A program made the translations under genes and the position numbers. Shown piece by piece: positions 1 to 36,855 of a DNA stretch of 36,855 nucleotides (position 1 is its first letter; every line of letters starts with the position of its first letter). Source of the DNA: a virus. Below the pieces are notes generated by a model. That model was given only the letters and a program-made list of their open reading frames with translations. It made no database searches and was not told the origin of the DNA. The stretch spans positions 1-36,855 of the IMG/VR virus record IMGVR_UViG_3300042154_001046; one strand, written 5' to 3'.

Positions 1-22
1 TGCTTTCAAGGAGTAAACAGTA

Positions 23-520
23 ATGGATTGGCTTAAACAAATCGCGCCTACAATTGCCACGGCAATGGGCGGTCCACTGGCGGGGATGGCTGTCTCGGCT
101 ATCTCCAAGGCAATCGGCGTAGACCCCGACAAAGTGGGCGACCTGATCTCCAGCAACAAGCTGTCCGCCGAGCAGATTGCTCAAGTCAAGATCGCTGAGA
201 TCGAGTTGCAGAAACAAGCGCAGGAGCTTGGCCTCAACTTTGAAAAGCTGTCTGTAGAAGACAGGAAGTCTGCACGGGACATGCAAGCCGCCACGAGGTC
301 AATTGTTCCCCCGGCCTTGGCCGCAATCATCACGGTTGGGTTCTTTGGCATTTTGGGCATGATGCTTTTTGGCAAGGTTGACGGCAGCAACCCAACGATC
401 TTGATGATGCTGGGCAGTTTGTCCACCGCTTGGACAGGCATCATTGCTTACTACTTCGGCTCCTCTGCTGGCTCACAGGCCAAGACAGACCTTCTTTCTA
501 AGGCTCCGGCAATCAAATGA
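23..520 (+). CDS. Putative holin of the 3TM / gene-transfer-agent holin type
   Basis: The 165-residue protein would form inner-membrane lesions that let the lysin out at the end of infection. Two strong membrane segments are visible near residues 94-117 and 125-147, after a charged helical region (about 48-90) and a weakly hydrophobic amphipathic N-terminus (8-31). This resembles the GTA_holin_3TM family. An AAGGAG ribosome-binding site precedes the ATG by a normal distance. The last four bases (ATGA) overlap the start of the endolysin gene, so the two are translationally coupled as a lysis cassette. The family call rests on topology and context rather than a specific catalytic motif. Confidence 0.8.
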   Translation: MDWLKQIAPTIATAMGGPLAGMAVSAISKAIGVDPDKVGDLISSNKLSAEQIAQVKIAEIELQKQAQELGLNFEKLSVEDRKSARDMQAATRSIVPPALAAIITVGFFGILGMMLFGKVDGSNPTILMMLGSLSTAWTGIIAYYFGSSAGSQAKTDLLSKAPAIK

Positions 521-939
521 CACCACACTTTACCCTCGCGGAACTGACCGTTACAAATCACCGTCAGTTTGACAACACGCCAAACGAAGCCGAGACAGCC
601 AACTTGCAACGGCTTGCTGAGTTCTTGGAGCAGGTAAAAACTGTGCTGGGCGGCAAGCCGATTATGATTAACAGCGCCTTCCGGTCAAAGCAAGTCAACG
701 ACAGCGTTGGCTCCAAAGACACGAGCCAGCATAGAATTGGTTGCGCGGCAGACTTCCGTGTTCCCGGGATGACTCCCGATGCTGTGGTACGTGCAGTGAT
801 TGCTGCGGGTTTACCCTTTGACCAAATTATCCGTGAGTTTGATTCTTGGACGCATATCAGTGTGACAAACACACCGGACGGAACCCCACGTAAGCAGGCG
901 CTTATCATTGATAAAGCGGGCACTCGACCTTTTGCCTGA
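517..939 (+). CDS. Endolysin: M15-family peptidase (D-Ala-D-Ala carboxypeptidase-like)
   Basis: This 140-residue zinc peptidase should cut peptide cross-links of peptidoglycan for host lysis. The M15 signature is complete: SAFRS near residues 53-57, then SQHRIGCAAD with H72 and D79 as zinc ligands, and WTHIS with H113 as third ligand. E107, just before, is a plausible catalytic acid. No signal peptide or wall-binding domain is present, so it needs the upstream holin to reach the wall. It starts inside the holin stop codon (ATGA). I found no spanin gene in the short gap that follows. Confidence 0.9.
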   Translation: MTPHFTLAELTVTNHRQFDNTPNEAETANLQRLAEFLEQVKTVLGGKPIMINSAFRSKQVNDSVGSKDTSQHRIGCAADFRVPGMTPDAVVRAVIAAGLPFDQIIREFDSWTHISVTNTPDGTPRKQALIIDKAGTRPFA

Positions 940-957
940 TACGTGGGAAAATGAATC

Positions 958-2871
958 ATGCCTCTACAAAAACTCCAGCTAAGACCGGGAATCAACAAAG
1001 AGTCCACAACTCTGGCCAACGAGGGTACTTGGTTCGAGATGGACAAGGTGCGCTTTCGTTCAGGCTACCCCGAGAAAATTGGCGGTTGGACTCTCGATAC
1101 CGGCACAACTAATTCTGCGCTGGCACCCCCTGCGGGGTCGTTTTGGGGCGTATGCCGCTCTTTGTTTAACTGGGTTACGCTGTCCGGCTACAACTTGTTG
1201 GGCGTTGGCACAAACCTCAAGTTTTATATTCAGAACGGCACCATTGGTATTTTTTACGACATCACACCTATCCGGCTTGTAGAGTCCGTAGCGGCTAATG
1301 CGTTTACTACCGTTAATGGTTCGACAACAGTTACGGTAAACGACACAAGCCACGGAGCCGCAACGGGCGACTTTGTAACAATCTCAGGTGTCGGGGGAGC
1401 GATAAACGGCATTCCAGCAACAGCACTTAACCAAGAATTTAGACTCACGGTGCTAAGCGCCAATACGTACAGCATCGTTGTTTCTTCCCCGGCAAGCTCC
1501 TCGGGAACGACGGGCGCTGCCACGTTTACATATCAAATCTCCATTGGCCCTGAAATCTTTACAGCCCCAAACGGTTGGGGCGCAGGCGGCTGGGGTGGCG
1601 TTACTGGCTCGTCAACGCCGACAGGTTGGGGGTTGTCTGCCACAACGGGAATTGCTTCCCAGCTTCGTTTGTGGAGTCAGTCTAACTACGGCGAAGACTT
1701 GATCTTTAACCCACGGGGTGGTGGCCTGTATCTCTGGGAAACCAACGCCGACCCAAACATTTTTGACCGTGGCGTTCTGCTCACTAGCGGGGATACCCCA
1801 GACGTTTGCAACTTTGTCATGGTGTCGGACGCTTCACGCTTTGTGATTGGGTTTGGTGTAAACGACTACGGCTCCGCCGTACAAAACCCTATGTTGATAC
1901 GCTGGTCAGACCAAGAAGACTACACCCAATGGACACCGGCTATCACCAACCAAGCTGGTAGTTTTACACTCAGTGACGGTTCTCAAATTATTACTGCTAT
2001 GCAGTCGCGGCAAGAGATTTTGGTGTGGACAGACTCTGCGTTGTATTCCATGCAATACCTTGGCCCACCATACGTATGGGGTTTTCAACTTCTCGCCGAC
2101 AACTTGTCTATTGTTGGCCCCAACGCAACATCTACAGCCAACAACATCGCCTACTGGATGGGCGTGGACAAGTTCTACATGTATTCTGGACGGGTGGAAA
2201 CCCTGTATTGTCCTCTTCGTCAGTATATTTTTAACGACATTAATCTATCCCAGTCATATCAGTTTTTCTCAGGTACCAACGAGGGGTACAACGAGATTTG
2301 GTGGTTTTACTGCTCCGCAAATTCAACAGCGGTTGACCGATACGTGATTTACAACCACTTGGAAAAAATCTGGTCTTACGGCACCCTTGCAAGAACGGCG
2401 TGGCTTGACTCGCCGCTGCGAGCCTCGCCAATGGCTACAGGATATAACGGGCAGCTTATATACCATGAAAGCGGTGTAGACGACGGCGCGACAAACCCGC
2501 CCACAGCCATTACGTCTTTCTGCCAATCTGCCGACATCAACATCGGGGACGGGCACAACTACGGCTTTGGTTATCGGATGATCCCGGACGTTACGTTCAA
2601 CGGCTCTACGGTGAACAACCCCGCAGTTACCTTTACGCTGCGGCCCCGGCAAAACCCCGGTTCGAATTACAGCGCATCGGCAACCCCTGCGGTCACTAGT
2701 ACGCAGAACTACCAGTCCACCCGCAATTACGAAGTGCAGCAGTTCACGGAGATCGTGTATGTACGTGTTCGTGGGCGTCAAATGGCGTTCCGAATCAGCT
2801 CGAACACCCTTGGGGTGCAGTGGCAGTTGGGTGTGCCGTCCATTGATATACGCCCAGACGGACGGAGGTAA
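958..2871 (+). CDS. Phage structural protein, P22 gp10-like DNA-stabilisation/tail hub type (putative)
   Basis: The 637-residue protein begins MPLQKLQLRPGINKES and has RFRSGYPEKIGGW near residues 35-47, an opening I recognise from structural proteins of many environmental podoviruses. Such proteins are usually compared with P22 gp10, which closes the portal after packaging, but I cannot show that homology here. The body is rich in Gly, Ser, Thr, Asn and aromatic residues with no membrane segment, as expected for beta-propeller or beta-sandwich tail parts. Residues about 110-190 look like an inserted Ig-like domain (TTVTVNDTSHGAATGDFVTISG). It follows the lysis cassette after 18 bases and is 3 bases from the next gene. 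Confidence 0.65.
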   Translation: MPLQKLQLRPGINKESTTLANEGTWFEMDKVRFRSGYPEKIGGWTLDTGTTNSALAPPAGSFWGVCRSLFNWVTLSGYNLLGVGTNLKFYIQNGTIGIFYDITPIRLVESVAANAFTTVNGSTTVTVNDTSHGAATGDFVTISGVGGAINGIPATALNQEFRLTVLSANTYSIVVSSPASSSGTTGAATFTYQISIGPEIFTAPNGWGAGGWGGVTGSSTPTGWGLSATTGIASQLRLWSQSNYGEDLIFNPRGGGLYLWETNADPNIFDRGVLLTSGDTPDVCNFVMVSDASRFVIGFGVNDYGSAVQNPMLIRWSDQEDYTQWTPAITNQAGSFTLSDGSQIITAMQSRQEILVWTDSALYSMQYLGPPYVWGFQLLADNLSIVGPNATSTANNIAYWMGVDKFYMYSGRVETLYCPLRQYIFNDINLSQSYQFFSGTNEGYNEIWWFYCSANSTAVDRYVIYNHLEKIWSYGTLARTAWLDSPLRASPMATGYNGQLIYHESGVDDGATNPPTAITSFCQSADINIGDGHNYGFGYRMIPDVTFNGSTVNNPAVTFTLRPRQNPGSNYSASATPAVTSTQNYQSTRNYEVQQFTEIVYVRVRGRQMAFRISSNTLGVQWQLGVPSIDIRPDGRR

Positions 2872-2874
2872 GCC

Positions 2875-3147
2875 ATGAGCAATCCTCTCGTCCGCGCTCC
2901 GCGTTTAGTAAGTCCACCGGCTGAATACAACCAACAGTATATGGAGGTGTTGCTTAGCTCCATACGTCTGTATTTCAACCAGTTGGACAACCCCGGAGAC
3001 ATAGCTGGGGCTGCGTTAAACTTGAACCTTGATACGCTCCCAACCGACGCTGATCTCGCTACTTTAAGGCTTGGCGACGTGTACAGAGACACGCAGGATG
3101 GTGTGCAGGTAAATAGTCAAATGCTTCGCATAAAGACAGCACCATGA
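2875..3147 (+). CDS. Small conserved phage protein, probably virion-associated, unknown function
   Basis: This 90-residue soluble protein has no signal peptide, membrane segment or catalytic motif. The sequence MEVLLSSIRLYFNQLDNPGD (about 23-42) predicts an amphipathic helix, followed by short beta-like stretches around GDVYRDTQDG. It starts four bases after the large structural protein's stop, with a GGAGG ribosome-binding site inside that gene's last codons, so the two are probably co-translated. Its place between structural genes suggests a tail or connector accessory role, which is inference. Confidence 0.6.
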   Translation: MSNPLVRAPRLVSPPAEYNQQYMEVLLSSIRLYFNQLDNPGDIAGAALNLNLDTLPTDADLATLRLGDVYRDTQDGVQVNSQMLRIKTAP

Positions 3148-3181
3148 TAAACTCGACCCACCCCCGATTTCAGAGGCAACC

Positions 3182-5146
3182 ATGAATCAAACTGCACAAG
3201 GACTCGCTGCGCTAGGTCGCGGGCCTGACACCATGCTGGTCCACATGGCCCCCGAAGAAGTCGCGGGTCTGCAAGCGCTTGCCCTGAAACACGGCGGCAC
3301 GCTAACCATCAATCCAGAGACGGGTCTGGCAGAAGCAGGCTTCCTAAAAAGCATACTGCCGATGATTGCTGGTTTTGCGCTTGGCCCTGCCGGATTTGGG
3401 TTGTCTTCCGCTATGGCGGGCCTTACAGTCGGGGGCATTACTGCCCTTACTTCTAAGAGCTTGGAAAAGGGTTTGATGGCCGGTCTGGGCGCGTACGGCG
3501 GCTCCGGGCTTGGCGAAAGTCTAATGGGCGCAGGCACAAACGCGTTGTCCTCCGCTGGAGCTAACGCAGTTGTGCCCCCAGCCGCTGAATCAATTGTTCC
3601 CCAAGCGGTTGTACCAGAAAGTTTGGCAAATGTTGTCCCCGCTTCTAGCGCCGGAGCTACGGCGGGTATGCAGCCCCTAGCGGGCGTTCCGGGCAAGTTT
3701 GTAACCGACGCGTTGCCGCAGCCAGCAGTACCCGCAATCCCAACAACAACGCCAACAATTAGTCCAGCCGAGTTGGGTGGGACCGGTGACTTTGCTCGTT
3801 TTGACCGCGCTTATAGCGCTGAGTTGGGTGCGCAAGCCGGACCTTCGACCGGCGATTTTGCACGTTTTGACCGAGCTTATAGCCCCGGCTTAGGTGCCAG
3901 CCAAACGGACAAACTCGGCGCGGGATTCAATGCCGTTACTGCCAGCCCCAGTGCCGCGTTGGAGTTTGCCAAAGCCAACAAACTGCCGCTTGCTGCTCTT
4001 GGGATTGCTGCGCTCTCTGGCTCAGACGACAAAAATGTGCCTACTCTAACCAGTCCGGGTTTAATCCGCCCCTACACGTACTCCCGCACTAAGGTTCCCG
4101 GGGCTTTTGACCGCACGCCAAACGATCCGATGTCGTCCAGAGAGCGTCAGTATTTCAACGACCAGTACACCGCACTCACCCCCTACAAAGCCCCCGGCCC
4201 AGAGTACATGGCTGTGGGCGGTCCCGTTGAGGACATGTCAAACGGTAACGACATGGCTGCGTACATGGGGCAGGATAAGTTTGACCGAGGCGGTTCTGTT
4301 ACGGGCACGGTAGGTGGCTACACATACAATCCTAGAACGGGGCTCTACACCAAACCCGGCGGGCAAGGAGCCACAACGGTTGCACCTACCGGGGGGCTTT
4401 CTGGGGCCAGTGGTTCGAGCGGTGGCGGGGATAATTCCCTCAACTACGTTAATCCTAACGTGGCTAAAGAAACTTTTGAAGAGCAAAGTGCGCGTAATCA
4501 GAAGCTCAACGATTTTCTGACAGAGGTATTGCCAACAGTACTTAGCCCCTTTTCCACAATGGCTCGCGGACTTTATGACACGCCTATAGCGGGGGGTATT
4601 GCCAATTTCTTCTCTCCCCCCGGAAGCATGCCTAATTTCAGTATTCCGGTGGATAACACGGGCACCTATGCGGGAATGCCTGCAATGGGCCAAACAAGCT
4701 ACGAATCGGGCGTGGGTAACCCCGCAGAAGGTGGCGGTGGCTCCAATCAAGAAAGCTCTGGTTTTACATCTGGTGCAGACCCCGGTGGTTATGGCGGGGG
4801 TGATTTGGGTTCGTTTCTTGCTGGTGGCGGTCTAACTGCGCTGGCTCAAGGCGGCATCGCCAATCTCGGCGACTACTCCGATGGCGGCAGACTTTTGCGC
4901 GGCCCCGGTGATGGCGTCTCGGACAGCATTCCCGCACGTATTGGGGCCAAACAAGAAGCCCGTCTTGCCGATGGTGAGTTTGTAGTCCCCGCACGCATTG
5001 TGTCTGAGCTGGGTAACGGCTCGACTGAAGCTGGCGCTCGTCAGTTGTACGCCATGATGGACCGGGTGCAGAAAGCCCGCAAGAAAACAGTCGGCAAAGA
5101 CAAAGTGGCAACGAACTCCCGCGCAGCAAAACTTCTGCCAGCATAA
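3182..5146 (+). CDS. Gly/Ala-rich virion-type protein with C-terminal GPGDGxSDSIPA module
   Basis: The 654-residue protein is low in complexity and rich in Gly, Ala, Pro and Ser. An N-terminal hydrophobic, glycine-rich region (about 56-125) could be membrane-active. An 11-residue unit, GDFARFDRAYS, occurs twice near residues 201 and 223. The C-terminus carries GPGDGVSDSIPARIG followed by ADGEFVVPARIV and a helix with QLYAMMDRVQKARKK; I recognise this module from many uncharacterised phage virion proteins. It lies in the position where podoviruses keep internal or ejection proteins, so a role in the virion core or DNA delivery is plausible but not shown. Confidence 0.6.
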   Translation: MNQTAQGLAALGRGPDTMLVHMAPEEVAGLQALALKHGGTLTINPETGLAEAGFLKSILPMIAGFALGPAGFGLSSAMAGLTVGGITALTSKSLEKGLMAGLGAYGGSGLGESLMGAGTNALSSAGANAVVPPAAESIVPQAVVPESLANVVPASSAGATAGMQPLAGVPGKFVTDALPQPAVPAIPTTTPTISPAELGGTGDFARFDRAYSAELGAQAGPSTGDFARFDRAYSPGLGASQTDKLGAGFNAVTASPSAALEFAKANKLPLAALGIAALSGSDDKNVPTLTSPGLIRPYTYSRTKVPGAFDRTPNDPMSSRERQYFNDQYTALTPYKAPGPEYMAVGGPVEDMSNGNDMAAYMGQDKFDRGGSVTGTVGGYTYNPRTGLYTKPGGQGATTVAPTGGLSGASGSSGGGDNSLNYVNPNVAKETFEEQSARNQKLNDFLTEVLPTVLSPFSTMARGLYDTPIAGGIANFFSPPGSMPNFSIPVDNTGTYAGMPAMGQTSYESGVGNPAEGGGGSNQESSGFTSGADPGGYGGGDLGSFLAGGGLTALAQGGIANLGDYSDGGRLLRGPGDGVSDSIPARIGAKQEARLADGEFVVPARIVSELGNGSTEAGARQLYAMMDRVQKARKKTVGKDKVATNSRAAKLLPA

Positions 5147-5163
5147 ATATTTGAGGAATCGAA

Positions 5164-6186
5164 ATGGCCGAACCAACACAAACAAACATTACGCAGACAA
5201 GCATCCCCGACTATGCGAAGCCGTACGTTGAGGGCTTGCTGGGTAAGACCGAAGCGCTGACCGCCACCCCGTACCAGACCTACGATGCCAACCGTATCGC
5301 CGGGTTTACCCCTATGCAGCAGCAGGCGTTCCAAGGCGCTCAAGGCATGCAGACTTCTGGCCTGTCTGGGCTTGGTGGTCAGTATGCGGGGGCAGCTACG
5401 CTGGGCGCTCTGGGCACGAACTACGGCCCAACTCAGTTCCAAGGCGGACAGTTCGGGCAGCAAGACGCGCAGCAGTACATGTCTCCGTACATGCAGAGTG
5501 TTGTTGACATCCAGCAGCGCGAAGCCCAGCGTCAAGCAGACATTGCCGGTACACAGCGAGGCGCTCAAGCCGTTAGATCGGGTGCGTTTGGCGGTGGTCG
5601 CCAAGCCATTATGGACGCCGAAGCTGCCCGGAATCTGGCCATGCAAAAGGGCGACATTCAAGCGCAAGGTTTGCAGTCCGCTTACCAGCAGGCGCAAGCC
5701 CAGTTCAACGCCGACCAAGCACGCCGCATGCAGGCGCAGCAGCTCGGAGAGCAATCCAAACAGTACGGCGCGGGTCTTGGCCTTCAAGGTCTTCAGACGG
5801 CGTTGCAGGGTGCGGGTCAGATGGGTCAGCTCGGCGGTCAGCAGTTTGCTCAGGGCATGGACATCAACAAGCTCCAGCAGTCTTACGGCACGCAGCAACA
5901 GCAGCAAGAGCAGAACATCATGTCGCAGCAGTATCAGGACTTCTTGAACCAGCAGAACTACCCGTACAAGCAGTTGGGCTTCATGTCCGACATGCTGCGC
6001 GGCCTGCCGCTGTCGCAGTCGTCATCGCAGATTTATCAGGCCCCACCATCAGCCTTGTCCACAGCAGCGGGTCTGGGTACGGCAGCGCTCGGCGCGTCTA
6101 GACTTGGGATGTTTGGTGCCGCAGGCGGCGCGGTAATAGACCGACCTGCCGGTCTGGCTGAGCTGGCAATCTCAAGAATGGCGTAA
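5164..6186 (+). CDS. Gln/Gly-rich helical virion-type protein, putative internal/ejection protein
   Basis: The 340-residue protein is very rich in Gln, Ala and Gly. It has a long helical, coiled-coil-like middle (about 110-270) with repeated QQ and QAQ stretches, and a small Ala/Gly-rich hydrophobic C-terminus (about 300-325). The opening (SIPDYAKPYVEGLLGKTEAL) is one I recognise from uncharacterised proteins next to internal virion genes in environmental phages. A GAGG-type ribosome-binding site lies 17 bases after the previous stop. There is no enzymatic motif. A structural or DNA-ejection role is inferred from composition and neighbours. Confidence 0.55.
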   Translation: MAEPTQTNITQTSIPDYAKPYVEGLLGKTEALTATPYQTYDANRIAGFTPMQQQAFQGAQGMQTSGLSGLGGQYAGAATLGALGTNYGPTQFQGGQFGQQDAQQYMSPYMQSVVDIQQREAQRQADIAGTQRGAQAVRSGAFGGGRQAIMDAEAARNLAMQKGDIQAQGLQSAYQQAQAQFNADQARRMQAQQLGEQSKQYGAGLGLQGLQTALQGAGQMGQLGGQQFAQGMDINKLQQSYGTQQQQQEQNIMSQQYQDFLNQQNYPYKQLGFMSDMLRGLPLSQSSSQIYQAPPSALSTAAGLGTAALGASRLGMFGAAGGAVIDRPAGLAELAISRMA

Positions 6187-6195
6187 GGGTAAACC

Positions 6196-7947
6196 ATGAT
6201 TAACGTCAATCAGATCACTTCGCAACTGGCCCGGATGCCAGACCAAGCGTTGCAGCAGTACGCCATGATGCACAAGAACGACCCGTACACGGTGTCGCTG
6301 GCGCTGTCCGAGTCTAACCGCCGCAAGCAGATGCGCGATGCCGCGCAGGGCCAGCAAGGTATGGCACCGCAGCCCAAAGTGGTCGATCAAGGTATTGCCG
6401 GTATGGCGGCACCGAGCGAAATGAACCCCGCTCAAATGGAAGCGCTGATGCAGCAGTTGGATCGGAAAAAAGAACAGGAATACCGTGAGTTCACTAGGGG
6501 CGCGGCTCCGGCTCCGCAGCCCATGCCAGAAGATGTGGGTATCGGCGCTCTCCCAGCGCCCAACATGCAGGGCATGGCCGGTGGCGGCATCGTGGCTTTT
6601 GGTGGTGGCGGAGACGTGCAGCGGTTTGATGGTGGTGGTGCGGTTGACGCCGCTCGCGCTAGGCGAGACGCCGCGCAGCAAACACTGTACACATACGGGC
6701 TTCGTCAGCGTAGGGATGATCCGCAGGGTTTTATGGCGGCACAAAACGAATTTAACACGGCGCAACAAGCTGTCGCCGCTGCGGAAGCTGCATATGCGGC
6801 AGAAATGTCCGGCACAGGCACCACACGAGCGGCAATGGGGGCGCAAGACGTTGGCGCAACCAAGCAATTTTCAACACTACCGGCAGTAGCTCCCGCAGTA
6901 GTACCCCCCGTAGCTGCTGCGCCGGGTGCTCCAACCCTCCGTTTCCCCCCTACTGCACCCCCCGCTTCCAGTGTTAAAACTCCCCCTGTTGCGGGTCCTC
7001 GTCCGGCTTCTGCTGCCAGTAATAAGCCCCCCGTTGCGCCTGTTGCTCCCGCCGCTCAAGCAGGGCTTGGCGATCTTGCCACAACGTATTCGGACATCCT
7101 TAAAAAGCAGGACTTTAAAGACCCTGCCGAAGCAAGGCTGGGCGCTTTGGAAGCGAAGGAACGGGCTGCTACCGAAGAAAACAAAGCTGCACTTTTGCGC
7201 GATCAAGCAAAATTTGACGACGCGTACAAGGGGCGTGAGAAACGCTTGTCTGACCGCGAATTGGACATTGGCAAGCAGAAAGACACCAACACAGGTTTGG
7301 CGCTTTTGAACGCGGGTCTGTCCATCATGTCCACTCCGGGCGGATTGGCTACGGCTATTGGCAAGGGTGCGCAGGTTGGCACCGCGCAGTTTGCTGCCGG
7401 TTTGGACAAGATTCGTTCCGCACAAGAGCGCTTAGACGATGCCAGAGACAAGATGGAGGACTTGAAGCTCAACCGTGCTGAGATGTCCGCCAAGCAAATC
7501 CGAGATGCCGAAAAAGACATCCGCAATGTGGGCATCGACGCAGAGAAGCGCGGTATTGATGGCCTCCGTATGGCTGCTGATGTGAACCGCAGAACAGCGG
7601 CGGACATGTTTAAGGCTACTGTGGACGTAGGCGTCAACCGCGAACGGATGGAGTCCGCGCAAAACATTGCCGAGATGCAAGAAAAAGGACAAAGCTCACG
7701 GTCTGCTGCGCAGATTGCTGCTACGCTCAACACACCTGACCGGCTTATCTTCAATAAACTGCTCAAAGACAACAATAACGATGCCGTCGCAGCCGCTACT
7801 GCGCTTCAAAAATTAAAAACTGAAAAGTTCAGCGTAACCACTTCTTACGCTGACTATTTGAAATCGTTTGCAGGCAAAGACACTTTGACACCGCCCCTGT
7901 CTTTTGCCAACTATGCGGCACAATTTGGGGCTACCCTGCCGCGTTGA
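6196..7947 (+). CDS. Multi-segment virion-type protein with Pro-rich hinge and coiled coil, unknown function
   Basis: The 583-residue protein has three visible parts. Residues 1-150 contain short helices and a glycine-rich GGGIVAFGGGGD stretch like those in the two preceding gene products. Residues about 228-290 form a Pro/Ala/Val-rich linker. Residues about 300-520 are charged and helical, with heptad-like repeats such as ERLDDARDKMEDLKLNRAEM around a short hydrophobic stretch (TGLALLNAGLSIMSTPGGLATAIGKG). This suits an elongated internal virion component. It starts nine bases after the previous gene. No enzymatic signature is visible. Confidence 0.55.
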   Translation: MINVNQITSQLARMPDQALQQYAMMHKNDPYTVSLALSESNRRKQMRDAAQGQQGMAPQPKVVDQGIAGMAAPSEMNPAQMEALMQQLDRKKEQEYREFTRGAAPAPQPMPEDVGIGALPAPNMQGMAGGGIVAFGGGGDVQRFDGGGAVDAARARRDAAQQTLYTYGLRQRRDDPQGFMAAQNEFNTAQQAVAAAEAAYAAEMSGTGTTRAAMGAQDVGATKQFSTLPAVAPAVVPPVAAAPGAPTLRFPPTAPPASSVKTPPVAGPRPASAASNKPPVAPVAPAAQAGLGDLATTYSDILKKQDFKDPAEARLGALEAKERAATEENKAALLRDQAKFDDAYKGREKRLSDRELDIGKQKDTNTGLALLNAGLSIMSTPGGLATAIGKGAQVGTAQFAAGLDKIRSAQERLDDARDKMEDLKLNRAEMSAKQIRDAEKDIRNVGIDAEKRGIDGLRMAADVNRRTAADMFKATVDVGVNRERMESAQNIAEMQEKGQSSRSAAQIAATLNTPDRLIFNKLLKDNNNDAVAAATALQKLKTEKFSVTTSYADYLKSFAGKDTLTPPLSFANYAAQFGATLPR

Positions 7948-7978
7948 TTTTTGTAATAATAGGCAAGCGCTAAAACAT

Positions 7979-7997
7979 TCGGGGTTGCGCCCCCCGA
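7979..7997 (+). terminator. Hairpin upstream of the giant polyvalent gene (possible weak terminator or attenuator)
   Basis: TCGGGG (7979-7984) can pair with CCCCGA (7992-7997) around a seven-base loop in the 69-base gap before the giant gene. No clear T-run follows (ATCACAATTTA), so termination would be inefficient. It may instead lower or insulate expression of the downstream gene, whose ATG lacks a strong ribosome-binding site. Confidence 0.35.
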
Positions 7998-8016
7998 TCA
8001 CAATTTAAGAACTGCT

Positions 8017-11000
8017 ATGGCCGACAAAATCCAACTCCCCAATGGTGCTTTTTTTCCTGTTAAGGAGGGCGAGAGTAAGGAGCAGGCACTGGCCGTAGCC
8101 AAGCAAATGTACCCCGATGCGTTTCAAAAAACGCAATCTGCGGAGCCAAAACAAGACACATCTGGATTCAAAGCGGCAGCATCTGCCGGTGCTACCCGAT
8201 TAGGCGGGGAGTTTGAACTACTCAAAGGCAAGCTCGGCGTAAAGAGCGAAGCCGAAGCGCAGAAAGAATACGAAGCCGCGCAAGCAAAAGCAGCCGCACG
8301 CTTTACCCCCACAGAGAAGGGCTTTACGGAAGCCCCGTTTTTGAAGTTTAAGGAACTTCTTGGCGGCTCTGTTCCGTACGTGGTTGCGCCTGCGGCTGCG
8401 GGTCTTGCTGCTTTGGCTGCTCCTGTTGCCGCTCCGGTTGCTGCGGGTCTTGGTTTGTTGGGCGCAAGCGCGGTGTCCGCAGGTCAGTTCACGGGCTCCA
8501 ACCTTGCCGCGCAGGTAGACACAGGCAAGACGCTGGAAGAAGCCAGCCTTGGCAAAGCGGTCGGCGCAGCAATTCCGCAAGCGCTAATTGACACGGCGGC
8601 TATGGCCCTCTTACCCGGTGTGGGTAAATTGTTTAGTTCTGTTGGTTCCAAACTGACTGCCGAACAAGCCAAAGCAATTGCATCACAGACGCTGGCCCGC
8701 ACCGCTGCGGACTACACCGCAAAAACAGGTCTGGCAATGGGGCGCGAGGGTATTACGGAAGTTGCCCAACAGGTGCTTGAGCGTTTGCAAGCAGGACTTG
8801 CGATTGCAGACCCCGAAGCACGCAAAGAGTACATTGACAGCTTTATTGGTGGCGCGGTATTAGGTGGGACTCTTGCCCCCGTTGGCCGTGCATTTGAGCG
8901 CAGTGGTGCCAAGAGCCAAGCGGCTGCCGAAGATCGCAAAACAAGACTGGCCGCAAAAGCCGAGGAGCAACGTCTTGCCGCTGAAGCCGATGCCAAAGAA
9001 GAGGCGTTTAAAAAGTCCCCTGATTACGCGCTCAAAGTAGCAGATGACTACGCCGCTGCCGAGAAAGCTAAAGCGGATTTAATGGCTCAAAAGCGCAAGA
9101 TTGTTAAGGGATCGCCCACTGAGACTGCGGACAAAGCGTTTAACACGATTATTACCAAGCAGCTTCAAGCGCAAGCGCCGGAGCTTAAAGCCCTTGGTGA
9201 CGAATATGTTCGCCTTGAACCTATTATCAAGCAGGCAATTGAACAAAAACGAATTGAGACGCTGACCCCTGAAGAGTATTCGCTGGAGCAGATGCAGGCT
9301 GATGTTGCCGGTGCTGCCCCCCGCCGCACTCGTGACGAGCGTTTGGCGGCTTTGAATCAGCCAATTCCTGAAGAAGAAACGGCCCCCTCCCCCGACGCTG
9401 CGTACGTTGATGACCGTCTTGCATTGGCAAGAGCACAGGTTACCTTTACGGGGGACATTGAAAAGGATGCTCCCGATTACGTTGACTACCTGATGACCGA
9501 CCCGCGCATGGCCCAGACCATCGTAAACAATCAAACAGCGTTGCCGGGATTTAACCGTAAAGAACAAAACCTTATTCGGGACATATTAAAGGTAAAACTG
9601 GACGCATTTCCGCAACCCCAAGCAGGCACCGCTGCGTCTCAAGCTCGTGTTGGCATTGTTGAAGAAGAAGAGCAAGCTGCCATTGAAGCCCAACGCGCTG
9701 CGGACGAAGCCGAAGCTACCCGCATGGAGACGGAACGCGCTGATGCACAACGCACTGCTCGGCTTGCCCCCGAGGTAGAAGGTATCAAGCGGTTAGGCAA
9801 AGTGCCCGAAGGTGCTTTTAGTTCCGCCAACGCAGACGCTATTTTCCGCGACATGTATCTAAAACAAGCGGACGAGGAGCGCGTAGATCAATTGCTGTCT
9901 ACGTTGCCCATGAGCAGCATCACGACGCCCGGTAAAATTTACGCAGGCTTGGGGTTTGAGACGGCCAGCCGCCGTGACTTACTCACCCGCATTGCAGTGG
10001 CCAAAGCCCACACAGGCACGGAAGACGTAGCGCAGTTGCGCGAAGCGTTGGCCAAACTTGATGCCGAAGCCGGTAGCAAAGCCAACATGAGCGAGCGCCT
10101 GCCCGGTGAAGGCTTGCTGCCCGAAGCAGAAAAGAAAACGATTGCGGCTGAAAAACTTGCCGACCAGCAGAGTCGTACATTGCAAGAGTACATCCAGTTT
10201 TTGGAAGATAAAAAACGCGGCAAGCCGCGTGGCACGCTGCGTCTGGGCCGCAAAGAACGACTCGAAACCGCTGGCGACGAGTTTAAAGCTGCGTACGCCA
10301 AGCAGCATGTCGATGAGGTGAATGCGCGTTTGGATGCGTTTGGTTTGCCCCAACTTACAGAAACAGAAGCCAAGATTGCCACGGGGCGTGTTATGCGCAA
10401 CCTCAACGAGCTTGGTGAGCGTTGGACGGTATCTAGCACAGCAGCGCCGGGATTGGGGACGTTTGCTGCGCCCGTTAAGGCTATGGAAGTTTTGCAAGAG
10501 CAGATTCGCAGCGGAATGTTCAAGACAATCAACGACGCGGCAGAGCGTGCTAACTTGGTGCGGCGCGGGGAAAAAGCCGGAAAGACTCGCACTGCTGAAG
10601 GCGGCGCACGCATTGCCACTCCTGACGAACTCAAGCTCCGCGCCGAGTCCACCGTTCCAAAAAATGACAAGCGCATTGCTACCGAGTTGGCGACGCAGTT
10701 GCGGGATACGCTCGACCAGCGCACATACGCTAGGCCAGAACAACCAGCCCCTAAAGGCAAAGAGGGTTCTAATCGCGCAGACATGGCACTTGCCTTTGGC
10801 GCTCAAGAGCGCGGGATGCGTGCGGATATTGCCAGTCGCGCAGAGTCCCTTGACGAAGACACCAAGGACTTTGTTCGCCTTGCAGCCGACACGTTGGACC
10901 AGATCAAGGATGAATCGCTTATCACGCGCCTTAAAGAAGGTTTGCAAGACGTGGCTGAAGGCCGCAAAGTCAGCGCACTGACGCAGCAAGAACTCAAAGA

Positions 11001-14000
11001 CTTTGTAGCCACTCGTGCCAAGGATGTGCAGAGCACCACGCGCCCCGGCGCTACCCCTGAAGAGTTGCAACGCACCAGCGCCCAGCCGCAAATGTCGCTG
11101 GCTGGTTTTGATGAAGTTGGAGAGCGTACTCAGCGTGCTACACCTAAGAACTTTCAGAAGATGCTTGACTCTAAGGATGTGCAGGGCATGCGTGCAGCTA
11201 TTGCAAAAATGCGCACCGACAACATAGTGGCAATACAAGAAGCCGCACGTAACACCCCCGCAGCGCTGCGTGCAGCACGTACCGCCAAAGCTCGTGTAGC
11301 GTATAACGCGGCACTTGCACAGGAACAGAAAAACTCTTCAGTTGTCAGTAAGCTAAAAGCCGTGTTCACAGAAGAGCGGGCGGGCGCAAGAGAAGTTGTT
11401 GACGCGCTGCAAAATCAACTTGTTGGTTTGCAAAAAAGAATTGACGAAGTTGCCGAAGTTCGTTCGATGTTAGGAAAAGAAACAAACGACATGGCGTTGA
11501 TGATACAAGCGCCAAGTGTTTTGGGGCAGGAAAAAGCACTTCAAAAACGTTTGAAAGAAACGCAGACTGCTTTGGATTTTGCTAAAGATTTGGTTGTTGC
11601 CGTAGACAAACAAAACGCTGCCAGTGCGACGTTGTATGACATGCTCACTAAAGAAGTCACAACTACTACAGAAGTCAGGCGTACTAGAGAAACAGGCGGT
11701 CGGTTCCAAGCGTTTGAAAAACAGCAGCGGCGGGGCGAGCAAGCGGTTGAGGATGCGCGTAAAGAGCTGGATGCTGCTGAAAGGGCCGAACGTGAAGCCG
11801 CCGTAGAAATTAAAAAAACTAAGTCGGTACAGTCGGAGTTTCGTGATACTGCGCAGCGTGCTCGTGAAGGTTTGGACTTGCCCGGACTGCGCAGCACGGT
11901 TGACACAACCAAGATGCGGACGCAAATTAGCAACATCCGCAGCGCTATGGGATCGCTCGATGCTCAGCTCAATGCGGAAACAGACCCCGTTAAGAAAGCA
12001 GCTATCCAAGCAAAGATAGACGCTACGGCGGCTAAGCTAGAAACTGTTTACGCGGACGCCCCGCGTATCACGACGGCTATTGCTGAAAAAGACCAGCTCT
12101 TGTTTGAGCAGACGTTTGATGACGTTCATATTGCTGCGTACGACAAGCAGATGGCCAAGGCACGTATCAAGGGCGGTGAATACGGCCCTGCGCTTTCCAA
12201 CCGCAGGCAAGGCACGGTAGATCGTCCACAAACCGGGGGACGTATTGTACAAACGGGCGAGAAACGTGCAACTCCAGCCAGTGAGATGGCCGGTAGCGCT
12301 CTTGAACGCGTTGCGCAGGAGCGTGCCGCGCTGCGTGAACTGGAAGACCGCGTAGCTTTCTTGCGTGCAAACGGCAAAGACAAAGTTAAGGGTCGGCTGA
12401 CCGACGCTTTTAAGGCGCTGCAAGAAAAAGTTACAAAGCAAAAAGTGGTTGTCAGGGAAACGGAAGAAGCACAGAAAGCAACCGTTGCAGCCGTGCGCGA
12501 CATCAACAAAGAAGAACGTGCCGAAAAAGCGCGGGTTCGTAAGGCAGAGGTAAAAGCTGAAGATGACGGCGTGGTGTTCCGCACAACTACCCGGGGCGGG
12601 CCTACGTTGGCTACCGAAGAAGTGTCCGCAATTGCGGATCGCATCACCGCTGACTGGAAAAACGCTCCTGAAATTGTTGTAGTGGCAACGGAGAACGAAC
12701 TGCCACTGCGTATATTGGGGCTGCTTGTCAAACGCGAAGCCACCAAAAACACCCCCGGTTTGTTTGATATTCCAAGTGGCAAGGTGTACTTGATCGCCAG
12801 CAATTTGCGTAGTGCCCAAGATGTGGTGCTTACAGTTGCACACGAAGCAACGGGCCACTTTGGTTTGCGCGATTTACTTGGCGGCGACTACACGCGCACG
12901 ATGGACAGCCTCTACGCAGGTAATCCGGATGTACGCAAACAAGCCGACGCGAAGCTGGCAAAGGAACCCGCGCTAACTCAGCAAGTTGCTGTGGAAGAAG
13001 TGTTGGCCGACATGGCCGAGACGGGCGGCGTTACGCCCGCCGAGAAAAGCGCATTGCGCCGTATTTACGAGGTTCTGCGTAACTGGTTCCGCACCACCTT
13101 CAAGCTGCCAAACGTCACCGATGCGGAAGTCCAGCAGCTCGTTGCCAATGCCCGCAAGCAGGTTATTGAGGGCGGCAAGAAAGCAGAAGGCGTTGCGCCG
13201 GAAGGCGGGATACTGCGCCGAACTAAGCAGACAGAACCGGCTAACGCGTTGGAATCGCTAGCGCGGGAAATCACAGCACAGCCCCTAACGCTCAAGGAAA
13301 AGCTGGGCAACAACCTTGCACTGCAAACCGAAATGCAAGCAGTGGACATGCGTGCAGGTCTGCGCGAAACGCTCCGCTTTGGAGACGACAGTCTGTTTAC
13401 CCAAGCCATGTACCACGTACGCAAGGCTGAGCAGAAAATGGCGCAGATGTTCACCGTCATGAACAGCGGTCCGCTGGTGGCGTACAAAGATGCCAAAGGG
13501 TTTATAGGGTATCGAAGTTCCAATGAAAACAGCGCTCGTGATGTGTTTGACGCGATTGCTGACATCCCTGTGGACGATCCGCAGCTAAAGACCAATATTG
13601 CACAGGCGTATCTAGTTGCTATCCGCGCAAACAACAAAGGCTTGTCCAAGCTGGATATGGGGGAACTGGGCGTTACACAAGAAGCCCTTGACGCGGCGCT
13701 GGCCGCAGCCGATGCCGACCCTGCTTTGAAAACCGCACTGGAGAACGTGCGCCGCAAGTACAACGCGTACAACAAGGGGCTTATTGAGTTCCTTGCTTCG
13801 ACTGGCCGTATCTCTAAGAAGGCAGCAGCCGACTTGCTGAAAGACGGCGATTACGTTCCGTACTACCGTGTGCGCGACAACGGCATGGCTGAGCTGAACT
13901 TTGGCAACAACGTCACGTTCAACGTGGGCGACATCCGCCGCCAGCCATACCTTGCGGAGCTTAAAGGTGGCCAGACCAAGTTGCTGCCCCTGAACGAAGC

Positions 14001-15873
14001 CATTCAGCAAAACACATTGTTGCTGACGGACATGGCGCTGACCAACAATGCTGCGAAGAGCGTTGCGTACGGCTTGCAAGCGCTGGGCAAAGGCATGGGT
14101 CCCGTCGATCCTATTACAGGTAAACCCGGCAATCTGATGCCGATCAAGACTGGCCCCGGTCCTGCTGACGCACGCACCATCCGTTTCTTCCAAGAGCCTG
14201 ACCCAAGCAACCCGAAGGACACCGGCGAGCGCCATCTGATTGTCAACACCAAAGGCACCGCAGCCGAAGGCATCCCCGCCGAGCTGGTCGTGCAGAGTTT
14301 GGAAGGCGCAAGCCTTGCGCTCCCCGGGTTTTTCAAGCTGGGCGGAGCTGCTGCCGATTTGCTGCGTGCTGGTGTGACCCGCACGCCCTTGTATATTGCC
14401 CGCAAGCTGATCCGTGAGCCTATGGCCGCAGCTTTTACAGGTGGCCTGAACAGCAACGTGTTTTCTGCGGTCTTCAAAGCAGGCGCTGAGTTTGTGCGCA
14501 TGAGCCGTGGTACCAGTGACGCGCAAGCCAAGCTCATTGAGAAGGGTTTAATTCAGTCCAACATCTTTGCAGGCGACATGTCTGACATGAAGAAGATGGC
14601 TCTTCAGCTTGCCAGCGGCAAAGACCAGAGCGCATTTGACAAAGTGCTGGCCGCAGCCGACCGATACGCGATGCGTGCCGATGCTGCCACACTGGCGCTG
14701 GTGCTCAAAAACGCTGAAGAGAACGGGCTGTCAGAAGTTGAAGCTGACATGATGACGATGGAGTCCATGAACTTCTACAAGCGTGGGCTTTCGCCTACGC
14801 TGCAATACGCCAGCCGTTTGATCCCGTTCTTCAACGCGCAGATTCAGGGTCTGAGCGTTCTGATTAAGGCTGCTCGCGGCAATATGCCGTTTGAGGAACA
14901 GCAGCAAATCAAGCGCAAGTTCTTTAACAATGCCATGCTGCTAATGGCTACGGGGCTTGTGTACGCAATGGCGATGGAAGATGACGAGACATTCCGCAAC
15001 GCCCGCCCTCGGGACAAGTACTCCAACTTCTTCTTACCTATTCCGTTCGTGGATGAGCCCATTAAACTGCCCATCCCGTTTGAAGCCGGTTACTTCTTCT
15101 CGCTGGCGGTGGCTGCTGTCGATGGCATGCGTGCCGAGACTGATGGCAAGGCGCAGTTCCAAGCGCTGCGCGACTTGTTCTTGGGGTCTATCCCCGGCTA
15201 CTCGTCTATGGGAATGCCTGCACTTGTTAAGCCTGCTTTTGAAGTATGGGCCGACAAGAACTTTTTGACCGGTGGTTCCGTGGAGCCTCGCCGTTTGCAG
15301 AGTGTCAACACTGAGGAGCGCTACCTTGCGACCACCACAGAGCTGGCCAAGCAGATGAGCAAGGCGGTGCCAATCCTGTCACCCATTCAGATCGAGCACA
15401 TTGTGCGCGGGTATCTGGGCGTGCTGCCCTTGGTGGCTGCGGCGGGAGCCAACAGTTTGTTTGAGGGTGAGAAAAAGGCGGAGAAACCCGAAAGCCGTGC
15501 GTCTGAATTACCGTTGATTGGCACCGCGTTCCAGAAAAAGTACGGTGGTGGCGATGCCGACGTGGTGTACCGCGAAGCGCAAGAAGCCATTGAGGCTCGC
15601 AACACATTTAACAAGATGCTCAGAGAAGGCCGCAGAGAAGACGCCGTTGCTTACCGCGATAAGAACAAGGCCGATCTAGCTATGGCTTCCGCTGCGGGGC
15701 AGTATCGGCAAGTGGTTGGTCGCATCAACGAGGACATCCGCCGTACGCAAGATCGCACTGACCTGACACCACAAGAAAAGCGCATCCGTTTGGATGCGCT
15801 GGATAAGGCAAAACAGGAACGCGCCGATGCGTTTATCCAAATGTCACGCAGAATAGCGGAGCGGGTAGGTTAA
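8017..15873 (+). CDS. Giant polyvalent protein with HExxGH metallopeptidase-like segment and LPD38-like C-terminus
   Basis: At 2618 residues this is by far the largest gene product. Polyvalent proteins are known as large multi-domain proteins delivered into the host with phage or plasmid DNA. After a short conserved opening there are hydrophobic Ala/Gly-rich stretches (about 115-155, 183-212, 277-295) that could insert in a membrane. About 1200 residues of charged, helical sequence follow. A zinc-peptidase-like segment has VAHEATGHFGLR (H1609, E1610, H1614) and, 46 residues on, VEEVLADMAE (E1660, E1661). The C-terminal third includes a region around RLIPFFNAQIQG and further hydrophobic helices that resembles the LPD38 domain. 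The product probably combines DNA ejection with host take-over; the activity is inferred. Confidence 0.75.
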   Translation: MADKIQLPNGAFFPVKEGESKEQALAVAKQMYPDAFQKTQSAEPKQDTSGFKAAASAGATRLGGEFELLKGKLGVKSEAEAQKEYEAAQAKAAARFTPTEKGFTEAPFLKFKELLGGSVPYVVAPAAAGLAALAAPVAAPVAAGLGLLGASAVSAGQFTGSNLAAQVDTGKTLEEASLGKAVGAAIPQALIDTAAMALLPGVGKLFSSVGSKLTAEQAKAIASQTLARTAADYTAKTGLAMGREGITEVAQQVLERLQAGLAIADPEARKEYIDSFIGGAVLGGTLAPVGRAFERSGAKSQAAAEDRKTRLAAKAEEQRLAAEADAKEEAFKKSPDYALKVADDYAAAEKAKADLMAQKRKIVKGSPTETADKAFNTIITKQLQAQAPELKALGDEYVRLEPIIKQAIEQKRIETLTPEEYSLEQMQADVAGAAPRRTRDERLAALNQPIPEEETAPSPDAAYVDDRLALARAQVTFTGDIEKDAPDYVDYLMTDPRMAQTIVNNQTALPGFNRKEQNLIRDILKVKLDAFPQPQAGTAASQARVGIVEEEEQAAIEAQRAADEAEATRMETERADAQRTARLAPEVEGIKRLGKVPEGAFSSANADAIFRDMYLKQADEERVDQLLSTLPMSSITTPGKIYAGLGFETASRRDLLTRIAVAKAHTGTEDVAQLREALAKLDAEAGSKANMSERLPGEGLLPEAEKKTIAAEKLADQQSRTLQEYIQFLEDKKRGKPRGTLRLGRKERLETAGDEFKAAYAKQHVDEVNARLDAFGLPQLTETEAKIATGRVMRNLNELGERWTVSSTAAPGLGTFAAPVKAMEVLQEQIRSGMFKTINDAAERANLVRRGEKAGKTRTAEGGARIATPDELKLRAESTVPKNDKRIATELATQLRDTLDQRTYARPEQPAPKGKEGSNRADMALAFGAQERGMRADIASRAESLDEDTKDFVRLAADTLDQIKDESLITRLKEGLQDVAEGRKVSALTQQELKDFVATRAKDVQSTTRPGATPEELQRTSAQPQMSLAGFDEVGERTQRATPKNFQKMLDSKDVQGMRAAIAKMRTDNIVAIQEAARNTPAALRAARTAKARVAYNAALAQEQKNSSVVSKLKAVFTEERAGAREVVDALQNQLVGLQKRIDEVAEVRSMLGKETNDMALMIQAPSVLGQEKALQKRLKETQTALDFAKDLVVAVDKQNAASATLYDMLTKEVTTTTEVRRTRETGGRFQAFEKQQRRGEQAVEDARKELDAAERAEREAAVEIKKTKSVQSEFRDTAQRAREGLDLPGLRSTVDTTKMRTQISNIRSAMGSLDAQLNAETDPVKKAAIQAKIDATAAKLETVYADAPRITTAIAEKDQLLFEQTFDDVHIAAYDKQMAKARIKGGEYGPALSNRRQGTVDRPQTGGRIVQTGEKRATPASEMAGSALERVAQERAALRELEDRVAFLRANGKDKVKGRLTDAFKALQEKVTKQKVVVRETEEAQKATVAAVRDINKEERAEKARVRKAEVKAEDDGVVFRTTTRGGPTLATEEVSAIADRITADWKNAPEIVVVATENELPLRILGLLVKREATKNTPGLFDIPSGKVYLIASNLRSAQDVVLTVAHEATGHFGLRDLLGGDYTRTMDSLYAGNPDVRKQADAKLAKEPALTQQVAVEEVLADMAETGGVTPAEKSALRRIYEVLRNWFRTTFKLPNVTDAEVQQLVANARKQVIEGGKKAEGVAPEGGILRRTKQTEPANALESLAREITAQPLTLKEKLGNNLALQTEMQAVDMRAGLRETLRFGDDSLFTQAMYHVRKAEQKMAQMFTVMNSGPLVAYKDAKGFIGYRSSNENSARDVFDAIADIPVDDPQLKTNIAQAYLVAIRANNKGLSKLDMGELGVTQEALDAALAAADADPALKTALENVRRKYNAYNKGLIEFLASTGRISKKAAADLLKDGDYVPYYRVRDNGMAELNFGNNVTFNVGDIRRQPYLAELKGGQTKLLPLNEAIQQNTLLLTDMALTNNAAKSVAYGLQALGKGMGPVDPITGKPGNLMPIKTGPGPADARTIRFFQEPDPSNPKDTGERHLIVNTKGTAAEGIPAELVVQSLEGASLALPGFFKLGGAAADLLRAGVTRTPLYIARKLIREPMAAAFTGGLNSNVFSAVFKAGAEFVRMSRGTSDAQAKLIEKGLIQSNIFAGDMSDMKKMALQLASGKDQSAFDKVLAAADRYAMRADAATLALVLKNAEENGLSEVEADMMTMESMNFYKRGLSPTLQYASRLIPFFNAQIQGLSVLIKAARGNMPFEEQQQIKRKFFNNAMLLMATGLVYAMAMEDDETFRNARPRDKYSNFFLPIPFVDEPIKLPIPFEAGYFFSLAVAAVDGMRAETDGKAQFQALRDLFLGSIPGYSSMGMPALVKPAFEVWADKNFLTGGSVEPRRLQSVNTEERYLATTTELAKQMSKAVPILSPIQIEHIVRGYLGVLPLVAAAGANSLFEGEKKAEKPESRASELPLIGTAFQKKYGGGDADVVYREAQEAIEARNTFNKMLREGRREDAVAYRDKNKADLAMASAAGQYRQVVGRINEDIRRTQDRTDLTPQEKRIRLDALDKAKQERADAFIQMSRRIAERVG

Positions 15874-16067
15874 GAAACACGGTCGGGGAGGCGATAGAAC
15901 CACACCCCGATGATGCCGTTACGGATGCCCGCAATAGCGCGGGCATCTCGGTATCTCAACGCTTGGTTCAGCCCCTTGATGCGCACGGCTTCCGTGTCGA
16001 GGCAGGGGACAAAGAACCCCTGTCCTCGCTCAGTCTTGTCCCACGGGAACCGAATTGAGTAGCTCAT
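15870..16067 (-). CDS. Small conserved phage protein (WDKTERGQGFFVP type), unknown function
   Basis: This 65-residue basic protein contains RFPWDKTERGQGFFVPCLD and ends GVWFYRLPDRVS. I recognise similar short proteins in many phages next to primase or helicase genes, but know no function. It starts inside the last 38 bases of the PrimPol-helicase gene with a GAGAAGG ribosome-binding site. It ends in the TTAA that also holds the stop of the oppositely oriented giant gene. It is therefore the last gene of the leftward transcript. Confidence 0.65.
   Translation of the reverse strand: MSYSIRFPWDKTERGQGFFVPCLDTEAVRIKGLNQALRYRDARAIAGIRNGIIGVWFYRLPDRVS
15924..15947. other. Perfect 9-bp inverted repeat at the convergent gene junction
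   Basis: GATGCCCGC (15924-15932) and GCGGGCATC (15939-15947) form a perfect stem around a six-base loop, within the 65-residue gene and just past the end of the giant gene. Neither strand has a T-run after it, so it is not a standard intrinsic terminator. The position, where transcripts from both halves collide, would suit a two-way RNA 3' end, but coding constraint could also explain it. Confidence 0.4.
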
Positions 16068-18966
16068 TATCCTTCTCAGTAATAAGGCGTGAAATCTTCA
16101 GCACAGCCACACGCATCTGGGGGCCACGGGTCTTGGCGGTCATGTCCTTCTTGGAGATTTCCGACACCTTGAACAGCGCCCCAAGCTGACGCTTGAAGTC
16201 CGCGTAGCCGAAGCTCATGTTGGCGCAGCAAGCCTTGAGCATACTCTGCTCGATGAAGTAGTCAATGTACCCCGGCGTTGCGCCGTGCTCAATGCGCCCC
16301 ATGATGCGTGATCTGGTGGTCGAGTCATCGACCTCCTTGCCGTTGCCAAGCTCTGCCAGTACGCGGTTGCCCTCGACGTGGCGGATAACGATGAACTGGC
16401 CGTAGTGCTCGCGGGTATAAGCGTTCAGGACATCTTCGGCGCTACGGGCGTTGCCTTTGATATTGTTGCGCATGCCGGTGACAATCCCGTGCAGGAACTC
16501 GATGATCTTGCCCATCGGTATGTCAATGATACCGGCATGGGTGCTCGACATGAGAATGCCAGCGCCGACCAGCTCGGCAATACCCGCCATCCAGAAGCGC
16601 TCATCATTGGTAGCGTTGAACTCCTTGTACATGTTCGACACGATCTCGGGCACCATTGTCTTGAGCAACTCGACGTTCTTGGCCATGTACTCGACCAGCA
16701 TGTGGCCAGCTACCGCATAGTTGTGCTGCAAGGACTTGACGATCTCAATCTCGTGCGGCTCCCATGTCAGCGGCTGGTCCATGATGAACTCCAGCAGGCG
16801 GCGAAGCTCGCCCTCAGACGCATGGTTGCGGCCCCCCGTGAGCATATCAACGGCGTGGGTGTTGGACGACATGATCGCCACGGTCATCCATGTGGACAGG
16901 TTCAAGCGCTCTTTGTTGGAGCCGGACTCCATACGCTCCTTGCCACGGCCCTCGGTCATGTCCAGCAGGAACTCGGGGAACCACTCGAAGTTGTTGCGGT
17001 TCTTGCTGGTGATCTCATCCGTAATCAGCGGGTTGCTGTTGAGTAGACCCAAGCGCTGCTGCATGGCTACGGGGGATGTGCCCTTGCCTGTGCGGTAGTG
17101 GGTGGGGTGGCCCCAGACGGATGCGGCTGCTTCCAGCGCCAGCGTCTTGCCTGTGCCGGACTCGGTTGAGCCGCAGTGGTAGGTCATGCCGTAGATACCC
17201 GTGAAGCGCATCAGGGGCGCTCCAGCACCGGCAAGCATGACGGCCAAGTGGGCGTACATCTTCTTGTGGATAAGTAGGTTGATGAACGCACGCCACGCCT
17301 CGATGGTGCCGGTTGGTTTGGTGTTTGCCACGATGTTCTCAAGTCCGGCCATAGGCACGGAGATGGGCGCTGCTGCCTTGCTGTAAATCTTGCCAGCGAA
17401 GACGTAGGTATCGTCCTCTTGCCAGCCATAGTTTGATGGCACTTTAACGGCTGCCTTACCGGTACTTGCTTGTTCCACGCATGCCCTCACATATTCAAAA
17501 AGGTTTTTGTCATTACCAGCGCCAAAGGAGGCGATGATGTTTTGTTGAGCCAGTGCTTTGACTGTCTCGTCTTTGCTCACCACCGCTCTTTGCGGGATGG
17601 TGATTGTTGCTGGGCCTTCTGGCCGCAGCGCTAGCATGTGAACAGTGTGTTCACCGCCGCTGTTCAGGATATCCACCACGAACAGATCGTATGGCAACAA
17701 CATCACCTGCTTCTTGGTTGTGTTGCCGTCAGCATCTTCCATCGACTTTTCGGAAAACACGCCGCCCTTGCTGCCGTAGCCGAACCCACGCGGAGGCGTA
17801 GGACGCAGCAGTTTCTTGACCTCGGGCGCGATGCTAGGGCTTTCCGATGGGATAACGATTTCGATTTCTTTCTCAGCCACGTCCATTTCAATCACACGGC
17901 CAAGCGCAAGCGGGTTGGTGATCTTGCCAAAGTGTTGACACCCGTCACAGCCGCCCGGGTTCTCGCTCTCAAACTTCACGCACGGGTACGGCCCCTTGAT
18001 CTGCGCCTGCTTTTCACGCATGCGCTGCTCGTCGTAGGGATGCAACCCACTGAGCCACGCCGCTGCACGCTCGCCGTCCGAACACTTCTGGGCAATGCTC
18101 AGCCAGCCACGCCACAAGGGCTCCATGCCGTCCTCTTCGGCGTTCTCTACGAAGTGCTTGAGCTGAGCGCAGCCGGTGCCGTTCTTGGTCTTCAGGAAGA
18201 TCGTGCCGAACTTGGTCGTGCTGTTCTCAAACAACTTGGCTCCGGCCATCGTAGTCGGCACTGCTGGCGCTGCATCTGGGCGCTTCCCCGGCAGGCTCAA
18301 CGCAGACGTTGCCGCTGCTGGAGCCGTCGTAGTTAGCTTGGCTGCAATGGCTTGGCTGATGGTGTCAAAGTTAAAGCGGTCGCCCTCGGTCAGCAGCTTG
18401 ACTTGCTTAGGCTCCCCGTACTTCCACGAGCCATCCTCTTTGTTCTTCTTAAAGTTGAACGTGTTGGGGATCCGCAGCACCCGTGCAGCGTCTGCTGTCA
18501 CAGTCATGTCGATGTTGAGCTTTTGCTGCTTGCACAGGCGCTTCAAGTTCTCGGCAGTGGGCTTCCACACAGCCACATCGATGTCTTCAGTGAACGGCCA
18601 GTAGCAGTGCAGCCCGCCGCCAGAGAACACGATCCACGGAGCGCCCAGCGCATCCAAGCCAGTTTCGGCAAGGAACGCACCGAGTGCCAGCGCAGCCTGC
18701 TTCTTGGAAGCGTAGCCGTCCATGTCGATGAACAGGGATTTGATGGAGCGAGCGTTCTCTGCCGTGCGCTTGCCCGATGTCTCGAACGATGCCAGTGCGA
18801 AGTAAACGTCCTGCTGTGCCTCGACCCAGTTGTCTACGGCAGGGTAAAAGTCTTCCAGATTCTCGACATACCGGTGCTCTTTCTTTTTTGTGCTCAGTTC
18901 CGCCGCGCAGTACAACCCGTTATCCGGGGACGGCAAAACCACCGCAAGGAATTCAAGCGGGTTCAT
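16030..18966 (-). CDS. Bifunctional primase-polymerase / DUF927-type helicase
   Basis: The 978-residue protein should prime and unwind DNA at the phage fork. The N-terminal third matches archaeo-eukaryotic primase (PrimPol) signatures: FIDMD (79-83) for catalytic metals, SGGGLHCYW (115-123), and NIDMT followed by ARVLRIPNT (161-169) for nucleotide binding. A cysteine cluster (C329, C340, C343, then H345) looks like a zinc knuckle. The C-terminal half has Walker A GSTESGTGKT (599-608) and Walker B-like PLITDE (646-651), in the arrangement of DUF927 superfamily-3-like helicases. AAGGA precedes the ATG. No separate DnaB or DnaG gene is visible in the window, so this protein probably fills both roles. 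Confidence 0.88.
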   Translation of the reverse strand: MNPLEFLAVVLPSPDNGLYCAAELSTKKKEHRYVENLEDFYPAVDNWVEAQQDVYFALASFETSGKRTAENARSIKSLFIDMDGYASKKQAALALGAFLAETGLDALGAPWIVFSGGGLHCYWPFTEDIDVAVWKPTAENLKRLCKQQKLNIDMTVTADAARVLRIPNTFNFKKNKEDGSWKYGEPKQVKLLTEGDRFNFDTISQAIAAKLTTTAPAAATSALSLPGKRPDAAPAVPTTMAGAKLFENSTTKFGTIFLKTKNGTGCAQLKHFVENAEEDGMEPLWRGWLSIAQKCSDGERAAAWLSGLHPYDEQRMREKQAQIKGPYPCVKFESENPGGCDGCQHFGKITNPLALGRVIEMDVAEKEIEIVIPSESPSIAPEVKKLLRPTPPRGFGYGSKGGVFSEKSMEDADGNTTKKQVMLLPYDLFVVDILNSGGEHTVHMLALRPEGPATITIPQRAVVSKDETVKALAQQNIIASFGAGNDKNLFEYVRACVEQASTGKAAVKVPSNYGWQEDDTYVFAGKIYSKAAAPISVPMAGLENIVANTKPTGTIEAWRAFINLLIHKKMYAHLAVMLAGAGAPLMRFTGIYGMTYHCGSTESGTGKTLALEAAASVWGHPTHYRTGKGTSPVAMQQRLGLLNSNPLITDEITSKNRNNFEWFPEFLLDMTEGRGKERMESGSNKERLNLSTWMTVAIMSSNTHAVDMLTGGRNHASEGELRRLLEFIMDQPLTWEPHEIEIVKSLQHNYAVAGHMLVEYMAKNVELLKTMVPEIVSNMYKEFNATNDERFWMAGIAELVGAGILMSSTHAGIIDIPMGKIIEFLHGIVTGMRNNIKGNARSAEDVLNAYTREHYGQFIVIRHVEGNRVLAELGNGKEVDDSTTRSRIMGRIEHGATPGYIDYFIEQSMLKACCANMSFGYADFKRQLGALFKVSEISKKDMTAKTRGPQMRVAVLKISRLITEKDNELLNSVPVGQD

Positions 18967-18981
18967 TAGCGTCCTTGGGGT

Positions 18982-19176
18982 TTACGCGAACAGGTCGAGT
19001 TGCTTTTCGTCGCGGACGGGGTATTCGTTGATAACGGCGAGGCGGCAGAAGCGGGAGTACAACTCAAACTGAACGTCGAGCGGGAAGCCCTCTGCTGTCC
19101 AGATGTTGTCGCAGTGCAAGATCAACTCGCGGTTGCTCAGGCTTGAAGGTTGTAGTGTTGACATATTTTTTTCCAT
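18982..19176 (-). CDS. Small hypothetical protein overlapping the HTH gene
   Basis: This 64-residue soluble protein contains LSNRELILHCDNIW and ends EKQLDLFA; no domain is recognised. It overlaps the end of the helix-turn-helix gene by 40 bases in the -1 frame. Its first ATG (19176) has GAGG only one base upstream, and the next ATG (19164) has no clear ribosome-binding site. Expression therefore probably depends on coupling to the gene before it, or on slippage at the A7 run described in the findings. It ends 15 bases before the PrimPol gene. Confidence 0.55.
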   Translation of the reverse strand: MEKNMSTLQPSSLSNRELILHCDNIWTAEGFPLDVQFELYSRFCRLAVINEYPVRDEKQLDLFA

Positions 19177-19415
19177 GCCTCGTCGGCAGAGCGTGAAGTT
19201 TGAAGGAATTTGAGCAGCGTTTCTACGCGGTGCTCGTACGCAGGAAAGATGTCTCCGCCTGCGAACCAGTTGTATGCGGTCTGGCGTGTAACGCCTAGCG
19301 CTTTGGAGATGCGAACGACAGAGAAGTCATGGTGAACAGCCCAACGTCCGAGCTGATTGCCCGGAGTCTTCGGCGCACGCATAACCATGTCGATTGTTTT
19401 TTGTGAGTAGGCCAT
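19137..19415 (-). CDS. Helix-turn-helix DNA-binding protein, putative regulator
   Basis: In this 92-residue protein, residues 32-51 (SVVRISKALGVTRQTAYNWF) form a classic helix-turn-helix of the Cro/transposase-like type. The flanking helices would complete a small DNA-binding domain. The ATG lacks an obvious ribosome-binding site (CCTTTAAGACCCTT precedes it). It lies directly after intergenic element A, one of the two non-coding stretches sharing identical ends. A role in controlling the PrimPol operon, perhaps by acting on these elements, is a reasonable inference. The coding end contains seven A residues (19166-19172). Confidence 0.7.
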   Translation of the reverse strand: MAYSQKTIDMVMRAPKTPGNQLGRWAVHHDFSVVRISKALGVTRQTAYNWFAGGDIFPAYEHRVETLLKFLQTSRSADEAWKKICQHYNLQA

Positions 19416-19425
19416 AAGGGTCTTA

Positions 19426-19524
19426 AAGGTGGGGGTACTCGCTGCGTCTGTGCCTTACTGGTTATTGCCACAATTCCCTGTTACGGGTCAGAGGCATCAC
19501 AGCATCCGCTTTCCCCCCGAAACT
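19426..19524 (-). promoter_or_regulatory. Intergenic element A: conserved-ended leader upstream of the HTH gene
   Basis: Read leftwards, this 99-base stretch starts AGTTTCGGGGGGAA and ends AGTACCCCCACCTT. Both 14-base ends are identical in element B (20123-20209), while most of the middle differs. The G-run and C-run could pair and close a stem about 80 bases apart. The element starts a few bases after one gene's stop and ends 10 bases before the HTH start codon. It could be a structured leader RNA, an operator pair or a recombination remnant; nothing seen decides among these. Confidence 0.55.
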
Positions 19525-19527
19525 TAC

Positions 19528-19812
19528 TTAGGTCTTGGCAGGGAACAGTTGGGCCAGCACAGCCTCATACTGGGTCTTGCGGCGCTCCAGCAGCGCTACC
19601 TTGTCCAGCTTGTCCAACAGGCTCGGGAAGTTGATGTCTTCCTTGGCGCACTGCTCTTGGATGTCTGCCTCAAGGCGAATGAGTTCATCGTCCAGCTTGG
19701 CCATCTCTAGCTCAGCTTGGCTGCGAACCTTGCGTGCTCGGATGGGTGCCAGTGCTTCGGACAGTTTCTCCTTGGACATGGCGATGATTTCTGCGAATGG
19801 TTTGAGTTTCAT
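19528..19812 (-). CDS. Coiled-coil hypothetical protein
   Basis: This 94-residue, highly charged helical protein has heptad-like residues throughout (for example MAKLDDELIRLEADIQEQ and LLDKLDKVALLERRKTQYEAVL). No catalytic or metal motif is seen. It starts in an ATGA overlap with the preceding gene, so the two are coupled. The opposite strand has an open frame of similar size, but the start overlap and ribosome-binding site support the leftward reading. It may be an oligomeric accessory protein; function unknown. Confidence 0.6.
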   Translation of the reverse strand: MKLKPFAEIIAMSKEKLSEALAPIRARKVRSQAELEMAKLDDELIRLEADIQEQCAKEDINFPSLLDKLDKVALLERRKTQYEAVLAQLFPAKT

Positions 19813-20108
19813 AATGTTTCTCCTGTGAGTAAAAGTTTGTTGTCTGGTTTGTTGAGGAATGCCAACGGGCTTTTTGGATCGTGTTTTGGTTTTTGGCTCT
19901 GTTCCTGACTCATCTGACCGAAAAGTGCTTGGCCTCCCTGTATGTGCCCGAAGCCTTGTTGCACGTACATCTGCTGCTGCTGTATGAGTCGGCGGTAGTC
20001 TTCCTCTTTCATGTGGCGAAGCTGCATCTCACGCTCGTGCTCGTACCTCTCTCGCTCAAGATATACGTCACGGTTGGCATCGTAAAGCTGGTTCGTTGTT
20101 ACTGCCAT
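19809..20108 (-). CDS. Charged, Gln-rich hypothetical protein
   Basis: This 99-residue protein has a helical Glu/Arg-rich half (DVYLERERYEHEREMQLRHM) and a Gln/Gly-rich middle (QQQQMYVQQGFGHIQGGQ), ending in a basic/Pro linker. There is no known domain. AAGGAG lies eight bases before the ATG, just after intergenic element B. It is coupled by ATGA to the coiled-coil gene that follows. The pair may form a complex, since both look like extended helices, but that is inference. Confidence 0.6.
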   Translation of the reverse strand: MAVTTNQLYDANRDVYLERERYEHEREMQLRHMKEEDYRRLIQQQQMYVQQGFGHIQGGQALFGQMSQEQSQKPKHDPKSPLAFLNKPDNKLLLTGETL

Positions 20109-20122
20109 GTCTTTCTCCTTGT

Positions 20123-20209
20123 AAGGTGGGGGTACTGACGGTGCTCTCCTTGTGACGGCACCAGTTTATTGGTAGAGAGCGAGGCGACTCCCGCGTTCCC
20201 CCCGAAACT
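20123..20209 (-). promoter_or_regulatory. Intergenic element B: conserved-ended leader downstream of the SSB-like gene
   Basis: This is the second copy of the conserved-ended element (87 bases). Read leftwards it has AGTTTCGGGGGGAA at the start and AGTACCCCCACCTT at the end, 14 of 14 bases each matching element A. Inside, GGTGC and GCACC could form a hairpin whose loop holds AAGGAGA, and ACCA/TGGT could form another. The SSB-like gene stops two bases before it, and the 99-residue gene's ribosome-binding site follows it directly. A structured RNA or transcriptional control element is likely; its type is unknown. Confidence 0.55.
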
Positions 20210-20211
20210 AA

Positions 20212-21183
20212 TTATTCGTCATCCCAGTCGGCAACGACATCGGCCAGCGCTTTCTTGCCGGGCACAGCCGTTGGCTTTGCCGCTGCTGCCTTCTTCACGA
20301 CTGGCTCTTCGTCTTCCTCGGGCGCTTCGACCACTGGGGCTGGCTTGGCCTTGGCTTTAGCCTTGGGGGCTGGTGCGGGGGCTTCGTCTTCCTCGGGCTC
20401 TTCGACCACTGGTGCGGCCTTGGCCTTCGGCGCTGCACCCTTGAGCGCATCAGCAGGCTTGCCCATGTCCATACCAGTGGAGTCCATCGTGATGGCTTTC
20501 TTGGCTTCGGCGGTGTCGCCCTGCTTGGTGGCTTCAGCGAACTCGTCATCAGTCAACCAGCGCATGGCCTTGAAGAACAGCTTGGGGGACTCGCTGGCAG
20601 TGTCGAACTTCATGCGGGTCACAACAGTGCTCGGGTCAACGCCTTGGGCCACGAGCCAGCGTGCGTACGCTTGCAGTGGGCGGTTGTCGCCTTCGTCCTT
20701 ACCGAAGATCGAGGTGGCTGGCAGGGATAACTGCATCACATCGCCTTCGATGTTGTTGGCCAAGACGACTGCCAAGCGCTGCTGGTAACGGCAAGCGCGG
20801 GTATTGCCAGTACCGGAACCGGCCACGTTCTGTGGGCAGGCTGCGCAGGTGTCGGACTGTTTGTTCTTGCTATTGGAGTCTGGTGTGTCGCCATCGTTGG
20901 ACTGACAGTCAGGTTTGGCGGCGGTTGCGTCCTTGTCGTACTTGGCGGCGTAGAACACACGGGCCACTTTCGGTGCGGCCTTGACGATCACCACATCGAG
21001 GAAGCGCTCATCGACTGCTGCGATTTCTTTGCCGTCAGAGATCAGACGGAACACGCCACCTTTGATCGACACGCGTTTGCCGCTGGCACCACCACCCGCA
21101 AGGGCTTTGGCAATGTCAGACATCTCGGCCTTGCGTGCGAAGGCGGGTACTTGGGCGGGGTTAAACAGAGCTACATTACTCAT
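20212..21183 (-). CDS. Putative single-stranded DNA-binding protein with zinc motif and acidic tail
   Basis: In this 323-residue protein, an N-terminal region with beta-like segments (about 38-80, 133-215) is interrupted by a cysteine motif (C93, C113, C116, C131) suggesting bound zinc. The last third is a disordered Ala/Pro/Lys/Glu linker in which APVVEEPEEDE-type units recur, ending in the acidic tip DWDDE. A basic/Pro linker with an acidic, aromatic-containing tip is typical of bacterial and phage SSBs (T7 gp2.5, T4 gp32), where it recruits replication partners. Its position among polymerase, helicase and nuclease genes fits. No OB-fold can be proved by eye. Confidence 0.6.
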   Translation of the reverse strand: MSNVALFNPAQVPAFARKAEMSDIAKALAGGGASGKRVSIKGGVFRLISDGKEIAAVDERFLDVVIVKAAPKVARVFYAAKYDKDATAAKPDCQSNDGDTPDSNSKNKQSDTCAACPQNVAGSGTGNTRACRYQQRLAVVLANNIEGDVMQLSLPATSIFGKDEGDNRPLQAYARWLVAQGVDPSTVVTRMKFDTASESPKLFFKAMRWLTDDEFAEATKQGDTAEAKKAITMDSTGMDMGKPADALKGAAPKAKAAPVVEEPEEDEAPAPAPKAKAKAKPAPVVEAPEEDEEPVVKKAAAAKPTAVPGKKALADVVADWDDE

Positions 21184-21194
21184 GGTCTTCTTTC

Positions 21195-21599
21195 TTACTT
21201 GCTTGGTTTGCGAACGGAAATATCGTACTCAGCGTTGGAGTTGAGTCCGGGTGGCAGAACGCCGGGGTTTTCTTCGAGGAACTGCTTCATGTTGGTCTGA
21301 GCAATTCGTTTCTCGAACAGGTCGAGCGCGTCATGCTGCGTCACAAAGGTCTTGAACGAGTCCCAGTCCGTTGTTGAGTAGCGTGTCTTGATCGACATGA
21401 CAACAGTGCCTTGCGGCGTGTTGACGGATGTGACGCCAAGCGCTTGCATCTGGTCTTTCATTGCATGCTTGATGTCGTCTTGCGTAGCCTTGAGCAACTC
21501 CACTTTCGTGTCGTACTCTCTGGTCAGGGTTTCGATTTCGCTGCGAATCTTTCGGTAGACCTTCGCTAACTTGTCGAGTGGTATGACTGTTGTAGTCAT
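21195..21599 (-). CDS. Widespread phage protein of the replication region, unknown function
   Basis: In this 134-residue protein, residues 1-55 are a charged helix (LAKVYRKIRSEIETLTREYD). Then come a short beta hairpin (VNTPQGTVVMS), TDWDSFKTFVTQHDALDLFEKR, and a C-terminal PGVLPPGLN motif. I recognise this layout from a family very common in phage replication regions, usually beside SSB or helicase genes, with no established function. GGAGAAG precedes the ATG. It lies 11 bases upstream of the SSB-like gene, so they are likely co-expressed. Confidence 0.65.
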   Translation of the reverse strand: MTTTVIPLDKLAKVYRKIRSEIETLTREYDTKVELLKATQDDIKHAMKDQMQALGVTSVNTPQGTVVMSIKTRYSTTDWDSFKTFVTQHDALDLFEKRIAQTNMKQFLEENPGVLPPGLNSNAEYDISVRKPSK

Positions 21600-21634
21600 G
21601 GGCTTCTCCTATTTTTGTTTGTCTAAGGTTGGAC

Positions 21635-21662
21635 AGTGTACACAGGTTTCTGGTCTTTGCAA
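21635..21662 (-). promoter_or_regulatory. Possible sigma70-like promoter before the 134-residue and SSB-like genes
   Basis: In the 68-base gap, read leftwards, TTGCAA (21657-21662) and TACACT (21635-21640) sit 16 bases apart, each matching four of six consensus bases. The -10 half overlaps the palindrome GTGTACAC (21636-21643), which could be an operator. It would drive the SSB-like gene separately from the helicase. The match is modest and may be chance. Confidence 0.25.
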
Positions 21663-21667
21663 CTCCT

Positions 21668-23230
21668 TTATTTTTTAATTTCCATGTTGAACATCTCAGT
21701 CAAAAGTGAGTGACTGCTTACATTACTTTGCAAGGCTTTGAACATCTTCTTCTCGATGGGGCTACCCTCGATGTGAATGACCGTCACCTTGTCAGAGTTC
21801 TGACCCTTCCTGTCAGCGCGTGCAATGCACTGCACGTACTGCTCAACAGACATCAACGGTCCGTAGAACACCACAGTGTCCGCAGCAGTTAGGGTAATCC
21901 CGTGTGCCGATGCCTGCGGTTGCATCACAAGGACTCGCGGGTTGGCTTCGGTTTGAAAGCGCTTGATGATGTCAGCACGCTTGGGCGCTGTAACGCCGCC
22001 GTGTATGCACTCCGCGCTGATGCCCTTCTTGAGCAGGTGCGTGTGCAGCGCGTCAATGCTGGAGCGGAACAGCGCGAAGATCAGAACCTTGCGGTCAGTC
22101 TCCTCAAGGATTTCTTCAATGACGCTAAGCCTTGGGCTGGCATCAAACTCTACTACCTCGTGGTCGTCCGTGTAGGCCGCACCACAACTGATCTGGAGCA
22201 GCTTGGACACGCTAGCTGCGGCATTGACCGCGCTGATTGTTTCCCCCGCCGCATGGATCATCATGCTGTCCTTGAGCAAGTTGTAGTACTTGGCCTGCTG
22301 CGGTGTGAGCGCCACTTCACGCGTCACGGTAACGACCGGTGGCAAGTCCAGACACTGCGCCTTGGTGAACCTGATGGCCGGTTGCAGCGCCTCATGCACG
22401 AGGTTCTTTGCGTCAGGCTTCGGTGCCCACTTGAACATGGTGATCTTGTTCATCACTTTGTCGCGCCATGCTGTGAAGAACTTCGGAACACCCTCCGGGT
22501 TCACCAGCTTGGCCAAGCCATACGCATCGACCGGAGACTGAGACGCAGGAGTTCCCGTCATCATCCACAAAAAAGTCTGGGGCTTGATGATTGTTGATAG
22601 GGACTTCCAGCGCTTGGTGCTCATGGTCTTGTACGCATTGGCCTCATCAACGATGACCAGATCAAACTTGCCGTTGGCCACGATCTCACTGGCGATCAGG
22701 TTCAAGCCCTCGTAGTTGGTGATGACGATCTCGTAGTTCTTCTGGATCATCTCGATGCGGCGCGATGCTTGCGGGTGGTGGGCAATGATGGCCGAGCGGT
22801 GGATGACGCTGTTGCTGATGTCTCCCATCCAAGCGGACTGCATGATCGACAACGGGCACAGGATAAGCACGCGCCTGATCTCCCCACGCTGCATCAGATA
22901 GTCAGCCGCCCACAGCGCACTGAGCGTCTTGCCTGTGCCGGGTTCACTGAACACGAACGCCTTGCGGTTAAGCGTCAGGAACGATGCCGTCTCGATCTGG
23001 TGCTCCATCGGCGTGTAGCGCCCGGGCCAGTCGTAGTTGCGTGTGATTGGCGATGGCAAGTTCTTGACGCCGAGGTTCTTGAGAACTCTGACTTCATCCA
23101 ACCCCCAGAAAACTGCTACCGAACTTGATCCGTCATCGTGCTCTTCAACTACCTTGCTTCTCGGAATTACCCGATACTTCTCAGGGCTGCGCGTACGCAA
23201 GAGCAGCGCCTTGTTCTCGATGATTTCCAT
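21668..23230 (-). CDS. SNF2-type superfamily 2 helicase/ATPase
   Basis: This 520-residue DNA translocase or branch-remodelling ATPase contains ordered SF2 motifs: EPGTGKT (96-102, Walker A), ILCPLSIMQSAW (motif Ia region), IVDEAN (193-198, Walker B), MTGTPAS (224-230, motif III). In the second RecA domain, ECIHGGVTAPKR and IARADRKGQ (motif VI) are characteristic of SNF2/SWI2 proteins. There is no extra nuclease domain. GGAGAAG precedes the ATG. Phage SNF2 proteins of this size are usual in replication modules next to VRR-NUC and PD-(D/E)XK nucleases, as here. A role in recombination or fork processing is inferred. Confidence 0.88.
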   Translation of the reverse strand: MEIIENKALLLRTRSPEKYRVIPRSKVVEEHDDGSSSVAVFWGLDEVRVLKNLGVKNLPSPITRNYDWPGRYTPMEHQIETASFLTLNRKAFVFSEPGTGKTLSALWAADYLMQRGEIRRVLILCPLSIMQSAWMGDISNSVIHRSAIIAHHPQASRRIEMIQKNYEIVITNYEGLNLIASEIVANGKFDLVIVDEANAYKTMSTKRWKSLSTIIKPQTFLWMMTGTPASQSPVDAYGLAKLVNPEGVPKFFTAWRDKVMNKITMFKWAPKPDAKNLVHEALQPAIRFTKAQCLDLPPVVTVTREVALTPQQAKYYNLLKDSMMIHAAGETISAVNAAASVSKLLQISCGAAYTDDHEVVEFDASPRLSVIEEILEETDRKVLIFALFRSSIDALHTHLLKKGISAECIHGGVTAPKRADIIKRFQTEANPRVLVMQPQASAHGITLTAADTVVFYGPLMSVEQYVQCIARADRKGQNSDKVTVIHIEGSPIEKKMFKALQSNVSSHSLLTEMFNMEIKK

Positions 23231-23245
23231 TGCTTCTCCATGTTC

Positions 23246-23479
23246 TTATTTGTTGTCGCCTTGATTGGCGCTCTTGCTGCGTAGTCGCGTGTTGCCCGGT
23301 ATGGTCTTGCCACCTTTGCGCAGGGGCTTGATGTGGTCGATGTCCTTGCCTGCGCGGTCTACGCCCTTCTTGTCGTACGCCCGCCGTGCCTTCTGGCGTT
23401 CGTGTTGGTCTGAACTAGGGCCGGACTTGCCGGTTTCTAAATCGCGCTTGTACTCTTTCTTGTAGTCTCTGGTTGCCAT
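23246..23479 (-). CDS. Small HNH-type nuclease-like protein
   Basis: This 77-residue basic protein contains DIDHIKPLRKGGKTIPGNTRLRS (47-69) and a later N72. That matches the HNH core: D48/H49 for the first histidine, the GG turn, and asparagines N63 and N72 at the later positions. The N-terminal half is Lys/Arg-rich and would contact DNA. It lacks the cysteine pairs of larger HNH proteins. Compact HNH proteins of this type occur in phage replication and packaging regions, but activity is not certain because the second histidine appears replaced by asparagine. Confidence 0.6.
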   Translation of the reverse strand: MATRDYKKEYKRDLETGKSGPSSDQHERQKARRAYDKKGVDRAGKDIDHIKPLRKGGKTIPGNTRLRSKSANQGDNK

Positions 23480-23482
23480 GAT

Positions 23483-24151
23483 TTACCTCTTAGTGTTGAA
23501 CTCGCAGCCAGCGCAGGGGCACCAGCCGCAGAGCGGGGTTCGTGTGGGGTTCCACACATTGTTTGCTACTGACGCCTCAATCTTAGCGACTCGCTCCCGA
23601 TAGCGCCACCACTCAGCTTCGGCTTCGTCAACCGTCATGCTGTGCTTGACCATCGAGTTCTTGACCACAAACAAAAGCGCAGAGTTAACCTTGCGTATGT
23701 GCGGGAAGTGCTTGAACACCATCAATGACATGAGGCGTAGCTGGTCGCGGTCTGGGTACTTGTCGTTGCCCGTCTTGTAGTCCACGACCCACGCTGTCAT
23801 GTTCTCGTCGTCGATGATGAGCAAGTCGGCAATACCCCGCGCCCATGCGTCTTTGGACTTCCAATCGCACACCCGCAAGTCCTGAGTCAGCGCCATCTGA
23901 AGCTCGGCTATCTTGCGCCCGGGCTTGGCGAGCAGCGCATCGAGCGTGTCCTTGACGTACTCGAACTCAGGGGGGATGGGCGTGCCGTCAGCCACGTACT
24001 CTTCTGCGGCCTTGTGCAGTATCGTTCCGTAGCGCGTTGCCTCAGTCTCAACGAACGGGTACTTCTTGAGAATCTTGACTTCGTGGTAGCGGCGGGCGCA
24101 GCCCTCGTAGTCCTTGAGGGAGCTGTGGCTCCACGTTACTGGTTTGGTCAT
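23483..24151 (-). CDS. PD-(D/E)XK exonuclease, RecB/Cas4-like, with probable Fe-S cluster
   Basis: The 222-residue protein has the RecB/Cas4 fold signatures: YGTILHKAAEEY with H46, GIADLLI with D109, and VVDYKTG with D124 and K126, which form the catalytic metal site. C18 near the N-terminus and C208, C211, C213 and C216 near the C-terminus match the layout of the Fe-S clamp in Cas4, AddB and related enzymes. It probably resects DNA ends for recombination-dependent replication. Its ATG directly follows the TGA of the upstream metalloprotease gene, so translation is coupled. Confidence 0.85.
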   Translation of the reverse strand: MTKPVTWSHSSLKDYEGCARRYHEVKILKKYPFVETEATRYGTILHKAAEEYVADGTPIPPEFEYVKDTLDALLAKPGRKIAELQMALTQDLRVCDWKSKDAWARGIADLLIIDDENMTAWVVDYKTGNDKYPDRDQLRLMSLMVFKHFPHIRKVNSALLFVVKNSMVKHSMTVDEAEAEWWRYRERVAKIEASVANNVWNPTRTPLCGWCPCAGCEFNTKR

Positions 24152-24469
24152 TCAAAATCTCGCTGAGTTAATGGCCTTGGTAAGCCGGTGTGCAAACTCG
24201 GTAACAAACTTCTCGTCTCGGTTCAGCGTGTCACGCCCCATGTCGTGCAGGATTGCGTGGGTTACTTCGTGCCAGAACGACTCCTGTACTTGCGTCGGTG
24301 CGAATGGTTTGTGCGTCACATTACTGCGCCTGCCCAGCTTGATTGTCTGCGCCGTGTAGCTGATGCGTCCCATGACTCTCTTCTCAAGCATGGCCTCCAC
24401 GATCTCGATTGAATACTGCTTGTTACCCACGCGCACCTTGCGCGGTATGGGTGCTTTGATTACTGCCAT
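24152..24469 (-). CDS. Small zinc metalloprotease (HExxH, SprT/ImmA-like)
   Basis: In this 105-residue protein the motif WHEVTHAILHDMG gives H67, E68 and H71 (HExxH), followed by DEKFVTEFAHRL, where E87 or E91 could be the third ligand. An N-terminal beta-rich half (KYSIEIV-like strands) precedes it. Such minimal proteases in phages are compared with SprT or ImmA/IrrE families, which cleave DNA-bound proteins or repressors; the substrate here is unknown. The start overlaps the previous gene's stop by one base (TAATG), and the gene ends directly against the Cas4-like nuclease. Confidence 0.75.
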   Translation of the reverse strand: MAVIKAPIPRKVRVGNKQYSIEIVEAMLEKRVMGRISYTAQTIKLGRRSNVTHKPFAPTQVQESFWHEVTHAILHDMGRDTLNRDEKFVTEFAHRLTKAINSARF

Positions 24470-24975
24470 TACTTCTCCTTGCTTTCTAAGAATTCTTTGA
24501 ATAGCGCATCCAACCCACCCTTAGCAAAGGTGGCTGCGTCGGCCTCCCACTCGGCTTTCTCGGTTTCGTAGCGGCGCATAAACTCCTCCCACGAAATGGC
24601 GGGCTCTGGAATCGGCTCACCTTGTTCTCTTTCGTGCCAGTGTGCCATCACAAGCTCGACGTATTCTTTGTTCAGCCCGAACGCTTCGGCAACCGTTTGC
24701 CAAACACCGTCCGCCGCTTGTGCAGCCGTAGCCGTCAGAAGGCTGTCAATCGGGGAGCCCTCTTCAAAATCCTCGGGTTCATATAAACGCGCCGCAAAAA
24801 GTCGCGCTTCATCTCGCACTTCACACCAATGTCTCGGCCCTGCTTTGTCAAAGTAAACGTGCATTGCGTCTCCAATATCGACTTCGGCTTCGTCATCGTC
24901 GTACTCGTTTAGGCTCCAACGAATTATGGTTTCAAACACCTCGTCCTTATCTTGCTTGTGGTACGGTCTCTTCAT
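24469..24975 (-). CDS. Acidic hypothetical protein
   Basis: This 168-residue protein is rich in Glu, Asp, Ala and Trp and is predicted mostly helical, with acidic stretches (NEYDDDEAEVDIGDAM, EKAEWEADAATFAKGG). There is no membrane segment, metal site or recognised domain. Its position between the polymerase and the metalloprotease genes, with AAGGAGAAG before the ATG and a one-base overlap to the next gene, makes it part of the replication operon. A high negative charge could indicate DNA mimicry, but nothing specific supports this. Confidence 0.6.
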   Translation of the reverse strand: MKRPYHKQDKDEVFETIIRWSLNEYDDDEAEVDIGDAMHVYFDKAGPRHWCEVRDEARLFAARLYEPEDFEEGSPIDSLLTATAAQAADGVWQTVAEAFGLNKEYVELVMAHWHEREQGEPIPEPAISWEEFMRRYETEKAEWEADAATFAKGGLDALFKEFLESKEK

Positions 24976-24986
24976 CTGCTTCTCCT

Positions 24987-26957
24987 TTAATTCTTCGCCA
25001 AGCCATAACGCTTGTGTGCGCCTCCGTCAGCGGCCAGTGGTATGCCCGGCATGTACTTCGGCTCCATAGTCATCTGCGCCAAAACCCATGTTTTAGCGTC
25101 AGCAACGTCCTCATCAGGCACAACAGCAATCTGCTCGTCATGCACGGTTCCAGCCACGAAGTACCTCTTCGCGGTTCTCAGCATCCCATCAGTCATCACG
25201 CATCTCGCTACGCCCTGCGTGACATTGTTGGTTATTTTTCCTGCATACAGTTTAGTCTCATCTGCGCCGTATGTCCACTGCAACCTGCCTTTTTCATCTT
25301 TCCCCGGTTTCAGGTCAGGATATAGCAGGCTCATGCCAGAGGGCAGCACGATCTCCCCCTTCTTGAAGGTCACGCACTTGTGGGTGTACTCCTTGCCTTC
25401 GTACAGGCTGTACTGGATCAGGTGCCCGAACATGTTCCACAGCGCCACCACAGGCTCGGCAGTCAGGCGGTACTTGTCGATGATGGCCTTGGCCGCGAGA
25501 CAGTGGATGACCAACTCCGTCATGGTGCAGATGTGCGGTATCTCTTCGAGCTTCTTGAGGTTGTCATCCCAGTCCAAGAACTTCTCGGCGGTCTCGGCAG
25601 TCACTCCAAGCGTCTTGGCGAACTCCTTGGTGTACCTGACCGGCGGTGCCCCAAGGAAACCGACGAGTAGCTGAGCCGCAAACGATGCCCAGCCAAGACC
25701 ATAGCCGCACCCGAGTAGGGCCGATTTAGCAGACTGACGAAGGTCTGGATGCGACTCCTTGGTAAGCCCGGGAATGTTAAACATCTGGGAGCCGAAAGCG
25801 GCATAAGGGTCACCCCCTGCGCTGAAGATGTCGAGCATATTCCCGTAATCCGAAAGCCACGCGAGGACTCGCGGTTCAATCTGCGATAAGTCCCCCACGA
25901 CGAGCTGGTGCCCCTCGGGAGCCATAATTGCTTTGCGTAGGAACGAGCCTCGTTTGAGGTTCTGCATATTGATGGCGCTGCCTTTGCTGGCCGTCCACCT
26001 ACCCGTGCTGGCCCCGTAATAGCTGAGCGGGACCGGCAGCGCTCCGCGCTTGCTGATGTCGAGGAACCGCTGAGCACGCGTACGTTCAGTAGTTGATTTG
26101 ACCGCCAGTCTCGCTTCGCATAGATGCGCCACGTCTTCATTGGCTCCGTTGAGGAGGGCTTGGAACATAGCGTCATTTTTAGCGAGAGCAAGCGTGCTCT
26201 TGCCGGTTGTCTTACTGATTTTGCGCGGCGGCGGTATGCCGAGCGCTTCCAGTGCTTCTGCAAATTTAGGGTTCGATGCCAGTACAGCCTCGTCCACGCC
26301 GAGCCGATGTAGTAGTGCTTCACGTTTTTCCTTTTCTTCATGTAGTGCGTCAACCAGCATGGCGCTGTCAAGTTGTAGCACCGGGTTCGTGTACATCTTG
26401 AGCGTCATGTCTATAAGCCTAAGTTCCTTCGCTGGGTAGCCTCGTGATAGCCGTTGGAAGATTTGTTCGCATAGATATACGTCGTGTTTGCAATACTCTG
26501 CAAGTTCATGTTCCATGTTCGCGTCCAGCTCGGCCAGACCATCGGTACTGTATACGGCGGTCCCTTTGGCGGGAAGACCAAAAGCTGCTGCAAGTCGGGC
26601 GAGACTGTTGCCAACCTCAACGCCACGCAAAGCTCGCGCCATTGACAGGGTATCGAAGATGAAACAGGGGTGGGTGTCGTACTCCCATCCAAGGATGGAT
26701 ACGTCGAACTGTGCGTTATGAGCAAGGATGGCGGTTCGTCCCCAGTCGTACTGCTGAAGGTACTCAGATAGGTCTCGTCCTCGTACCCACTCAATTGGCT
26801 CATCGCTTCCGTATACATGGACGCAAGCTCCGAACGCGTGGAATCTCTCATGGCGTATGTACTCCTCGGTTGTCATCATGGACAGTGAGTAGCCGGTCTT
26901 GCGGTCCCACACTGTCTCAAAGTCAATGCTTACTATCTGGTCGTAGGGGGCGCTCAA
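24987..26957 (-). CDS. Family A DNA polymerase with 3'-5' exonuclease domain (TTG start)
   Basis: The 656-residue replicative polymerase has exonuclease motifs SIDFET (D12, E14), LAHNAQFD and YCKHDV near the N-terminus. The polymerase half has motif A DLSQIEPR (D356), motif B RQSAKSALLGCGYG, and motif C VHDEQ (H606, D607, E608). The start codon is TTG at 26957, not ATG. AAGGAG lies eight bases upstream, the codon overlaps the upstream stop (TTGA), and the next ATG would remove the DFET motif. It resembles T7-like polymerases in domain set. Confidence 0.93.
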   Translation of the reverse strand: MSAPYDQIVSIDFETVWDRKTGYSLSMMTTEEYIRHERFHAFGACVHVYGSDEPIEWVRGRDLSEYLQQYDWGRTAILAHNAQFDVSILGWEYDTHPCFIFDTLSMARALRGVEVGNSLARLAAAFGLPAKGTAVYSTDGLAELDANMEHELAEYCKHDVYLCEQIFQRLSRGYPAKELRLIDMTLKMYTNPVLQLDSAMLVDALHEEKEKREALLHRLGVDEAVLASNPKFAEALEALGIPPPRKISKTTGKSTLALAKNDAMFQALLNGANEDVAHLCEARLAVKSTTERTRAQRFLDISKRGALPVPLSYYGASTGRWTASKGSAINMQNLKRGSFLRKAIMAPEGHQLVVGDLSQIEPRVLAWLSDYGNMLDIFSAGGDPYAAFGSQMFNIPGLTKESHPDLRQSAKSALLGCGYGLGWASFAAQLLVGFLGAPPVRYTKEFAKTLGVTAETAEKFLDWDDNLKKLEEIPHICTMTELVIHCLAAKAIIDKYRLTAEPVVALWNMFGHLIQYSLYEGKEYTHKCVTFKKGEIVLPSGMSLLYPDLKPGKDEKGRLQWTYGADETKLYAGKITNNVTQGVARCVMTDGMLRTAKRYFVAGTVHDEQIAVVPDEDVADAKTWVLAQMTMEPKYMPGIPLAADGGAHKRYGLAKN

Positions 26958-27232
26958 TTAAATTTCTCCTTGGGTGGTGCGCCTACTGTGGCCATGAACG
27001 ACGTCAGGTTGTGTGCGTAGTTAATCATGTTGGCAGCGGGTATCTCGTCACAGTTAACGGTACACATTGCGATCTGGTTGGTGTTGTCCCTGCCGAACAG
27101 CAGCACCGCCTCGTGGTCGTCATCTACAAAGCAGCGCACTATGCGGCTGATGAGGAGCTTGAGGTATTCCCGCTCGGCTTCGTCCAGCTCCCCGATTGCT
27201 CTGTCAATTTCTTCTCGTGTCATCTCATCCAT
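26954..27232 (-). CDS. Small acidic hypothetical protein upstream of polymerase
   Basis: The 92-residue protein opens with an acidic helix (MTREEIDRAIGELDEAEREYLKLL). A beta-like region (EAVLLFGRDNTNQIAMCTVNCDE) and a C-terminal helix follow. It has no known domain. GGGAG precedes the ATG. It overlaps the VRR-NUC gene by 13 bases at its start and the polymerase by four bases (TTGA) at its end, so the three are tightly coupled. It might be a polymerase accessory factor, but this is only a positional inference. Confidence 0.6.
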   Translation of the reverse strand: MDEMTREEIDRAIGELDEAEREYLKLLISRIVRCFVDDDHEAVLLFGRDNTNQIAMCTVNCDEIPAANMINYAHNLTSFMATVGAPPKEKFN

Positions 27233-27513
27233 TGCAGCTTCTCCCTTAGTTCCTGTATGTTTGTTTCGTTGACCACCATCGTCATGCCCCCTGCTGTGCG
27301 GATGGCGGCTAGCTCCCTGTCTTGCAGGGCCGTGGTGACTCCCTTACCTGCCTTGCACTCGATGGCAATGAAGCGCCCCCCGAAGCAGCAGATGATGTCC
27401 GGTATCCCCGCACGCCCGTAGCCATTGGCCGCAGGCGAGAAGTAATAGATACCGAACTCAACCAGCAGCTTACGCACTGCTGCCTTGACTTTGCCTTCGG
27501 GGGTTTGTGCCAT
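27220..27513 (-). CDS. VRR-NUC domain nuclease
   Basis: This 97-residue compact PD-(D/E)XK nuclease shows the VRR-NUC pattern: an N-terminal helix, then GYGRAGIPDIICCFGGRF with D39, then AIECKAG with E52 and K54, and GGMTMVVNE at the end. Stand-alone VRR-NUC proteins of this size are common in phages and are thought to cut branched DNA, as FAN1-type enzymes do. Its company of SNF2 helicase and polymerase genes fits a role in recombination or resolution. The start overlaps the preceding TGA by one base. Confidence 0.88.
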   Translation of the reverse strand: MAQTPEGKVKAAVRKLLVEFGIYYFSPAANGYGRAGIPDIICCFGGRFIAIECKAGKGVTTALQDRELAAIRTAGGMTMVVNETNIQELREKLQWMR

Positions 27514-27728
27514 CAGATCACTTCTTTGAGTTTTTGCATATAGTGCTTGGCCTTGCCTGCGTCATCGCTGCCGTCCTTACGGCCAGCACGCATGGCGTAC
27601 TTGATGATGTTGCCCTTGAGAAATCCTTGGAACTCCTCTGGGGTAAGCACCGCTTCCATCAGCGCCCACGGCTGGATGGGCATGTCCTTGTAGTGGCTAC
27701 CACTGACCTGTACTTCGTCTGCTTTCAT
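27513..27728 (-). CDS. DUF3310 protein
   Basis: This 71-residue protein has the DUF3310 pattern: SGSHYKDMPIQPWALMEA near the N-terminus, then the helix GNIIKYAMRAGRKDG (39-53), and GKAKHYMQKLKEVI at the end. DUF3310 proteins are widespread in phage replication regions and may fold like MazG-type nucleotide pyrophosphohydrolases, but their reaction is not established. ATGA overlap links it to the upstream gene. Confidence 0.85.
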   Translation of the reverse strand: MKADEVQVSGSHYKDMPIQPWALMEAVLTPEEFQGFLKGNIIKYAMRAGRKDGSDDAGKAKHYMQKLKEVI

Positions 27729-28051
27729 TGGGCTACTCCTTTAGCTCGTTGTGCTTTGCTGTAAATGGTGAACTGCTTGGGCTTCAGCGCGATCAGGGCT
27801 TCTGTCTTGGTGGTGAACGGCACGGTGCCGTAGTTCGGGTTAGTCTCACGCACTCTCTCAACAGTCTTGGTTGACATTGTGCTGCGTTTGTAAGTCATGT
27901 CCTGTGTGACGGGCTTGTCGCCGCGCCTGCTTGCTTCTTCTACAACATAGCGCTTCCACTCGAACGCATTGGCGGGGGGCTTGGGGTTTAAATCTTTCAA
28001 AACAAAACATCCTTTGATGGGGTCATAACGGGACAGGGTGGCTATTGTCAT
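27725..28051 (-). CDS. Basic hypothetical protein
   Basis: This 108-residue basic protein, rich in Lys, Arg and Thr, carries a segment TKTVERVRETNPNYGTVPFTTKTEALIAL (about 61-89) that looks like beta-strand/helix. No domain is recognised. The net positive charge suggests nucleic-acid contact. It starts within the last 29 bases of the zinc-ribbon gene and ends in an ATGA overlap with the DUF3310 gene. Confidence 0.55.
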   Translation of the reverse strand: MTIATLSRYDPIKGCFVLKDLNPKPPANAFEWKRYVVEEASRRGDKPVTQDMTYKRSTMSTKTVERVRETNPNYGTVPFTTKTEALIALKPKQFTIYSKAQRAKGVAQ

Positions 28052-28220
28052 CTACTTTCTCCTTGGTTTTCTTTGGGCGTCCGCGCTTCTTGTCGGGGAT
28101 TACCCGCTCTTCGGTTGTGAATGTGTGGTCGTTAGCGCATCTGCGTCTGCGCTCTACAAAGCCGCCCAAGTTCTTTGTCTGTTCGACTGTCGTCCACTCG
28201 TTACAGGTTGGGCATTTCAA
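28023..28220 (-). CDS. NrdR-like zinc ribbon with AT-hook tail (TTG start)
   Basis: A 65-residue protein results if the start is TTG at 28220, which has GGAG eight bases upstream. A longer frame to 28373 only runs through the preceding gene. MKCPTCNEW, then RRRRCANDHTFTTEERV, matches the zinc-ribbon half of the NrdR repressor (C3, C6, C28, H32, with FTTEERV nearly as in NrdR). The ATP-cone domain of NrdR is missing. The tail KKRGRPKK (44-51) fits a minor-groove AT-hook. It is probably a small DNA-binding protein; targets unknown. Confidence 0.65.
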   Translation of the reverse strand: MKCPTCNEWTTVEQTKNLGGFVERRRRCANDHTFTTEERVIPDKKRGRPKKTKEKVDDNSHPVPL

Positions 28221-28395
28221 GTGTTCTTCTCCTTGGTTCAGGGTCACGCCAGATGTCCGGTGTTGCCCATGCAAACAGGCAGTGCCACATGGTTGCGGAC
28301 TTGTTCCCAAAGCGGCCGTAGAAAAGTTTGGCAAGGTCAAGCTGGTTCTCACGCTCTTGCAGCCACCATTCACGGGCGGTTGTAGGTCTGGTCAT
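28201..28395 (-). CDS. Small hypothetical protein (Trp-rich)
   Basis: This 64-residue protein starts at MTRPTTAREWWLQERENQLD; an open frame reaching to 28596 runs antisense-like through neighbouring genes and lacks a ribosome-binding site. GGAG lies five bases before this ATG, and the start shares ATGA with the stop of the 60-residue gene. It contains several tryptophans and a basic end (EPRRRTLEMPNL). No domain is recognised. It overlaps the zinc-ribbon gene's TTG start by 20 bases. Confidence 0.6.
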   Translation of the reverse strand: MTRPTTAREWWLQERENQLDLAKLFYGRFGNKSATMWHCLFAWATPDIWRDPEPRRRTLEMPNL

Positions 28396-28574
28396 GTGTT
28401 CTCCTCTTCGGGCCATGAGTTGGCGTTCAGCACGGCTGAAAGAATTTTGGCGTCCAGCTTTTCTCCGTGCTCTTCTTCGTACCAGCGCATAGTTTGACCA
28501 AGCCAGATTAAACGGTTGAGCGTTTCCTCTACGGACAATCCAAACTGCTCGTTCAGTGGCTTCTGTTTTTTCAT
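28392..28574 (-). CDS. Small hypothetical protein
   Basis: This 60-residue helical, acidic protein contains LSVEETLNRLIWLGQTMRWYEEEHGEKLDAK. GGAGAGCAC precedes the ATG and both ends use ATGA overlaps. It ends PEEENT, in which GAGGAGAAC doubles as the next gene's ribosome-binding site. No function is recognised. Confidence 0.6.
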   Translation of the reverse strand: MKKQKPLNEQFGLSVEETLNRLIWLGQTMRWYEEEHGEKLDAKILSAVLNANSWPEEENT

Positions 28575-28837
28575 GTGCTCTCCATAATTTTTTCAAGCAA
28601 CGCAGCTTCGTTTTGTCTCCACTGCGGCACTACATTCGGGTCATACAACATGTAGTGGTCGTACATCTTGAGCATGGTCTCGCGGTCAATGTAATAGTCG
28701 CGCGTCACAGCCAACTCAAAAATGTCTCTTGCAAGCCTACGCATCGCATTCTTGTGGAGATGGTCATCTCTGTCCCACTCAGACTTCAGTTTGGCTTGCC
28801 AGTTCAGGTCGTTACCGTTTCTGCGTAGCACTCTCAT
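28571..28837 (-). CDS. Hypothetical protein
   Basis: This 88-residue protein starts at MRVLRRNGNDLNWQ, where GGGAG lies eight bases upstream; a longer frame to 28894 lacks a ribosome-binding site and lies inside the preceding gene. The sequence is mostly helical with a His/Asp-rich N-terminal part (RDDHLHKNAMRRLARDIFEL) and a Tyr-rich middle (YYIDRETMLKMYDHYMLY). No domain is recognised. It ends MEST with an ATGA overlap. Confidence 0.6.
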   Translation of the reverse strand: MRVLRRNGNDLNWQAKLKSEWDRDDHLHKNAMRRLARDIFELAVTRDYYIDRETMLKMYDHYMLYDPNVVPQWRQNEAALLEKIMEST

Positions 28838-29013
28838 GTGTTCAACTCCCTCAACATGGCTTGCACCGCCTTTGCAAACACCACTTGTCCCCAAGGCATA
28901 GGCGCACCTCGGTGTTCCGCTACCACCTCGTAGTAGATCGCTTCTAGTTGTGAATCACTCAGGTTTACCCACGGCTTCTTGTAGACCTGTGTGTCATCGT
29001 CATCGTCAATCAT
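28834..29013 (-). CDS. Short hypothetical protein with Asp5 start
   Basis: This 59-residue protein was found by reading the gap. It starts MIDDDDDTQVYKK and ends MLRELNT, with SDSQLEAIYYEVVAEHRG in the middle, probably helical. AAGGAG lies eight bases before the ATG. It overlaps both neighbours with ATGA, which strongly supports it as a real gene. Function unknown. Confidence 0.6.
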   Translation of the reverse strand: MIDDDDDTQVYKKPWVNLSDSQLEAIYYEVVAEHRGAPMPWGQVVFAKAVQAMLRELNT

Positions 29014-29171
29014 TTCTTCTTCTCCTTGGGCTGCGTTTCTTTAAATTGTTCGCACGTCCCCTCTGGCGTAAGCGACTTGACGCAGGGCTTTTCGATGACG
29101 GCGCACATCAGAATGACGGTGTGCTTGGTGCGTTGTTTTTGTAAATAAATACATTTCAGGCATGGCTTCAT
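29010..29171 (-). CDS. Short Cys-rich protein, possible zinc ribbon
   Basis: This 53-residue protein contains MKPCLKCIYL (C4, C7), then C23, C30 and C40, with a Lys-rich end (PKEKKK). The cysteine spacing suggests a small zinc-binding fold. AAGGAG lies eight bases upstream, in the preceding gene's last codons, and ATGA overlaps occur at both ends. The short length is below usual gene-calling limits. Function unknown. Confidence 0.6.
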   Translation of the reverse strand: MKPCLKCIYLQKQRTKHTVILMCAVIEKPCVKSLTPEGTCEQFKETQPKEKKK

Positions 29172-29476
29172 GTGTTCTTCTCCTTGAGTTCGGCTTCAAT
29201 GGCTCGGTCAATTGCTTCATCCAAGTTCGGGCCGCGAATGTCTCGCAGACTCATGTGCCAGTAATGATTGCCACCCATGTCCAGCGACATTGCACGGGCC
29301 ATACCCTTGATGTGTTGGTAGCGTGCAGCATCCTTCTGCGCTGGCTGTGCCAAGGCTGCTTTAATGGCATCAATTGCAACAAAGCCCGCTTCACGCTCGG
29401 GGTCAGTCCAGACAAACTTCATTCCGTTTTCCAGCGCCTCCAGCGCCAGCTTCAGTGCTTCTGTTTCTTTGGTCAT
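29168..29476 (-). CDS. Common small phage protein with helical repeats
   Basis: This 102-residue protein starts at MTKETEALKLALEALENG (a TTG seven codons further up is less likely; GGGGTGG precedes this ATG). The pattern ALKLALEALE, then AIDAIKAALAQ, is one I know from many small phage proteins without known function. The rest is helical with a Met/His-rich middle (MSLDMGGNHYWHMSL). It ends KEKNT, where AAGGAGAAG is the ribosome-binding site of the next gene. Confidence 0.65.
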   Translation of the reverse strand: MTKETEALKLALEALENGMKFVWTDPEREAGFVAIDAIKAALAQPAQKDAARYQHIKGMARAMSLDMGGNHYWHMSLRDIRGPNLDEAIDRAIEAELKEKNT

Positions 29477-29604
29477 ATCCACCCCAATCCTTGGCAAGCA
29501 GCCGCAATAAGAAAGACGCAGCCAACAGTAATGCAGTAAACCCTGTCACAGTGTGGAGCTATCCAGATGATTCCCGTCAATATCAGAAGTTGAGGGTCAG
29601 TCAT
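29473..29604 (-). CDS. Short membrane protein, unknown function
   Basis: This 43-residue protein was found by reading the gap. It is almost entirely hydrophobic: LLILTGIIWIA (6-16) and YCITVGCVFLIAAACQGLGWI (23-43), probably one or two membrane helices, with cysteines C19, C24, C29 and C37. AAAGGAGG precedes the ATG by six bases, a very strong ribosome-binding site. It ends in an ATGA overlap and overlaps the upstream gene by eight bases. A membrane-acting role is only inferred. Confidence 0.6.
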   Translation of the reverse strand: MTDPQLLILTGIIWIAPHCDRVYCITVGCVFLIAAACQGLGWI

Positions 29605-29755
29605 GCTCGTCCTCCTTTGCTTCATCAATCAGTTGCTGTTTAACAAACTCCAAGCAGCCAACCACGGTTGCCGAGTACAGGGTGTCATCGTATTTGTGGA
29701 TTGTGTTGAGCAAGTCCTCCACAAAGCTGTCTATAAGTTTCTTTTGGTCAGTCAT
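29597..29755 (-). CDS. Short acidic hypothetical protein
   Basis: This 52-residue helical protein starts MTDQKKLIDSFVEDLLNTIHKYDD and ends EAKEDEHD. AAGGGGAC lies before the ATG, which overlaps the stop of the upstream paralogue (ATGA). Its tail codons contain AAAGGAGG, the ribosome-binding site of the membrane protein gene. No function is recognised. Confidence 0.55.
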   Translation of the reverse strand: MTDQKKLIDSFVEDLLNTIHKYDDTLYSATVVGCLEFVKQQLIDEAKEDEHD

Positions 29756-29976
29756 GCTTGTCCCCTTGCTCGGATTGCTTCGGCAATGAACTCGCTCACG
29801 GCATCGTCAGGGATAAACAAACTCTCAATTAACTGAGCACACGCCTCACGCTCATCAGCACGGACAAGCTCAATGAGCTTTGGCAAGTTCACATACCCGT
29901 CCCAGTCGTTCTCTACCCACGCTTGTCGAGCGAACTCTCTGTCTGCTTCGCTCATGTCTTTCATGCGCTTGTTCAT
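29752..29976 (-). CDS. Tandem paralogue 1 of the REACA/RARG small-protein family
   Basis: This 74-residue protein is the left member of three adjacent related genes. The shared C-terminal half is ELVRADEREACAQL, then EAIRARGQA at the end; the N-terminus (MNKRMKDMSEADREFARQAW) differs. No catalytic motif is visible and it is predicted helical. GGGGGAACAC precedes the ATG. The family is common in phage small-gene cassettes without known function. Confidence 0.65.
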   Translation of the reverse strand: MNKRMKDMSEADREFARQAWVENDWDGYVNLPKLIELVRADEREACAQLIESLFIPDDAVSEFIAEAIRARGQA

Positions 29977-30173
29977 GTGTTCCCCCTCGCTCGAATGGCT
30001 TTGCCTACACCTAAATTTGTCCCTTCACACCCCTCTATGTATTCGTCAGCCAGCTTCGCACACGCCTCACGCTCTGCTGCTGCGACAAGGGCGGCAAACT
30101 TAAACATAGATTCGGCTGTTTCAAAACTTGCATTCGCCTCACGCGCCATGCGGATGATGTCTTCTTGTGTCAT
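29973..30173 (-). CDS. Tandem paralogue 2 of the REACA/RARG small-protein family
   Basis: This 66-residue protein starts at MTQEDIIRMAREANASF (the frame upstream lies in the neighbour gene). It shares FAALVAAAEREACAKLADEY and KAIRARGNT with its neighbours. AAGGGGGAAC is both the coding tail of the upstream paralogue and the ribosome-binding site. It was probably produced by gene duplication. Confidence 0.65.
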   Translation of the reverse strand: MTQEDIIRMAREANASFETAESMFKFAALVAAAEREACAKLADEYIEGCEGTNLGVGKAIRARGNT

Positions 30174-30391
30174 GTGTTCCCCCTTGCTCGGATGGATTCT
30201 GCACAAGCTAACTCAGGTCGGTCGCCATAATAATCTTCCAAACTGTTAATTCCCTCGCAGTGTTTTGCACACTCTTCACGCTCATCAGCACGGACAAGGG
30301 CTTCAAAGCGCTTGAGAAACGGCAACAGGCTGTATTCGTCATCAATCACAACCATGCCAGCCTCACGGGCCATCTCAATGATTGTTTTCAT
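30170..30391 (-). CDS. Tandem paralogue 3 of the REACA/RARG small-protein family
   Basis: This 73-residue protein starts at MKTIIEMAREAGMVVIDDEY. It shares MAREA at the N-terminus, FEALVRADEREECAKH in the middle and ESIRARGNT at the end. A 23-base exact match with paralogue 1 (30276-30298 against 29846-29868) confirms recent common origin of part of the genes. Its ATG overlaps the preceding TGA. Confidence 0.65.
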   Translation of the reverse strand: MKTIIEMAREAGMVVIDDEYSLLPFLKRFEALVRADEREECAKHCEGINSLEDYYGDRPELACAESIRARGNT

Positions 30392-30549
30392 GCGTCCACC
30401 CACTTCCAGCCCAGCACCAGACGCACACCCATGCGGTGAATCCAGAGGGGTTTTTTGGTCAGGTTGAAGGTAATTTCGCCCATGCGGTAGCCGCCAACAT
30501 ATTTGGGGGAGGTAAGCATCTTGAGCATTTCTGTGTCGTATATCGTCAT
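30388..30549 (-). CDS. Short hypothetical protein
   Basis: This 53-residue protein starts at MTIYDTEMLKMLTSPKYVGG. GGAG lies nine bases upstream and the start overlaps the stop of the previous gene (ATGA); a longer frame to 30654 runs through that gene. It is rich in Leu, Trp and Lys with a basic character (NLTKKPLWIHRMG). Function not recognised. Confidence 0.55.
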   Translation of the reverse strand: MTIYDTEMLKMLTSPKYVGGYRMGEITFNLTKKPLWIHRMGVRLVLGWKWVDA

Positions 30550-30809
30550 ATCAGCAGACTCCAAATCCAAGCGCCAGTAAAGAACAGTCCAAGGCAGATC
30601 ACTGCCAGCACTGTAAAAATAGACCAAAGCATGAACGCTCCAATCCTGTGCCATGTTTCTGGCACTGGGTCGATGTCGGCGGGTACGACGGGATACGGCT
30701 TGACCTTGCGCGTCTCTGGCTCAAGCTCTGCCGTGGTGAAGTGGCAGTCCATGCCGCAAGTCGGCTGGCGTGGGCATTCACGATAACCCGTGTCGCACAT
30801 CCTTGTCAT
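30546..30809 (-). CDS. Cys-rich single-pass membrane protein
   Basis: In this 87-residue protein a Cys-rich N-terminus (C5, C12, C18, C22 with H23) may bind zinc. A Pro-rich linker (PYPVVPADIDPVPETW) follows, then a C-terminal membrane helix (about 57-87: IGAFMLWSIFTVLAVICLGL). ATGA overlaps link it to both neighbours. The topology, a soluble Cys domain anchored by a tail helix, would suit a membrane-surface role, but the function is unknown. Confidence 0.6.
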   Translation of the reverse strand: MTRMCDTGYRECPRQPTCGMDCHFTTAELEPETRKVKPYPVVPADIDPVPETWHRIGAFMLWSIFTVLAVICLGLFFTGAWIWSLLI

Positions 30810-31012
30810 GCTGCCTCCTCGGTCTTGCCCAAGTACGCCTTCAGGCGCTTGACTCGTTGCTTGTTGTAAGTCACCAGCGCTTGTGCATATTCGACCCCTG
30901 ATTCAGCCTTCAACAATTCATGCTCGGCGTGCATCAACTCGTGCGTAACGGCTTGTGTCGGCGTCACGGTCTTGAGCATCAACCTCAATTCGGTCCACAT
31001 ATATTTCCACAT
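30806..31012 (-). CDS. Small hypothetical protein
   Basis: This 68-residue protein starts at MWKYMWTELRLMLKT. Its ribosome-binding site (GGAGG) is in the last codons of the winged-helix gene, whose stop is one base away. It is helical with ELMHAEHELLKAESGVEYAQALV and a basic tail (NKQRVKRLKAYLGK). A longer frame to 31129 overlaps that gene and has no ribosome-binding site. Function unknown. Confidence 0.6.
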   Translation of the reverse strand: MWKYMWTELRLMLKTVTPTQAVTHELMHAEHELLKAESGVEYAQALVTYNKQRVKRLKAYLGKTEEAA

Positions 31013-31013
31013 A

Positions 31014-31634
31014 TCAACCTCCAAACATTGTTTGCAATTCGCGGTACAGCATGTGCGCTTCCTTGATACTGAGCGTCTCCAACACCTGCTTGGCCGTGAG
31101 AAGTGTCGGCGCGGGGGCAGCTTGGGCATGGGACGCGTTGAGCGTAGCTATCCCTGCGCGTATCCCGTTTTGCTTCTTGATGGCCGCGATGTCGATGTTC
31201 ACTTTCGCTGGTTGGCGTGGCGGTGGGTCTGCTTTGGTGGGGGCTTTCGTATTGGCCAGCTTCTTTCTCAGCAACGCTCCCATGTTGCGTATGGTGGCCG
31301 TTGCCTTCAGTGGACGGAACTCTGGAATGAGCGCCGTCAGCTTGCCGTCCTTGTCTCTGCTCAAGTGTCCTTGCCTAATCATCTGCGTGTACAGCGAGGT
31401 CAGCGAGCTTTTCTTGAACCCTTGCTTCTCCAGCGCTTGCACGGCTTGCGTTGCGGTTGTGTAGGGGTTGTCTCTGACATAGTTGAACGATGCTTGCGAC
31501 ACCCCCACTGTGGGTTGGAAGTAGTGCCTTTGCTTGGCGGATGCAGCTTGCTCCTGAGAAGATGTTGATAGGGGAGTCTCGGCTTTTTCCCACTCGTTCA
31601 GCACGGCATGCAGTGCGGTCTTCATATCTGGCAT
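31014..31634 (-). CDS. Putative winged-helix DNA-binding protein
   Basis: This 206-residue protein starts at MPDMKTALHAVLNEW; AAGGAGAAAACA precedes it, whereas the upstream GTG/ATG codons lack one. Residues about 46-103 (VSQASFNYVRDNPYTTATQAVQALEKQGF, then LTSLYTQMIRQGHLSRD) read as a winged helix-turn-helix. A Pro/Lys/Ala linker follows, then the C-terminal helix LSIKEAHMLYRELQTMF. It may control the small-gene cassette. The 45 bases upstream stay open in frame, which matters for a possible slippage extension. Confidence 0.6.
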   Translation of the reverse strand: MPDMKTALHAVLNEWEKAETPLSTSSQEQAASAKQRHYFQPTVGVSQASFNYVRDNPYTTATQAVQALEKQGFKKSSLTSLYTQMIRQGHLSRDKDGKLTALIPEFRPLKATATIRNMGALLRKKLANTKAPTKADPPPRQPAKVNIDIAAIKKQNGIRAGIATLNASHAQAAPAPTLLTAKQVLETLSIKEAHMLYRELQTMFGG

Positions 31635-31680
31635 TGTTTTCTCCTTGATTGAAATCGGGTATTGTCCACTATTAGACATG

Positions 31681-31722
31681 TTAGTGTTCACTCTTTTTTG
31701 TAAGGGGTTTCCCCCCCCTCAT
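31681..31722 (-). CDS. Possible 13-codon leader ORF with G8 run
   Basis: ATG at 31722 has GGAGG five bases upstream and encodes MRGGKPLTKKSEH before TAA. Codons 2-4 contain eight G residues in a row (C8 at 31711-31718 on the + strand). It may be a leader peptide, or a start whose frame depends on the length of the G run. It could also be a meaningless short frame. Confidence 0.3.
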   Translation of the reverse strand: MRGGKPLTKKSEH

Positions 31723-31811
31723 AACGGCCTCCAGTAAAGTAAATCAAGCGCTACTACGATAAGCGCGAGTAGGAACACTACCCGCGTGATGGTGTCTCCT
31801 CTGTCAAACAT
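31719..31811 (-). CDS. Very short membrane protein
   Basis: This 30-residue protein was found by reading the gap: MFDRGDTITRVVFLLALIVVALDLLYWRPL. It has one clear membrane helix (about 10-27) with charged N-terminus and Arg near the end. GGAGGAGC precedes the ATG by six bases and the gene overlaps the upstream stop by eight bases. Its helix and ribosome-binding site support it despite the length. A membrane-regulatory role would be speculation. Confidence 0.5.
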   Translation of the reverse strand: MFDRGDTITRVVFLLALIVVALDLLYWRPL

Positions 31812-32097
31812 TCAGCTCCTCCGGTATCTCAATGTCATTGCCAAGTCGGCTTGCTACATAACAGCGCATGGCTGCGATCAGGGGTGTTGGGCCGGGGTGT
31901 TCGATCACGCCACGCCATGCAACCCAGCGTGTGAGGTGCCAAGCTGTTGCGATCTTCTCCCGCTCAATGATCGGGCCGCCTTGCTCCCAAGAGCTTGAGT
32001 ACCAGTCCCAATTTTCTTGTCGCACGATGATCTCTACACCCTCACACTTCGCCACTGCCCAATCAAGGGCGGCACCTGTCAGTTCATCTGTTTTCAT
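31804..32097 (-). CDS. DUF2591 family phage protein
   Basis: This 97-residue protein starts at MKTDELTGAALDWAVAKCEG, with AAGGAGAAG upstream. The segments LTGAALDWAVAKCEG, WEQGGPIIEREKI and GPTPLIAAMRCYVASRLG are the family pattern of DUF2591, which is widespread in phages and prophages and has no known function. A longer frame to 32190 lies inside the preceding gene. ATGA overlap with the upstream gene. Confidence 0.85.
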   Translation of the reverse strand: MKTDELTGAALDWAVAKCEGVEIIVRQENWDWYSSSWEQGGPIIEREKIATAWHLTRWVAWRGVIEHPGPTPLIAAMRCYVASRLGNDIEIPEELNV

Positions 32098-32363
32098 TTG
32101 TCTTCTCCTTGGTCGATATAGATGTTGTCGGCCACTGGCCCGATGCGGGTGCGGTGCTTGACCTCGCAGTTGCTGTTCATCATCCAGCAAGCTGTCTCGA
32201 TGGCATCGCGCACATCCTCCATGATGGAAAACCCAGCGCCATGCCGAGGCTCGTCAACACTGAACACTGTGGTTATGTAAACTCCTCCGAACTTCCAAGC
32301 CTGCTCCCAACTGTCGTAGTTGCTGGCGTTGTACATCTCAATGAACGTGTGTTTCTCAGTCAT
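32094..32363 (-). CDS. Hypothetical phage protein
   Basis: This 89-residue protein starts at MTEKHTFIEMYNASNYDSWEQAW, with AAGGAGAAAGC upstream. It is moderately acidic, with aromatic and Cys residues (ETACWMMNSNCEVKHRTRIG). It ends YIDQGEDK, where GGAGAAGAC is the ribosome-binding site of the next gene; the preceding gene ends almost identically (YIDQGESK). No domain is recognised. Confidence 0.6.
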   Translation of the reverse strand: MTEKHTFIEMYNASNYDSWEQAWKFGGVYITTVFSVDEPRHGAGFSIMEDVRDAIETACWMMNSNCEVKHRTRIGPVADNIYIDQGEDK

Positions 32364-32530
32364 TTGCTTTCTCCTTGGTCGATGTAGTGCTTGATGCGCC
32401 AGAGCATCTCTTGCATGCCTTCCCATGCAACGCGACTAGGGGGCGTTCCGTCTATACCGCGCTGCACAGTGTTTAGCATCACATCGACGTACGTTTCGAT
32501 CACGCCTTTGGATATGGTTATCTTGATCAT
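32360..32530 (-). CDS. Short hypothetical protein
   Basis: This 56-residue protein, found by reading the gap, runs from MIKITISKGVIETYVDVM to YIDQGESK. GGGAGAAG lies before the ATG, which follows directly on the upstream TAA. It is helical and amphipathic. The ATGA overlap at its end and the shared tail with the next protein support it as real. Function unknown. Confidence 0.6.
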   Translation of the reverse strand: MIKITISKGVIETYVDVMLNTVQRGIDGTPPSRVAWEGMQEMLWRIKHYIDQGESK

Positions 32531-32773
32531 TTACTTCTCCCATTTAAGGGTTGTGCCGCTGCCGCTGTAGTTGCAGAGGTCGTAGTTGGTCATGACTAGC
32601 TGCGTAAGGGTGTAGGGGTCTATGTCCCGCCCACTCAAATAGTGGCCCAATAGTATCGAGCCGTTGATGTGTCGGCTCAGGTCAGAGAACATAACCTCCT
32701 TCTCGTGTACTTCGGCAACCATGCGCTGCCCATGTTCGTCATACCCTCGGCCTGTGTTCCATTGATGTTTCAT
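32531..32773 (-). CDS. Small conserved-looking phage protein, unknown function
   Basis: This 80-residue protein starts MKHQWNTGRGYDEHGQRM and ends GTTLKWEK. A short beta region (MVAEVHEKEVMFSDLS) is followed by helices. AAGGAGAAG lies before the ATG, after the hairpins at 32791-32828. It is the first gene after the peptidase pair and starts a new run of small genes. No domain is recognised. Confidence 0.6.
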   Translation of the reverse strand: MKHQWNTGRGYDEHGQRMVAEVHEKEVMFSDLSRHINGSILLGHYLSGRDIDPYTLTQLVMTNYDLCNYSGSGTTLKWEK

Positions 32774-32790
32774 TTACTTCTCCTTAAAGC

Positions 32791-32828
32791 GCAGCCTGAG
32801 TCGGCAGGCTGCAAACCGTTTCCAACGG
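32791..32828 (-). terminator. Two hairpins after the peptidase gene (possible terminator/processing site)
   Basis: In the 76-base gap downstream of the M20-type peptidase gene, GCAGCCTG (32791-32798) pairs with CAGGCTGC (32805-32812), a perfect eight-base stem with six-base loop. CCGTT (32816-32820) pairs with AACGG (32824-32828). A nine-base direct repeat, CGGTTTGCA on the leftward strand, flanks the second. The T-run after the first stem is short (GCTTTAA), so termination may be partial. Confidence 0.45.
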
Positions 32829-32849
32829 TGCAAACCGAAATGACACCCG

Positions 32850-33956
32850 TCAGACTTCGCAGTGAACTGTGTCGAACAGAGACAGCAACACAGTATCGGC
32901 ATCGTAGACAGCGCAGTCAGACATCGCACGCTGCAACACCTCGTCAGTGAGCATGCGCTTGTTGAGGAACTTGAGCGCCATCATGGGGTCTTCTGGGTAC
33001 GCCGCCTCTGCGATCATGTCGAGCAGGTCGTGATACATCCCACGCATGGCATCGCGCAGTGCGTCCTCCAGCATGTCGTTGTCCGTGTACCCGTAGGCGC
33101 TGGCGTCAGACCACTTGCCGTCCCATGAAGTCAGGCTGGTCGTGCTGTAGTAACTCTTCCAGTCCATCAGGGGCAGCTTCTCGATGACTGTCGGGTCACG
33201 CCCCACGGGCAGGGCATCCCACTTGATCTTGACGGCCGCAGCAGCCAGCGCTGTGAAGTGGAAGATGTCCAGAGTCTCGCGGTCTGAGTGCTCGTTGTCG
33301 TAGCCCACGCTGATGTTGGTGCATTCGGGGATGATGTCAACGAACTCGGCAGTGTCGGTGTACACACCTGTGTCATCGCCCAGATACATCAGCACGCCGT
33401 CAGCACACAGCTCACCGGACAGTGCGTCAGCGAACTCATCAGAGCAGCACCTGCCCCACCCCTGATGCGTGATAACGCTGTCGATGCCGCGCCTGTCGAA
33501 CGCAATGGCACGATCAAAGCAGGCCAGCAACTCGGGGCTGTGGTCGGCAAGGTACTTAGCACCGATACCCCCGCGCTCCTCGCCCTGCGTGAAGATGTAG
33601 TACGCCGGTACACCAGCATGCAGCATGTGCATCAGCATCGCGCAACCCGCACCATCGTCAGCACCAAGGGGCGCACCATCGGCATACCACTTGCCTTGAG
33701 TCTTCCTGATCTTGTTGGCACCTGTCTCACGATGCACTGTGTCCACATGGGCTACGAACAGCGTGCGGTTGGTGTCGTCGAGTCGTGCGTCTACATGCAG
33801 GTTGCCCACCTTGTCATAGCTGACAGCGATGTGCTTGCGCTTGGGTATGTGTGAGTGCAGCCAGTCCGTGAACTCGATGACTGCGCGTGTGCCGTGTGGC
33901 CGCTTCATTGACAGGGCGCGTGATAGCGTCTTGCAGAGTATTGATTTCTTGTTCAT
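32850..33956 (-). CDS. M20/M28-type zinc aminopeptidase/amidohydrolase
   Basis: This 368-residue protein shows di-zinc peptidase motifs in order: LFVAHVDTVH (H70, D72), APLGADDGAG (D100, D101), FTQGEERGGIG (E126 and E127, general base and ligand), IAFDRRG (D154), and GYDNEHSDRETLD with a late histidine. These match the M20/M28 clan MH family of aminopeptidases and amidohydrolases. No signal peptide is visible, so it acts in the cytoplasm. It is rare as phage cargo and forms a coupled pair (ATGA) with the 485-residue unknown protein. Natural substrate unknown: a small peptide or acylated amino acid. Confidence 0.8.
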   Translation of the reverse strand: MNKKSILCKTLSRALSMKRPHGTRAVIEFTDWLHSHIPKRKHIAVSYDKVGNLHVDARLDDTNRTLFVAHVDTVHRETGANKIRKTQGKWYADGAPLGADDGAGCAMLMHMLHAGVPAYYIFTQGEERGGIGAKYLADHSPELLACFDRAIAFDRRGIDSVITHQGWGRCCSDEFADALSGELCADGVLMYLGDDTGVYTDTAEFVDIIPECTNISVGYDNEHSDRETLDIFHFTALAAAAVKIKWDALPVGRDPTVIEKLPLMDWKSYYSTTSLTSWDGKWSDASAYGYTDNDMLEDALRDAMRGMYHDLLDMIAEAAYPEDPMMALKFLNKRMLTDEVLQRAMSDCAVYDADTVLLSLFDTVHCEV

Positions 33957-35410
33957 GTTGATTCCTTGATTGTTACTGTGGTTGGTTCAATGGACAGGCA
34001 CGCATCCCGTACGGGGCATGGCTCGACTTCTTCTGGCTCGGGTACATAGTCCTCGTGGTACATGTTGCCGTCAATCTCGACAGGTGCATCGTCATCGTAC
34101 AAGTAGAAGTTGCCCGACCCTTGGCACTCCCATGTCTCGTCAAGCAGCGCCCACTCGCCATCGTGTAGCTCTACGCAGTTATCGCGCAGTTGGTAGTCGC
34201 CCACATGGTCACAGACAATCGCATCGTCATCGCAGTGATACCACTCGTCACCAACACTGACCGCATCATCCATCGAGCAGTACTCGCCGTTCTCAAGCTC
34301 CACGATGCCGTTGTCACTGAGGTAGTCGCGGTCGTAGTAAGTGCCGTCAACCTCCACGGCGTCATCGTTGGGCACATAGTAGTCGTTGCCCCTGCGCCCA
34401 GTGACATGCGTGTACTCGTCGATGCAGCATTCGCCAACGACATGATCGTCGTATATACCTGTGCCGCGCTGCTCGTCCTCACTGATGCGCTGGCCACAGT
34501 CCGCACAACTGCATGCGTTCTGCTCAGTCGCAGTGCCGTTTTGATTACTGCACTGCCAGTCACCACTGCTCGTGATGCGTAGATACTGTCTGTATGTGCC
34601 GTCAGGCATGCGCTCGTTCTCAATGTCAACATCCTGCGTCCCGCCGTCGATGTAAGGAGCGATGAAGTCGCAGTCGCTGTGCCCGCTCTTGATGTACGCC
34701 AGCCGCTCCCCCTTCCATTCGTTGCGCTTCTCGTACCCCTGCGAATGTAGCCACTGATGCAGCTCGTCATCGGGTTGCGAGTACCGCTCACCATCCTTGT
34801 GCCGATAGGTACGCACGAAGTACTTGGGGTTGCTCTCTAGGTTGTCCCGTTGCATGAGTAGCGCACGACCCACGATCTGATGCCCCAAGCGGCGGGTTGC
34901 CACATGCCAGCCGTAGCACGGCGCGTACACCTCGTAGGGATGCGCCCCGAGTTCATCAAGCTCGTTGCGATCTCCCTCCTCGTTCTCATCGAACTTCATA
35001 CATGAGGCGGGGCCATGTTGCACAGCACGCACGATGGCCTCAGTGGTGCGCTCGATGTGAAAGCTAGCCGCTGTAGCGTACTTGGCTACGAAATCCCTTA
35101 TGTGATGGTCTGCCATGCGCGGCCAGTGTTGCTTGATGTACTTGCCCAATGATGTCAGCGTCTGCCTGTCGGCCTCGCCTGCTCGCTCGTCCCGTGTGTA
35201 GGCAAGGCGGGTCACATCGGTCGTGGCCTCATGCGGCCACTCAAGCAGCAACTGTTGCCAGTCTTCGGGGTCGTGCATCTGGAACGCATCGGCCACTGCG
35301 GGGTGCAGTTCGAATCTGTTTTGCAAACTCTGATGCCACTGGCGCGAGTAGCGCACAACATCGGCGGCGTACATAAAGCACTTGGCCTTGGGGGAATATC
35401 CTAAGAACAT
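33953..35410 (-). CDS. Unknown acidic protein with repeated Asp-rich units and Cys cluster
   Basis: The first half of this 485-residue protein (1-240) is mixed helix/beta with many His, Trp and Tyr residues. Near residues 300-335, CSCADCGQRIS and later ECCID form a Cys cluster that may bind zinc. The rest is highly acidic, with a repeated unit of about 20-25 residues of the form DDAVEVDGTYYDRDYL, DDAVSVGDEWYHC, DDAPVEIDGNMYHEDYV. AAGGAGT precedes the ATG. It is coupled to the M20-type peptidase gene. No family is recognised; the repeats could bind metal or mimic nucleic acid. Confidence 0.6.
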   Translation of the reverse strand: MFLGYSPKAKCFMYAADVVRYSRQWHQSLQNRFELHPAVADAFQMHDPEDWQQLLLEWPHEATTDVTRLAYTRDERAGEADRQTLTSLGKYIKQHWPRMADHHIRDFVAKYATAASFHIERTTEAIVRAVQHGPASCMKFDENEEGDRNELDELGAHPYEVYAPCYGWHVATRRLGHQIVGRALLMQRDNLESNPKYFVRTYRHKDGERYSQPDDELHQWLHSQGYEKRNEWKGERLAYIKSGHSDCDFIAPYIDGGTQDVDIENERMPDGTYRQYLRITSSGDWQCSNQNGTATEQNACSCADCGQRISEDEQRGTGIYDDHVVGECCIDEYTHVTGRRGNDYYVPNDDAVEVDGTYYDRDYLSDNGIVELENGEYCSMDDAVSVGDEWYHCDDDAIVCDHVGDYQLRDNCVELHDGEWALLDETWECQGSGNFYLYDDDAPVEIDGNMYHEDYVPEPEEVEPCPVRDACLSIEPTTVTIKEST

Positions 35411-35443
35411 AAAAACTCCTTGATGTTTTACTTAACTGAAAGC

Positions 35444-35487
35444 GAGGGTGAGACAGCACCCTCATACTGTTGGGGACAAATGTCCCC
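35444..35487 (-). promoter_or_regulatory. Two inverted repeats before the 485-residue gene (operator and/or terminator)
   Basis: In the 79-base gap, GAGGGTG (35444-35450) pairs with CACCCTC (35457-35463), and GGGGACA (35472-35478) pairs with TGTCCCC (35481-35487). Read leftwards, the first stem is followed by GCTTTCAGTT, a weak T-run, so it may end transcription of the small genes. The second, nearly perfect, palindrome would suit a repressor site. Confidence 0.4.
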
Positions 35488-35489
35488 GT

Positions 35490-35696
35490 CTACTCCTTGC
35501 CTATGAGTTCATTGCGAAGCTCGTCCATTTGTGCGAGCACCTGCTCACGAGTGCCTTTGAACCCCATCTGTTTGAGCATGGAGTAGGCGCTCGGTGAGCG
35601 GCTGCGGGACATACCTTTCATCTCCAGCTTGAGCATGGAGCGCAGTGTGAGTAGTCGAGCGCCCTCGATCTGATTGGGTGTGCTGAGTGTTGTCAT
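35490..35696 (-). CDS. Common small phage protein
   Basis: This 68-residue basic protein starts at MTTLSTPNQIEGARLLTLRS, where GGAGG lies seven bases upstream. The pattern LLTLRSMLKLEMKGMSRSRSP, then MGFKGTREQVLAQMDEL, is common among small phage proteins, usually without a known role. ATGA overlap with the upstream gene. It ends at the hairpin gap before the 485-residue gene. Confidence 0.65.
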   Translation of the reverse strand: MTTLSTPNQIEGARLLTLRSMLKLEMKGMSRSRSPSAYSMLKQMGFKGTREQVLAQMDELRNELIGKE

Positions 35697-35875
35697 TGGC
35701 AATCCTCCGGTACTTCATCGCCAAGGCCAAACGCCTCGGCCAACTCTTGAATGGTCTGGCGGTGTGCGTCCCAGTCGTGGAAACTATCTGGACTGCCCCG
35801 CTGCTGGTAGTCCTGCAATGCGCCGCACAGGTCAGCGAGGGCGCAGCGTGCTGCGAAAGTTTGGTTCTCTGTCAT
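35693..35875 (-). CDS. Small hypothetical protein
   Basis: This 60-residue acidic, mostly helical protein contains LADLCGALQDYQQRGSPDSF. AAGGAGAAGG precedes the ATG; both ends use ATGA overlaps. Its last codons contain GGAGG, the ribosome-binding site of the next gene. Function unknown. Confidence 0.6.
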   Translation of the reverse strand: MTENQTFAARCALADLCGALQDYQQRGSPDSFHDWDAHRQTIQELAEAFGLGDEVPEDCQ

Positions 35876-36096
35876 TTGCCTTCTCCTTTGGTTGTCTCCT
35901 TCATACGCTCATTGCGGCAGTGCTCCGCGTAGAACTTGAGGAACAACATATCGAATGTCGTCAACAACTTCTCTGCGTTCTGCGTGTCGGCCACATAGAA
36001 CGCTCGGGCGATATGCTCTGCGAAGCTACCTCCCTCACGCTCCATGCATCGGGCGGCTTGTAGCCGCATGTCGTGGTCTAAGTGCATTGCTGTCAT
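35872..36096 (-). CDS. Widespread small phage protein (MRLQAARCMEREGGSF type)
   Basis: In this 74-residue protein the segment MRLQAARCMEREGGSFAEHI, then RAFYVADTQNAEKLL, occurs in many phages, as far as I recognise, with no known activity. It is helical. The start overlaps the upstream stop (ATGA). It ends KGEGK, in which GGAGAAGGC is the next ribosome-binding site. Confidence 0.7.
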   Translation of the reverse strand: MTAMHLDHDMRLQAARCMEREGGSFAEHIARAFYVADTQNAEKLLTTFDMLFLKFYAEHCRNERMKETTKGEGK

Positions 36097-36338
36097 TTCT
36101 TCTTTCCTTTCTTGGTTTCAAAATAGCCGAGCCACTTTGTGCCCTCGACTTGGGGTTGGTACATCTTGATCTCGTAGTTGTCAGTGTGCGGTACGGGCAC
36201 GAGGAACAGGTTGTACGGATAACCGAACCCGTCCATCATCTTGAGCAGTTCCCGTAGGTCACGCTTGTCGTTGGTTGTTACCCAGTCCGCTACGCTGGAT
36301 GCGTAGAAGTGGGCGTTATCTGGCATGTTCTCGTTCAT
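36093..36338 (-). CDS. Small phage protein (FYASSVADW type)
   Basis: This 81-residue protein starts at MNENMPDNAHFYASSVADW, with GGAGAAGAC upstream. It contains a helical region (RDLRELLKMMDGFGYPYNLF), then a beta-like stretch (LVPVPHTDNYEIKMYQPQVEG), and a basic tail (ETKKGKKK). Similar proteins occur in many phages without known function. A longer frame to 36377 lies in the preceding gene. Confidence 0.65.
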   Translation of the reverse strand: MNENMPDNAHFYASSVADWVTTNDKRDLRELLKMMDGFGYPYNLFLVPVPHTDNYEIKMYQPQVEGTKWLGYFETKKGKKK

Positions 36339-36550
36339 TTGTCTTCTCCATGTTCCATAGTTAAAGCCAAGCCCCATATGAGATAGGCGTCTATCACAGT
36401 CACCGCCTCTGGGTACAGTTGATAAATCTCCTCCTCGTCACGCCCCATGCACAGCATGAACACAATGTGCTCTACCTGTTTCTCAGGCACATACGCGCAG
36501 ATGTTTCCATACGCCTTAACAAAGGCTTTAATCTCTTTCACTGTTCTCAT
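36335..36550 (-). CDS. Small hypothetical protein
   Basis: This 71-residue protein starts at MRTVKEIKAFVKAYGNIC, with AAGGAAAGC-type sequence (GGAGAAAGC) upstream. It is helical with two cysteines and ends EHGEDK. A longer frame to 36616 runs through the previous gene. ATGA overlap at both ends. Function unknown. Confidence 0.6.
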   Translation of the reverse strand: MRTVKEIKAFVKAYGNICAYVPEKQVEHIVFMLCMGRDEEEIYQLYPEAVTVIDAYLIWGLALTMEHGEDK

Positions 36551-36777
36551 TTGCTTTCTCCTAAGTGTTGCCGCACTGCGGCGTCTATGACATCCCATGT
36601 GATGCCGACATTGCAATCGAACGCACGAGCAACAAGCTCAAGCACCATCACGCAGTCATCCTCTGTGAAGTTCTCTGCCCCCTCTATTTCGTTGCACGCA
36701 ATCACATTGACTACATCTTCTACGCTCCAGTCATCACGCAGAATCCACTTGCTGTTTTCTTGAATCATCTTTGCCAT
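36547..36777 (-). CDS. Small hypothetical protein
   Basis: This 76-residue protein starts at MAKMIQENSKWILRDDWSVEDV, with AAGGAGAAG eight bases before the ATG and the preceding gene's TAA just upstream. It is acidic, with DVVNVIACNEIEGAENFTEDD, and ends HLGESK, where GGAGAAAGC serves the next gene. Function not recognised. Confidence 0.6.
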   Translation of the reverse strand: MAKMIQENSKWILRDDWSVEDVVNVIACNEIEGAENFTEDDCVMVLELVARAFDCNVGITWDVIDAAVRQHLGESK

Positions 36778-36788
36778 TTGTCTTCTCC

Positions 36789-36855
36789 TTAGTTGGTTGC
36801 GTTTATATCTACAAAACACTCGCTCTCGAATGAGGGGTCTACATCCGCCACTGCG
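36789..36855 (-). CDS. Partial CDS at the window edge (C-terminal end only)
   Basis: Only the last 21 codons are inside the window (AVADVDPSFESECFVDINATN then TAA). The frame runs off the right end, so its length and function cannot be judged. Its codon pattern and the tight spacing to the next gene fit the same leftward operon. Confidence 0.45.
   Translation of the reverse strand, partial: AVADVDPSFESECFVDINATN

Follow-up and report, generated by a model that had tools for sequence, protein, structure and literature searches.

A phage-specific structured RNA consists of a constant collar (a closing stem, a GAA/AGUA internal loop and a 3′ ACC), usually an adaptor, and an exchangeable tip. 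It is located after a stop codon in a replication and recombination operon and is present nearly always once per genome. Two elements, A and B, lie in a viral DNA of 36,855 nt (IMG/VR record IMGVR_UViG_3300042154_001046, positions 1 to 36,855), the whole of which is termed the window here. Read on the sense strand, a stem P1 of 5–6 bp leads into the GAA/AGUA internal loop, usually into the adaptor CGGAUGC...GCAGCG, and into the apical domain, with ACC following the stem. Apical domains measure 4–100 nt and whole elements about 40–140 nt.

A (99 nt) and B (87 nt) are both encoded on the minus (gene) strand, starting with AGTTTCGGGGGGAA and finishing with AGTACCCCCACCTT. Either end is identical in 14 of 14 bases, and no other exact occurrence was found in the window. 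These coordinates and matches confirm the initial annotation, as does the placement of both elements in gaps of a packed operon, among the four genes listed in Table 1. Stem, loop-E ends and 3′ ACC are common to A and B; A contains the conserved adaptor, while the interior of B differs. B-type elements have also been identified in L373, L434 and L435, immediately ahead of the same helix-turn-helix gene, which makes B a true alternative of A. Two relatives at the A site (L004 and L009) carry an apical domain unrelated to that of A in the same position. L093 has A's apical domain with one change between unrelated flanks. Folded as single sequences, A and B yielded nothing informative (z about −0.4 to −1).

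The helix-turn-helix gene starts 11 nt beyond A and has at least 586 relatives in viral contigs. Its position directly after the element, part of the initial annotation, holds in the window and its phage lineage, to which this neighbor is confined, whereas downstream genes vary among the other lineages. The 323-aa upstream protein gave no Pfam match; only its acidic tail and its position make it a candidate ssDNA-binding protein. Further genes in the window encode a primase/helicase, a helicase and a DNA polymerase. An open reading frame of 2618 aa spans 8017–15873 on the plus strand. In the related locus L009, the corresponding stretch (about 2083–2177) has a single element, whose left flank corresponds to that of B and whose right flank to that of A, as if recombined, with both intervening genes missing.

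Table 1. Elements A and B with their parts and the adjoining genes (positions in the window).
Feature	Position	Strand	Basis or remark
Upstream gene, 323 aa, acidic C-terminus ADWDDE	20212..21183	-	PHROG 27714, family without an assigned function; stop codon just 5′ of B
Element B, B type: P1, loop-E ends and ACC of A, other interior	20123..20209	-	Sequence; 15.6 bits on the family model
B interior / apical domain, 59 nt	20137..20195	-	Sequence
99-aa gene between B and A	19809..20108	-	Missing in L009, where one element is kept
94-aa gene between B and A	19528..19812	-	Missing in L009
Element A, complete A-type element of collar and apical domain	19426..19524	-	Family model R1, 65.3 bits, E 5.6e-18
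A stem P1, 5′ arm GGGGG	19514..19518	-	Partner 19431–19435; P1 covaries family-wide
A GAA, 5′ half of the loop-E-like internal loop	19511..19513	-	Invariant in alignment A1; loop-E by consensus only
A adaptor, 5′ strand AGCGGAUGC	19502..19510	-	Near-invariant
A exchangeable apical domain, 56 nt	19446..19501	-	Comparison with relatives L004, L009, L093
A adaptor, 3′ strand GCAGCG	19440..19445	-	Near-invariant
A AGUA, 3′ half of the loop-E-like internal loop	19436..19439	-	Invariant in alignment A1
A stem P1, 3′ arm CCCCC	19431..19435	-	P1 covariation
A ACC immediately 3′ of P1	19428..19430	-	Commonest trinucleotide after P1 (25 of 55 distinct P1 helices)
Helix-turn-helix gene, 92 aa, next after A	19137..19415	-	Weak HTH Pfam matches

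The exact two-ended pattern of A and B is present in 14 further viral contigs. Scans for an end together with its adaptor bases, performed for each half separately, yielded at least 119 stretches each. Scans demanding another stem sequence added 32 and at least 120 more, and a generic two-ended scan returned at least 120 stretches, many of them new. The exact copies, the adaptor-extended matches and the variant-stem copies together show that the resemblance of A and B is not due to chance. A-type copies have a common sequence beyond the ends (UCGGGGGGAAAGCGGAUGC...GCAGCGAGUACCCCCACC). The family collected so far, for which a stem of at least 4 bp was required, comprises at least 337 phage contig loci with one element each and 55 distinct stems. 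Copies in related phages, anticipated in the initial annotation, are thus abundant. Among 50 whole records, 48 had one match, one had two and one had none; in a second set, 25 records had one match each. The suggestion of a pair of protein-binding sites fails on this count, as nearly all genomes carry a single element.

Carriers are mostly freshwater phages. No named or cultured phage was found to carry the element; only the metagenome-derived Manatee Spring genomes MW202462, MW202879 and MW202710 have it. On inspection, matches in Pseudomonas phage 73 and Agrobacterium phage Rivra were put down to chance, and plasmids gave chance matches only. In bacterial genomes, a pattern scan hit only two contigs, each of them from a metagenome-assembled betaproteobacterium. 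When 399 genomes of the same betaproteobacterial order were sampled, one further genome had a match, amid phage-type genes. In the bacterial genome G115 of that order, a collar element with the stem CGGC:GCCG (L468; contig 74, 10780–10849) adjoins phage-type genes and probably belongs to a prophage. L261 (IMG record 2974597119, about 7423–7478), which bears an isolate-like identifier, has exact adaptor strands and lacks P1 pairing. Covariance models of Rfam 15 matched none of eight loci with elements at E ≤ 1. Within the window region, an E-value of up to 10 admitted two chance matches only, both outside the elements.

Pairing of the G-run with the C-run, proposed initially to close a stem around a variable core, is borne out by strong covariation. 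In 108 diverse sequences, P1 reached 0.484, in comparison to 0.113 for shuffled sequences and at most 0.185 for slid controls, and both-sided changes occurred at six of the six stem pairs tested. The same sequences are invariant at G11, A12 and A13 and at A37, G38, T39 and A40 (numbering of the first sequence); since they were collected via fixed core bases and filtered for innermost P1 pairing, this invariance and a part of the pairing percentage arise by construction. Broader scans left P1 unfixed, and after removal of the pairing filter the stem pairs were still almost all standard. GAA opposite AGUA next to helices corresponds to the consensus of the bulged-G, loop-E or sarcin-ricin module, and the internal loop is loop-E-like by this consensus only. 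The module is frequently linked to protein binding (PMC7247131). RNAalifold indicated additional CG:CG and UGC:GCA pairs inside the element.

GNRA and UNCG tetraloops were observed 30 times on the sense strand versus once on the antisense strand (p 3e-8), which argues that the element acts as RNA. Inside P1, 17 G-U combinations were counted versus five A-C. Strand bias and covariation together point to an RNA and not to a promoter-type explanation. For 172 of 213 elements, a sense stop codon precedes P1 by at most 15 nt; the antisense strand gave 15 such cases, and chance would give about ten. Orientation was derived from this stop-codon test, long open frames alone being too noisy. The upstream genes often encode ssDNA-binding or annealing proteins of five unrelated Pfam families, namely SSB (PF00436), Enc34 ssDNA-binding (PF10991), DUF669, RecT (PF03837) and Pam3 gp34. 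In some phages, a terminator instead of a gene is located 3′ of the element. The flanks UUUC and ACC outside P1 accompany the element. Of the structured leader RNA considered initially, the structured RNA stands, while "leader" is imprecise for an intercistronic element that follows closely after a stop codon and sometimes precedes a terminator.

The apical domains are highly diverse. A total of 227 distinct tips formed 97 similarity groups, about 90 families, with the largest group over-merged. Flanks of 500 nt were at least 90% identical on both sides in 43 element pairs, of which 17 have unrelated tips, e.g. L082 and L114 (flanks 99% and 99%) or L175 and L426 (98% and 100%). Another 112 pairs with unrelated flanks have a tip in common, and the same tip has been seen on different P1 stems. 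The exchanged unit is the apical domain, and a mobile-element remnant as originally stated is not supported. Two tip families possess their own covarying helices together with invariant unpaired bases: CAUG...ANNGA (0.505 vs 0.138) and GUGGGUUCAUCCAC (0.289 vs 0.115). The GGACGA-type tip was found on the adaptor and also, adaptor-less, directly on the loop-E stem. A third, adaptor-less interior type places GYYGUGCAA-hairpin-UUGCGGACGAGCRGYU directly on the loop-E stem (L471, L474, L475, L481, L494, L503 and others). The shortest tips are single tetraloops. In folding energy (mean z −0.59, control −0.26), the tips surpass shuffled sequences only slightly, so stability is not the conserved property.

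About half a dozen tip families resemble parts of tRNAs. A T-arm-like hairpin occurs in 17 of 205 tips, with 1.2 expected. ARAGORN made a call in one of 21 sources, a tRNA-Arg(UCG) within the element of L185. Tips similar to a tRNA body, devoid of the acceptor stem, are present in L136, L146, L159, L160 and L185 (TGTAGCTTAG...GGATCCAACCA) and in L029, L057, L097, L099, L124 and L137. Identity with tRNA genes is not supported for the elements generally, the few tRNA-like tips being the exception. Most tips have no recognizable likeness to any host RNA.

The slot before the helix-turn-helix gene has several alternative occupants. Among 80 such loci, it was filled by elements of the A or the B type, by short loop-E variants, by plain UUCG hairpins or by a different RNA of about 110–140 nt. 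The latter (L390, L395, L408, L424 at about 2870–2990, L442, L448, L455) has its own closing stem (CGCUGGG:CCCAGCG, CGCUAGG:CCUAGCG or GGGGGG:CCCCCC) and the conserved sequence GCGGUCGCAUUGCGUUGGGCGG...CUCGUUA...CAACGACUGCGUUUCC, and it had no match in Rfam. Where a hairpin or the other RNA occupied the slot, the records tested contained no collar element elsewhere, except for a mini loop-E variant in L437. These relatives, together with L009 and its one element, indicate that the element is optional and the slot an accessory site. In L460, ahead of the helix-turn-helix gene, a tip similar to that of L388 runs straight from a GGGGGUGUAG:CUACACCCCC stem, and the loop-E collar is absent.

Hairpins of the type GGGGGC-UUCG-GCCCCC are inserted between the Shine-Dalgarno sequence and the AUG in L396, L397, L412, L420, L425, L428 and others. 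Looping out the hairpin leaves exactly 7 nt of spacing in 10 of 18 such cases in the helix-turn-helix lineage. An A-type element can be situated there as well, in the order AAGGAG-UUUC-element-ACCCAAACAAC-AUG. The order of a 5′ Shine-Dalgarno sequence and a 3′ AUG holds for 13 of 32 A-type elements in this slot and not for most other lineages, in which the Shine-Dalgarno sequence is 3′ of the element (82 cases) or none is recognized. Split ribosome-binding sites bridged by RNA structure are established for the T4 genes 25 and 38 (PMC3014915). The T4 hairpins are simple, whereas some collar elements have the Shine-Dalgarno sequence downstream or precede a terminator. By analogy with these genes, the split sites and the 7-nt spacing make a local role likely in the helix-turn-helix lineage, at least for the hairpin, and the position in this lineage suggests a role in translation initiation.

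The main rival to a functional tip extends such a role to a local (cis) mRNA structure in general. The collar hairpin would insulate or stabilize the mRNA or join a split ribosome-binding site, and the tip, required only to fold compactly, would be free to drift and to be swapped. The UUCG hairpins with their 7-nt spacing, the A-type elements in the same position and the T4 precedent (PMC3014915) are in its favor. However, it does not account for the lineages with a downstream or no recognized Shine-Dalgarno sequence or with a terminator next to the element, and the covariation within tip families, the invariant unpaired bases and the reuse of tips on different stems exceed the needs of compact folding. 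It is regarded as a serious explanation, though rather doubtful on balance. A selfish mobile RNA or DNA hairpin, inserting in the tips of existing intergenic hairpins, exchanged by recombination and useless to the phage, is considered unlikely. It would be consistent with a P1 that varies among phages while the loop-E bases and the adaptor are near-invariant, with the simple hairpins in the same slot of relatives and with tips moving among unrelated flanks. The single copy per genome, the UUUC and ACC flanks that move along from outside P1, and the tight constraint on sense orientation and position count against it; no associated recombinase was noticed within the window.

A site acting at the DNA level, i.e. 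a recombination junction, a single-strand origin or a protein-binding hairpin on strand separation, would fit the nearby ssDNA-binding and recombination genes and the cassette-like exchange of tips; STAXI, suggested to act as single-stranded DNA, has a similar neighborhood (PMC2864571). The 30:1 tetraloop ratio, the excess of G-U over A-C and the constant orientation relative to the genes render this very unlikely. Exchangeable specificity domains and a single copy would also be expected of an antisense immunity RNA such as c4 of P1/P7 or CI of P4, with the tip as the immunity specificity. Complementarity of tips to their own phage (matches of at least 11 nt) was observed at 6.6% and expected at 5.6%; this lack of excess argues against antisense control of self, the Rfam c4 model was unmatched, and such a function is scarcely credible.

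A collar presenting an exchangeable functional domain is favored, since a purely local role leaves unexplained the elements of other lineages, the tip motifs and the travel of tips between phages. Taken whole, the reading of exchangeable, probably host-interacting RNA domains on a constant collar is held tentatively, at somewhat less than even confidence, with the function inferred. The RNA would be made within the operon mRNA and possibly processed out of it. The ACC present after 25 of the 55 distinct P1 helices is reminiscent of how a tRNA acceptor arm ends and may hint at processing. In an RNase P substrate, an unpaired RCC would follow the helix and cleavage would take place 5′ of it. The collar may keep the RNA folded and stable, or a constant partner may bind it. 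The apical domain would carry the activity, for instance as an RNA module that inhibits a host factor or acts as its decoy, and tRNA-like tips could serve as decoys of tRNA-handling factors. Modules may be swapped by recombination in the short conserved collar and adaptor sequences, perhaps because hosts differ or defend themselves. A simple UUCG hairpin suffices in the slot of some relatives, which counts against the favored reading: the element is either dispensable, or its basic role is local and structural. The slight gain in tip stability over shuffled sequences, the lack of likeness to host RNAs in most tips and the position in the helix-turn-helix lineage count against it too. Conceivable, with confidence well below even, is that phages share a pool of small RNA effector domains, numerous and unrelated to one another, some of them tRNA-body mimics, exchanged as cassettes on one universal collar, an RNA counterpart of the protein anti-defense repertoire.

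To our knowledge, a shared RNA collar with interchangeable tips occurs in no known system, STAXI, GOLLD, ROOL and c4 included. Phage proteins are well known for the exchange of whole functional modules at a single slot of the genome, but we know of no case for RNA domains on a shared RNA scaffold. The family is absent from Rfam; it may overlap with a catalogue of candidate phage structured RNAs reportedly presented by Fremin and colleagues in 2023. Integron attC sites have conserved ends and a variable middle, and their cassettes are exchanged by IntI. Collar elements are similar in the conserved ends, the variable middle and the cassette-like exchange. They differ in their core sequences, in being sense-strand RNA according to the tetraloop bias, in their single copy and in swapping their own tip instead of a gene cassette; no involvement of an integrase was seen. 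The c4 antisense RNA (RF01695) is likewise a small phage RNA within an operon transcript, but pairs with its own transcript, a complementarity not found in the collar family, which also had no Rfam match. STAXI is likewise structured and, in phages and plasmids, lies near genes for ssDNA-binding proteins and recombination; its UUCG tetraloops are frequent (PMC2864571). It is a pseudoknot in two or three repeats, whereas the collar family forms one hairpin with a loop-E-like collar and a swappable tip. No tandem repeated pseudoknots were found in the family (single hairpin, one copy per genome; Rfam unmatched), which does not support membership in STAXI. GOLLD and ROOL are structured phage RNAs of unassigned function; GOLLD combines a constant with a less conserved region and sometimes contains tRNAs in a linker region (PMC12286853). 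Both are far larger (hundreds of nt) and form nanocages, in contrast to collar elements of about 40–140 nt with tips swapped between near-identical phages. Identity with either was rejected, as their Rfam models were unmatched and the elements are too short.

If the tips act on host factors, the family would offer a so far unused collection of natural RNA inhibitors or decoys that bring along their own folding scaffold, and would show that fast-evolving function resides in the unannotated gaps of phage operons. Even if the role is local, the collar elements constitute a large RNA family of clear consensus that has gone unrecorded, usable at once in phage annotation and in work on RNA motifs.
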